Assembly: GCF_000510265.1 (NCBI RefSeq) | Contig: NZ_CP006745.1 | Span: forward strand, 1,013,654-1,077,653 | Reading direction: 5' to 3' | DNA from: Candidatus Endolissoclinum faulkneri L5 | GTDB taxonomy: Bacteria; Pseudomonadota; Alphaproteobacteria; Thalassobaculales; Thalassobaculaceae | DNA: 64,000 bases | Shown: positions 1-64,000 of the stretch, piece after piece | Layout of the letters: each line of letters begins with the position of its first letter | Position numbering within the stretch: position 1 is the stretch's first letter | The notes under the pieces: model-generated | Told to the model about the DNA's origin: nothing | The model's input: only the letters and a program-made list of their open reading frames with translations | Database searches by the model: none | Program-made: the position numbers and the translations under genes

Positions 1-801
1 CAATGAATATGATGTTTTATATCATAGCCTGACTTATAAAAGTTCATTAATCGATAATGTTTTACAAACAAGTAATGCGCTATTTGTTACTAAAAATCAA
101 AGATAAATTAACAATTTATTAAAAAACTAATAGTTATAGTCAAACGATTTAATTGGCAATGTTATTATAAAAATAATTTTAAATATAGCCTTTATGTTAC
201 TATAAAGGTAACAATTTCTTTCAGAAAGCCAATATTCTTGTTAATATCAATAGTTTAATTAATAGTTAACAATTAATAAATAAAGGCTTTTTAGCTTTTT
301 ATATAATAGTAACGCTGATACTAGAGTATAACAGTAAAAGTAAATACTAGAAAAACAGCAAAGTTTTGCGGCTTACACTTTTGCTATTGTACTTAAAAAT
401 TATTTAAGTTATTTGCCTAGATTACTAATTATGATTTCAAGCGATATCTTGATGCTTAAGAAAGCAAGATATTAAGCAATATGGTTGCAAGCATCTAAAA
501 TGCTTGCTAACTTTTAAATAATTAAAATGCTTCGGTAATAACAGCAATATTAATGTGTAATAATTATACTATTTATTTTTGATATTATTATCAATTAGCA
601 TAAATTTATTATTGATTTTTATTAACTAAATCCATCAAAGAATGTTTAGTGCTAACGATAAGATTCTTTCTAAGAATGCTAAAACTTTATTACTGACAAA
701 CAATATTGACTATGATACGTTAGGAATTGATAATTGTTTTGTTTTTGTAGTTAGTTGATTATTCATAGCAACTAAATGACAGTTTTCTGCTATTTAAAAT
801 T

Positions 802-831
802 AACTACGCAACATGTCGTGCGTGGTTTTTT
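802..831 (+). terminator. Terminator-like hairpin upstream of the zincin-like gene
   Basis: Arms 802-810 and 819-827 pair over 9 bp with one U-G pair and an 8-nt loop. The 3' arm runs into six T residues (826-831). No gene precedes it on the plus strand, so it either ends the transcript of a lost gene or acts as an attenuator in the leader of the gene starting at 892. Confidence 0.5.
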
Positions 832-846
832 ATGTTGTCCCTTTAG

Positions 847-887
847 GCAGCAAACTTTCTCCTTAAAGAGAAAGGGGTTATAGCTGC
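847..887 (+). promoter_or_regulatory. Hairpin enclosing the ribosome binding site
   Basis: An inner stem pairs 855-861 with 868-874 (7 bp, 6-nt loop), and an outer stem pairs 847-851 with 883-887 (5 bp). The likely Shine-Dalgarno sequence (AAAGGGG, 871-877) lies partly in the inner stem and partly in the enclosed loop. The start codon is at 892, five bases after the outer stem. The geometry would reduce translation when folded. Regulation is inferred, not shown. Confidence 0.4.
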
Positions 888-891
888 GCTT

Positions 892-1338
892 ATGTGCGCG
901 CAGAAAGCTCGTCCAGAAATCCTTGCCCCAACCATCGAACAGATGGCTGCTTTGGCGGAGGATGCTTTATCAAATATCCCTCAAAAACTCCTTAAACCAC
1001 TCTCTGGTCTTGCTATTTTAGTAGAAGATTTCCCCGATGAGGAGATGTGTGAAACAATGAACCTTGAAACACCGTTTGATTTGCTCAGCTTCTATCAAGG
1101 ATTATCACTTGACTATCATTCTACAAAAGATGGATTATCAAAATTTGATAGGTTATTTTTGTTTCGTCGATCAATCCTCAATTATTGGATCGATAGCGGC
1201 GATGATCTTTACACGGTAGTGCGTCACGTCTTAATCTATGAGATTGGTCATCATTACGGATACAGCGATAGTGAAATGGAAGAAATAGAACGTCTTGCGA
1301 ACGAGGAAGAAGCCAATGCTCCAGCAGGACGAGCCTAA
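892..1338 (+). CDS. Zincin-like metallopeptidase family protein, first zinc ligand lost
   Basis: This 148-residue protein resembles the small bacterial zincin-like family (Zincin_1, formerly DUF1025), whose members carry a motif of the form HExxHH followed by FGxSD near the C-terminus. Here the region reads RHVLIYEIGHHYGYSD. The glutamate (117) and both later histidines (120, 121) are present, but the first histidine is tyrosine 116, encoded by TAT at 1237-1239, one transition away from CAT. The rest of the reading frame is intact and of normal family length. The cellular role of the family is poorly known. With one zinc ligand missing this copy may be inactive, may bind metal differently, or may act without catalysis. 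The start at 892 is preceded by an AAAGGGG sequence inside a hairpin. It stands alone; the next gene is convergent. Confidence 0.8.
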   Translation: MCAQKARPEILAPTIEQMAALAEDALSNIPQKLLKPLSGLAILVEDFPDEEMCETMNLETPFDLLSFYQGLSLDYHSTKDGLSKFDRLFLFRRSILNYWIDSGDDLYTVVRHVLIYEIGHHYGYSDSEMEEIERLANEEEANAPAGRA

Positions 1339-2279
1339 AACCTAAATTATTCTCAGGAAATTTATTCTAAAAGTATCTCTAAAATTATTTTTACAGCGCG
1401 AATAAATGGATTACTAGTAATCAGAACAGCAAGTAAAATTGTTACTATTAAAGCTAGTACAGTATAAAAAGATAATTTTTACATGTAAATACACTATAAA
1501 AATTATCTAGCAAAGAACACTTTAAGGTTTACGCTTATATCAAAAAACCTCGCTAACTTATGTAATCATAATGTTTAATATTGGCATACCTAACAAAGAT
1601 TAATATATAATTTAAGTTGGATTGATTTACTTACTGAAGTAAAAGATTCAAATATGCTTATTATTGCTAACTTAAGTCATTTAATCTTTTTAACGATAAT
1701 TATTAATATCAATTAATCTAGTAAATAAAAATCATAAAATAATTACATATATTTTAGCTGGCCGAATATTATCATTCGATATAAATTATAATGAACTACT
1801 ATAACCAAGCATAATTAAATATTTTATTTAAAATTAATTATGCTTGGTATATAAAGTCATATGCAGAAACTTACCTATTTAAAGACCTAGACTAGTTAAC
1901 AATTAAAGTAAATTACATAATTATCTAATGCATTAATAAGCTAACATAATAAAGTATTTTTACAAAATACAACATTATACATATGCTAAAGATACCAAAC
2001 AATTACACCCAATTTTCATCAAGATCAAATATTGCTGGTATATTAGCTATATCAGTGTTTTAGATTATTGAAATATATAATACCAACCATCAAATTATAA
2101 AAACGCGCTTTCGAACCTACTAACTTCAATTATCTATTGATTACAAATATAATCACACTGAATATATCAATGACTAGTTCATAGAAGTATTATTGTCGTC
2201 GCTAATCAAACGAAACGCATGTAAGATACTTTGAATAACTAAAGCTAATTGCAGCATTTATTGACATCTTCGCTTGCCA
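1339..2279. other. Non-coding spacer between convergent genes
   Basis: This spacer separates the 3' ends of the zincin-like gene and infC. It is AT-rich with no credible reading frame. The one clear structure is a perfect 15-bp inverted repeat at 1804-1848. I see no recognisable remnant of rpmI or rplT, which often follow infC. Confidence 0.6.
1804..1848. repeat. Perfect 15-bp inverted repeat
   Basis: Arms 1804-1818 and 1834-1848 are exact reverse complements with a 15-nt AT-only spacer. It lies between two converging genes, so it could act as a transcription stop, but no T-run follows it on either strand. Confidence 0.75.
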
Positions 2280-2819
2280 TTACCGCGGAGTTATCACCAT
2301 TATCATTTGTTTGCCTTCAAGCTTGGGGTATGACTCTACCTTAGTAATATCAGCCATATCTTCCTGTACGCGCTTCAATACATTTAAACCAATTTCTTGG
2401 TGTGCCATTTCACGACCACGAAATCGCATAGTTAATTTAACTTTATCTCCGCCGGTTAAGAAACGAATTACGCTACGCATCTTCGTTTGATAATCATGCT
2501 CATTAATGTTGGGGCGCATCTTGATCTCTTTGATCTCAATGACCTTTTGTTTTTTCTTTGCTTCATTGCTTTTCTTCTGTGCTTCGTACTTAAATTTTCC
2601 ATAACCCAAAATCTTGCAAACAGGTGGATCAGCGTTAGGCGACACCTCTACTAAGTCAAGGCCAAATTTTTCCGCTTGCTCAATAGCCTCATCGACACTC
2701 ATCAAGCCTAAAATATCACCATCAGGACCAACGCAGCGCACTTTAGGCACACGAATGTCACGGTTGACCCGAGGGCCGTTTTTTTTGGACTGGGTCAGAT
2801 TAAATGTTGATCTAGCTAT
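2280..2819 (-). CDS. infC: Translation initiation factor IF-3, probable AUA start
   Basis: IF-3 binds the 30S subunit, prevents premature 50S joining and checks the start codon and initiator tRNA. The sequence is a typical IF-3, with the N-terminal domain, a lysine-rich linker ([14 protein letters not shown]) and the C-terminal domain ending in MIMVITPR. The first ordinary start in frame (GTG at 2750) would remove the conserved N-terminus. Upstream of it the frame stays open and encodes [18 protein letters not shown], the expected IF-3 N-terminus. It begins at an ATA codon (2819-2817) followed by [11 protein letters not shown] perfect AGGAGG (2831-2826) sits six bases before that ATA, and no ATG, GTG or TTG lies between the two. 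I therefore place the start at 2819, giving 179 residues. infC in enterobacteria starts with AUU and is autoregulated through it. The gene follows thrS by 16 bp, so the two probably share a transcript. Confidence 0.9.
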
Positions 2820-2831
2820 AGTTTACCTCCT
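2817..2831 (-). promoter_or_regulatory. Strong Shine-Dalgarno paired with an AUA start codon (infC)
   Basis: On the minus strand AGGAGG (2831-2826) is followed by six bases and ATA (2819-2817). The strength and spacing of the ribosome binding site decide the infC start and imply a non-canonical initiation codon, the type IF-3 discriminates against. Feedback control is inferred by analogy with E. coli infC. Confidence 0.75.
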
Positions 2832-2835
2832 GTTT

Positions 2836-4773
2836 TTACTCAGTAAAGCGACTGGCAGAACAATCTGGAGCCAACGCTTCAATACTTAGTTTATGAACAG
2901 CTTTATCAAGAGTAAGAATTTCTTGCGCCCTTTCACCTATGCGACGAATTACCACTTGCTTGCTTTTGGCTTCTCGAGTACCGATAATAAGCAAGGCAGG
3001 AATCTTTGTCTCAGAATGCTCGCGAACTTTGTAATTAATCTTTTCGTTCCGCAAATCTAGAGCTACACGGCACCCGACAGCCTTGCAACTGGCGGCTACC
3101 TCAAGTGCATAATCTTGAACCGTATTAGTAATCGTTGCCACTACGAGCTGAACTGGCGATAGCCACATCGGAAAACGGCCAGCAAATTGCTCGATTAATA
3201 TACCAATCCAGCGCTCCATAGAACCCAGAATAGCTCTGTGCAATATAACAGGCCGCTTTCGATCACCACTTTCAGCTACATAGGTAGCGTCCAAACGTTC
3301 CGGCAATACAAAATCAACCTGCAAGGTACCACACTGCCAATCACGGCCAATGGCGTCACGTAAAATAAATTCAATCTTTGGGCCATAAAAAGCACCTTCG
3401 CCAGGATTCAGAATAGTTTCCAAACCAGCAGCGATACATGCATCGCGCAAGGCACTCTCAGCTCGATCCCACACCTCTTCTGTACCCGCGCGAATAGCTG
3501 GCCGATCAGAAAAGTTGATTCGAATATCGTGAAAGCTAAAATCGGCATAAATAGATTTTAGCAAATCACAAAACTTTATGCTCTCCTCGGTAATTTGAGA
3601 TTCTGTACAAAAGATATGAGCATCATCCTGAGTAAAAGAACGTACTCGCATAACTCCGTGCAAAGCTCCCGATGGTTCGTTACGATGACATGAGCCAAAC
3701 TCAGCCAAACGAAGAGGCAGATCGCGATAAGACTTTATACCTTGTTTGTAAACTTGTACATGCCCAGGACAATTCATCGGTTTCAGCGCTAATAGCTTAT
3801 CATTTTTAGCACTAGTGGTGAACATATTCTCGTTAAACTTATGCCAATGACCAGAAGCTTCCCATAATGCCTGGTCAATTAACTGCGGCGTCCTAACTTC
3901 CTGATATCCCGCCATATCCAAACGACGACGTAAATACATTTCAATTTCACGATACAATATCCAGCCCTTAGGATGCCAAAATACAGAACCGACTGCATCC
4001 TCTTGGATGTGAAACAAATCAAGCTCACGGCCTATTCGGCGGTGATCGCGTTTTTCAGTCTCTTTCAGCGTTTTAATATGCAACTGCAAAGCCTTCTCAT
4101 CAGCAAAAACTGTACCATAAATCCGTTGAAGTTGCTCGCATTTACTGTCTCCGCACCAATAAGCACCCGCCAAATTCATAAGCTTAAAAGCATGACCAAC
4201 ATCCTTTGTCGATTGACCATGAGGGCCAAGGCAAAGATCAAGAAAATTACCCTGTCGATAAAAAATAATTGTTTCTTCAACAGAGATTTTTTTCGTCAAT
4301 TCAACCTTGAATAATTCTTTTTTTTGCTTGTAATATTCTAATGCTTGATCTCGCGTCCATTCTTCGCGCACAATATTTTCATCACTATCAACAATCTCAT
4401 GCATGCGCTGCTCAATCTTATTGAGATCATCAAGCGTGAACGACTGGCAACGGTAAAAATCATAATAAAAGCCACTATCAATCGATAGCCCTGTGGTTGC
4501 TTGAGCATCAGGATATAAATCCAGAACAGCCTCAGCTAAAATATGCGCGCAGTCGTGACGAATATAGGCAAGTGCTCTTTCTTCTTTACGATCAATCAAA
4601 ACAAGCTTAGCATCCTCGACAATAACAGAGTTAATATCGACTATCTTACCGTTAATCTCAGCGAGAAAAGCATCTTTTGAAAGACTAGAGGCAACATCAG
4701 CAGCAACAGTAAGTGGAGTAACCGGTAAATCATAATAAAGGACTGAACCGTCAGAAAGGCTAATAGCTGGCAT
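2836..4773 (-). CDS. thrS: Threonyl-tRNA synthetase
   Basis: This enzyme charges tRNA-Thr with threonine and edits mischarged Ser-tRNA-Thr. It is 645 residues, the normal full length. In order it has an N-terminal TGS domain (about 1-60), an editing domain with the HxxxH signature at H73 and H77 and a later CLGPHGQST segment, a class II catalytic core (MNCPGHVQVYK, then FGSCHRNEPSGALHGVMRVR with motif 2, then the HRAILGSMERW segment of motif 3) and a C-terminal anticodon-binding domain. No disruption is visible. It lies directly upstream of infC in the same direction, the same partnership as in E. coli thrS-infC. The rpmI-rplT genes that usually follow are not found downstream here. Confidence 0.97.
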   Translation of the reverse strand: MPAISLSDGSVLYYDLPVTPLTVAADVASSLSKDAFLAEINGKIVDINSVIVEDAKLVLIDRKEERALAYIRHDCAHILAEAVLDLYPDAQATTGLSIDSGFYYDFYRCQSFTLDDLNKIEQRMHEIVDSDENIVREEWTRDQALEYYKQKKELFKVELTKKISVEETIIFYRQGNFLDLCLGPHGQSTKDVGHAFKLMNLAGAYWCGDSKCEQLQRIYGTVFADEKALQLHIKTLKETEKRDHRRIGRELDLFHIQEDAVGSVFWHPKGWILYREIEMYLRRRLDMAGYQEVRTPQLIDQALWEASGHWHKFNENMFTTSAKNDKLLALKPMNCPGHVQVYKQGIKSYRDLPLRLAEFGSCHRNEPSGALHGVMRVRSFTQDDAHIFCTESQITEESIKFCDLLKSIYADFSFHDIRINFSDRPAIRAGTEEVWDRAESALRDACIAAGLETILNPGEGAFYGPKIEFILRDAIGRDWQCGTLQVDFVLPERLDATYVAESGDRKRPVILHRAILGSMERWIGILIEQFAGRFPMWLSPVQLVVATITNTVQDYALEVAASCKAVGCRVALDLRNEKINYKVREHSETKIPALLIIGTREAKSKQVVIRRIGERAQEILTLDKAVHKLSIEALAPDCSASRFTE

Positions 4774-5484
4774 TAAAAGTTCTCTATCAAGGGAAGCAGC
4801 ACAATATTAACAAAATAGCACCATATCTCCAATAGACAGAACATTTATTTAAGTAGTAAAACAAAGCTAAAAGATTCAAAAAATATGACAAAACATATTA
4901 GATAATGCTCTACTGTGAGGATATGCAGCCTGAGCGCTTCAAACTAATATAATGAAGTTTAAGCTAGTAAAATAAACAGACAATAGCCTAGACTTCAGTA
5001 AATATTTTTAAGTGCTTAAGACCTTTTTGGTATCTTCATTGCGTCAAAATACAACAAGTTTTTCTCGATCAGTTTTAACAAACTTTCCTAAATCGTATCA
5101 AAAAGTTAGCTACGAATAACAGCGAATAACTAGATTAATCACGACAATCTATCCAATCTAGAATCAACCATACTATGATCGTAAAACAATCATTACCGAA
5201 TGCTATTTTCTTATTTTTTTTTAATTAATAAATTAACTTAACAAAATTATTATAACATCAAGTTTGACCATACATTAAAAAATAATTAGCAAATCTAATA
5301 CTAAATAGCAGTAGAAAATATCCACATCTATTCTAATAGATGGAAAATGCATATAGGGTTATCTACACTTAATGACAACAATTGCAATAATATTAAATTT
5401 TTAGTATAATGAGCTATTGAAGATTCGAGGGAAAATTATTCTATATCTAACAGATGTTCGATTATTCTAGCATTAATAACTTCT

Positions 5485-5516
5485 CAATAGCATAGGCTAG
5501 TAAGCCTATGCTATTG
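5485..5516. repeat. Perfect 14-bp inverted repeat, 4-nt loop
   Basis: Arms CAATAGCATAGGCT (5485-5498) and its exact reverse complement (5503-5516) flank AGTA. No T-run follows on either strand and no gene lies within 700 bp, so a terminator role is not supported. Confidence 0.8.
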
Positions 5517-5646
5517 CCATAACTATGTTAAACGTTTACTTTAGCATTTTTGATATCACGGCTAATTCCTCCAATCTGGCTTGACTAGCAAACACAAGCA
5601 GAAGGCACCATCGGATTAACAATATATTATATAGATGAAGCTTTTT

Positions 5647-5703
5647 AATATAAAAACTAAAAAATAACATCTAGCGCTATGCTCCTATGTTAGTTTTTAT
5701 ATT
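5647..5703. repeat. Perfect 14-bp inverted repeat, 29-nt loop
   Basis: Arms 5647-5660 and 5690-5703 are exact reverse complements. A smaller competing stem (5665-5670 with 5687-5692) lies inside. The arms are A/T-rich, so stability is modest. Confidence 0.65.
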
Positions 5704-6405
5704 TTACAATCAAGGACTTAATCATCTCGATAGATAATTAATAGCAGCAAAACTACGTTAACTTTATATCCATAAACCTTTATGACAACAAAATAAAATG
5801 ACTGACTTAGTAAATTATTCGTTCATACTAAACAATACCAAAATTATTCAGCCACAACCGATTCAAAGCTAACTATAGATAAAAGCTGGCAACAATAAAG
5901 CATTGCCTTATGAAATTAGATTTTCTAAAGTACTGATTTGTTAATCTTCTACTTAATAAATTTTACATCTTGCCAATAGCGTATAACTTCAATTGCACTA
6001 TTGAGCATGTTAGTGAAAAGCAGTAGACTAGTACATAATAGTCACTTATCCTTAAACAACTATATTAATAAATCTTAACAAAAAATCAGGTTAAGTACTA
6101 TAATAACATAAATTTATAGAATTAAAGAAACAAAATGCGCCACAGTTTTCTACAATAACCTATAAACTAAGTGTATATATAACTTTCTTAATTAAAGAAA
6201 ACTTCATCGAGCAGTTAATTAAAGGTTAATAGATTGCTTCCATAGCTATTCCAGAAAAACTTAAAGAATTATTAAAATCGCTCAAGAGCTATTATAGCCG
6301 TTAATCTCATTCCGAATATTGGGTAATGTTAAATATATTTTCCTTACATAGATAGCTATACTAAACTTCACTAGCACAAAATCTTAAATGCAAGAAAGCA
6401 TCACT

Positions 6406-6447
6406 TTCGATTAACAATTGTTTATTTATTAACAAGTGTTAATCGAA
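6406..6447. repeat. Two-step hairpin, 11 + 5 bp
   Basis: An outer perfect stem (6406-6416 with 6437-6447) is followed after one mismatch by an inner perfect stem (6418-6422 with 6431-6435). It lies in the middle of the thrS-dnaJ spacer. Confidence 0.65.
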
Positions 6448-7680
6448 CCGTTTTCTGTATATTATAGAAGAGGGTAGATACACTGTAACCACCTTCAAAA
6501 TTATCTTCTATTTATAAATAAAGTAGTAAAAATAAGGTTGATCGATTTTGGTATTACTTACCTATTATGTCTGATGTTACAACTAGTTTAACTTTAAAAA
6601 CTTCATAGCAAAAATATATTAAGCGTGCTCTAGAAGGCATTACTTATAAATCAGGCTAGGATATTGAAGTTATTGTTTAAGTTAGCAAAACCTAAAAAAT
6701 AATAAATAAATATACAAGCGCTGGAAACGATCAAATATTTTCTCTATTATCACGTAGAAAATGCAAAGCAGATAACGTTTAATGATCTTGCGTAATACAG
6801 GATATTGTTCCGACAAAAAAAGACATTCTTCTGTGTTTTTATAAAACAAACATAATTAATAAATCGACATGAGATTAACATAACACCTAAACAAAATCTT
6901 ATTTATTGTTGTTGTAATAGATAACTTTAAAAATTTCATTTCAAACATCAATTCTATGCTAAATACGAAGTAAGATATTTGAAATGCAATCAGGCAATGA
7001 ATACACCCACCCTAGATAGCAGACTTTTGAATAGCGAATGATTAACTACAAAATAATAATTTTAGCACAAAAAGTAAAAAACCAAGCTATGAACCAATTG
7101 ATATGCTCATGCTAGTTTAAAAAATTATTAAGACAATAAACAACGAAGGTATTATCTCATAATAAACTCATTAGGATCCTATTCAAAGATTAATCGATGA
7201 GATAGGTAATAATTAAGGCATCCAGATCAGCTCTAATAAAGCTTAATAAACTATCTGATACATCGTATAAGATTTTACTCTTTTAAGTGAGGATAATAAA
7301 TAATTCTGCAATAACGCTGCTGTCTAAATTATATTGGCTATTTTATAATAAAAACATGAGAACATCTTCAAGTCGGTAAGGTCATTTTAGGATAATAATT
7401 TATCTATAAATACGAGTATAGAAAAGGAAATAGCACATAATAAGATTATTCAAACAAAAGTACTAAAACTATTAATTTATTTTAAGTAAATTAAGATTAT
7501 GACGCCATGAGCGCTCCTTTAAACCAAAGCACAATAGCAATTAATTGCAAAATGCTTAGTCAGTACGATTTAGTCGTTAGCCAAATCAGCACATTCTTAC
7601 GATAGAGCAAATTCTTAAGAAAGTTTTAAGGAAGTATCTATTTGTTTCTATACCTACAGCGAAGTAAGAAAAATTAAGCT

Positions 7681-7740
7681 CTAATCTTTCGGCAAGGTGC
7701 TATATATATACTAATCTTTCGGCAAGATGCTATATATTAT
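7681..7740. repeat. Tandem duplication of a 30-bp unit
   Basis: Two adjacent copies (7681-7710 and 7711-7740) both start CTAATCTTTCGGCAAG and differ at only a few positions. This is typical of recent replication slippage. There is no coding context. Confidence 0.8.
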
Positions 7741-8248
7741 ACGAATCTGGCACATTATCCGAAATGTTAGCTATACGCTGATATAAACGGTAAGCAATTC
7801 ATGTGGATCACACTAGATAATCAAAGCAAAACTTTATCCAATCCTAACTGAATACTAAGCTAATCTTAGCTAATGGAATTGCTTAAAAGGAATTAGTTAT
7901 CTATTTTAATTTTTACTACCGTAAGATATAATTAATGACAGCAGAAAACATTCTAAGTATTATCTCTCCGCTCGAAATACTTCAAAAAAAATTATAATGA
8001 ACTAGTTATGAAGTCCAAATCAAAGCTCCTTTTAAAAAAGGAAGCTCAAGAATACAGTAAATGATAATTTACAACAGATTATCGCTTAGGATAGCCTTAA
8101 TTCGCATTTATTATATTTTAATGCAAAAAAAATAACGTGACGATACAATAATCAGCTATACTTCGGCTATTCTCTTTATCTAACTAACGTTTTTTTTAAG
8201 AATATTAGCAAGTGTTATCATGCAAAATTTTAGGAGCAGTGATTAGTG

Positions 8249-9373
8249 ATGGCAAAGCGCGATTATTATGAAATATTAGGAGTAAGCCGAAACGCTGATA
8301 AAAATACCCTTAAAAAGGCGTATCGCAATCTTGCAATGCGCTACCATCCAGATCGTAATCAAGGAAATACAGATGCAGAACATAAATTTAAAGAACTTAA
8401 TGAAGCTTACGATATTCTAAAAGACGACGAAAAAAAAGCAGCATATGATCGTTTAGGACATGCGGCATTCGAAGGTGGAGGTTCAAGTCCTGGCCAAGGA
8501 AGCGGCGGTTTTGCTGATATTTTTGAAGAGATGTTTGGAGATTTCATGGGTGGAGGAACAGGACGCCGGAGTACTAGCCCTGGACGTGGTTCTGATTTAC
8601 GCTACAACATGAAGATTAGTCTAGAGGATGCATTTAATGGCAAACAGACCGAAATCCGTGTGCCAAATTTCGTTACTTGCAGTACATGTGATGGAGTAGG
8701 CGCAGAAAAAGGATCAAAGCCAGTTAATTGTCTAATCTGTGGCGGACGAGGTAAGACTAGCAATCAACAGGGTTTCTTTACCATTGAGCGAACCTGTTCT
8801 AGCTGTGGTGGTGCTGGACAAGTTATTGATAATCCTTGTAAAACATGTAACGGTTCTGGTCGTCAACGTAAAGAGAAAACCCTTTCGGTAAATATTCCAG
8901 CCGGCGTGGAGGACGGAACTCGCATCCGCTTGCAAAGCGAAGGCGAAGCTGGTATACGTGGCGCTGCACCAGGAGATCTTTATTTGTTTTTGAATATACA
9001 ATCACATCCAATTTTTCAGCGGGAAGGTTCTGATATTTACTGCAGAGTACCATTAGAAATGGTTACCGCTTCTTTAGGCGGAGCAATCCATGTGCCAACA
9101 ATTGATAGTAAGAGAGCCAAAGTTGCTGTACCATCTGGTACCCAAACTGGGCGACAGTTTCGCTTACGCGGCAAAGGCATGTCAGTGTTGCGTTCAGTAT
9201 CGCGTGGTGATATGTATGTAGAGGTGGAGGTAGAAACTCCAGTCAATCTTACTGATCGACAACGCGAATTATTAGAGGAATTTAAAAAAGACAGTGGAGT
9301 AGAAAAGACTAGTCCACAAAGCCATGGTTTTTTCAATAAAGTAAGGGAACTTTGGGAAGATCTACGCTACTAG
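8249..9373 (+). CDS. dnaJ: Chaperone protein DnaJ
   Basis: DnaJ delivers unfolded clients to DnaK and stimulates its ATPase. The protein is 374 residues and complete: a J domain with HPD at 33-35, a Gly/Phe-rich linker (about 72-115), four CxxCxGxG zinc motifs between about 144 and 204 (CSTCDGVG, CLICGGRG, CSSCGGAG, CKTCNGSG), then the C-terminal client-binding domains. I chose the ATG at 8249 over the GTG at 8246 because MAKRDYYEILGV is the usual beginning and an AGGAG lies at 8232-8236. In most alphaproteobacteria dnaJ follows dnaK in the same direction. Here it faces dnaK tail to tail across a 1-kb spacer, so one of the two has been inverted. It must have its own promoter, which I could not identify. 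Confidence 0.97.
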   Translation: MAKRDYYEILGVSRNADKNTLKKAYRNLAMRYHPDRNQGNTDAEHKFKELNEAYDILKDDEKKAAYDRLGHAAFEGGGSSPGQGSGGFADIFEEMFGDFMGGGTGRRSTSPGRGSDLRYNMKISLEDAFNGKQTEIRVPNFVTCSTCDGVGAEKGSKPVNCLICGGRGKTSNQQGFFTIERTCSSCGGAGQVIDNPCKTCNGSGRQRKEKTLSVNIPAGVEDGTRIRLQSEGEAGIRGAAPGDLYLFLNIQSHPIFQREGSDIYCRVPLEMVTASLGGAIHVPTIDSKRAKVAVPSGTQTGRQFRLRGKGMSVLRSVSRGDMYVEVEVETPVNLTDRQRELLEEFKKDSGVEKTSPQSHGFFNKVRELWEDLRY

Positions 9374-9504
9374 GCTTTTAATTCAAATTATCAAAATATT
9401 CTGGATTTTATTAATCATTTATTTATATACTCGGATATTGCTCTGCAAAAATAGGATTCTTATTATGAATATAATATATTCAATGGGATAAATAATTAGA
9501 GTGC

Positions 9505-9542
9505 TTTATTAGCGTGGATAAATTAATCTTTACGCTAATAAA
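9505..9542. repeat. Perfect 11-bp inverted repeat downstream of dnaJ
   Basis: Arms TTTATTAGCGT (9505-9515) and ACGCTAATAAA (9532-9542) flank a 16-nt loop, 131 bp after the dnaJ stop. It could end the dnaJ transcript, but no T-run follows. Confidence 0.6.
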
Positions 9543-10021
9543 TTTACCAAACTAGTATTAATTTATTATCGGAAATAATAATAGAGTTTATAAAAAATGA
9601 AAGAATAAATTTGCTTACAAACGGAAGTAACCCAACTTACCCGGTTAACAAAGGTAAAATCAGATAATCCAAAAATAGCCCTTCCTAGTTAATCTCCCAA
9701 AGAGCTAACAAATTATGTTATAAAATGATAGTATAAGTAGGCTTAAATATTTAATAGGACAATGTTACTAGATAGCTAACAAAACACTAAAACTAATAAG
9801 CAGATTTCCTATTAAGTTATCTTCTATTATATACTTTATTTGATAGAAATCATAGCTTTATTTTAAAGCTTTAGTAGATGATTATAATAAGTATTAACGA
9901 AATATTAAATAAAAAACAATCCGCTATAAAAATTACACCTTTAAATTTCCTGATTAAGCTATGCTCCAATAAATTCCATTACATGTAGATTACATAAACT
10001 TATCGAATATTACTTACCGAT

Positions 10022-10055
10022 ATTAGATAAATAGAACTTCTTCTATTTATCTAAT
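10022..10055. repeat. Perfect 15-bp inverted repeat, 4-nt loop
   Basis: Arms 10022-10036 and 10041-10055 are exact reverse complements around CTTC. It lies between the converging dnaJ and dnaK genes. Confidence 0.75.
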
Positions 10056-10350
10056 TAGATAAAATAATTTCATCAGAAAGATTTGATAATATAACCACTC
10101 AAAAATAACGGCTGTAACAATTCAAAGTACTTAATTTATTAAGGTTTAACTTTCACTCCTAAAAATAATAAACAAAACATAATAAAACCACCTCTAACAA
10201 GAGAATTCACTCCTTTAGATAGATATCTATTAAGTAACTTCAAATAAACTCTTCATTTAATCTCCTTATATTAAAGGGAATCATACTACCTAATTTACCA
10301 TAAAAGGTACCACAATCCCCTTAAACAAAACCGCTCATGAAAAACCAATT

Positions 10351-10406
10351 AAAAAAAGTAAAAACACAAAAATCCTATTTTTCTGGCTGTATCTGACTAT
10401 AAGGAT
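10351..10406 (-). terminator. Probable dnaK terminator
   Basis: On the minus strand the dnaK stop region pairs with sequence 21 bases downstream (10406-10399 with 10378-10372, 7 bp with one bulged base). This is followed by a T-rich tract (10371-10351). The stem is weak in G+C but the position is right. Confidence 0.45.
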
Positions 10407-12376
10407 CATGAAGATTTATTGCGTTCCTGATCATTGACTTCTTCAAAATCTGCATCGACAACATTGTTGCTTCCTTCAGAAGAGGATTTAGAGCGAGTAG
10501 CAGAACTACCTGCATCAGCAGAACCGTCAGCGCTTATATTATCTGCAACATTAGACACAGTCTGCTCTTGCTGCTGAGCCTTGTACATCGCCTCACCTAA
10601 CTTCATGGAAGACTGCTGTAAGGCTAGTTTCTTGGAGTTAATATGATCAATATCATCTCCTTCTATCGCAGTCTTTAGCGCTGCTATATCAGACTGAATA
10701 GATGCTTTATCCGAAGAATCAAATTTATCGCCAAAATCAGCTATAGTTTTCTCTGTAGAACTGATAATATTATCAGCTTGATTTCTTGCATCGATTAATT
10801 CGCGGCGTTTCTTGTCTTTTGTAGCATTCACCTCTGCGTCTTTGATCATATTCTCAATATCAGTATCAGATAGGCCACCAGAAGCCTGAATACGAATTTG
10901 TTGCTCTTTACCAGTAGCATTATCCTTTGCAGATACGTTAACAATACCATTAGCATCTATATCAAAAGTTACTTCGATCTGTGGTACTCCACGCGGTGCC
11001 GAAGAAATACCAAGCAAATCAAATTGACCAAGCATTTTGTTATCAGATGCCATTTCACGTTCACCCTGAAAAACTCTGATAGTCACTGCTGTTTGATTAT
11101 CCTCGGCAGTTGAAAATGTCTGGCTTTTTTTGGTTGGAATCGTTGTATTGCGGTCTATCAATCGAGTAAAAACTCCACCTAAAGTCTCAATTCCTAACGA
11201 AAGTGGAGTTACATCAAGCAACAATACGTCTTTTACTTCACCTTTTAGTACACCAGCTTGTATCGCAGCCCCTGATGCAACCACTTCATCAGGATTTACA
11301 CCACGATTTGGATCTTTCTCAAAGAAGCTTTTTACCATATCAATAATTTTAGGCATACGGGTCATGCCACCAACCATGATTACTTCGTCTACATCACGAG
11401 CCGATAAGCTAGCATCCTTTAAAGCAGATTCACATGGCGAGATTGTACGTTGAACCAGGTCTTCTACAATTGCCTCTAGTTTAGCGCGAGTAATTTTTAT
11501 ATTAAGATGCTTTGGACCTGATTGGTCTGCAGTAATAAACGGTAAGTTAACTTCAGTTTGTTGGGAAGAGGATAGCTCAATCTTTGCTTTTTCAGCAGCT
11601 TCCTTCAAACGTTGAAGCGCTAGACGATCATTACGCAAATCTATGCCGTTAGCTTTATTAAATTCATCAGCTAAATAGTCGATTAAGCGCTGATCAAAAT
11701 CTTCACCACCTAAAAAAGTATCGCCATTAGTTGACTTAACCTCAAAAACCCCGTCTCCGATTTCTAAAACGGAAACGTCAAAAGTACCACCTCCTAAGTC
11801 ATAAACGACTATAGTTCCGGATGCTTTTTTATCTAAACCATAAGCAAGAGATGCGGCAGTTGGCTCATTGATAATGCGTAATACTTCAAGGCCGGCAATC
11901 TTACCTGCATCCTTAGTTGCCTGGCGTTGAGCATCATTAAAGTACGCCGGCACAGTAATGACTGCTTGACTAACACTCTCACCCAAATAAGCCTCAGCAT
12001 CATCCTTCATTTTACCAAGAATCATTGCAGAAATTTGCGCTGGACTATACTTACTTTCAGCAATCTCCACCCAAGCATCACCGTTATCGCCCACGACAAC
12101 ATTATAGGGAACAAGCTCATTAAATTTTTTGGACGCAACATCATCAGCGCGACGACCAAGTAAACGCTTAATGGCGAATAGAGTTTTTTCTGGATTAGTA
12201 ACTGCTTGACGCTTTGCAGACTGACCAATAAGCCGTTCACCACTTTCAGTAAAAGCTACCATAGAAGGTGTAGTACGAGCACCCTCGGCGTTTTCAATAA
12301 TCTTAGCATTTACTCCATCCATGACAGCTACGCACGAATTTGTCGTGCCTAGATCGATACCAATAAACTTGCTCAT
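10406..12376 (-). CDS. dnaK: Molecular chaperone DnaK (Hsp70)
   Basis: DnaK is an ATP-driven Hsp70 that binds exposed hydrophobic segments. It works with DnaJ and GrpE, both also in this window. The 656-residue protein is complete: the nucleotide-binding domain starts [14 protein letters not shown], phosphate-binding loops such as [14 protein letters not shown] follow, then the interdomain linker and substrate-binding domain ([14 protein letters not shown]), a helical lid, and the usual acidic tail DADFEEV. The start at 12376 has a GAGGAAGG ribosome binding site just upstream. The leader is GC-rich compared with its surroundings. dnaK is separated from grpE by about 43 kb in this window, so the heat-shock genes no longer form one operon. 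Confidence 0.98.
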
Positions 12377-12440
12377 ACCTTCCTCTTTTGATAAGCGGCA
12401 GGTGCCATTAGCCTCGAAAGCGCCTCTGGCTCCCCCATCA
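12377..12440 (-). promoter_or_regulatory. GC-rich leader of dnaK
   Basis: The 50 bases at 12388-12437 are about 60% GC by my count, against roughly a quarter in neighbouring spacer. They sit directly upstream of the dnaK ribosome binding site (GAGGAAGG, about 12379-12386). Compositional survival next to a start codon suggests selection on the RNA leader. Short self-complementary pieces such as GAGCC with GGCT occur, but I did not establish a fold. Confidence 0.4.
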
Positions 12441-12599
12441 GGTTAATAATATAACATATTTAGGTCATGATTAGAACATATTATAGTTTTTAGCACTCAC
12501 TGATGCAATAGTTGCCCAACAGCGATTAAACCAATCCTAGTTGGTGTTTTTATTCATCCCGCGCTTTAACGGTTACGATCGATTCATACTAACCTAATT

Positions 12600-12665
12600 T
12601 GTGATTTAATGTAGATTATATAGTCTGTGATTTAATGTAGATTATATAGTCTAGATTATATAGTC
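12600..12665. repeat. Tandem repeat, 26-bp unit, 2.5 copies
   Basis: Two identical 26-bp copies (12600-12625 and 12626-12651) and a 14-bp partial third copy ending TATATAGTC (12652-12665) lie about 225 bp upstream of dnaK. The copies are exact, so the duplication is recent. Confidence 0.9.
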
Positions 12666-13519
12666 AATTTTCAGTATAACAAGTAGATGTTATCTACTTC
12701 TCTCAATACAAATTTTCATCTAACAACGAAATATGTTGATTTTAAAGTAGAAAATGCAATACTGTATAAATGATTTCAAGATAAATTACCCGATAGCATC
12801 TGCTGTCAGCATGCTAAACAATCTCAGTTTTGCTCACCGAAACGGTTTTTACGGCTTAAATTTTAAGAAATGGAGAATCAATATTAAGGAGTTTTCCCAT
12901 GGTGCAATCCATTAAAAGCTAATCTATAATTAGAAAATCTTTAGTTAGGCCTCCAAGAAAAAGTAAAAATCATTACTGTTTTTGAGGCACAAATGGAGTA
13001 TTTCGACAAGAATAATGCTCTAGGATTATTTAATCTCATTGCTGAATAATTAAAATAATTATTGTTATGTTATTGATAAAAATAATTTTTAATTTTTTTG
13101 AAAAAAAGTGAGTCAATGACAGGGTTCAACAGGTTTAATATTTTACGAAACAAGATATTTTACTGATATTCTTAGCATTGTTTGGTGTCCTTCTAATGTT
13201 TGAATTGTTCAATTATTTAATAATAATCGTGCGTAAATTTCTGGTAGTACAATATGAGAGTATAATTAGATTAACGAAGTAAGCCTTAAAAAACTTAACT
13301 AGCTTGCTTTGAATATGTCATGCTAACGGTTGCGCATGCTAGCGCACTACTAAATTTCATTCTATAACGAATAATAAACTAGTAATAATGGCCGGAATCG
13401 TTCGTATCATTCTGCGGATCAATCTTTTACTTATCTCGTTGAGCAAAAAAAATCACAACTCAATTAAAACAACGAAACTTACACATGCAAATCAAGTAAC
13501 TTGAAGCTAATTTAGAATT

Positions 13520-13565
13520 AATACTACGCCTAGATGCAAAAGATTTTGCATCTAGGCGTAGTATT
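13520..13565. repeat. Perfect 22-bp inverted repeat, 2-nt centre
   Basis: Arms 13520-13541 and 13544-13565 are exact reverse complements around GA. The central part (CTACGCCTAGATGC) is GC-richer than its surroundings. It would form a very stable hairpin or cruciform. No gene is within 1 kb and no T-run follows on either strand. Confidence 0.9.
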
Positions 13566-14276
13566 TTAGCGAAACTTTCCCAATTACTTTAAAATCTTGT
13601 TTTGTTAATCAAAAGCAGAGAATAATCATTTATTGCTAAATTCATTAAGCTAGTGACTAAATTAACTATAACTATAAAAACTTAAACAAATCATAAATTA
13701 TTTACCTCAACTAGTAGTTGTTCAAAAAAACATTTATTAATTTTTAAAAGCAAGATTTCAATAACAAAACACTTTTATCTAAAAAAACCATATTAAAGGC
13801 AATAATCCCTAGAACAAAGCTAAATATCTTTACTAATCTTGGATTATGCTTCGACATTACTGATCGAATAGTAAGTGTTCGACCAACAAAAGAATAAAAA
13901 CTAACGACTAAAGCTAGTAATACATACTTTTAACGACGAACTACTCGATTCATTTATAAAATGACTACTTAGTCATTTTGCTTAACTATTCTAATGACAA
14001 TTTCTTCTAATATTCGAAGGAAAGAAAATTTGAATTTTTCACATAGCTAACATAGAAAATTAAATAAATAAAAACATTTTTATATAATACCTAATAAGCA
14101 CATAGTAGATCAAACAAACATACTATGATTGCTGAGGTCTAATATTAGTTTATAATTAAAAGTAACTTACCGAACAATGATAATTATTGACTAGATTATA
14201 AATATACTTAGCATTATATGTATAAGGAAATAATCATACTTATTGATTTAAGGCAAAGATTGCATTCATTAATTAA

Positions 14277-14480
14277 GAAATTATTTATTCTAATAAGCTA
14301 GTCTTTAGTCATCGAATAAGGAGTAACATTTATCTACGATCCTATGACAACCTAGACTATATCACGGAACTAATTACAGAGCTAACAATTCTGCAAAAAC
14401 ATGCTGATAAAGCTAAAAGCATATTAGCCCATCGCGACGATAAAGATGCTTTTAGCTGTCCTCATTACGATCCATCCTAA
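14277..14480 (+). pseudogene. Possible small gene or decayed gene end
   Basis: A stop-free frame runs from 14277 to a TAA at 14478-14480. It encodes a protein-like, mostly helical sequence that includes YDNLDYITELITELTILQKH and later HRDDKDAFSCPHYDPS. There is no ATG. An AAGGAG (14318-14323) is followed four bases later by ATT (14328), which would give a 50-codon product from a non-standard start. Otherwise it is the tail of a lost gene. A strong terminator follows at 14514-14550, which supports past or present transcription. I do not recognise the family. An internal inverted repeat (14412-14422 with 14446-14456) overlaps the 3' part. Confidence 0.3.
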
Positions 14481-14513
14481 AATTAGTTAGTATAGTAAGA
14501 ATCTCGAATTAAC

Positions 14514-14550
14514 TTCTAGTGCTCTAACAGCAGCTATAAGTTTTTTTTTT
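14514..14550 (+). terminator. Rho-independent terminator with no known gene upstream
   Basis: The left arm 14514-14523 (CTTCTAGTGCT) and the right arm 14529-14540 pair over ten positions with one mismatch and one bulged G, around a 5-nt loop. Ten T residues (14541-14550) follow directly. It is the most classical terminator in the window. The only candidate upstream is the open frame at 14277-14480. Confidence 0.65.
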
Positions 14551-16264
14551 GAAACTCACTAAATTAATACGATAAACAAAGCTACCGTATTAATCATGGG
14601 ATGGCAATTGTATAAAACAAGCAAAACTCATTACCTTATTTTTATTTCAACTAATGTCTGAATACAAACACTCTAAATATTTTATCGTGTTTGACCCTAA
14701 CATTAATAAATCGGTCTATAAAAAACTACTTTGCCCACAAAGTAACAAGTAGTTCATCTAATTTCCTTACATAAGCTACAATTTAATTAACTAAGATCGA
14801 TTGAATAAACTGGACGCAAATAATCTTCCAATAATCAATCAAATTAGTTCAGTCATTAGCGCCCTAGTTAACAAATTAATCAAATCAGAATACCCGCCTA
14901 ATAATACAAATTTTCGCAATGAATTCAGGCAAAGCAGATGACTTGGCCTCTAATAATATTTTAAATTAATAGCGAACTCTTCGTCAAAGCATCAGCCAAT
15001 TAACGCCAAATAACCCACACTAACCTAATATCTTAGTGCTAGGCATAGCCTAGTGCGATCAAATAGAGGGGAAATACATAATAAGAATTACTCATAAATC
15101 TTAAAAAATCCGTTCTAGTTTCAGAAGTATGTACAACCTAAGATAAGAAAACGATCTATTCAAGATTTATTAGGTATAACAATTTAGTAAATCAATAAAT
15201 CGTACCCGAGTCAATCAAAGTGTATTCTATGGTGTACCCCAGAAAGCCGACATTATACGCTATAGAATGTAAGTTAGTTCAAGTCTATATCGAAATTACA
15301 ATATTAATCTTACATTAAGCTGCCAGCCGAACAATAATGCATGGAAGCCATGCTCTTTACAAATTAAATCAAGTTAATCAACGATAACTGCTGTTCGTTA
15401 TTGTTCAGAAGGGGAAAATCAAGAAAGTATCTGATACGCTAGCGGCATGTAAAATCTGAAGAACAACGCTGAAATTTATAAGAGTCAAATCTTAATTTCT
15501 TAGATATCCGCCGAAGTGGATATGGAATACAACTGATACTACGCATCCTAGCCAGTTAACCATCAAATAATAAATCAACGCATGTCTTCAGAAAGAATTA
15601 GGATAGATAATTTGTATCAAAATTTGCTTTTATTCCGCATAAATCAACAGTTAATTCTGAAAGCCAGTGGAAAACATTAAATCAGGCAATATAAAAATAT
15701 ATTGTCTTTTGGGCCAAGTGGTCAAATAATTCATTTAACAAGCGCGATTAAAGCATCGACTCCGTTAACTATACCTGGTGTAATAATGCGAATTACTGTA
15801 TCTCCAAATATTATCTTGCTAACATGTTTTCGTTTTAATTGCATAATCCGTTTGTTTAAACATTAGACTATTTGCAATCCTGACTAATAATTCTTGAAAA
15901 TAGTTTTCAGCTCTTTGATAAATAACGTCAAATATCGGTTATCGCACTCTACTGATCTTTAGGATTATCGTGTAAAAATAACATTCACTTGGAGAATAGG
16001 CAGTACTCAGATACCTAAAAGAAGAGTTTGTAAAAATCATCGATGCGGTATAAAACAGCAAAGGATCTGAATATAGGTGCGCTTAAATTTTAAATACTGC
16101 TTTAATATTTAATGTGGTGGTCTAAGCAATGGTCTAAAATTTTGCTTCAAAATTATCCATTACTAGAGAAGTAAGCTCAGCAAATAGCGATCGATTTTTC
16201 ACTATTTATAATTCCGAAAATAGTATATACCAAGACATATACTTGAACAATAAAGGCGTTAAGC

Positions 16265-16314
16265 ATAATAAAAAAAATCTTATTTAATAGTAAGTTCGTG
16301 AACTTATTATTAAA
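16265..16314 (-). terminator. Minus-strand hairpin with T-run, possible end of the dxs transcript
   Basis: The inverted repeat 16283-16297 with 16300-16314 (15 bp, one G-U-type position, 2-nt loop) is followed on the minus strand by eight T residues (plus-strand A-run at 16270-16277) after a short gap. It lies about 810 bp beyond the dxs stop. Confidence 0.5.
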
Positions 16315-17124
16315 AATACCATTCCAAATGTTTTTTTATATCTAATTTTTACAATTGAAATCAGCCAAGTGGTCAAAATACTAAAAATCAAGCTGATATT
16401 ATAGATCAGAAAATTATTTAGTGCTAAGTTTAGAACCGCCTGTAAACATTAATAAGTGATACTTTGACATAACAATTGTTGAAGTTTAGCAATTAGCATA
16501 TGATCCCGAGTAGGATTCAAGAGTCCTAATTCCAAAAATAATCAAAATATCTTGTGTGAATTTTTTAAATCACAGCAATGCAAAGTGTCTTTTTGGTCAG
16601 ACTAATTTTCTTATCATTTTATTACCCGATGACTACACTACCGCAATCAACACGGATTATAAATCTGATTATTTATCTAAAAGCAGACAGTAAGTATTAG
16701 GTAAAAATAGTATCTCATAACTAATAGCTTTTTTACATCTAAACGAGAGATCCTAATTTCATATCAGAAAGATTGAAATCACAAATGATTTTAATCCTAT
16801 GGGCCTTGTTTACATTAAACTGCAAAAATTAACTTTTATAGATTATTGGTATAATTAGTCACTGTGCTATTGGTTTCGATGTAAGTCAATCGAAATAATA
16901 ACAACTTTAGCATTATTATTATTTATATACCGCAAACCATCTCTAATCTATTTGCTGAACAGGAATCAATGCTATTCAAGTCTTTTTAGTAAAAATTAAA
17001 TGATGAGAATGTAAAACGCATATAGCAATTATTATGCAAATAGCGATATTGTATAAGCTTAAACTTAAGTGTGTGTAATTTTAGCTGAGATATACAAAAC
17101 ATCTACTCTTTCTAAACAAGACAT

Positions 17125-19038
17125 CTAAAGATCGCCTGAAGTTACAGGTACCTTCAGTGCATAAAGTGCTGTGTTCAAAATCGATTCCGCATCTAATCCA
17201 GCGTCTTTGTATTGAGCAATCTGATTGTCGTGATCAATCGGCCTATCAGGTAACACCATCAAGCGTACAGCTAATCCGATATCTAACAGTCCAGCTTGAG
17301 CTAAATGATGCAGCACTTGAGTAGCAAAACCACCGATAGCATTCTCTTCCACAGTGATAAGTACTGCGTGTTCTTTAGCTAGACGACTGATAAGTTCGAC
17401 GTCAATCGGCTTAGCGAATCGTGCGTCGGCCACTGTAGTGGATATTCCTCGAGCCTGTAAAGCATCCGCTGCAGACACCGCCTCTTGTAATCTAGTACCA
17501 AGAGATAATATAGCGACGGTTGTGCCCTCACGTACAACTCTTCCCTTACCAATCTGCAGTATCGACCCAACCTTGGGTAATTCTACGCCAACACTTTCTC
17601 CACGTGGGTAACGCACAGCTGAGGGGCCATCATCAATTGCAACAGCGGTGGCAATCATGTGTTTTAACTCTGCTTCGTCAGATGGCGCCATAATAATAAA
17701 ATTTGGCAAACACCCAAGATAAGTCAGATCAAAGGTCCCAGCATGAGGAGCACCATCCTCACCAACTAATCCAGCCCGATCGATAATAAAACGCACTGGT
17801 AAATCATGCAACATCACATCATGAACCACCTGATCGTAACCACGTTGCAAAAAGGTTGAATAAATTGCTGCGAATGGCTTCATTCCCTCACATGCCATAC
17901 CAGCAGCGAATGTCACTGCATGCTGCTCAGCGATACCGACATCAAAACTACGTTTTGGGAAGCGTTCAGCAAACTTGTTAAGTCCCGTACCAGATGGCAT
18001 GGCAGCAGTAATTGCAACAATACGGTCATCTACCTCTGCAGCTTGAATTAAGCTTTCAGCAAAAACGTTAGTGTAACTTGGGGCATTTAATTGCGGCTTA
18101 ATCTGCTTGCCAGTAATCGGATTAAATTTAGCAACTGCATGGTATTTTTCAGCATTATTCTCAGTAAACGGGTGTCCCCGACCCTTTTCGGTAACTATGT
18201 GTAAAAGTACAGGCCCATGTTTGCTAACCTTTAGTGTCTTTAAAATTAGAACAAGATGGTCCATATTATGCCCATCGATCGGGCCAATATAGAAAAAACC
18301 CATTTTCTCAAATAGAGTACTTTCCGCAAATACGCCTCTGGCAAACTTTTTCACCTGGCGATTAACCAGTTCCAGATAGCTCGGAAATTGCTGAGTAAGT
18401 TGTTTTTTAAGCTCATGAAAAGAGGGAAAAGAATGTGAAGATATGATCTTCGATAGGTAAGCACTTATGGCGCCGACAGGCTGGGAAATTGACATCTCAT
18501 TGTCGTTTAAAATGACTAAAATGCTACTGGCAGATACGCCAGCATTATTCATAGCCTCATAAGCCATACCAGCACTCATTGACCCATCGCCAATTACTGA
18601 AACCACATCAAAATCCTTGCCCAGCAGATCGCGTGCCGCGGCCATGCCTAGGCCGGAGGAAATAGAAGTTGAACTATGCCCTGCGCCAAAGGAATCGTAT
18701 TCGCTCTCTGAACGCTTTGTGAACCCTGATAATCCTCCTTTCTGACGAAGTGTACGGATACGGTCGCGGCGACCAGTTAATATCTTGTGGGGATAAGCTT
18801 GATGGCCAACATCCAAAATCACTTTGTCATGTGGTGTATCAAATACATGATGCAAAGCTACGGTTAACTCAACTATACCAAGACCAGCACCTAAATGCCC
18901 ACCAGTAACCGACACCGCTGAAATTGTCTCAGCACGCAGTTCATCAGCCACTTGACGTAATTGGCTAACGCTTAACTCTTTCAAATCATTTGGGGTAGAG
19001 ATTAAATCCAGGAGCGGAGTATCTGGCCGATAGCTCAT
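17125..19038 (-). CDS. dxs: 1-deoxy-D-xylulose-5-phosphate synthase
   Basis: DXS condenses pyruvate and glyceraldehyde 3-phosphate using thiamine diphosphate, the first step of the MEP isoprenoid pathway. It is 637 residues, full length. Visible signatures are [15 protein letters not shown] (about 76-90), the thiamine-diphosphate motif GDGSMSAG starting at 150, and the pyrimidine-domain segment [20 protein letters not shown] transketolase C-terminal domain completes it. It is the third gene of a compact operon xseB-ispA-dxs, starting 17 bp after the ispA stop. This cluster is conserved in alphaproteobacteria and is often followed by tlyA, which is missing here. Confidence 0.97.
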
Positions 19039-19055
19039 AATTTGTTACCATCCAG

Positions 19056-19946
19056 TCAGTTAGTGCAATTTGTAAAATAGCGAGCAGCCTCACGTAGCGG
19101 ATTAGCTAATTCATCGAATACCTCGAGCGCACTGATTGCGTTATCAACTAATAAACTAACATGCGCTCGCGTCCTCTCCACACCTAAAACCGAAACGAAA
19201 GTTGCTTTACCATCCACAGCATCTTGTCCAATCGCGTTACAAAGCTTTTTCTGATCAGCTTCCACGTCCAATAAATCATCAGTAATCTGAAAAGCTAAAC
19301 CGAATTCCTGCGCAAAATCATGCAATGCCATATAAGATCTATAAGAACCTTTGCCCATAATAGATCCAGCAACTGAAGAAAATGTAAACATTTTACTAGT
19401 TTTTAAATACTGCAAGCGGGTAATTTTGCTAATGTTTAACTCATCTATCCGCTCAGAAAGCAGATCGATCATTTGCCCACCGCACATACCATTTACACCA
19501 ACTGCTTGAGACAATTTTCGCACCAGCTCTATCCTTACAGCGGGATCAACATGAGTTTCTGGCGCAGAAAGAACCTCAAAAGCTAGAGCCTGGAGTGCAT
19601 CACCAGCCAAAATAGCAGTTGCTTCATCGAATTGCCTGTGACAACTTGGCTTACCACGTCGAGTATCGGCATTGTCCATCGCCGGTAAGTCATCATGAAT
19701 TAAAGAATAGGTATGCATAAATTCTACAGCAGCTGCAACCCGAGCTGCGCAATTCTTATCGACGCTAAATAGTGCTGAAGAATGGGTTACAAGAAACGGC
19801 CGCAGCCTTTTGCCACCTGTAGTGTAGGAGTAACGCATCGCTTCAAAAAGCCGCATTTCAGTGTCTTTCGTTCGCGATAGCAGCATATCCATAGTTTCAT
19901 CAACGACAGCAATACACTCAGCTAGCAGAGTAGGCAGATCAGACAT
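19056..19946 (-). CDS. ispA: Farnesyl diphosphate synthase (polyprenyl synthetase)
   Basis: This enzyme elongates dimethylallyl diphosphate with isopentenyl diphosphate to geranyl and farnesyl diphosphate, using precursors made through dxs next door. It is 296 residues. The first aspartate-rich motif is DDLPAMD at 85-91 and the second is DDLLD at 223-227. The GGKRLRP segment at 44-50 and GGQMIDL around 156-162 are also typical. The chain length of the product (C15 rather than C10 or C20) is inferred from the family and context. It starts 21 bp after xseB and is followed by dxs after 17 bp. Confidence 0.93.
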   Translation of the reverse strand: MSDLPTLLAECIAVVDETMDMLLSRTKDTEMRLFEAMRYSYTTGGKRLRPFLVTHSSALFSVDKNCAARVAAAVEFMHTYSLIHDDLPAMDNADTRRGKPSCHRQFDEATAILAGDALQALAFEVLSAPETHVDPAVRIELVRKLSQAVGVNGMCGGQMIDLLSERIDELNISKITRLQYLKTSKMFTFSSVAGSIMGKGSYRSYMALHDFAQEFGLAFQITDDLLDVEADQKKLCNAIGQDAVDGKATFVSVLGVERTRAHVSLLVDNAISALEVFDELANPLREAARYFTNCTN

Positions 19947-19967
19947 CCAGTTTCTCCTAATGGCATT

Positions 19968-20213
19968 TCAATCTGCATTACCAGAAGGCTGAATGCCTTC
20001 ATTAAGACTAACTTGCTTAGCCTTAAGCAAGACCTTCTTTAATTCATTTTTGCAATACCTTTTTAGAGCAATACCACGATCATAAGCGGCAATAGTATCA
20101 TGGAGCGACGACTCACCTTGCTGCAAATTATCGACTATTACTTCGAGTTCGCACAAAGCGTTTTCGAAGGTTATAGTATCGATAGGCTCCGATGGCTGGA
20201 ATAAATTATACAT
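19968..20213 (-). CDS. xseB: Exodeoxyribonuclease VII small subunit
   Basis: This is the small subunit of exonuclease VII, which degrades single-stranded DNA together with XseA (not in this window). It is 81 residues, normal for the family, with the conserved helix FENALCELEVIVDNLQQGE and the following SLHDTIAAYDRGIALKRYC. I chose the ATG at 20213 rather than the TTG at 20216 because an AGGGA precedes it at good spacing. It is the first gene of the xseB-ispA-dxs operon. Confidence 0.92.
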   Translation of the reverse strand: MYNLFQPSEPIDTITFENALCELEVIVDNLQQGESSLHDTIAAYDRGIALKRYCKNELKKVLLKAKQVSLNEGIQPSGNAD

Positions 20214-21190
20214 CAATCATCCCTGTTCACTGAAAATGCAGGAAAATTTATATAATCTAATTTACCAATTCATAAAACCGCATTTCTCTTCTTAGAGAGG
20301 AGAGCAGTTTTTATGAAAAAAAGGTAATCAAGCAAGTACTTGTCTTCCTCTATAACAAAAGTAAAAATAAATTAGCAATTATCTGAATTAAATAAATAAA
20401 TTGTTTGGAATTACTTATAGTGCTTAGTATCAAACATCACTAAAACATGAAATTTTCTTACTGTCTGGCATAAATTTAACGCTGTCTTTTGAAATGATTT
20501 ATCGGTAAATTCTTCAAGAATTACCTGGCAGCAAAATCTGAGCTCCATAAGGAGTATAGTAAGCATTTCTAATAGCCTCTCGTGGCTTAATGTAAAACGA
20601 CCTTAACTTAGCTTTCAGCTACTATAACAAGAGCATAATTTATTAATTAAAAAAACCTGAATAATAAACTCATTATCTAATTATCGTGCTACTGGAATTA
20701 ACAAAGAAAATTTTTATTAAGCTAAAATGAAATGACAGTTACATATTTTTGAAGTTTACGAAGTGCTAATTCTTAAAATCTAAACAAGCCTAGATTACCT
20801 CTAGGGTCTAAATTTAAAAATAACGGTAACTGTCCACCTAATAAACTAAAAATTAATATGGTCAGCTTTAAAGAAGTAATCTTTAGTCTTTAGCAAATAG
20901 AATATCAAAGGATATACAAAATCAAACCTCTACTAATAAAGTAAATTAAAGTTTTTTTTATAAAGATTTATACTATACCTTATTTAAGTCTAATCTTTAA
21001 TTTTATTAAGGATTATTTGCTATATTGTATAGCAATGTTAAACTAAATAGCAACAGTGAAAATTCACTATAAGTCAACAAATAAAACGTAATTTTTATAA
21101 ACATTAAGTCAAAGCATACCAAAAGAAAACTACAAACTACTCAAAACTTTTTTTTGGAGAAACCTAAATAGACAAAGATATTTGCTTATT
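20214..21190. other. Non-coding spacer upstream of xseB
   Basis: I find no reading frame of note. An imperfect hairpin at about 20273-20317, some 60 bp upstream of xseB, may belong to its leader. The rest is AT-rich sequence without recognisable relics. Confidence 0.55.
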
Positions 21191-22240
21191 TTACTTAAGT
21201 TTATAGCGCCAATGACCGCTTAAATCTAAGTTACGTTCTATTTTTCCAGTCTCTATCAAATAATTTAAATGCGCAAGCGTTTCGCCAATAGCAAAGCTAA
21301 GTTGACTTGTTTCAAACTGACGTTTAAACATCTTATAAGTAATATCTATCGCTGTAGAAGGCACGGAACAAACCTCTAGGGCTAATTTAAGTTGTTCCCT
21401 GTGATGAGAAAGCAGCGCAGAACAACGTTTTTGCAGGCCATTATAAGGAAGCTCGTGCCCTGGTAAAACTAAAATGCTTAATGACATGTAGTTCAAGCTT
21501 TCCAAAAATTGAATGTAGTCACCTAGTGGGTTAACTTCTGGTTCATTCCACCAAACAGATACGTTTGGTGAAATCTGCGGTAGTAAAAAATCACCGCCAA
21601 TTAAAACGTTACTTTCATCACAATACAGGCAAACGTGCTCAGGAGAATGTCCTTCGGAGAGAATGGGAACCCAAGTTTTACCACTAATTAAGAAGGAGGT
21701 TTTCGCACTTATTCGGCTATAGGTCGGAGGTATTGGCGAAACGAGTTGATGAAACTGACGAGCGAAACCATTTACTTCAAAAGTAGATAAGTCAGAAATA
21801 CCGGCTAAACTATAAAAATTTTGAGCATCTTCTTGAAAAGATTCTTGTCGCTCTACTAGGGTAATTCTGGCTGACAACCACTCAGTACGACTCATGCACA
21901 ACTGTGCGCCAGTACGTTTGCACAACCAACCAGCATTACCAACATGGTCTGGGTGAAAATGAGTAACGAAAATACGTGATATCTGCTTATCACATAGCTC
22001 GTTAGCTAAAATTAACTCCCATAAATCTTGAGTCAGCTTTGATGCAACTCCAGTATCTACTAGAACCCAACCATCCATTCCGTCATCAAGCAAAAATAAG
22101 TTAACATGATCGAGAGCGAACGGAAGCGGCATCCTAATCCAACGGATCCCAGGATAGACTTCCATGGTAGTACCTGGATTAGGCAAGGTATTGCCATAGA
22201 TGTAATCAACGTTAGTTTTCATAGACAAGATCGTAACCAC
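21191..22240 (-). CDS. MBL-fold metallo-hydrolase, glyoxalase II-like
   Basis: This 349-residue metallo-beta-lactamase-fold hydrolase has the metal-binding motif THFHPDH (H94, H96, D98, H99 counted from the GTG start), a later GGDF aspartate region (LIGGDFLLPQISPN) and the third-histidine segment GHELPYNG. The C-terminal region resembles the winged-helix extension found in some hydrolases of this type. The substrate cannot be read from sequence. The start is uncertain: GTG at 22240, or ATG at 22222 (MKTNVDYIYG), and neither has a clear Shine-Dalgarno sequence. In many alphaproteobacteria an MBL-fold gene sits close to xseB-ispA-dxs, so this placement is probably ancestral. Confidence 0.85.
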   Translation of the reverse strand: MVTILSMKTNVDYIYGNTLPNPGTTMEVYPGIRWIRMPLPFALDHVNLFLLDDGMDGWVLVDTGVASKLTQDLWELILANELCDKQISRIFVTHFHPDHVGNAGWLCKRTGAQLCMSRTEWLSARITLVERQESFQEDAQNFYSLAGISDLSTFEVNGFARQFHQLVSPIPPTYSRISAKTSFLISGKTWVPILSEGHSPEHVCLYCDESNVLIGGDFLLPQISPNVSVWWNEPEVNPLGDYIQFLESLNYMSLSILVLPGHELPYNGLQKRCSALLSHHREQLKLALEVCSVPSTAIDITYKMFKRQFETSQLSFAIGETLAHLNYLIETGKIERNLDLSGHWRYKLK

Positions 22241-22389
22241 TTTCTAAAGGCGCAATATAATTGCTTAAAGCATACAATGATTATAGCAATATAACGACTT
22301 AAATACTAAAGCAAAAATTATTTATCTAGGCTATTTTAGAAAATACTTCTAAAAAGATTGTAATACTATGATCAAATACTAAAGACTAA

Positions 22390-22482
22390 AGTAAGGCTAT
22401 CGAAAATCGCACCTTACTATTTATTGACTCAAACACTTTTATGCCTAAAGCACAGTGTTGACAAGTACAAACTGTTTTTTTT
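22390..22482 (+). ncRNA. Candidate small structured RNA with terminator
   Basis: A 5' stem (22390-22396 with 22412-22418, 7 bp, enclosing a small CGA/TCG helix) is followed about 35 bases later by a terminator hairpin (22452-22456 plus 22458-22460, pairing with 22468-22470 plus 22471-22475, 8 bp with one bulged G). That hairpin runs into eight T residues (22475-22482). No protein gene on the plus strand explains the terminator. No known RNA family was recognised and no promoter was identified. Confidence 0.35.
22452..22482 (+). terminator. Terminator-like hairpin with eight-T run
   Basis: ACAGT and TTG pair with CAA and ACTGT around a 7-nt loop with one bulged G, followed by TTTTTTTT. It lies downstream of no annotated plus-strand gene. 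Confidence 0.55.
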
Positions 22483-23079
22483 AATTTGACGATCTTCCTC
22501 GAGAAACAGGATCTACTGATAATGAATGGCCTCATGGATAAAAATTTCAATGTATAAAAGCAATCACAAGTTTGTTGTATATTAAATAATCTGGAAATTG
22601 TATACAAAAAAAATCGCAATAATTTTCACTTATAATTGATATAGTTATATAATTGTTAAGATTGTTATTATTTAGTATACTTTACTGTAAAAAAAACCTT
22701 GCTAAAGCGCTATAATTTTGACCAAAGTCCTAGAAATCAAACAAACTAGTCTATTACCTTCAACTTTGCTGAATGAAATCCCATATAACATGTATTACTG
22801 ATAAAATAACAAGAGCTGTGTAGCGTAGTTTTTAAAAAAATTTAAATATTATAATCATTTGTTTTAAATGAACACTAAACCAAACAATAAACAGGCAATC
22901 GGTTGTTTTTTATCGTTCGTTAAAATTTTAACAGTAAGCTTTTCTCATAAAAATAAATTTATAGTCACTTAATACAGTTTAATGTCTATCATCTTTCGAC
23001 TACTAAATATGTGGATTATTCTTGAACTCTTGATAACATCCTAAATAAACAAGTAAATCAATATTCGAATAATCGATTT

Positions 23080-23123
23080 GATAGGCAACAAGATGCTTAT
23101 TTTTAAGTAACTTGTTGCCTATC
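23080..23123. repeat. Perfect 13-bp inverted repeat
   Basis: Arms GATAGGCAACAAG (23080-23092) and CTTGTTGCCTATC (23111-23123) flank an 18-nt loop that can itself pair through CTTA and TAAG. Confidence 0.8.
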
Positions 23124-24070
23124 TAAAGTCAAAAGTCTCAGTTGTTATTAAGCTGATGATAAAACAGCACATCAAAATCCATACACCTTTTGTTGAGGTG
23201 TATTAAGTGATTATTGCAGCGTACAATCTTAAAAAATTGTTTAAAAATTATATTAAGAACCATAACTTTACGCACGCGAGAAAATACAATTACCTAAATA
23301 ATTACTGGACATAAAACCATTCAAAAATAACTTCCTAAAATACGTAAATTGCTAATCATCTATGAAAATTAATCAAATTAATATAAATGCTATATTTTCA
23401 TATTGTTGATTAGTCAGTTTTTCCCAAAATAGTACCAACGAGAATTTGAGCAATTCAACGCAATATTTAATTTTTAATATACTCTTCAATAATACATTTA
23501 GAGCAAATTCATAATGCGTAAAATTACAGCACATATATAAAAGCATAATCGGTAATTGATAATTCATTTGATATTATCTCCTTGAATTATCTCTACCGTA
23601 AATTATCCAGCGTCAATTAATGTGATTGCCATTATGTACTATAACCGATTAAGCCGATAGAATTCATTTATTTCACAACTTTAGGGATATATTACTTAAA
23701 TCATAATTATTACTAAATCATAATTTAAAAAATTAATGGAAGATGTGAAAGTTTGCTCAATATCATTTTAATACAACAACGCTAGAATTAAAGCAGAAAT
23801 CTATATTGCATTGATTAATAAAAGCAATGATATTAGCCCGATAGCTGATTGAGTGTAGTTAATTACGCAAAACCTGAGAGCCTTAGAATATAATATTAAC
23901 TTGTTAAACTTTTACGGCATTAAGTTTAATGAAATAAAATTTTCTTAATAATGAGACTTCTTGCAAGATCAAAGATCTTAATAAAGCCTGAGCACATCTC
24001 AATATTAAATAATTACTCTTAAGATACATAAATACAATTACTCTAAGATACATACATACTAAGTTTTAAT

Positions 24071-24139
24071 TATTATATACATTAATAGTATTATATTATA
24101 TACATTAATAGAATAGTATTATATTATATACATTAATAG
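24071..24139. repeat. Tandem repeat, 18-bp core in three copies
   Basis: The core TATTATATACATTAATAG occurs at 24071-24088, 24094-24111 and 24122-24139, with short unequal linkers. This is AT-only slippage-type sequence. Confidence 0.8.
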
Positions 24140-24185
24140 TATTATAATTTTATTATAGAAATAGAGTATTGTAATTATAGAAATA

Positions 24186-24216
24186 GCAATAAACTAATCA
24201 TTAATTAGTTTATTGC
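24186..24216. repeat. Perfect 13-bp inverted repeat, 5-nt loop
   Basis: Arms GCAATAAACTAAT (24186-24198) and ATTAGTTTATTGC (24204-24216) flank CATTA. No gene is nearby. Confidence 0.75.
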
Positions 24217-24608
24217 AAAAGAAAATTATTATTTTAACTATATTGATGTAAAAATAATCATATCAGCTTAGCTATATTTTTAATACAACATTAATATCTG
24301 ACTAATTACCCAATGATCTTGAGCATAATCTGTGGTTAATCCCTGGTATAATCTCACGCTAAATAATAAATACATATTTTAATTTATTAATAAGTTTGTT
24401 ACAAACCCTGATCTGCGATCATATTAACAACTACAGTTAGCATAAAACATCGAAATAAACTACAAAAAGATGGATGCTCTGCGAGCAGAAGCGTTTAATT
24501 TTAAATTGTAAGAATACATTACATAACTTAAAGGTAACTATTAAATTACCAGCTTTTGGAGAATAAACCAAATAAATTAAAATTGATAATAGCAATTTTA
24601 ATTTATTA

Positions 24609-24652
24609 TCTATATAAATGGTGTATAAAATCTATATAAATGGTGTATAAAA
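24609..24652. repeat. Exact tandem duplication, 22-bp unit
   Basis: Two identical copies (24609-24630 and 24631-24652), each containing TATATAAATGGTGTATAAAA. Confidence 0.9.
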
Positions 24653-25163
24653 TAATAATTAATATAGATAGCTTTTTAAGCTATACTTAAACTAGATGTT
24701 TAATAATAATTTAACAGCTAATTAATATTCAACCGATTAAGGCCAATTTCTTCGAAACAAACTGACTATGCTTCTATTACAACCAAAAAATAAACTATAG
24801 TTTGATTGTATAGTCCGTAAAATATAAAGTTAGAGCTGCTATGCATAAAATTACAGCCTATATTTATCAGAATTCAATGAGTATGAACATATTGTATTGT
24901 GTTATTTATATTAATTAACAGGCAAATAATTGTTTACGGTGCACTTTTGTATGTATTGCTTGTACATGTAAAGACATTGTAAATTAGTAAGTGTTTTATT
25001 ATTCAATAAATTTGAGTATTATTAAATAAATTATTCTTCTCATGACGTGATTGATTGGCTATTAACAAAGGTTAAACTTTAAATCATTTATTAATAGGTT
25101 ATGGAAAATATTATCTTTGTCTTTAGTAGTTATCGATTTTTAGGCTGAAAAATGTGATATATT

Positions 25164-25835
25164 ATGATTCAAGAATACAATGATTCGAGCCCGAAAACAG
25201 ACTTTGCTTTAGCACGGATATTGTTCGCTCGCAAATGTAATTTCATTGCCTCATCAGCTACAAGTATGCAGCTGCCAAAGGAAAATCTACCAGAAGTTGC
25301 CTTTATAGGGCGCTCTAATGTGGGTAAATCAAGTTTAGTCAATGCGCTTACAGGCCGTAAAAATATGGCCAGAAAATCTAATACTCCTGGGCGTACTCAA
25401 GAAATTATTTTCTTTAACTTAAGCAACCAGATAATTCTAGTAGACTTACCAGGATACGGCTATGCAAAAGCATCTAAGGTAAAACAAGCAAAGTGGCTAA
25501 AAAATATATTCAACTATCTGCGCTATAGGGGAACATTATATCGGGTTAGTTTGCTGATTGACAGTCGACATGGGGCAACAGATAAAGATGATGTATTTAT
25601 GGATATGTTAGATCGCCTGGCTGTTTCTTACCAGGTAGTATTAACTAAGGTAGATAAAGTTAAGCAGATTGATCTCAACGTAATGATAAAAACAATAATT
25701 ACTAGGATATTGCATCGTCCAGCAGCATATCCAATAATAGGTGCAACCAGCGCTGTTACTGGCGTCGGTATTCTAGAATTACAAGCAGAATTAACCCGCG
25801 TTACTAACATTAAATTAAATGACTTAAAAAATTAG
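25164..25835 (+). CDS. engB: Ribosome biogenesis GTPase YihA/EngB
   Basis: EngB is a small essential GTPase needed for assembly of the large ribosomal subunit. The 223-residue protein has the G1 P-loop GRSNVGKSS (49-57), the G2 region NTPGRTQ, G3 DLPGYGY (94-100), G4 TKVD (161-164) and a G5-like TSAVTGVGI near the C-terminus. All nucleotide-binding motifs are intact. The ATG at 25164 gives the usual length, though no clear ribosome binding site precedes it. The usual alphaproteobacterial neighbours (yidC before, argB after) are absent. Confidence 0.95.
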   Translation: MIQEYNDSSPKTDFALARILFARKCNFIASSATSMQLPKENLPEVAFIGRSNVGKSSLVNALTGRKNMARKSNTPGRTQEIIFFNLSNQIILVDLPGYGYAKASKVKQAKWLKNIFNYLRYRGTLYRVSLLIDSRHGATDKDDVFMDMLDRLAVSYQVVLTKVDKVKQIDLNVMIKTIITRILHRPAAYPIIGATSAVTGVGILELQAELTRVTNIKLNDLKN

Positions 25836-25935
25836 CCTTTTGATTAGCTAGACTTGTTGCTAAAACACAATTTTTTATCTTTGTATTACAGACGCCTATC
25901 GGTTACTGAGAAACCTCAATATTTAAATTTAAGTC

Positions 25936-25986
25936 TTTATAGTATTCTGATTATTTATAGTATTCTGATTATTTATAGTATTCTGA
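25936..25986. repeat. Tandem repeat, 18-bp unit, 2.8 copies
   Basis: The unit TTTATAGTATTCTGATTA occurs at 25936-25953 and 25954-25971, with a partial third copy at 25972-25986. The full copies are identical. Confidence 0.9.
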
Positions 25987-26285
25987 GTATTAATATAATT
26001 AATATATAATACCTAATTGTTATATAATACCTATTTGTAAATTTATATTATGAATACTTTGATAGCAAAGTACATGGGAAAACGAATTTTGCTTTAATTC
26101 TTGAAAAGTAAGCGATCAATTGGATTCATTCTGGGGTGAATACTATAGTTTATTGTGCCTGGCATTACTCTATAATTTTAAATATATAATACTTAATATA
26201 ATAAATTGGATAACAATCCAGACAGTAAAAAATAAATAAAATGCAAAGTATATTTAAATTACAATATATCATCTTTTAATAATTT

Positions 26286-26343
26286 AGACAATTTATAACG
26301 ATTATGGCAATTACAATTTTGCTATAATCGTTATAAATTGTCT
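26286..26343. repeat. 25-bp inverted repeat (20 bp perfect plus 5 bp)
   Basis: Arms 26286-26310 and 26319-26343 pair over 25 positions, all Watson-Crick except one G-U, around the 8-nt loop TTACAATT. It lies 170 bp upstream of the amidase start. Only four T residues follow on the plus strand. Confidence 0.9.
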
Positions 26344-26513
26344 TTTGTACAAAACTTTGCTATGCAGATTATCTTCCTAACTCAGGGTTGATCAAAACAA
26401 TTTGAATTAAAGGTTATTCTGGTGTAGAATTTATTGATTAAAAATATATTCAAGAAACTATCAAAAGATAGTTTTACGCTTTGCTTCTCCCTATCGTGTC
26501 ATAAGTTAATGCC

Positions 26514-27422
26514 ATGTCAAGAATCGTTACCGTCGCTGCCACTCAAATGTCCTGCTGTGATAATTATGCCGATAATCTTGACCGTGCTGAAGAAATGATA
26601 AGGCGCGCGGTAAAAGAGGGAGCCCAAATCGTCCTGCTACAAGAGTTGTTTGAGATGCCATATTTTTGCAAAGACCAAGATGGATCTTATTTTAGCTTGG
26701 CGCGACCCTTAAAAGATAACAAGGTTATTGCTCGTTTTTCAAGCATTGCTCGAGAATTATCTGTGGTATTGCCGTTTAGTTTTTTTGAAGAGAGTTATAA
26801 TACGCATTTCAATAGCTTAGTAATGATAGATGCAGACGGGTCTGTTCTAGATCTGTATCGTAAGTCGCATATACCCGATGGGCCAGGATATCAAGAGAAA
26901 TTCTACTTCACTCCTGGAGATACTGGTTTGCTAGTTTGGGATACGATTTACGGTCGTCTTGGATGCGCAATTTGTTGGGACCAGTGGTTTCCTGAAGTTG
27001 CTCGTGTTATGGCCTTACAGGGCGCTGAGCTTTTGTTGTACCCAAGTGCTATAGGCAACGAACCTATGACGAATTCACAAGTTAATAACCCTGATCACTG
27101 GCGCAGAGTTATGCAGGGACATGCAGGTGCTAACTTAATTCCACTTATTGTCAGTAATCGCGTAGGTATTGAGACTGGTCACACATTAGATCTTACTTTC
27201 TACGGTACCTCTTTTATCACCGACGCAACTGGAGCGGTGATAGCTGATGCTAAGCAAAAAGAAGGGGCGGTTATTCTTGGAACTTTTAATTTAGATGAAT
27301 TGCGCTTGGAACGAATCAAATGGGGTATATTTCGTGACCGTCGACCGCAATTATATAGTGTTATTACTGCTAAAAATATTTTCAGCGAAAACAAAAGCAC
27401 TAAAAAAACTTTTAGTAAGTAA
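26514..27422 (+). CDS. aguB: N-carbamoylputrescine amidase
   Basis: This nitrilase-superfamily enzyme converts N-carbamoylputrescine to putrescine, CO2 and ammonia, the last step of the agmatine route to polyamines. It is 302 residues, typical length. The catalytic triad is visible: E44 (LLQELFEMPYF), K117 (YRKSHIPDG) and C154 (GCAICWDQWFPE). The segment DHWRRVMQGHAGANLIPL and the ending GIFRDRRPQLY are characteristic of this subfamily rather than of other nitrilases. agmatine deiminase (aguA), usually adjacent, is not in this window. The gene stands alone with wide spacers on both sides. Confidence 0.92.
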   Translation: MSRIVTVAATQMSCCDNYADNLDRAEEMIRRAVKEGAQIVLLQELFEMPYFCKDQDGSYFSLARPLKDNKVIARFSSIARELSVVLPFSFFEESYNTHFNSLVMIDADGSVLDLYRKSHIPDGPGYQEKFYFTPGDTGLLVWDTIYGRLGCAICWDQWFPEVARVMALQGAELLLYPSAIGNEPMTNSQVNNPDHWRRVMQGHAGANLIPLIVSNRVGIETGHTLDLTFYGTSFITDATGAVIADAKQKEGAVILGTFNLDELRLERIKWGIFRDRRPQLYSVITAKNIFSENKSTKKTFSK

Positions 27423-27691
27423 AAATCACTGTAATTATTTGTAGTCTACAAAAAAAGAAATATTGGTAATATTTTAATTAATTAGCCAATTTTATTAAGC
27501 TAGTAATTGCCTAAAATAAATAATTCTTATTTAAAAACTCGTGAGATTAATAATATTTTGCTAAATTATAATGGTAATCTGTATCTTAGTAAGATGAATT
27601 ACTCTTAGCTAAATATTTGTATCAAAATTATTTAATAAACAATCACTTAGACTAAAACGATACTTCATTTGCTTTTAGCTCGCTTTTGCCA

Positions 27692-27734
27692 AACAAACCT
27701 TATTATGTACTAAAAGTTCATAATAAGGTTTGTT
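27692..27734. repeat. Perfect 16-bp inverted repeat, 11-nt loop
   Basis: Arms AACAAACCTTATTATG (27692-27707) and CATAATAAGGTTTGTT (27719-27734) are exact reverse complements, 270 bp after the amidase stop. It might terminate that transcript, but no T-run follows. Confidence 0.8.
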
Positions 27735-29085
27735 ATTAGTTAGTACACTTTAATCTTATACTTTTAATTATTATTCTATTATCTGGACTAGGGTAGCATG
27801 CTTATTCTCTGGATAAATAGAGCAAAAAATCTCTCAGTATTGATAGTAATCGCCGTTAAAGATAAATTATTTTTCTATCTACTGTACAGTGCTTAGTAGG
27901 AGCAATCAAATTAGTGTTTACTAAATAAGAATAAGGAGAATTATATAATATATAACATACAATACTTAGATAATAAAATATGGATATATGATTTAAACGA
28001 TTGTTGATGATATAAAACGCTAACTTGTTTGTTGTATGTATAATAACTAAGAAAAATTTCTCGTAGTCCAATAAAATAACAAACTTTTTTGATTATCTCG
28101 AAGCACCAACTTTTTTGCGATAAAAATATGATAACCATATGTTTTTATTAAAATATTAGCTAACAGCTAATCTAAGGCAAGATATAAGCATATAGCTTGT
28201 AATCAATTACTTTTTTCTTATGACAAATTAGCTTATAGTGAGTTAATCTAAAACACTTTATAAATTAAAAATAATGTTTAATGAAAACTAAAGCGCCTAG
28301 TCTATGGCCAATGTAATAGATGAATAAAACGCTTAACAAATAAAAGTTATATTTGTATTTAGATAAATTAACTGCTTACTGATAATAGATAATAAATAAT
28401 ATTAAGTCTTAGACTGCTTTATCGACTAAGCATTTTTGCGTTTAAATTCAGATTTTTTCATTGCTATAATTCAAATTATAAGCCTAGCAGATTTTTACCA
28501 AAAACACATTAAGCTAAGACAAAAATATTTTTTAAATAAAAAAGCTAGATAAACTAATCATCATTGCTTTGATTTATAAATATTTTCACAATAATCTTAG
28601 ATGATCTCTGAGTATATTCAGATTAATATTAAAGCTATTAATTGCACCAAAATGATCTTTTTGATATTATCGAGAAGATAGATAGTCCATCGTTTTAGAC
28701 GAAGAGTATGGCCATTAGCATTAATTACTATAACTAAGCAAAACTATCTACATAGCTAAGTTAATTTTACTTTAGTAATTTTAATGTTTTGTAGAGTTAT
28801 ATTGATGTGAAAAGAAGTAAATTAAAAAATTAATCATCAACTGGACAAAGCCTTGCAAGATCTAGCTAACCTTCACTTTTGTCGTCTTAGGTAAACAAAA
28901 TAAATAACTAATTTTATTTATAAATAACTTAATATAGATCGTTAGAGCATTTAACAGGAAAGTGCCCCCTGATTTAATTACATTAAAGCTTTTTAAGGTA
29001 ATTAAAAAATACAGAAAATTTTTTAATGAAAAAATCATAGTCAATTGATTACGTAGGCAATCAAGCCTTTTGAAGGGCTAATAAC

Positions 29086-29145
29086 GATTACGAATATTAA
29101 ATATTCGTAATCAACTAATGTAAAAAATATTTTTAGCATTAGTTG
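29086..29145. repeat. Two abutting inverted repeats
   Basis: The first hairpin (arms 29086-29098 and 29100-29112, 13 bp, 1-nt centre) shares its last base with the second (arms CAACTAATG 29112-29120 and CATTAGTTG 29137-29145, with an inner TAAAAA/TTTTTA stem). The back-to-back arrangement is unusual. Confidence 0.75.
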
Positions 29146-29473
29146 ATACATCGTTCTATCTAGGTAACATGCTTAGATTTTTATCTAGATCAATAAATTG
29201 CTTGTGTATTAAATACTATGCATAAAGAGTCATAGCTTACTTACAGAGCGAATTCGATCTAAACAAAATGAATTGTGTTACTGGCAATATAAGCGGATCA
29301 TAATTAGACCAGTACAATAAAATCATATTTTACAACGTAGTATGCATACTAATCAACTATTAAACATGTTATCTAGTAGTATTAAATTTAGCCTTGTTAA
29401 TTAATGCATTGTGATCATGACAAGACTATACAATAAAAAAGTAAATATTTTTAATGCTTGCAATATAACTTTT

Positions 29474-29500
29474 ATACAACTACGTTTAATGTAGTTGTAT
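29474..29500. repeat. Perfect 10-bp inverted repeat, 7-nt loop
   Basis: Arms ATACAACTAC (29474-29483) and GTAGTTGTAT (29491-29500). Confidence 0.65.
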
Positions 29501-31038
29501 CAGTGGATTTTGGCTAAATTATAGCTAGTAAATTATGCGATAAATAAGTTAAAACGTTCGCTAGCTACTTAAGGCACAACCCCACACAAGCGCTCAGCTA
29601 TTAAAGCTTAAGTAAATTAATGTTGATATTGAGAACTACAAAATGATTATATAAAAAATATATAAAGAAAGAAAATCTAGTGCAATTACAACGTTGGCTA
29701 AACAATTATTTTTTACTCGATTAGCTAAAAGGTTTTAGAAAGTTCCGGCCGTGCATTATCTTATTAAGATAAAAACGAAATAAAAGCGATAATATTAAGA
29801 TACAACTTTTAAAACACTAATCACAAATATGGCTATAAATTAAAATAATAACCTGGATCATTGTTCCCACTGTAAACTAAAAATAACTAGTTTTGTGTAA
29901 AAACACCACAGATAGAGCATAAAATAAATTTTTCTTCTCTAAATATGCTCAGCTGTCCTTAAAGAGAAGGATGATCTCTTAGTGATAATATCAATAAGTT
30001 AAATCCTACTATATATAATATAATACTCATCTTCTTAACTAAAGCTTGTATAATTCATATTAATGATTCTAGACAGAAGATTAAAATTTAAGTTATTATC
30101 TGCGACAGTGGTATGTGAACCATCCAATGTAAAAATTTTTAATTTTTTCTTAATTATTACTCCTAAATAACTTTAACTGAGTATTGTTCCACGTAAAAAC
30201 ACCCAAAACTCATTATTAATGTCAAAGCTAAATCCTTTTGTCGGCCAATAACTCTATAACTAGCAAGCTGCCTCTGAAAAGTATAACTTAGCTTATTTTC
30301 TAATCTTAAGCATCTTAATACTTCAAATGCATGTCAATTTAGTGCAATCACTAATACAAATAATGCTTAAAAATATAAAAATTTAACGTTTAATCTAGTA
30401 GATTAATGATTAATAGTGTCATTCTTACTACACATACCTTAATATAATATTACTGTTTATTATTCATGGTATTTCTATAATATCTTAATAACAATTCGAA
30501 AATTGATTAAGCAACATCTGTCTGGCGAATAAGCTAATTGATATAAAAAATGTTTAATGCAAATCACAATACTATTGGATTATAATATACCATAGTTAAA
30601 TTAAAAATCTATTCTAGATAACAGTTAAATAATACCAAAATAAAATACAAGAAGCCTTATAAGCTCCGAATAGAGTTACTAGCATTTGCATATTTTTTAA
30701 ATTAAGCCAATTCAACGATTAATAATATGGCTATCTCTTAATTATTATATCAAAAATAATCTCGTATCTAGCTACAAAGCTAAATTGTAAATACTACTGG
30801 ATACAGAATGATAACAATATGGTAAAAATTTTGGCATCAGATATGCATTGACACGATACAAAGGTTAAATTTTATATTGATAATTCAACAACATAGTTTT
30901 AAAATTTAACTTACTTATTGAAGCTTTTGTTAATATGATAGCAGGACTGTAGTGTTCATCCTCTTATAAACTTATGCATTCTAAAATAATCATTAATTGA
31001 TTATAAAACGAAATGAATTAGCCCTTATCTTAATCTTG

Positions 31039-31085
31039 TCTGTCACTATAACTTAGTGGTGCTTCCTGCCACTGTCAACGACAGA
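31039..31085. other. Small two-stem structure in AT-rich spacer
   Basis: TCTGTC (31039-31044) pairs with GACAGA (31080-31085). Inside, AGTGG pairs with CCACT across a short loop. The patch is clearly GC-richer than its surroundings. It could be a relic of a structured RNA or gene; no identity is apparent. Confidence 0.25.
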
Positions 31086-31606
31086 GATAATTTGAAAAAA
31101 TCAATGACAATACTAATCATTAATTGTAGTCACATAAGATTAATACGCTCACAAAATAATAATCTACAACATTATTGATTTACAGTAAACTAACTGGTTA
31201 TTAACAGCTATTTGTCCAACTCAATAAATCAAGAACTAGTAAAGATATTATTCGCGGTCATTACAGTAATATTAAGTTTGATTATGATATTTCTTCATTT
31301 TGTTCTGTTCTATAAGATAGACGTCTAATTAATGTAAGCTGTTAATAAATAAATATTTTCACTATCTGTTAGAATGTGACAATAGTACATAGTAAAAATT
31401 TACACTAGAATTGTCATAAGTAATATTTATAAAAATCAAGTGTTATAGTGGAAAAGAATATTCAGGGTTATTTGCTACGACCGCATATAAGTTATATATG
31501 GATATAAGACATATTAAATTTAGAAGTAAGCCAGAATTGAGTACTGATAAAAATAATTTTTAATATAGCAAAGAAACATTATACAAAAAAATATTAGGAC
31601 AATATA

Positions 31607-32509
31607 ATGAATGACTACCCCATCGATATGACGATAGCCCCTGACATAGAAGCTTTTTTTGAACCAGAAAGCAATACAATAAGTTATGTAGTAAGTGATC
31701 CAAACTCCTTATCATGCGCCGTGATCGATTCTGTAATGCAGATAAATTACACGGTGGGCCAAATAAACTATTGCCATGCCAATAAAATAATTGATTACAT
31801 TCGTAGTAATAGATTGAAAATAGATTGGATTATTGAAACCCATGTTCATGCCGACCACCTCTCGGGAGCAACTTATATAAAAAAAAATCTAGGAGGCAAA
31901 ATAGCAATTGGCCAAGAAATCAAAGTCGTACAAAAGACTTTTGCTGTATTATTTAACGAAGGAAGCGAATTCAAGAGGGATGGTAGCCAGTTTGATTATC
32001 TTTTTGGTCATGGAGACACCTATCAGATAGGTACTATAGATGCATTTACTATGCATACACCAGGTCATACACCAGCTTGCATGACGCATGTTATAGGTAA
32101 CTCAGCCTTTATCGGGGATACTTTATTTATGCCAGATAGCGGCAGTGCACGAGCTGATTTCCCTGGCGGTAATTCCGGTAGATTATACGATTCAATCCAA
32201 AATTTACTTAACTTACCGGATAATATGCGTTTATTTATGTGTCATGACTACGGACCTAATGGTCGGGCCTTTCACTGGGAAAGCACGGTTGGTGCAGAAA
32301 AAGCGAATAATATCCACGTAGGCAAAGGGATATCTCGCGAAAATTTCATAGCCATCCGAGAGGCCAGTGATGCTAAACTAGAAATGCCGCGCCTTATCAT
32401 ACCATCGTTACAGATAAATATGCGCGCTGGTCAAATGCCACCTAAGGATAAAGATGGCTGTACTTTTTTAAAGTTGCCGATCAATAGTTTATTGAACTTT
32501 TTAAGTTAG
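31607..32509 (+). CDS. MBL-fold hydrolase, persulfide dioxygenase-like
   Basis: This 300-residue MBL-fold protein resembles the ETHE1/Blh group, iron enzymes that oxidise glutathione persulfide in sulfide detoxification. Visible metal ligands are THVHADH (H79, H81, D83, H84), PGHTPAC (H154), GDTLF (D171) and CHDYGPNGR (H213). The segment PDSGSARADFPGG and the later WESTVGAEKANNIHVG are characteristic of this group. It lacks a rhodanese or DUF442 domain. Substrate and metal are inferred. An AGGA at 31595-31598 supports the start. The last codons and stop lie inside a fresh 20-bp tandem duplication, so the C-terminal end may have changed recently. Confidence 0.85.
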   Translation: MNDYPIDMTIAPDIEAFFEPESNTISYVVSDPNSLSCAVIDSVMQINYTVGQINYCHANKIIDYIRSNRLKIDWIIETHVHADHLSGATYIKKNLGGKIAIGQEIKVVQKTFAVLFNEGSEFKRDGSQFDYLFGHGDTYQIGTIDAFTMHTPGHTPACMTHVIGNSAFIGDTLFMPDSGSARADFPGGNSGRLYDSIQNLLNLPDNMRLFMCHDYGPNGRAFHWESTVGAEKANNIHVGKGISRENFIAIREASDAKLEMPRLIIPSLQINMRAGQMPPKDKDGCTFLKLPINSLLNFLS

Positions 32510-32537
32510 TAAAAATATTTTTAAGTTAGTAAAAATA
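32498..32537. repeat. Exact 20-bp tandem duplication over a stop codon
   Basis: Two copies of TTTTTAAGTTAGTAAAAATA (32498-32517 and 32518-32537). The first contains the final codons and TAG stop of the upstream gene. Confidence 0.9.
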
Positions 32538-34538
32538 AAAAACCTGGCAGGTATTCACTTTAAAAAAAATATTATATTATATTGATCAGCGCAGGTAATT
32601 ATAAATTTAAAGTAATTATTATTAATTTTTGTAATTATACTATCTACAAGATACCATTAAAACATCATAGCTAAAGAGCTTGACTCAACTCAATTTGGCT
32701 AATATTTACTTGTCATCTATTTATAATTTACTCAAACAGTTAATAAGGGTTATCTTCCTAGTATAAGTAATTGTATCAACTGCTACAAACAGTAAACTAA
32801 CTGAGTAATGCTTGAGTAATCTTTTACCTTGATAGCCTTCAAAAGAAAATAAAAATATTTAATAACATTAAACATTTTTATTCATAGTGTTGTAATAGTT
32901 TATCAAATCTAAATTATTTACAAATTTTTACTAATAATCCACTAAATTGGTATAAATTTAGGAAAATTATTTTCCAAATAACATTTGCGTTTCCTTTTGC
33001 TATATGTTTTATATCATGTACCTATAAAATTCTTTCGAAATTTTAATTCTAACTTTTAATAGTTATTTAAAATCCATAAAGTATGTTGTGGTTGTTAGTT
33101 TACTATTAGTTTTTTGTACTTGAAAATTTCAATCTACACTTGCTAAGTATGAATAGCATTATTGAAATTATCTTTCTGAAATCATTAGGGACTTGAAGCA
33201 AGTATTCTCTTATTTTATATTTAGGAACTAAAAAAACTAAATCGGCTAGATTAAGTCGCCTTCTAAGCTACTAGCTATCAATACCCAAGTAATTGCTTGA
33301 ATCCGGTCTTCTTTAATTATGACTGTAGTTAAAGCATACTAAATCAGAGAAAAATATCTCCGGAAATCTTGCTAACATAGCAAATAAAATTCTTCATAAA
33401 TCATCCTTAGGTACTTAAGGATGATAACGTAAATATATTAGAGAAATAACTATAATATTAAACCAACGAAGAGGCATTAATTGAATAATTCTAAACAAAA
33501 AGGCATTTAGTAGATAACCTTATTAATACTGGAACGATGATACAAAATTTGTTTAGCTAAACAAATTGATTTATTTTTAATTAATTATTAAGGTTTCTGC
33601 TATTTACTGCGCAACTAGCAACTTATTGATGTAAATAATTAATATTACATCAATACTAAAAGTACAATGTATGTGCTGTAGCTTATTATAAATCAAGCCA
33701 CATTTAGCATGGTTTAGCTTACTAATACTATGTCGATCGAAGTATATATTCAATATTTTATGGAAAGCTAATAAACTACGAAATACTACATTTACGAAAT
33801 ACTACATTAAAAAATCTTTCCGAGCTAGTCAGCCGATATTCTAGTATTTACATGATACAATGGGGTGATTTGTATTATCTAGAGTTTCCTGTAATTTATT
33901 TCTGTTTGGCAGATTAACAAGTGAATCAATTGTAAAAACTTGTTTAACGCAAAGGCTGCTTTAAAATAGCTAACAAATTTTAACATCAGAAATAATATCA
34001 GAGGGCAATAAACCGGCAATATAACTCTATAGTAATAATCTACTAAATAATTGTATTATGCTATATTTAATCATTTCAATAAACTATATCTTCCTAATTA
34101 ACCGTTAAGACTCGGATTTTATTTTTGTAGCACACGCTAAATAATAAACGATTAAAGCTCTAAAGCATGTTACTCATTTTCTTCTTAGCCAGCAAAGCCT
34201 AAGCATTTGATAATATCATAAAATTCAGCAAAAATAACTTGATAATTAATATATTTTAAATTAGTTTACTCTTCAATTATTCGCAATATTTATTAGAATC
34301 CTTAAATTATTTACTAACTTTCGTATAAAGCTAAATAATATAATAAAATTATGCTTAAACAAATACCTTTACAATAAACAAAGTCCTAAACTAATGATTA
34401 GAATCCTCAATCATGCTAATACATAACTATTAGTATTGATGGCAAAACATACTTTTATTAAAAGCTTAACTAAAACTAATAATCGTTAGATAATCATCGG
34501 GAAATAGGCATTGATCTGATAACTTGGAGATCACGTTA
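32510..34538. other. 2.0-kb non-coding spacer
   Basis: I see no gene and no strong hairpin. A 16-bp tandem duplication lies at 33777-33808. DUF1476 or purB genes, which often precede purC in related bacteria, cannot be recognised. Confidence 0.55.
33777..33808. repeat. Exact 16-bp tandem duplication
   Basis: TACGAAATACTACATT occurs at 33777-33792 and again at 33793-33808. Confidence 0.9.
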
Positions 34539-35324
34539 ATGGCTAAAAGCTACAAGCTCTACGAAGGTAAAGCCAAAATTATGTATGAAGGGCCAGAACC
34601 AGGTACAATCATTCAATACTTCAAAGACGATGCTACGGCCTTTAATAATCAAAAGCATGATTTGATCGCTGGAAAGGGTGTTATCAACAATCGCATCAGC
34701 GAATATTTAATGACAAAGTTGACAGAGATTGGTGTGCCTAATCACTTCATTCGTCGGCTCAATATGCGCGAACAGCTTATACATGAGGTAGAAATGCTTC
34801 CGCTAGAAATTGTGGTACGCAACGTAGTTGCTGGCTCATTAGCAAAACGATTTGGATTAGAAGAAAGTACTCAGCTTCAACGCTCGATTATCGAGTACTA
34901 TTACAAATCAGATAAACTAGGCGATCCGCTAATTTCTGAAGGGCATATTAGTTGTTTTGGTTGGGCTACTACTCAGGATATTGATGACATAATTACTTTA
35001 TCCCTTCGAATAAATGATTTTTTACTGGGATTGTTTCTTGGGATTGGAATACGACTAGTTGACTTTAAACTAGAATTCGGTCGTTGGTATAATAATAATG
35101 AGGCAGCGCAGATCATACTTGCTGATGAGATTAGTCCAGATAATTGCCGATTATGGGATCTTGCAACTAACAAAAAGATGGACAAGGATCGCTTCAGGCG
35201 CGATCTAGGTGGTGTTAAGGAAGCCTATCAGGAAGTAGCAAGTCGCTTAGGAGTGTTACCAGAAATTAATAATGTTGATTTGAATAATCATAGCAGCGTA
35301 TCAGTAAAAGAGCTTGTAACATAA
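34539..35324 (+). CDS. purC: SAICAR synthetase (phosphoribosylaminoimidazole-succinocarboxamide synthase)
   Basis: PurC joins CAIR and aspartate with ATP to form SAICAR in purine synthesis. It is 261 residues. Typical segments are [11 protein letters not shown] near the N-terminus, FKDDATAFN, the substrate-binding [18 protein letters not shown] and the ending [20 protein letters not shown]. The start is set at the ATG at 34539 because [13 protein letters not shown] is the family beginning and GGAGA lies eight bases before it. The TTG at 34524 would overlap that ribosome binding site. It is followed in the same direction by purS and purQ, but at 2.4 and 4.1 kb, whereas in most alphaproteobacteria these genes are nearly contiguous. 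Confidence 0.97.
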
Positions 35325-37764
35325 TGCTAAATAATTATAGCGCGATCAGTTTATTGATATGACTTTTTAAAACTTACCACAAATCAAGTTTAGCTAATTG
35401 GCTTTTACAATCGAGTTAGCCTTTCATCAAGAGATGATCAATTCGGATATTGGCATAATTCTACGGATATTCTTAATGAAGCTCTCTCTAATTAAACAAA
35501 TAGATTTTACTAAGCCCAATGAAACGATCTGCATTAAGTAATTTACATTATTAGATTAATCTAAGTTAGCATTTTAACGATACTAGCCAATCAAATTTAG
35601 AAGAAAGATGCTACTTATGATAGTAATATTTTTATATAGTTACTTTATTTGAATTAATTTTTAATATTAAAATCTCACAGAATAAATGATGCAATCAACT
35701 TAATTTAAGGTATATTCAGTGAGTTAAAGTACCTAATCATTTTATCAAATATCCTTGCTGATATTTCAGTATAACTTAATACAGTAGGCTAAGTAATCTT
35801 AATTGACAAAATACTCCAAGAGAAATAACAAACTAATCCGATCAAAAATGCTTTATCAGCGATTGATTTTTAGGCTAATTAAGGTTATTTCCTTGACATT
35901 ATACTAATCGAAATTATTGTATCTGATAATACAAAGTTACGCCTTTGCAAATTCATTTACCTTAGTGTCATTCCATGAAATTGAAATGTCTATCCAACGA
36001 TAAATACTACTTCACTAGTTTAGTAGTATTTATCGTTGGATATAGATAGTGCGAATAGCATAAAACAGAGATAAGTAATTTATCTCAGCCAGCTATTAAT
36101 TTTTATGACAAGTGCGCTTATTAATCAATTTGTATTAGTCTAGCCTGTATAGCTCTTTTAGAATAATTGTAAATCAAAGCCCTAGGTTTACAATTTTGGT
36201 TCTATTACTCAACTATCTTACTATACTCGCATAACTAACTTGCGTTAGCTTGGCAATTATCTCACCACATGAGTAATATCATGACAAGAAGCTTTCGGTC
36301 AGTTAGAGCGATGCTATAGCAGTAAGGATAACTAGTATCAGAAACATTCATTATAACAAAACCAACAATAAACTTTTATATCAAAGCCTACCTCTCGCAC
36401 ATCGTAATATAAAATTCCTAGCATTACTAGCATTTTTAAATTAAATTAATCCATAAAATGAGAGCCGCGACATTCTATATATGTTACTATTAGAAGAAAA
36501 CACTCCCTTAACGTATACTAAGTTAACAAAATTCTAAATATTAAGTAATCAGTTATTTTAAGTAGTTTGGTACAACTAAAATAGTTTGATTTACTAGAGA
36601 ATTAAAACTAATTAGAAATAGCGCACATAATTACCAGTAATAACTGTATCGCTCAATAGGCATAATTTAAAATCTAGCAGTGTTATTGAAACTAATTGGG
36701 TAATTACCACAAGGTAAAAGATTTAAAGTCGCTAACTTTTATAACAAAACAAAAATATATTTTAGAAAAAATTACTGAAGACTAATATAAATTTAAAGTT
36801 AGTTCGGTTACTGCATGCTTCTACTTAAGTAAGATTAATAATTATCCAGATATTATTAATCTTGGTAGATCTTATCCAGAGCTCAATGTCTACAAAGACC
36901 TGTAATAAAACAACGAACTAGTACAGTTGATAACATTAATAAAAATTATTATTCAATTTATACACAAATATATATTTTGATGATTTTTATTAATTCATTG
37001 AAAGCTAATCGACCGACATTGTAATTGATTAGAGCTAGCTAGGGAATGATATAATTCATGCTTAATGAAATTACACTTAAGCAATTCCAAGTGATCAATA
37101 ATATTAGTTATATAATATTTTATCATGAACTTATGTAAAAAAATATAAGATTGCTGTAGCATAATTAAAACCTTAAGATTAGCTATTAGCGTAAATATAT
37201 AAAAAAAATAAAGACTTATTTTTATAAATCAAAATCAACTATTAGCAAAAATTAACACTAAGCTTTAAAATACTTGCTACCTTGCTATAAACAACTTAAA
37301 TAATATCCTTAATAAAACAGTAATAAATCTATATTACAATACACGTCGATTAACTAATTAACAGATTTTAAACCTATCGATTTATGCTTAGATAATTAAT
37401 AATATAAACTATATTATACCTAATATATTCCGTTTAATACCTAAAATTATATAAAAGTGATAGACGATTTCATTAAAAAGCGAGATATAAGCTATTCTAT
37501 AATATAGTAATTTAGCAATGATATCATACACTTATAAATTTTTTCAACCAAAAGATTTTAATTATTTTCTTTGTCGCTTACTAAATAAACTGCTGTATTA
37601 GATATTGGTCATGGGATATCAAATTTACCTAAGTTAGCTATAAAAAGATTAACAAAATTTATTTTGTGAGAAATAAACTCAATTACACAGTCAATTTAAT
37701 TAAAGCAAGTAGTAGACTTTATGGGAATAATTAAATTACCACAATTAAATAATTGGATAGCATT
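35325..37764. other. 2.4-kb spacer inside the former pur operon
   Basis: No reading frame is credible. It contains a perfect 21-bp inverted repeat (35991-36042). In related bacteria purC and purS are separated by tens of bases, so this DNA is an insertion, or the two were separated by rearrangement and later decay. I saw no trace of a mobile element. Confidence 0.6.
35991..36042. repeat. Perfect 21-bp inverted repeat, 10-nt loop
   Basis: Arms 35991-36011 and 36022-36042 are exact reverse complements (core CCAACGATAAATACTAC). It lies 670 bp downstream of purC. No T-run follows, so intrinsic termination is doubtful. Confidence 0.9.
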
Positions 37765-38007
37765 ATGAGAGTTACCGTTTACATCAAAATTAAACCAGAA
37801 GTACTCGATCCACAAGGAACAGCAATTGCTCGCGCGCTCTCTGATTTAGGATTTGCTGGAATTAACAAAGTTCGTCAGGGCAAAATAATCGAAATTGATC
37901 TTGACAAAACTAATGCCATTAAAGCTGTATCAGATACAGAAAGTATGTGTGAACGTCTATTAGCGAATACAATTATTGAAGATTACAGTATCAGTATTGG
38001 AGAATAA
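37765..38007 (+). CDS. purS: Phosphoribosylformylglycinamidine synthase subunit PurS
   Basis: PurS is the small scaffold subunit of the three-part FGAM synthase (PurS, PurQ, small PurL). It is 80 residues, with MRVTVYIKIKPEVLDPQG at the start and FAGINKVRQGKIIEIDL in the middle, both typical. The ATG at 37765 is preferred over the TTG at 37753: it matches the family N-terminus and has GGA seven bases upstream. It lies between purC and purQ in canonical order but far from both. Confidence 0.93.
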   Translation: MRVTVYIKIKPEVLDPQGTAIARALSDLGFAGINKVRQGKIIEIDLDKTNAIKAVSDTESMCERLLANTIIEDYSISIGE

Positions 38008-39376
38008 TCTAATTAGTACTTTCTCATATTAGTTATAAAATAAGTTAATGATAAGTACACGGATTAAAAAAATTTAGCACCACCCAAGATATTAAATTAA
38101 ATATTGATTACATAGTTAGAATAACTCATACATCACATAAAAATTTTTACTAACAGGATGTATTATCCTAGTAGATAAAGTCAGCTTAAGTTTCTCGCCT
38201 GAGATATAAATATTGTTATTTTAAGATGTTTTTATAAGAGTGTTCATTCAAAAATATAAACCCTATTACGACCACAAAGAAGTCAATATCTCTCCTAGGA
38301 TTTACTTTGAATACTTGATATCTTAATCAATTCTGCTTTTCGTCTAAAACAATAAAAAGCTTAAAAAATCAGTTATATCGCGTAGCCACAATACTCAAGA
38401 AATTTGATTGGTAACATAAGAAAGACGTACAGCAATATTTATTGTAACACTAATATACTTATCTTAAATTAATCATCTTATTAATTCAACTACAACTCAA
38501 GTGCTATATGATGATAATGCCTAATTATTCACTACCTTTCACAGCTAAAGTAATTCTACCATAAATTGCAAACAAGTCTTATAAACATTAAAAGATTAAA
38601 CCTAAATCTTTACGTTATCGATAGAATACACTTAAAATTTAAATTAGATGGCATTAATAAGTACTGCTTAAGTGATATTCTTCAAAAAATAAACTAAAAA
38701 TGCATTATGATCTCATGAGTGAAGCGCCGGTTAATTAGATAGCGAAAAAATTTTGTAACAAGCATCAATCATAGTTAATAACTTGATAGTAATATCAAAA
38801 AATTAAACGAATGTTTTGCGTTCTAATGTTTAGAAAAATAGCGCAAATGTTGATTTTTGGTTACTAACAGTGATTAAATCGCCTGATCATATATTCAGCA
38901 ATAAAGATTAATAGTGTGTCATGTAATAAATTAACAATGATTATAGGAGAATGTACTGTGCTAATCAAAGCAGTTATTCGTTTATTCGATTTTATTAACT
39001 AGACTAGAGTTACACTATTATAATTCAATTACAAATATATTTTTCTTAGTGATAAGAAAGAAACATAACGAATATACTTTCGACGGAAATTTCCGATTTA
39101 ATACAGTTACTTATTAAGCAGTATATTAGCCGCTAATGCAGCTTGGCTCATTATTATTCACATATTTCTGAGGGAAAAGTATTTTAGAAAAAGCAACCTT
39201 AAATCAAAACTAATATCGTCGAATGAATTTTTATGTGGTAATTTATCTATTAAGAGACTTAACATATATCAATTTAATAAGCTAGAGTATTTTTAATTTG
39301 TTCAATTATACGAATTATGTCATTATTTATACGCTGAATATTGCAATAGCAAGATGCCTTTGCCCCGGAGAACGAA
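38008..39376. other. 1.4-kb spacer between purS and purQ
   Basis: I see nothing recognisable. The sequence is AT-rich with stops in all frames and no long hairpin. purS and purQ normally overlap or nearly touch. Confidence 0.55.
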
Positions 39377-40057
39377 ATGAAAGCAGCAATCGTTATATTT
39401 CCTGGATCTAACCGGGATCGGGATATGGCTGTTGCCATACGTCAATCTTTTGGTAATTACCCAATTATTATTTGGCATAAAGAAACCGAAATTCCGAAAG
39501 TAGATTTAATTGTTATTCCGGGAGGGTTCTCTTATGGTGATCACCTGCGCTCCGGTGCGATTAGCGCATTATCACCTGTAATGCGTACAGTGGAGATGCA
39601 GGCCCGAAAGGGCGTACCCGTGTTGGGAGTCTGCAACGGCTTCCAGATTTTAACCGAGACGGGAATATTACCAGGTATTCTTATGCGTAATATTGAATTA
39701 AAGTTTGTCTGTAAGACAATCAGGTTAAAGGTAGAAAATTCTTCCGGTATATTCACTGCTGGGTATACTAGTGGGCAAATTCTTTCGTTACCTGTTGCAC
39801 ATAACGATGGTAGTTATTTTGCTGATAACGACACACTTAATAGGCTAGAAGACAGGGATCAGGTAGCCTTTCGCTATATTAGGACTGAAGGTGTTTTATT
39901 TGGAAATCCAAACGGGTCCATGCGTGACATCGCTGGCATTTACAATGATAACAAGACAGTACTTGGTTTAATGCCTCATCCTGAGAATGCTATCTATCCT
40001 TTTAATGGAAAAGCGGATGGTCAAATTTTTTTTGACAATTTAGTATCATCATTATAA
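39377..40057 (+). CDS. purQ: Phosphoribosylformylglycinamidine synthase subunit PurQ
   Basis: PurQ is the glutaminase subunit of FGAM synthase and passes ammonia to PurL. It is 226 residues. The class I amidotransferase triad is complete: C86 in GVCNGFQIL, and H201 and E203 in MPHPENA. The opening AAIVIFPGSNRDRD is characteristic. CGGAG lies six bases before the ATG. purL, the synthetase subunit that normally follows, is absent from the next 2.5 kb, so it must be elsewhere in the genome or the pathway would be broken. Confidence 0.96.
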   Translation: MKAAIVIFPGSNRDRDMAVAIRQSFGNYPIIIWHKETEIPKVDLIVIPGGFSYGDHLRSGAISALSPVMRTVEMQARKGVPVLGVCNGFQILTETGILPGILMRNIELKFVCKTIRLKVENSSGIFTAGYTSGQILSLPVAHNDGSYFADNDTLNRLEDRDQVAFRYIRTEGVLFGNPNGSMRDIAGIYNDNKTVLGLMPHPENAIYPFNGKADGQIFFDNLVSSL

Positions 40058-42510
40058 TACACAATACTAGAACTTGGTTACAATTTTTAGAGTTAGTTAC
40101 ATATTTTTTATGTTGCTAACTAAGGATCTAACTTCTGAATAATTTAATTGTACTCCACTAATTGATAATTCTAGTACTACTCAAGTAATACTTATAAAAA
40201 AGTAGCACATAACGTATTGCATAAACCAAATCTCCACTATTAACTTCCTAAGTAAAAAAAGCTCAGAATTGATAACACGCCGACTAAAAATTTTTAGCAA
40301 CCGCCTAAAGTATGTTTATCAAATAACAACAAAACCATGACATTATGTCACTTATAGTGATAGCTAGAGTTCTTTATACTATAGCAAAGATTTTACCTCT
40401 GTAACCTACGACAAATAATACACTAGAGCATAATCTATGACAACAAACAATATAGCATTTTTTTCTTCGTTGTTTATTAATTATAGGCGCTTAACAGAAT
40501 GATATACACTGGTGCGCTTCAAGATCATTGTATGAGTTTTGTATATTATATAATCTCGCGTAATTATTAGTAACTCGCTTAAAATGATGCACCTTGCGTC
40601 TATCATAGTATGATAATCTTATAGTTTAAGATATAGCTATACTAGTTTATACAATTTATGGCTTAGAATTTGGAAAACTTCTCGTGCAATATAAAGTCTA
40701 ATCCAGTATTGCAGAATCTAGTGCTGAGTGAATTATACGCCATTATCAACAATAATTTACTTTGGTAAGAGTAAATCAAAGATTATCTACAAATTCTAGA
40801 TTAATTTATAGAAATCAATAGGATAAATTTTAAGAGTTAACATTAAGGAAACACAACTATTAGTGCACGTAAAAAAAATTAAGCATAGAACGAGGTGATA
40901 ACGCAGAATGCTAGTTCAAAGATATCATCTACATTTACTTTGATTATTGATAAATTGCTAAATGTTATTTCCAAATAGAAAAAGCATTTGTTTATATAAA
41001 ATAAACTAACTAAAAATAAATGCTTTTAATAAATCAGAATAATTGCAAAATACAAATAATGCTAAGTATTATTGCTATGATAAGTCAAAACTACAAGACT
41101 AATGCAATAAACGATATTGCAGCAAACATCAGTAAATTTATACTACAATATTCTTAATAATAAATTTTAAAACTTAAAGAGGGAAAAGTTTCTAGCAAGC
41201 TCATATTCCACAGTCAGTAAAATACTAACGAAGTATAAGATACTCTTAAAATTCTGCATTAAGTTAGCTTCTCATCCCAGTGAATTAGAAAGTCAGAACT
41301 ACAAGAAGATTATTTTATTAGCATTAATAATTACTAACATCAACACGCTATTATAATTGAATATACAAAACATCTAAAAACAGTTTTCTCACATAAATAG
41401 GCATTTCTAAGCTTGTTTCTGTAAAAGATAGCCATGTATTATAATACAATCACTTTTTTACGAAAAACTAGAATAATCCTAACAGAAGATTCGCTATCTG
41501 AGGTAACATAAAATTAAATGTATTATAACTTACGTTAAATCTGCAAGCTGCTACTGATCAATGCATTAATTTTAGCTAAGCAATAAATAACATACAATAA
41601 ATTACTTAATACAAATATGATACTAAATAACAACAGTTATTTCACGAGCACAACTAGAACCCGTTTAAGATATGTTAAGCTGAAATATAAATAAAAATCA
41701 TAATAAAGTTGCCTATAATCGCAAAAAAATTAAAGATAAGTTTGTAGAATAAAATAACTCTTGTAGATTAATATTCTATGTAGCTTTCGTTAAGATCTGA
41801 TTATAACAAATGCATAATCTAATCATAAATTCATTAACTAAAGTATTAAATATCTAATGTTGAGATAAAATATGCTGTCAATATTAGAATTTTTCATTAT
41901 ATTTTATGCATCATTGAGCAGTTAATTAAAAATGTAGATTAAAATACAACGAAACCCTCTTGCTATTATGGATATTTATAAAACTGTTAAGCAGATATAA
42001 AAATCTTAGGTTTTCTTTATAGCAAAAAAAAGATGAGCTAATACTAATTGCATTTCTAAATATATTAAAATACACTAAATTTCCATGCTACACTTGATAC
42101 ACAGGAAAATTTTTTAGCTATAATTAAATACTACTAGCGTTAGTATCATAGCTCTCTGGATAAACACAAGTTAGGACTATTAGACACACAGCATAGTGTA
42201 ATCCACCCATATAAAGCGAAACTCATCGCTTATTGTGTAGCAAAACAACCATAAATCTTGTTACTTCTAGTTCAAAACTTGAGAGCTAGGAATAAATCGG
42301 GGTATATTCTTATCAAGTAAGAACATTTGATAACCTTACTAACTGCCTCTAAGCTCTTTTTATCTCAATTATTATAAAGAGTTAATATTCTTATTTATTT
42401 TGTAACCTATTACGTAAAAAACAAATTTGAGCACTTTTGATACTATTAATTAGAATAAAAATTACTAAAATTACACCTTCTTATTTCGTAAAGCCTTAGA
42501 TATTATATTA

Positions 42511-42550
42511 AGCAGGTAATCCATACGTAAAGATTAATGCTGGTTTTTTT
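42511..42550 (+). terminator. Rho-independent terminator with no gene directly upstream
   Basis: AGCA (42511-42514) and TAATC (42517-42521) pair with GATTA (42532-42536) and TGCT (42538-42541) across a small internal loop and a 10-nt loop. The sequence then reads GG and seven T residues (42544-42550). It faces the end of hemF. The nearest plus-strand gene is purQ, 2.5 kb upstream. Confidence 0.55.
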
Positions 42551-42588
42551 CTAGAAAAACATGATAGCGCTATAAGAAAACTCTAACG

Positions 42589-42616
42589 ACTAAAAAGAAT
42601 TAATTAACTTTTTAGT
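42589..42616 (-). terminator. Hairpin just after hemF
   Basis: ACTAAAAAG (42589-42597) and CTTTTTAGT (42608-42616) form a perfect 9-bp stem seven bases beyond the hemF stop. The stem is AT-rich and no long T-run follows on the minus strand, so it is weak as an intrinsic terminator. Confidence 0.4.
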
Positions 42617-42623
42617 ACGACCA

Positions 42624-43472
42624 TCACGGCCATCTTACTTCTGGGGGCAAGCTCATCATAATTGCCTCCACATTACCTCCTGTCTCCAATCCAAAAATAG
42701 TACCACGATCATAAAGTAGATTAAATTCTACATAGCGGCCGCGTCGAACAAGCTGATAATCACGTTCTTCTAATGTCCAATCCTCATTCATACGCCTAGC
42801 AGCTATTTTTGGATAAACAGCAAGAAATGCAAGTCCAACATCCTTGGTAAAAGCAAAAGCGCTATCGAAATCTTCATCTAAATAGTCGTAAAATATCCCA
42901 CCACTTCCACGCGGCTCACCTCGATGCTTAATATAAAAGTATTCATCGCACCATCTTTTAAATTTAGGGTAGTATCCTAAATCATGCCTATCACAAGCAT
43001 CCTTTAGGCTCGCATGGAAAAAATTAGTATCGATCGGATCAAAAACTATAGGAGTTAAATCAGTACCTCCGCCAAACCAACTTTTAGTGGTAGTAATATA
43101 GCGATTATTCATATGGACTGCAGGTACTTTTGGTGATTGCATATGTGCTACCAGCGATATGCCTGTAGCAAAGAAACTAGGGTCTTCGTTTGCCCCGGGA
43201 ATTTGTTTGCGAAATTCTCCAGATAATTCACCATATACAGTTGAGATGTTAACACCAACCTTGTCAAATACACGGCCTTTCATTATTGACATTATACCGC
43301 CGCCGCCGCCATCGCGCTTCCATTTCTTAGCCTTAAACCTTCCAGGTTCTCGGTTATTTAGCTTGCCATCATATACATCTTCTAATGATTCGAATGCTTT
43401 GCAAATTTGATTACGCAAACTTTTAAACCAGGCTTGGACAGTAACCTGTTGATTATCTGATGCAACATACAT
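42624..43472 (-). CDS. hemF: Oxygen-dependent coproporphyrinogen III oxidase
   Basis: HemF decarboxylates coproporphyrinogen III to protoporphyrinogen IX using O2, so it points to life with oxygen. It is 282 residues and complete. Conserved segments include [22 protein letters not shown], the [20 protein letters not shown] loop and [18 protein letters not shown] near the C-terminus, ending in [14 protein letters not shown] lies six bases before the ATG. It stands alone, flanked by spacers of 2.4-2.6 kb. Confidence 0.97.
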
Positions 43473-45913
43473 AATACATCCTTATTTGAATTTTTCACTG
43501 TACAACCAACAATATAATTAAACTATTCCAGATCTAATCTTAAAGCTGTATTATCTATACTACTATAAGCTTAAGCAATTGTAGCGTAAACAGCAAAAAT
43601 ACAAAATACTTATATTAAACATGTGTATAAAGAAAATAAATCATATAATATCGGTCAGCATTTTTAACACTAATTAATAAAAAATCGTTAGATCTATTTG
43701 TAAAAATAAAGTAAATTATTACTACTATTTTATAATTGAAATTTTCTTCTATTCACAGTATACACTTAAATGACGATGATTGGAAATCATTATAAAATGA
43801 ACTGATGTTGGAGATATTAAAATAGTCAACTAAAGCATGTATAATACAGTAGGCGTATGATTTTTCTGGCTAACCAAGCAAAACACTCTTTTTAAATAAT
43901 TACTTAAATAAACCACTGATATCAAATAAGCTATTTGTCAGCTAATCGAAATTAGCCATATCGTAATCAAGAAAAATTAACCCTAAAGCAACAATAGTTC
44001 GAGAAAAAACTTATCCATCTAAAGATTAACATCCTTCCTAAATTATAATAAAGATTCTTAAAAATATCCAAATTGGCTAAATAATTGATAAAATCTTTGA
44101 CTTGTAACACAACCTGCAATAGTCGTTAATAACAATTTTTAAAAACGAACTATAGTGGCTTAAGCAAATAGTAGCAAGCTAAATACGAAATTTTAATAAC
44201 ATATTTTTTATATTTAAAAAAACGATCTACCCATATAGCAGCTAGTATTTAGTCAGAATTCTAGATTTATAATTTATTTGATTATCAAAAACCGTAAGTT
44301 CGACCTATAAATAATTCACATGTAGAGCCTTTTGAGTGTTTATTTATTAGACAAAATAGCTTATACCCTGGATTTTTATAAAAGATTTAGTAAATTATTG
44401 TTCATCAAAAATACTAATTAACTCTAGTTCTTCTGTTAAAAGCCCACAATGTTATAAGCATAAAATCAGCAAAACAATATTTTTTAAATAGGAAAACGAT
44501 TCTATTACTTATTGTTTATTTCGTTTTCTCTTATTATTTTACAAATAGTACCAGTAAAGCTTTACTTATACGATTAGCTGCAATATGCAAAGCCTTTGTT
44601 TTGCATTATTAAATTCAGATAACATAAAAATTATATCGCCAGAATATAAATTTATCCTAGTAGAGCGCTACAATAGTGCTATTAGCACAACCATTAAAGC
44701 TAAAACAAGCTGTAAATTGTTTAAATCAAGTAAATTATCATCTGTGATGAAATCAGTTTATATTGATTAAAACAAAACATTTAGTAGATTTGAATTGGCA
44801 AATTGCTATTTTTCTTAGCCTTTATTTATTAATAAATATTTGTATTATTGCTATAATCATATTTTTACTATGCTGTAAAATAATTTAGTTTATCAATATA
44901 AAGCTCATTAATAAATATTCGCTGTAATGGATCATTATACAAAAAACATTAAATGCTTTAATAACTTATTATTCGATAATGTAAATATAATAAAAGTATA
45001 TAATCCATTTTATTGCTTATATTAACGATAAGTTAGTTTGCTAATTTGATAATTACATTTATTAAATTAACAAATTTATATGCATTACTAAGTGAACCTA
45101 TATTTCATATTAGTAGTAAAACATATTAAATATCCTGATGACAAAAGGACTATCAATTATGTCAAATTAACACTAACGTATAATAAATAATAAAAATCTA
45201 AAAATACGCAGCAATACAAACTTATAATTCATAAATCTTACGCTAAGCTTGATAATATGCGATATTTTTAAACAAGAGAAAGATCTCATTTCTATTAAAT
45301 CAACTTTTACTTATTTTACTTCAAGGCGTTAATTAATTTTATTTGATTCTATAGCTACTGAACAACTTCTAAAAATGTAAGTATAAGGCTAACAATAGAA
45401 ATTAAATTTATAAATATTACTTCTAGTTTAATGCAAATATAAAATTTATGAATTTATTAGCTATCAGACAAAAACTTATTGCTGCTACCAGATTTCGACA
45501 ATTATTTATTCATATCTGCCGTTATCTAAATATTAAGACGTTATCCTTAAAAACATTTTAAAAATGTTTTTAAGGATAACCACAATAATACAATTGTCTA
45601 ATCACACTATTTAAATCTTACTCAAAAAAATAAATAGCACGTCCAGGCATCAATCAAAGATTTGAATATGCAAGCAAATTTGAAATACTTCTGTATTTCA
45701 TCTTAATTACATGGCTACACGTTTTAGCTTTTAAGCTATTATTATTTTTGTTACTGTAGCAAAATAAAGAGCCTTTTATTATAATTCCTGCCTGCTCAGC
45801 AGGAATAGCAAAATTAGCGACTTTTACTGAGTGCTATCTAATCTAGTTGATAATAAAACCAACATTTACTAGATAAAATTATTTTTAATATTATAGCAGA
45901 AATAACAACTATG
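43473..45913. other. 2.4-kb non-coding spacer
   Basis: There is no credible gene. A 61-codon frame at 44585-44770 lacks a ribosome binding site and family resemblance. The spacer contains a perfect 20-bp inverted repeat (45540-45580) and a short GC-rich hairpin at 45782-45804 (8-bp arms ATTCCTGC/GCAGGAAT). Confidence 0.6.
45540..45580. repeat. Perfect 20-bp inverted repeat, 1-nt centre
   Basis: Arms 45540-45559 and 45561-45580 are exact reverse complements around a single A. It begins GTTATCCTTAAAAAC. It lies 330 bp beyond the nrdJ stop and no T-run follows. Confidence 0.9.
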
Positions 45914-48900
45914 TTAGCTACAGCCATTGGTGCAACCACAAGTAACACATTTTAAACAACTGCCATTATGTATTAGAGTAAAGTTTCCGCACTCAACACA
46001 ACCTTCACCTTCGTAGCCTTTAATCTTTGCTTCCATCTTCATAGATAAATCTATCTCGTTAATATCGTTAATTGCCCTACTACTAGCAGCTATAGAACAA
46101 TTACTCGCAGTAAGATCTTCCGATTTAGCTATTGCAGCCTTCATCTTAGTATCAGAAAGTGGGATAACGCCCTGTCTCTTACGAGTTATAACATCTACTA
46201 AATTCGAGCGAACATCAGACCGGACAAAACCACGACTAGCGAGGTCAGTGACTTTATCTAGGATTGCATTTGTTCTGAAAGCTTCATATTCCTCACCCTC
46301 ACCGTCACCAACAGTATCCGGAGTTAAATCTTCTTGCTTCACATGGGCTAAATCATGGCGATCTAAATAAGAAATAGCTAATTCACGAAACATGTAGTCG
46401 AGAATCGACGTTGATATCTTAATGGCGTCATTACCTTGAACGATACCTTGCGGTTCAAATCTGGTAAATGTAAAAGCATCGACATATTCTTCTAGTGGTA
46501 CTCCGTATTGTAATCCAATAGATACTGCAATAGCAAAGTTATTCATCAACGAGCGAAAGGCAGCGCCTTCTTTGTGCATATCTATAAAAATTTCACCAAG
46601 CGAACCATCCGCATATTCACCAGTACGCAAGTAAACCTTATGACCCCCAACAATTGCTTTCTGAGTGTAACCCTTACGACGTTGAGGTAAACGATCACGT
46701 TCAGCTCGCTTTCTTATAATCTTATTAACCGCCTTATTAACAACACGTTCTACAACTACTCCAACCTTTCTGGCGGTTGAGCGCGTAACAAATTCGTTAA
46801 TCTCCTGCTCATCTTCAAAACCAAATACTGCAGCAGAAAGCGGCTGGCTAAGCTTAGAACCATTACGATACAAAGCATTGGCTTTCAGACCTAGCCGCCA
46901 AGACAACATGTAAGCATTTTTACAGTCCTCGACCGTAGCACTAGCCGGTAAGTTAATAGTTTTTGATATTGCTCCAGAAATGAAAGGTTGAGCCGCAGCC
47001 ATCATATAAATATGGCTGTCCACCGAGAGACAACGCTTACCTCTACGACCACAAGGATTAGCACAGTCAAATACAGCCAAGTGCTTCTCTTGTAGGTGTG
47101 GCGCACCTTCTAAAGTCATTGCTCCGCAAACATAGCTATTCGCAGCCTCAATTTCTAACTTAGAAAAACCAATACTGCTCAGCATATCAAAGGATATGTC
47201 ATTGAGTTGCTTGTCAGTTAAACTGAGTATTTCCTTACAAAATTTTTCGCCTAGTGTCCACTTGTTAAAAACAAACTTGAGATCAAAAGCCGATACTATC
47301 GCTTGTTCTAATGCAGAAATTTGTTCATCAGCAAATCCTTTAGCCATTAGTGCAGAATGATTCATAATAGGAGCATTTTTCAAAGAACCATGACCTATAG
47401 CATAAAGCACAATATCTTTAATATGCTCATCACTATAGCCCAATGTGCGCAATGCTCTGGGTATAAGGCTATTAATTATCTTAAAATACCCACCTCCTGC
47501 AAGTTTCTTAAATTTTACAATTGCGAAATCCGGCTCAATGCCGGTAGTATCGCAATCCATGACTAAACCAATCGTACCAGTCGGTGCAATAACTGTAACC
47601 TGAGCATTCCTAAAGCCATTCTTTTTGCCTAAATTCAAAGCTGCGCCCCAAGATTCCCGAGCAGCTGTAATCAAAGAGCTCTGAGAACAATTGCTAGCAT
47701 CCAGCACAACAGGAGATACAGAAAGATTTTCATAACCGTCATTGTCACCATAAGCGGCACGACAATGATTGCGAATTACTCGGAGCATACTATCAGTATT
47801 AGCCTTGTATTCAGGAAAAGCGCCAATTTCGCCAGCGATTTCAGCAGAAGTAGCATAAGAAACGCCAGTCATCAACGCAGTAATTGCAGCGCAAAGCGCG
47901 CGGCCACTATCACTATCATAGGGCAATCCCATAGCGATTAGAAGACCGCCAATATTAGCGTAACCTAATCCTAGTGTGCGATATTCATAAGACAATTTAG
48001 CAATTTTCTTAGAAGGAAATTGTGCCATAAGCACCGAGATCTCTAGTGTAATAGTCCATAGCCGCGAGGCATGAGTGAATTTAACAATGTTAAAGTTTCC
48101 ATCATCGTCTAAAAAACGAATCAAATTCATCGAAGCCAGATTACAAGCAGTATCATCAAGAAACATATATTCCGAACAAGGATTAGAAGCGTTGATGCGA
48201 CCACCAGATGGACAAGTATGCCAAGAGTTGATTGTAGTATCATATTGCAACCCTGGATCTGCACTATGCCAAGCAGCCTCAGAGATCTTTTCCCAGAGAT
48301 CCTTAGCCCGCAAAGTTGCATGAACCTTGCCATCAGTACGACGAATCAAGTTCCACTCAGCATCAGCCTCAACCGCGTTCAAAAACTCATCACTGACACG
48401 AACTGAGTTGTTTGAGTTTTGGCCAGAAACGGTAAGATAGGCTTCACTATCCCAATCAGTTTCATAGGTGTCAAATTCAACTTCTGTAAATCCTTGACGA
48501 GCGAACTGAATAGCTCTCTGTATGTAATTTGTCGGTAACATAGCATTTTTAGCACCCTGAATAGCTACTTTTAGCTCAGGGTTTTTCTTCGGTTCAAATG
48601 CATTATTGCCAAGAGTTTTGATTCCACCTACACAAGCTGCCATTATAGATTGCATAGCGCTCACGATAAGCTTAGATCCGGAAACAAGTGCTGCAACTTT
48701 TTGCTCTTCAACTACTTTCCACTTAATATATGCCAGAATATCTGGATGATTAATATCAACAACAACCATCTTAGCAGCGCGACGAGTGGTGCCACCTGAC
48801 TTAATAGCACCAGCAGCCCTATCTCCAATCTTTAGAAAACTAAGCAAACCCGAAGACTTACCTCCACCGGATAGCGGTTCGCTTTCGCCACGCAATTGAG

Positions 48901-49606
48901 AAAAATTGGAACCAGTTCCCGAACCATACTTAAATAAACGCGCCTCGCGAATCCAAAGGTCCATTATACCGCCATCTTCCACCAGATTATCTTGTACGCT
49001 CTGTATAAAACATGCATGAGGTTGCGGATGCTCGTAAGCGGATTGCGAAAAGGTCAATTTGCCAGTCTCAAAATCAACGTAGTAATGGCCTTGGGCTGGA
49101 CCATTGATGCCATATGCCCAGTATAAACCAGTATTAAACCACTGTGGAGAATTTGGTGCCGCTATTTGACGAGCAAGCATTACGTACATCTCTTCATAAT
49201 AAATACGAGCATCTTGTTCAGTATCAAAGTAACCACCTTTCCACCCCCAATAGGTCCAAGTACCTGCTAAACGATTAAAAATCTGCTTAGCACTGTTTTC
49301 ACCAGTAGTACGCCTTTCTTTCGGCAAAGCAGCAAGTTTCTCTTCATCTGGAATTGCGCGAGATAACCAATTAGGAACATTCCTTTCCTGCAGCTTTTTA
49401 AGGGCAACTGGGATACCTGCTTTACGAAAATATTTCTGCGCCAAAATATCGCTTGCAACCTGAGACCAATCGTTTGGTACCTCTATGTTATTGCAACGAA
49501 ATATAACAGTGCCGTCTAGATGACGAATCTCGCTAGTTGTTCTTCGAAAATCGATGCCATCTAATACATCCTTACCGGCTGTTGTGAAGCATCTTTCAAT
49601 CTTCAT
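45914..49606 (-). CDS. nrdJ: Adenosylcobalamin-dependent (class II) ribonucleotide reductase
   Basis: This enzyme reduces ribonucleotides to deoxyribonucleotides using a thiyl radical generated from adenosylcobalamin. At 1230 residues it is the long alphaproteobacterial form. Visible features are the substrate-site region [40 protein letters not shown], the active-site block [29 protein letters not shown]-type loop [18 protein letters not shown], and a cysteine-rich C-terminus ([22 protein letters not shown]). The start is set at 49606 ([11 protein letters not shown]) because GGGAG lies seven bases upstream and the family begins there. An ATG at 49639 lacks this support. The window holds no B12 synthesis or uptake gene. 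A long inverted repeat lies just upstream. Confidence 0.96.
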
Positions 49607-49664
49607 GCTTAAACTCCCACATGAGATGGGTAATGCCAAATTGATTCTTTAAAATTGAAAACAC

Positions 49665-49735
49665 ATATTATACAAACTTTAGTAAAGTCCGTCGCGTTCG
49701 ATAATATCAGTTAAAATATTAAGTTTGTATAATAT
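49665..49735 (-). promoter_or_regulatory. Inverted repeat upstream of nrdJ
   Basis: Arms 49665-49679 and 49721-49735 are exact 15-bp reverse complements 41 bp apart. The nrdJ-proximal arm contains TATAAT on the minus strand, which could be a -10 box, though no good -35 was found at the right spacing. The DNA between the arms includes a GC-rich patch (CCGTCGCG). It could be paired operators or a long leader hairpin. Confidence 0.4.
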
Positions 49736-51050
49736 CTAATTTATTTGACACAGAAGAATAAAATTTAATAAATCATTATAGATAATAACTATATTTTAAT
49801 AATAGATAATACACTATATATTTTAATATTAGATATTAATACAACTATATTTAGTAATAAAATAATGCTTTGCTTAATTCTAGATAATATTACTTATTGA
49901 GTTGTAACCTGCAATAATACCCAGATTGTCATCTGAAATCGATTAATTCTTCCTCCAATGACGCACTATACTGTGTTTAAAAAATTAAATTGCAATATAT
50001 GCCTAGTAAAATTAATACGTTGATTTAATCTAGCGAATTATAAAATAGTTCAAATTGCTAATTTGCCAAAAGAAAGCGTAAAAATAAGCATAGCTCCTTA
50101 ATGAACTTATAATTAGTATAAGCAAGGCTAAACGCTTTTTATTAAAGCGTCTTTGATGCAATTATCCATCCTGTTGAGAAATATCAATGATATTATCATT
50201 ATAAAATGCTTATTTGCAAGAATTGACAGCAATAAATGCTTTATAATTAACAATAAAAATGTTACTTAAACTTATTGATAATAATTATTTTTTAGATAAA
50301 TTGCTAATGATTGGCCAAATAAAGCGAATTGTTTATTCTTTGTCTTGACTAAATCTTAAAAATAGTGATCTGTTTGTAGAAAGATAAGAACATTAATTGC
50401 TGAAATAATCGCACAATCAGCTCGATGACATTAATAAAAAGGCATCGCAAAAATTGATTTACTAAATAAAATCTAACAGGTCTCTTAGAGAAAGTTCGAG
50501 CTGGGTGGGTCTTAATAATAATTTCCCTGCATTAACACAACTCGCTGAATACTTTTAGTCCAGTACAATCTGCCTTTCATAATGAAGTATTATAGCATTA
50601 AGTATTATAGCAAAAAATTTAGATATTACATATTTTAATTTGATATCTTTCTAAGTATCTTTCTAAAATTTCAAAATATTTTAAAATAAAAAGTACTTAA
50701 AGATAACGACCGCAATTAACGCAATTATCCTATCCACATTAAGTAGCAAATCTACTCCGTAATCTTAACATGATGCTTAATATCTTAAAAATACGTCAAT
50801 ATAATCGATCAATTAGCAGAAATTAACTAAGTAAATGAACAACATATTATATTTTAACTAAGATTTACACGCAGAATATATTCATTGGATGTCAACGAGG
50901 GTTGAACGCATCTTTTAAGTAAAAAGATCCCTTAACTAAAAGGAAACTTTAGTAAACTAAGCAACTTTTCTGGAACACTTTTTAAAGTGCAACGTAAGTA
51001 TCAGCCCTCTTTTATCCAGACATAAATTATTTTATGTTAATCTAATTTCT

Positions 51051-51083
51051 AATGCTATTTTAATTATTAATTAAAATAGCATT
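51051..51083. repeat. Perfect 15-bp inverted repeat, 3-nt loop
   Basis: Arms AATGCTATTTTAATT (51051-51065) and AATTAAAATAGCATT (51069-51083) flank ATT, about 510 bp upstream of the lipoprotein gene. Confidence 0.75.
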
Positions 51084-51595
51084 GTATTCTAGAGTTAGGG
51101 GTAAGTATTAAAAAAAATAATACGGTAAAATTTTCAGCTAAGCTTGAATATTTTTATAACAAAATGCGCTATCTAACTACACATATTACAAATTAAAGAT
51201 TGATTAGCTAAATTAGCTATAATTTAGAAAATCTACAACGTAAGAGTTTATGACCAATAGTACTAAATTTCCTCTAAGGCTAGAGAAAGTATTTAGAATA
51301 GTTTGTGAATTTCTCATTGAGGTTCACTTAAAATATATTTTTATTTATAAAAATATATAACCTGGCAAATAATTTTTAATTATTTGATTCTTTTGCCAAA
51401 GAAGCAATTAAGTAATAAAAAACAATATCATCTTAAGGCTAAAGTAATCTTAATACCCTGGTCTTACATTCATTATAACATACTATATTATATAATATAG
51501 TATAAATTATTTAGTGAATTGTGAATAAAGGCTTAATACACAAGTATTAATTCAAACATCTTGTCTGATGGAGGGGGTTAATTAAAAAATTCTGA

Positions 51596-52792
51596 ATGCT
51601 AATATTTTACATACGGTTAAATAGTTTAGCTATAGCCTTATTTGGTTTAGCATTGATTGTTTCTGCATGTTCTATTCAGAAACAATCAATGCCGCAACTT
51701 ATTCCACAGATGAAGCAGAGCTGGTTAAATATTAAACAAGGTCAAGCAAAAAAAAATCTTTCTGAGTTGCCAAAAGTAGCACTTCTGTTACCCATGAGCG
51801 GTCAAGCTACGATAATTGGCAGAGCTATGCGCAATGCTGCAGAATTGGCGTTATTCGATAAAGGGTCTGATAATTTTACTTTATCGTTTTATGATACCGT
51901 TTCTGATCCTCAAACAGCGGCACGCATGGCTGAACTTGCGATTAACGAAGGGGCTGATATGATTATTGGTCCACTTTTTTCAGATGAGGTCTTGGCTATT
52001 CGTCCGATTACTCAAATATCCGGTATTCCAGTTTTATCGTTTTCTAACGATCGATCAATAGCCAGCAATGGTGTTTGGGTATTTGGAATTCTACCAAGCG
52101 AACAAATTAAAATAATAGTTCGCTATGCTGCTATGAAGGGCTATCGCCGCATCGGTATATTAGCGCCTTTTAATACGTATGGATTTGAAACGACAAGAGC
52201 GGCAATAGAGACTGCAAAAATTAGCGGTGCAAGTATTCATCCTATGCGATTGTATACACCAGAGTCATCCGATTCATTATCCGATATGATCAAGAGCTTA
52301 GCTGCATCCCGTGACTATGATGCAGTTTTATTGCCAGAAGGAGGGCAAAAGATACTTAATTTAGCAGCGCTTATGGCCTATCACGATATTGATTCGCATA
52401 AGGTGAAATTTCTTGGTTCATCCTTATGGGCAAATCCAGCTCTTCTGCATGAGCCAACGCTAATTGGGGGATGGTTTGCTGCACCTGATCCAGGAAATCG
52501 TAAACCATTTCTCGAACACTATCGCTCAGTTTACGGAAATTTCCCAGAAGGTTTAGCCTCGTTAGCTTATGATACCGTAAGTTTAGTAGCGATATTAGCT
52601 CAGCAGCCAAACAAATCTGGCTTTTCCGCAAACTACCTAACTCAGCCATCAGGTTTCAATGGGGTTGATGGTCCATTTCGTCTGTTAGAGGATGGAACAA
52701 ACCAACGCAGTCTTGCAATTTTACAGCTTACTACAAAAGGTATCAAAGTGATAGAGCCTACATCGCCTAGTTTTCTTAAACCTTCTTATTAA
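51596..52792 (+). CDS. Penicillin-binding protein activator, LppC/LpoA-type lipoprotein
   Basis: This is a 398-residue periplasmic-binding-protein-fold lipoprotein of the LppC family, related to E. coli LpoA, which activates peptidoglycan synthase PBP1a from the outer membrane. The N-terminus has a hydrophobic segment (about 7-24) ending at the lipobox VSAC with the lipidated cysteine at 25. The mature part begins with VALLLPMSGQATIIGRAM, typical of type I periplasmic binding folds, and continues ADMIIGPLFSDEV. In alphaproteobacteria this gene is commonly next to rsmI and hemW. The start is the first possible ATG after an in-frame TGA (51593). The only strong Shine-Dalgarno (GGAGGGGG, 51570-51577) is 18 bases away, unusually far. 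Confidence 0.88.
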   Translation: MLIFYIRLNSLAIALFGLALIVSACSIQKQSMPQLIPQMKQSWLNIKQGQAKKNLSELPKVALLLPMSGQATIIGRAMRNAAELALFDKGSDNFTLSFYDTVSDPQTAARMAELAINEGADMIIGPLFSDEVLAIRPITQISGIPVLSFSNDRSIASNGVWVFGILPSEQIKIIVRYAAMKGYRRIGILAPFNTYGFETTRAAIETAKISGASIHPMRLYTPESSDSLSDMIKSLAASRDYDAVLLPEGGQKILNLAALMAYHDIDSHKVKFLGSSLWANPALLHEPTLIGGWFAAPDPGNRKPFLEHYRSVYGNFPEGLASLAYDTVSLVAILAQQPNKSGFSANYLTQPSGFNGVDGPFRLLEDGTNQRSLAILQLTTKGIKVIEPTSPSFLKPSY

Positions 52793-53076
52793 AGAACTCG
52801 TAAACTGCCACAATAGAAAGCATGAAAACTATAGATTTTAAAGAACTCAATTCTAGCACCATTAAGAAGAAAAATTCAATTATTTGACACGACAGTAAAA
52901 TCGATAGGAATCAGGTTTACTGAAAGATTTGTTAAAATTGAAAATATATCTCACCTAGTTATCCAGCATTATCTAAATATAAGACTTTATCGCTAAAGGA
53001 GATAATTTAGAACAAGAGCCAACAACATATACTGTAAGCAAAATAGCAGAATTTCCTGCAGCCGCCTATTTGGTTA

Positions 53077-53187
53077 ATAAGTTCCTGCAATTAATAAAAC
53101 TCCCAAACTAAGCACAGCAGCGGCTTGGCTTATCGGAAAATAACTAACTAGGCGTGCAACCAGCATGATTGCTACACTATCAGTCAA
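53077..53187 (-). pseudogene. Possible relic of a membrane protein
   Basis: A 37-codon frame between two stops reads VAIMLVARLVSYF then PISQAAAVLSLGVLLIAG, resembling one or two membrane segments. The DNA is GC-richer than its surroundings. There is no convincing start. It does not look like HemW. The evidence is composition and hydrophobicity only. Confidence 0.25.
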
Positions 53188-53624
53188 CTAAAAATTAATT
53201 TTATTGTGTATAGCAGATCAAAGGCAATAGGCCTGCTAGGTTAATATTCTTTCTTTAATCGCGTAAATTTTTAAGTCAAAAATAAGCATAAATTAAATAC
53301 ATAAAAATCAGCAGGCAAGCAAAGTCTAAACTACTTAAAGTATTATCGAGCATTAAACTCAATTTTCCCGCTCGCTTAACGCGAAACCATTATTTGTTAA
53401 CTAATATCAGACACTGTAACTTGCTGGCCTGAAAAATAGTTTAAAACTAAACTGTAATCTTAAAATCTTGCTAGAAGTATAATATTTTTGCTATATTGCT
53501 CAATCTTTTAGCAATTTTCTCTAGATTCAAGAGAAAACCAAATAGAAACAGCGTACTTGATCTTATCAAATACTCGTTGGCAAATAGCTGCCTAGAATTT
53601 GAATATTCAGTGTTTTTATATCTT

Positions 53625-53643
53625 GCGAGAATTTAATTCTCGC
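53625..53643 (-). terminator. Perfect hairpin just after rdgB
   Basis: GCGAGAATT (53625-53633) and AATTCTCGC (53635-53643) form a 9-bp stem with a 1-nt centre, 26 bases beyond the rdgB stop. A short A-rich tract follows rather than a T-run, so termination would be weak or factor-assisted. Confidence 0.4.
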
Positions 53644-53669
53644 CTAAAAAGATAATAAAGAAAATAACA

Positions 53670-54299
53670 TCATCTTTCATCAAAAGATCTACTATCAAGG
53701 CGTCGATCAACAAGCTGCGCAAAAGCGTCAGTTCTGTGACTCATTAAATGTTTTTTATCCGCACTAGATTCGCCAAAAGTTTCCATATTTTTGCCATCTG
53801 GCACAAACATCGAATCATAACCAAAACCATTATCACCTCGCGGTGGCCATACGACACGACCATAAACATAACCTTCAGCACTTTCACAATAACCATCTGG
53901 CCAAGCTAAGGCGAGTGCGCAAGTGAACCAGGCTTGAGTATCATCGGATTTACTAAGTATCATTTTATAGTGGACCAATTCCATAGCCAAACCAAAATCT
54001 TTTTGTGGGCCAGCCCAACGAGCTGAATATATACCCGGAGCAGCTTCAAGAGCAGCAACGCTAAATCCAGAGTCATCGGCGATAGCAGGTACCCCTGAAG
54101 CTTTTGCCGCTGTCAATGCTTTTAATTTAGCATTAGCTACAAAAGTGCTTCCAGTTTCTTCAGGGCTAGGTAGTTCAAGATCTACTGCTGAAAGCACACT
54201 CAGATGGTAAGGTTTTAGCAAAGCAGTAAGCTCTGCAATTTTTCCTGGATTATAAGTAGCAAGCACTAATATTTTACTATCCAGTTTACGCAGCAACAT
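53670..54299 (-). CDS. rdgB: XTP/dITP diphosphatase (non-canonical purine NTP pyrophosphatase)
   Basis: RdgB hydrolyses ITP, dITP and XTP to monophosphates and keeps deaminated purines out of DNA and RNA. It is 209 residues and complete: TYNPGKIAEL (15-24, substrate-binding loop), ADDSGFSVAAL with the catalytic aspartates D75 and D76, GYDSMFVPDG, and SHRTDAFAQL (from 187). In many alphaproteobacteria the order is LppC-type gene, hemW, rdgB, rph, hrcA, grpE. Here only the first, rdgB and grpE remain, in the expected relative directions. Confidence 0.95.
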   Translation of the reverse strand: MLLRKLDSKILVLATYNPGKIAELTALLKPYHLSVLSAVDLELPSPEETGSTFVANAKLKALTAAKASGVPAIADDSGFSVAALEAAPGIYSARWAGPQKDFGLAMELVHYKMILSKSDDTQAWFTCALALAWPDGYCESAEGYVYGRVVWPPRGDNGFGYDSMFVPDGKNMETFGESSADKKHLMSHRTDAFAQLVDRRLDSRSFDER

Positions 54300-54442
54300 T
54301 TAAGACAATCTCCCCGATAACACCACATTGGATTGCAATATCTTTGATATGATAGCATCAATCTGATCATAATTTAAGAAGTTAAAGATAAAGCAAGACT
54401 ATTAATCACCAGATTCTAGTCAAAATAACTTTTTTGTAAAAC

Positions 54443-54494
54443 AACTTAATATAAGCATAAAACTTAATATAAGCATAACTTAATATAAGCATAA
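54443..54494. repeat. Tandem repeat, about 17-bp unit, three copies
   Basis: The core AACTTAATATAAGCAT begins at 54443, 54461 and 54477. Confidence 0.85.
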
Positions 54495-55463
54495 CTAGTT
54501 ATAAAGATTAAATTACTTTGTGCGTATGAAGTGTTTATTGATGTTTTCTTAAAACCATTTTATAATAGTTATTGCAAGCAATAATTATTATTTCTCTAAT
54601 AAATTACTCCTTGTTAAGATTTATCGGAAATTAATTTTATAGTGAATAGACGTCATGCATTAGGATCAATTCTAGCATGATATTAGAAAAACCATTCCAT
54701 ATTTAAGATGATGAGCTACAAATTAATTTGTATTACCAAATTATTAGACTAATTTTTATTTCTATCATCAAGCTAAAACTTAAGATAAAATATCAGGTGC
54801 TGTATAAAAATAGCAAAAATTCTGACATTTATATCTAAATAAAAAATGCTAATATTCTACCATTATTTAAACTTGTTGCTGATTAGTTAAAAGTATACTA
54901 ATTAGTTATGAAGTATATATCTTAATATGTAATATCTTAATATAAAACCGTACAAGTTAATTGGGTTTGGCAAAAGACTTTAAAATTATGCTAAATTTAG
55001 TTCATTTCGTCTGAAAAATAGAATTAAGTTATTGGCTTAATAAACTAGAATTTGTATTATTTACATACAATTTATTCTGCTAACGGAAAACAACTAAATA
55101 TAGCTAAGTAAAAATGATCATATCAGATTGATTGAAAATCAAGAATTCATTGATATCATATCAAAAGAACTAGATAATTGCCAATCTTGAAAATCGTTGC
55201 TTTTCGCTCATTGGTGCAATTAAATATTAATTTAATTTATCTGCTTTAAGATTCTTTCCTTGCAAATTTATTTCTACTTGTTTATAATAGTTGTGTGAAT
55301 TATTGATTAACGCGAACTAAATTAATATTTTCATTAGGGTTAAATTTGAAACTAATTATCAATTAGCTCTGCGCGAGCGATTACTTTAAAAATGGTTCTA
55401 ACAAAAGAGTCATTTAAAGAGTGTTATAACCTGAAAAATCGCAAATAACGTGTTCCTTATAAT

Positions 55464-55500
55464 ATATATTTTGGACTTAAGGATATATTTTGGACTAAGG
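55464..55500. repeat. Tandem duplication upstream of grpE
   Basis: ATATATTTTGGACTTAAGG (55464-55482) is followed by the same sequence lacking one T (55483-55500), ending about 35 bp before the grpE start. It may duplicate promoter elements. Confidence 0.85.
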
Positions 55501-55534
55501 ATTGTTATAGCTGAATAAATATTGAGTAGTGATC

Positions 55535-56269
55535 ATGGTAAAAAACACAAAAAATAAGAAGATGTCTGCACAAAAATCATCCGATGAGGAGCGGACACCC
55601 GCGGATTATTTACAAGATAAAATCGTCGATAAATTAATTAACGAAGAATTTAACGTAAAAGAGGAAGATATAATTGAATCTGAAGAAGATATAATTGAAT
55701 CTAATGAACAGGAAGATACAGTTGCTTCTAATAACATAGAAGAAGATCCTCAAGCCATACGAATCGCCAATCTTGAGCAGCAGCTAGCGAAATTTAAAGA
55801 TCAAGCATTAAGAGCCTTGGCAGAAGCAGAAAACTTACGAAGACGTACTGAACGTGAAAAAGAGCAATGGCGTAGATTAGCATCTGCTGATCTTGCCAAA
55901 GATTTACTTAACGCAGTTGACAACTTGCGTCGAGCGATAGATGCTATGCCTACTGATCGCGAATTGCTTGAGGATTCAATAAAGAACGTCATCATTGGAG
56001 TAGAAATGACTGAAAAAGAAATACTGTCTGTTTTCGATAAGCATAATATAAAACAAATTAATCCGCTTGGCGAAAAGTTTGATTACAACATACATCAAGC
56101 AATGTTTGAAGTTGAAGACGTGAGCAAGCCGCTGGGCACTATAGTACAAGTACTAGCGCCTGGTTACGTTCTACACGATCGACTATTACGTGCTGCACTA
56201 GTAGGAGTCTCTAAAACAAGTGACCAAGGAAAACAGGCAAGTGAATCAGACACGGTAGCAAGCAAGTGA
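55535..56269 (+). CDS. grpE: Nucleotide exchange factor GrpE
   Basis: GrpE releases ADP from DnaK and completes the DnaK-DnaJ-GrpE cycle. It is 244 residues from the ATG at 55535 (a GTG at 55529 is possible). It has a charged, low-complexity N-terminal tail (to about 70), a long coiled coil (about 75-135, including LAEAENLRRRTEREKEQWRR) and the beta domain (GEKFDYNIHQAMFEV and VLAPGYVLHDRLLRAALVGVSK). The tail contains a tandem peptide EEDIIESEEDIIES caused by an 18-bp DNA duplication, so it is longer than typical. A duplicated element lies just upstream. Confidence 0.95.
   Translation: MVKNTKNKKMSAQKSSDEERTPADYLQDKIVDKLINEEFNVKEEDIIESEEDIIESNEQEDTVASNNIEEDPQAIRIANLEQQLAKFKDQALRALAEAENLRRRTEREKEQWRRLASADLAKDLLNAVDNLRRAIDAMPTDRELLEDSIKNVIIGVEMTEKEILSVFDKHNIKQINPLGEKFDYNIHQAMFEVEDVSKPLGTIVQVLAPGYVLHDRLLRAALVGVSKTSDQGKQASESDTVASK
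55664..55702 (+). repeat. In-frame 21-bp-period duplication inside grpE
   Basis: GAAGATATAATTGAATCT occurs at 55664-55681 and 55685-55702, in frame, adding seven residues to the disordered N-terminal tail. Confidence 0.9.
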
Positions 56270-57053
56270 CTACTTCCAATTTATTTTTAAATCACAATTC
56301 ATAGATCTCTAAGATTTTTTAGGCTGTATGATATTTGGATATTTGTCAAGTTACTTTAGAAGCATATTATAAGCGTAAGTATATATTTTCGTTGCTGCAA
56401 TTATAAAGTAATAAATTATAAAATTTATTATAACTGCAAAATATTTGTTAGATACCAGCACAATCAACCGTCGTATACTGATAATTTTATAACAACCAGT
56501 GCAATATCTCTTTTTGTGCAAAAAGGAATTTGTTGTCTGATTAAAACGATGATGGATAATTTATGCCGCTAAATAATGTTCTCTATGTTGAAATTTACGA
56601 TAATCGATTAATCAACTTTTAATCATATTTTTGTCAAACAAGCGATCAATCCTTACTTAAAATAGATATTCTTGATGTTTTGCTTAAAGTATTTAATACT
56701 AAATTTGTTTTTTAAACTATAGCTACATTTGGGTTATATAATTGGTTTTAATGGATTAAGATTAGTATCTACCTAATACATTTAGTTTACTAATATAGTA
56801 CTCATGACAAAAGTCGCTTTTATATAATCCTGTAATTATCATAATCCTAAATAAAGTAACGCATTTCAATTTGGCAACCTTACAAAGATCAATGTTTCAG
56901 AAAGATTAGTGGCAGAATCTTCGTTATTATCTTGCTTAAACTGAAATAATATATCAAATATACTACATATTTATTTATATGGAATATTATAGTATAACTC
57001 AAAAAACTCTATTGGTTATCTAAGATAGATAATAAATTTTTAATCGCAAAATT
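56270..57053. other. Non-coding spacer
   Basis: It is AT-rich with only small hairpins (a 7-bp stem CTTTTTG/CAAAAAG at about 56511-56526). rpmI-rplT, which often precede pheS, are not here. Confidence 0.55.
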
Positions 57054-58124
57054 ATGTTTAACATCAAAACTTTAGAGACTGAATTACTAAATAGGATCGC
57101 TTGCGCCGAAGACCTTGATTCATTAGAAAAAATTCGAATTTTTGCTCTAGGGAAAAGAGGGCGGATTACTGCAGAAATGAAAAATTTAGCTGCTATGAAT
57201 CCGCAAGCGCGCAAAAAAACTGGCAAAGCACTAAACCAACTTAAATGCTTAGTAAAAAACACATTGCTTGCCCGTAAGACTGCACTATCTTCAGTAATTA
57301 TGGATGATTGCATTCTCGCTAATAGAGTAGATATTTCATTGCCGGTTCCTCCGGAAATGAAAGGCCGAATCCATCCCATTACCCAAACTACTGACGAAAT
57401 AATAACTATTTTCGCAGCGATGGGATTCGTAGTCGTAGAGGGCCCAGATATAGAAAGCGATTACTATAATTTTGAAGCACTGAACTTTACACCTAATCAT
57501 CCAGCTCGTCAAGATCAAGATACTTTGTACTTAAAGCCTGATAAAAATGGTGAACGCAAAGTTTTACGTACGCACACCAGTGCAGTACAAATTCGCACCA
57601 TGGAGAAACAATCTCCTCCGATTCGCATAATTGTACCTGGACGCACTTTTCGTTCTGACCACGACGCTACCCATTCGCCGATGTTTCATCAAGTAGAAGG
57701 TCTGGTTATCGACAAAGTAAGCCATATGGGGCACTTGAAGGGCTGCTTGATTGATTTTTGTCAAGCATTCTTTGGTATTAAAGATTTACCAATACGGTTT
57801 CGTCCTAGTTACTTCCCTTTTACTGAGCCATCAGCTGAATTAGATATTGGCTGTTTACGAATCGGTCATGAACTAAAGATTGGTCATTACGGTGATTGGT
57901 TAGAAATTCTTGGTTCCGGTATGGTGCATCCAAATGTTCTTCGCAATTCTGGGCTTAATCCAAGCAAGTACCAAGGATTCGCGTTTGGCATTGGTTTAGA
58001 ACGGATTAGCATGTTAAAATATGGTATTCCTGACTTGCGTCCTTTTTATGAGAATAACTTACGCTGGATGCATCATTATGGCTTCCTCTCATTTGCTCAA
58101 CCAACTATTGCCGGAGGAGTTTAA
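57054..58124 (+). CDS. pheS: Phenylalanyl-tRNA synthetase alpha subunit
   Basis: PheS is the catalytic subunit of the heterotetrameric enzyme that charges tRNA-Phe. It is 356 residues, with an N-terminal coiled coil (about 1-90) that binds tRNA, then the class II core: GRTFRSDHDATHSPMFHQ with motif 2, RFRPSYFPFTEPSAELDI, and motif 3 in FGIGLERISMLKYGI. It ends YGFLSFAQPTIAGGV, an alphaproteobacterial-looking tail. The start has no clear Shine-Dalgarno sequence. pheT begins 3 bp after its stop, and the pheT ribosome binding site (GGAGGAG) overlaps the end of pheS, so the two are translationally coupled. Confidence 0.97.
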   Translation: MFNIKTLETELLNRIACAEDLDSLEKIRIFALGKRGRITAEMKNLAAMNPQARKKTGKALNQLKCLVKNTLLARKTALSSVIMDDCILANRVDISLPVPPEMKGRIHPITQTTDEIITIFAAMGFVVVEGPDIESDYYNFEALNFTPNHPARQDQDTLYLKPDKNGERKVLRTHTSAVQIRTMEKQSPPIRIIVPGRTFRSDHDATHSPMFHQVEGLVIDKVSHMGHLKGCLIDFCQAFFGIKDLPIRFRPSYFPFTEPSAELDIGCLRIGHELKIGHYGDWLEILGSGMVHPNVLRNSGLNPSKYQGFAFGIGLERISMLKYGIPDLRPFYENNLRWMHHYGFLSFAQPTIAGGV

Positions 58125-58127
58125 GCC

Positions 58128-60527
58128 ATGAAATTTACTCTATCTTGGCTTAATGATCATTTAGAGAGTAATTCATCTCTCAAAGCAATCACTGATAAGC
58201 TTACCATGCTAGGTTTTGAGGTTGAAAAAGTGCAAGCTCCATCAAAAGTTTTTTCTAACTTTTTTGTAGTTCAAATTGTGGAAGCAATGCCGCATCCAAC
58301 TGTTGATCAGCTAAGTATATGTAAAGTTGATATTGGCGAAAACATTATACAAGTAATGTCTCATGCTACAAATACACACAGCGGAATGAAGAGTATTTTT
58401 GCTCCACCAGGAAGTTATGCACCAGAATATGAACTTATATTAGAACAATATAAGAATTACGATGCAAATAATAGTGGCATTTTGATGTCTGAAGGACAAT
58501 TAGGAATCGGCAATAATCATAACAATATCATTGATCTGCCAAAGGATGCACCAATAGGCATAGATTATGCTACCTATGCTGGCTTAGACGACCCAATTAT
58601 TGAAATTAGCGTCACTCCAAATCGAGGAGATTGTCTTAGTGTGCGTGGCATCGCTCGCGATTTAGCTGCTTCTGGAATTGGTACTTTGAAGTCTATCGAT
58701 ACTTCACCAGTGAATGGAACTTTTGTGAGCCCATTGCGCTTTGAGATCGATTTACCAGCTAAGCAGGCATACGTTTGCCCAACAGTTATCAGCCGTTGTT
58801 TTCGTAATGTTAAAAATGGCCCTGCTCCATTTTGGATGCAAAAGCGCTTGCGCGCAGTCGGTGTATCTCCCGTTTCTGCTTTAATCGATATCACAAACTA
58901 CCTTATGCTTGATCTTGGGCAGCCTCTACATATTTATGATGCTGCTAAGTTACATGGCAATCCAAGTATTCGTTTAGCAAAAAACGGAGAAAGATATCTG
59001 GGTATAAATGGAACAGAATATACATTAGAGACTGATATGTTAGTAATCAGTGATGCTAAAGGAATCGAAAGTATAGCTGGAATAATGGGCGGCAAGCGAA
59101 CTAGTGTTAACGAGGATACAACTTGCATGTTCTTAGAAGCTGCAATCTTTGATCAAATTTCTATTGCTAACACCGGACGTAGACTTGGCATCTTATCAGG
59201 TTCCCGCTATCGGTTTGAGCGTGGACTTGACTATACTAGTCCACGGTGGGGAGTAGAAATTGTTGCTCGTATGATACTAAAAATTTGTGGCGGCGAGGCT
59301 AGCGAAACAGTTGTAAATGTCAAAGAAAAATTATGCCAACGCAAGCTAACCATGAAATATTCTCGAATTGCAGCTATTTCTGGCGTCGATCTACCTAGTG
59401 ATAAAACAGAGAGCATTCTGTCAGCTCTAGGCTTCAAAGTCAATAGCTCAAGCGATAGCATAAGTGTTATTCCTCCACCTTGGAGAAACGACGTGATAGG
59501 AGAAGCTGAATTAGTAGAAGATATCGTTAGGGTTTTTGGTTATGATAAAATACCCTCGGCTTCTATGGAACATACCAGCTTAATTAGCCAGCCAACTTTA
59601 ACCGTTGAGCAAAATTTTCGCCGTATCATTAAGCGATATTTAACAAGTCGGGGCATGATGGAGGCAGTTACTTTCTCTTTTTTGCCTTTGAGACATGCAG
59701 AACTTTTTGGTGGGGGAACACAAGCTTTACAGATAGTTAATCCAATTAGCATTGATCTAGCAGCAATGCGACCATCAATTTTACCAAACTTAATTACCGC
59801 CGCTACACGCAACATTAATGTGGGTTATCCTGATATCGCAATGTTTGAAGTTGGCCCACAATATACCGGTGATCAGCCGGAAGACCAATCCCAAGTAGCT
59901 GTTGGTTTACGGGTCGGTCGTACAGGCAGACGTGATTGGCGCAATTTTGATCGGGCAGTAGATCTTTTTGACGTCAAAGCTGATGTAATTGCTTTATTAG
60001 AGATGATTGAAGTATCGGTGATTAAATTACATTTATCACAAAAAACGCCAAACTGGTATCATCCAGCTCGTTCAGGATGTTTTTGTCTCGGATCCAAAAT
60101 TATAGCCTATTTTGGCGACCTACATCCGTATATTCTCAAGTATTTTGATCTTAATGCTCCAGCAGTAGCTTTTGAAGTATTGTTAGATAATCTTCCCATA
60201 CCAGAGCAAAAAAAACCGCAACGTCCGTTATTAGAAGATAATATATTTCAGTCAATAGTTCGTGATTTCGCTTTTATAGTGGCAGACGATTTACCAGCAG
60301 ACAGGGTAACCCAAGCAGTGGTAAATGCCGACAAGACTATAATCAATAGCGTTCACGTATTTGACCAATATAGGGGACCTAGTATTCCTAAAGGAACAAA
60401 ATCTATCGCAGTGGAGGTAACTATGCAGTCGCTTTATGGAACTATGAACAATGACCAGATTAAAACAACTTCCGCTAAGATCATCGCTAATGTGAAAAAA
60501 AATACCAAAGGCATACTAAGAAATTAG
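58128..60527 (+). CDS. pheT: Phenylalanyl-tRNA synthetase beta subunit
   Basis: PheT forms the (alpha-beta)2 synthetase with PheS, binds tRNA and edits Tyr-tRNA-Phe. It is 799 residues. Domains in order: the short N-terminal region, the EMAP-like tRNA-binding domain (about 40-150), B3/B4 editing domain (VTPNRGDCLSVRGIARDL onward), B5 domain, the catalytic-like core, and a C-terminal FDX-ACB anticodon-binding domain (VFDQYRGPSIPKGTKSIAVE). The EMAP-like domain is unusually divergent: where E. coli has VCGAPN and a KxxKLRG stretch, this protein has MSHATN and EQYKNYD. The frame is intact. Confidence 0.96.
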   Translation: MKFTLSWLNDHLESNSSLKAITDKLTMLGFEVEKVQAPSKVFSNFFVVQIVEAMPHPTVDQLSICKVDIGENIIQVMSHATNTHSGMKSIFAPPGSYAPEYELILEQYKNYDANNSGILMSEGQLGIGNNHNNIIDLPKDAPIGIDYATYAGLDDPIIEISVTPNRGDCLSVRGIARDLAASGIGTLKSIDTSPVNGTFVSPLRFEIDLPAKQAYVCPTVISRCFRNVKNGPAPFWMQKRLRAVGVSPVSALIDITNYLMLDLGQPLHIYDAAKLHGNPSIRLAKNGERYLGINGTEYTLETDMLVISDAKGIESIAGIMGGKRTSVNEDTTCMFLEAAIFDQISIANTGRRLGILSGSRYRFERGLDYTSPRWGVEIVARMILKICGGEASETVVNVKEKLCQRKLTMKYSRIAAISGVDLPSDKTESILSALGFKVNSSSDSISVIPPPWRNDVIGEAELVEDIVRVFGYDKIPSASMEHTSLISQPTLTVEQNFRRIIKRYLTSRGMMEAVTFSFLPLRHAELFGGGTQALQIVNPISIDLAAMRPSILPNLITAATRNINVGYPDIAMFEVGPQYTGDQPEDQSQVAVGLRVGRTGRRDWRNFDRAVDLFDVKADVIALLEMIEVSVIKLHLSQKTPNWYHPARSGCFCLGSKIIAYFGDLHPYILKYFDLNAPAVAFEVLLDNLPIPEQKKPQRPLLEDNIFQSIVRDFAFIVADDLPADRVTQAVVNADKTIINSVHVFDQYRGPSIPKGTKSIAVEVTMQSLYGTMNNDQIKTTSAKIIANVKKNTKGILRN

Positions 60528-62208
60528 TACTTTAGATACTAATAAAATACTAGAAAATCGTCATTATTGTATCAAAACGTATCTAAAAATTCTATTAAAA
60601 TGTATGGATTATATCACGTAGCCAGTAAAAATACTTTACTAAGAGTAAGCTTTATTTTTATTAAAAAATAAAATAAATCAATAAATTTATCCCTCAGTCA
60701 AGGAATACGTTTGACAAAATCATCATCTTTCGCGTAAACAAGAAACTTACTATGTAATCGTAAGTAAAAACATTACGAGAAACATATTACGATACATTAA
60801 AGCAAAGGTTAATACGTAATTTTAGATTAATATTAAGCAAAAAGAGTTAGTAAGTGACTACTAATAATAATATAAACCATCATGCTCAACGCATTTTCAT
60901 ATTATTTCTCTAGAAATTTTATTTTTTAGATCCTCCGATTAAACCATTCTAGTCAAAAAGATTGATGCTATCGTTTGTTTTTGCAAAAAGTGCTATATAA
61001 AAAATAATAGATAAAACTTAACCTTAAACGCAGTCAAACTTTATCATTCAACTAAAATACTTTTAACACATACATGGGTGCGAATATTTATTCATGATCA
61101 GAAGAATCTTCATACATAACTATTTAGTTAATCACATAAGCAAAAAACTTATTCTAAACTACTAAATTAACATCGAATTTTACTATATGCGATTTTCGAT
61201 ACAGTGATCATAGATTTATAACAGCAAATCATAGCCCAGCTGAGCAATTATTAAATATAACGCTTGACTTATTTTAAGGTAATAAGATAGACTATATAAT
61301 AATCAATTTTACTTAATATGTTTTATTCATTTCTTTTAAAAACTATTAAATATATATGATAATAATATGATTATAGGTTATAAGGAAATGATATTTAAGA
61401 ATTGCTGTTGCTAGTATCAAAAGCAACGTTTAAATACAATTAAAATAACTAAGTAGATATATAAAAGAAGTGTAATTTGCTCATCGAGCACATACTATTT
61501 GCGTATTTTGATAATCAAATTATATGTTTTCTACTTTATATTACTCTTAGTAGATATAAAGGCAGCATAATATAATTAAAATTCTAAGAAATATTAATTG
61601 CAAAAATATTAATCTAAATAAGATTCAATCGTTACTAAAATAGCTTGCATTTAGATGTAAATGACTAAAGTATTGCATTATGTTGGAATCTTTCTAGAAA
61701 GACCCCAATGTTGACTAATTGAATTATCCAGTCTATACTAGTAGACACGGGTTAATTTACTAAAATGCTAGTATCTTGTAGTAATTTTTATGATATGTCT
61801 GTTTAACATTTATTATTTCTGATCTAGGCATTTAGTAAAAATTCGCAACTAATTGGTATTGGTATTGGTATTGGTATTGCATCTTTGGTAGGATGATCAA
61901 TCGTTGATAACTTTTAAAGTTATTATTTATAATCATAATAAATGATGATGGGTTCAACAATTTAAGGAAAATAAATTGATAAAGTAATGAATAAAAATAT
62001 TTTAAATCTTTCGCTTTATTATTTATAAAAATAACTTAATTTATAATGGCGTGGATTTTTGAAACATTCTAAAAGCGCTAAATTATAATATTGTCTTAAC
62101 AAGCTTAACAAGAATAATTTACCACTATACGATTATTACTATACTATTATTGTTTTTTTATTTCATTCTCTAATCTTACTGTTTAAGACAGCTGACAACT
62201 TTTATTAG
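60528..62208. other. 1.7-kb non-coding spacer
   Basis: I see no gene. A 9-bp inverted repeat flanks about 40 bases just after pheT (near 60533-60588). A hexanucleotide repeat lies at 61853-61879. The rest is AT-rich. Confidence 0.55.
61853..61879. repeat. Hexanucleotide microsatellite, 4.5 copies
   Basis: TTGGTA is repeated four times and followed by TTG. It is the only simple-sequence repeat of this type that I noticed and it is not in a coding region. Confidence 0.9.
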
Positions 62209-63132
62209 ATGAGTTGCTACTTAGGATCCAAGCTAGCTCGTAGCTGTACAGTAGTAATTGTCTCTTACCACACAGGTGAAATACTTTTACACAGTGTGCA
62301 GTCAGCTATTCAGCAAAATGGGGTATCTTCTGTTGTCCTAGTAGATAACGGAAACTCTTCAGATACACAATGCGCTATAGATCTACTCGCTGCACAGAAT
62401 CAAACTCTAATGGTCATTCGTGGGCAAGGTAATGTTGGCTTTGCACGTGGGTGCAATATGGGCGTTGTTCATGCTAATACCGCCTATGTACTTTTGCTAA
62501 ATCCTGACTGCATCCTGCATCCTAATGTAGTCGTGCGTGTCTTCTCGGTATTTGAGGAAAATTCTTCTGCGGCAATGGCAACAGTATTAGTTAAAAACCC
62601 CGATGGTAGTGAACAAGATGAATGTCATCGTAATTTAATGACGCCATGGTCATGCTTGGTAGATTTATTTAAATTACAATGGTTAACTTTTAATTATATA
62701 AATTTAAAACAATTTAATATAAAAAAAACTCAAAGATTTAGCAGAGTTAGTACTGTTCAGTGTATTTCTGGAGCTTTCATGATGATACCGACCAATACTT
62801 ATAATAAGTTAGGTGGCATGGACGAAGACTATTTCCTGCACGTGGAGGACATAGACCTATGTATGCGAATAGCTAAATCCGGCAGGGATATTCTTTACGT
62901 TCCCGACACTTTTGTTACTCACATAAAAAGTACTAGTCGAGTTTCACCGTTTATCATAGAATGGTATAAATCAATAAGTGCTATAAAATATTTTCGTAAG
63001 CACTTCCGTACTAAACATGCTTATCCCATCTTGCTAATTATTAATGTAACAATATTTATTCGCTTAGCTGCACGAATATTTCCAATCATTTTATACTGGA
63101 TTAATAAAAGATTACTTAGTGGTATTCGTTAG
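62209..63132 (+). CDS. Family 2 glycosyltransferase (rhamnosyltransferase-like)
   Basis: This 307-residue GT-A-fold glycosyltransferase probably adds a sugar to a cell-surface polysaccharide or lipid. After a short N-terminal stretch the fold starts at CTVVIVSYHTGEILLHSV. LVDNGNSSDT follows, then the nucleotide-binding GNVGFARGCNMGV, the acidic motif LLLNPDC (NPD at 98-100, in the place of DxD), and the ED segment at 213-214 (HVEDIDLCMRI). The last 30 residues are hydrophobic and could be membrane-associated. Donor and acceptor are unknown. No clear ribosome binding site precedes the ATG. No other envelope-sugar gene is nearby, so context does not help. Confidence 0.88.
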   Translation: MSCYLGSKLARSCTVVIVSYHTGEILLHSVQSAIQQNGVSSVVLVDNGNSSDTQCAIDLLAAQNQTLMVIRGQGNVGFARGCNMGVVHANTAYVLLLNPDCILHPNVVVRVFSVFEENSSAAMATVLVKNPDGSEQDECHRNLMTPWSCLVDLFKLQWLTFNYINLKQFNIKKTQRFSRVSTVQCISGAFMMIPTNTYNKLGGMDEDYFLHVEDIDLCMRIAKSGRDILYVPDTFVTHIKSTSRVSPFIIEWYKSISAIKYFRKHFRTKHAYPILLIINVTIFIRLAARIFPIILYWINKRLLSGIR

Positions 63133-64000
63133 ATATATTTTACTGTAAATTTTTTGCTAATTTTAAATAATTTATAAAGTTTGCTAAAGAAAAAGCAAAA
63201 CATTTTATGTAATTTACAATGTTATAGGTAATCGCTCAATTTATTGTTAGTTTAGTAAGCAAATAAATTAGTATTATTTTACTATTTATCAATAAAACAA
63301 TTGTAATAGATTATTCAGAGATATTAAGCAGTAGTACTGCCATCACTAAATATAGTATTTATTTAGTGAATTAAAAAAATCAAGCAATCAAAGTATTGCC
63401 ACGGATAGTTTCTAGTTTATTATCCAACCACCCTCAGGGAGCCTTTTGTATAATTGGAAAACAATAGCTATACAAGATACACTAAAAATAAATTTTAGTT
63501 CTTAACTCAGTAGCAGTAAGGGGATTATTGATTATTTAAGTTTAAGAGGCTTAATTGTGTTTAGCGCCAGCATGCGACGAGTAATGCTGGTAAATATTTA
63601 TGAAGATAATTATAATGGAAAAATTAATTCAATGCTAATTGACTTAATTTTATGTTTTTCGCAAGAAAAAAAATAAACTTAGTGATCAAACTATTTATCA
63701 AATAGCTTACTAAAGACTATAATTTCAACCAAAAAAAAAATAATTATATCTTACTGTCTTTAATAGTATATAAAAAAACTATCTCATTACTCTAGCTAAA
63801 ATTATTTGTAAGTAATTTTGCTTTAAATGTATGCTTAATTAACTCTTAATATTTTTGAAAAATTTGTTACCAATTTATTAAATTAAAAATACTCTATTTA
63901 TCTTTATAATATAAAAAGCTTTTAAATGTTATTATTGTGCTCTTACAATAGCAAGATATAGGTGTATTAAACAGTCTTATGCTATTATATTAGATTTTAT
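63133..64000. other. Non-coding spacer to the window end
   Basis: There is no credible reading frame. Two adjacent hairpins lie at 63329-63341 (GCAGT/ACTGC) and 63343-63369 (10-bp perfect arms TCACTAAATA/TATTTAGTGA). Otherwise it is AT-rich sequence. Confidence 0.55.

Follow-up and report, generated by a model that had tools for sequence, protein, structure and literature searches.

In Escherichia coli, infC, which encodes translation initiation factor IF-3 (IF3), starts at AUU, and changing this codon to AUG abolishes autocontrol, according to the account of Butler et al. (1987) given in PMC9845219. In Streptomyces, IF3 represses non-canonical starts; infC there begins with ATC and is often misannotated, and sigR begins with GTC (PMC5472188). 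The infC gene of Staphylococcus aureus starts at AUA, as mapped by retapamulin ribosome profiling, and in other genes of this species AUA and AUU starts yield roughly 10–30% of AUG output (PMC13009471). We compared these systems with the infC locus of the symbiont Candidatus Endolissoclinum faulkneri L5, whose genome forms one 1,518,636-base contig; the window analysed is a 64,000-nt stretch of it.

Symbiont infC lies on the minus strand (2280–2819) and, read from an ATA codon (2817–2819, minus strand), comprises 179 codons and a stop. A direct read of the window gives the minus strand around this start as ...gagtaaaaacAGGAGGtaaactATAgctagatcaacattt... The frame scores 245 bits against the infC equivalog TIGR00168 (cut-off 60) and contains complete IF3_N (PF05198) and IF3_C (PF00707) domains. 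A Shine-Dalgarno (SD) site, AGGAGG (2826–2831, minus strand), ends six bases before the ATA, and the 3′ end of the symbiont's 16S rRNA carries an intact anti-SD, GGATCACCTCCTTT. No standard start is available upstream because an in-frame TAA (2823–2825, minus strand) stands two codons 5′ of the ATA (TAA ACT ATA) and closes the frame. The locus thus has the two marks of a non-canonical start, namely an AUH codon (AUA, AUC or AUU) at SD distance and no standard in-frame start upstream. It is homology that gives the SD and ATA their weight: AGGAGG followed by ATA at a spacing of four to nine bases is by itself not above chance, with three occurrences in the window where shuffles predict 1.48. On this sequence evidence it is close to certain that the AUA at 2819–2817 is the infC start. 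The original prediction, which had placed an AGGAGG six bases before an ATA and assigned the IF-3 N terminus to the frame that follows, is borne out on both counts.

The threonyl-tRNA synthetase gene thrS (2836–4773, minus strand) is directly upstream of infC, with 16 bases between its stop and the ATA, an order shared with the free-living congener L312 and with E. coli. The likeness to E. coli extends to an in-frame stop just upstream, a GGAGG, an AUH start and a two-domain IF3; the E. coli start is AUU rather than AUA, its SD is shorter, and autoregulation has been shown in E. coli only. S. aureus infC likewise combines AUA with a strong SD, and autoregulation has been proposed there too (PMC13009471), although it belongs to another phylum and its start comes from ribosome profiling, whereas that of the symbiont is known from sequence. 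The Streptomyces genes resemble the symbiont's in that infC has a non-canonical start of a kind that IF3 represses, and differ in the codons used (ATC in infC, GTC in sigR) and in being backed by experimental data (PMC5472188). Downstream of infC, some 940 bases (window 1340–2279) hold no open reading frame of at least 60 amino acids before the next gene, which encodes a Zincin_1 metallopeptidase (892–1338, plus strand; PF06262). Unlike in E. coli, rpmI-rplT do not follow infC in the symbiont; in L312, no rplT was found directly downstream of infC among open reading frames of at least 90 amino acids.

The two described strains of Ca. E. faulkneri, L5 (1.51 Mbp) and L2 (1.48 Mbp), have a coding density of 57%, and Thalassobaculum litoreum is their closest characterised species (PMC3851785). 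Among the same-genus relatives, the sister strain G005 consists of one 1,481,191-base contig (1.48 Mb) and four free-living congeners (G001–G004) are of about 5 Mb. Both small genomes read CAGGAGG(T/C)AAACT ATA GCT AGA at the infC start, with CAGGAGGTAACCT ATC GCC AGA in all four large genomes. CAGGAGG is therefore found at equal spacing in 6/6 genus members, and the free-living congeners match the symbiont in SD, spacing, frame and downstream sequence but have ATC where it has ATA. Only the third start base differs, ATA in 2/2 symbiont strains and ATC in 4/4 free-living congeners, always within AUH. Symbiont IF3 shares 94% identity with the G005 protein and retains the core motifs of E. coli IF3. 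A comparison with relatives had been proposed as a check on the start, and an AUH codon occupies the same place in the sister strain, in the congeners and in nearly all Alphaproteobacteria sampled. The claim that an AUA start survives in a decaying genome also holds, as both symbiont genomes keep it.

Two surveys extended the comparison to the class. The first searched for a pattern of GGAG plus the motif GPR[VIFY]N..I, with the start codon left free, and almost all matches listed have ATA, ATC or ATT between SD and motif. For a larger set, drawn mainly from protein matches, starts were picked blind, by best SD match and spacing, among ATG, GTG, TTG, CTG, ATA, ATC and ATT; this rule correctly called ATT for E. 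coli infC. Outside the genomes of about 1.6 Mb or less, 206 distinct alphaproteobacterial loci were called as ATA (139), ATC (41), ATT (23), ATG (1) or unclear (2), that is, AUH in 203/206. AUH was also called in 44 of 45 loci from other Pseudomonadota (ATT 19, ATC 17, ATA 8, GTG 1). The sole ATG call, in L184, falls within the conserved core and is probably wrong. For 174 of 243 distinct loci, the stretch from the upstream stop to the AUH codon contains neither ATG nor GTG nor TTG. Loci that lack a convincing AUH start include L198; L239, the GTG call in a non-alphaproteobacterial genome; and L261, from a 1.4-Mb genome, where infC apparently begins at an ATG lacking an SD. The original prediction was right that infC starts at AUA, which position, frame, SD and class-wide conservation of AUH all support, but mistaken in calling AUA rarer still than the AUU of E. 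coli: in Alphaproteobacteria, infC starts with AUA more often than with any other codon (139/206), and an AUA start has been reported for S. aureus infC as well (PMC13009471). The AUA of symbiont infC is a conserved, already known kind of weak start, not a rarity of a decaying genome.

Small alphaproteobacterial genomes (up to about 1.6 Mb, size being only a rough marker of reduction) give a more mixed picture. Their 38 distinct loci comprise 26 AUH calls, of which L261, L279, L286 and L300 are doubtful by eye, seven clear TTG, ATG or CTG starts with an SD, and five unclear cases. Judged from their sequences, the seven (TTG or ATG in L275, L276, L292, L293, L294 and L299; CTG in L297) have apparently replaced an AUH start with a standard one or with CTG. 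A weak start can therefore be lost from a reduced genome, so that its retention in the symbiont is not trivial. IF3 feedback seems, by the same sequence evidence, to be dispensable in some of the lineages with TTG, ATG or CTG.

All parts needed for an E. coli-type loop are present in the symbiont: conservation across relatives places the start site, and the SD, the anti-SD and the IF3 domains are retained. By a reasonable analogy with E. coli, feedback by IF3 is the best explanation for this arrangement. Initiator fMet-tRNA would start infC at the AUA (2819–2817), guided by the perfect AGGAGG; as AUA mispairs with the initiator anticodon, IF3 on the 30S subunit would destabilize the complex. 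Because of this poor pairing and destabilization, high IF3 would repress translation of its own mRNA and low IF3 would release it. The arrangement would have been inherited from a free-living ancestor and held in the symbiont by selection for the feedback. Taken together, an AUA start, IF3 feedback and inheritance kept by selection make up a reading that we hold with considerable confidence. It is unlikely, though a real possibility, that the AUA only sets a low level of IF3 and that the codon persists by inheritance in a symbiont devoid of feedback. Feedback is not visible in sequence, and the lack of AUH starts in some reduced genomes indicates that the loop is not essential everywhere, both of which suit such passive persistence. 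Against it stand the intact IF3 domains, SD and anti-SD of the symbiont. Moreover, one transition would turn ATA into ATG, yet this change is seen in neither symbiont genome, although the strains are estimated to have diverged 6–31 million years ago and both lack mutSLH (PMC3851785).

The preference for AUA was further compared with codon usage in 113 infC genes of at least 55% GC. These were picked for an AUH start, and the comparison is therefore among the three AUH codons, not with ATG. ATA is the start in 84 of them and accounts for just 13 of their 1,026 internal isoleucine codons (1.3%); the Fisher value for this difference, 3e-87, makes it look more significant than it is, since genomes that share ancestry are not independent samples. 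A fast tree built from IF3, a short protein, requires at least 15 changes of the start among the three codons in the GC-rich subset and at least 19 in all 153 rows. That AUA is the dominant infC start of Alphaproteobacteria against a strong codon bias is possibly a novel observation. Our search of the available literature turned up no account of ATA infC starts in Alphaproteobacteria, and the non-AUG-start survey arXiv 2008.10758, to which PMC9845219 led, may cover them. Opinion could fall evenly either way on whether alphaproteobacterial infC is under selection for AUA specifically, beyond any weak AUH codon, presumably for a particular strength of IF3 discrimination, with AUA kept in some decaying genomes while others have gone over to TTG, ATG or CTG. 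It is very improbable that the preference instead reflects overlap with TAG (ATAG) or another nucleotide signal rather than start-codon strength. ATAG is common at infC starts, since GCN (Ala) is a frequent second codon, but among the 84 GC-rich ATA starts the next base is C in 38 and T in 2, and in these 40 the overlap does not exist and cannot explain the preference. The infC leader in the window, moreover, shows no stable structure (z = +1.15), which argues against another signal.

A start at GTG (2748–2750, minus strand), which would yield a shorter protein, is scarcely credible. This is codon 24, the first standard in-frame codon and the first that standard gene callers would accept. It has no preceding SD and is GTT in G005 and GTC in the congener G004, and therefore cannot be a conserved start. 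As originally predicted, starting there would delete 23 residues including conserved ones, among them positions 1–7 of IF3_N, and the frame upstream of the GTG is conserved at the protein level across Alphaproteobacteria. A CTG at codon 8 (AAT CTG ACC) was also rejected; it lacks an SD and is ACG in 4/4 free-living congeners. That a fault of sequencing or assembly put ATA in place of a standard start has a negligible chance of being correct, no supporting evidence having been found and ATA recurring in the independent genome G005, with AUH throughout Alphaproteobacteria. Within the limits of sequence evidence, error and truncation are thus excluded.

Reading infC from the AUA corrects the gene model. 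A standard-start call at the GTG gives the truncated protein that had been foreseen, and other alphaproteobacterial genomes are likely to be affected in a similar way. The infC starts of the class also form a natural data set on which weak start IF3 feedback needs, and on when a shrinking genome drops it. For the symbiont alone, the AUA start is an ordinary, conserved feature.
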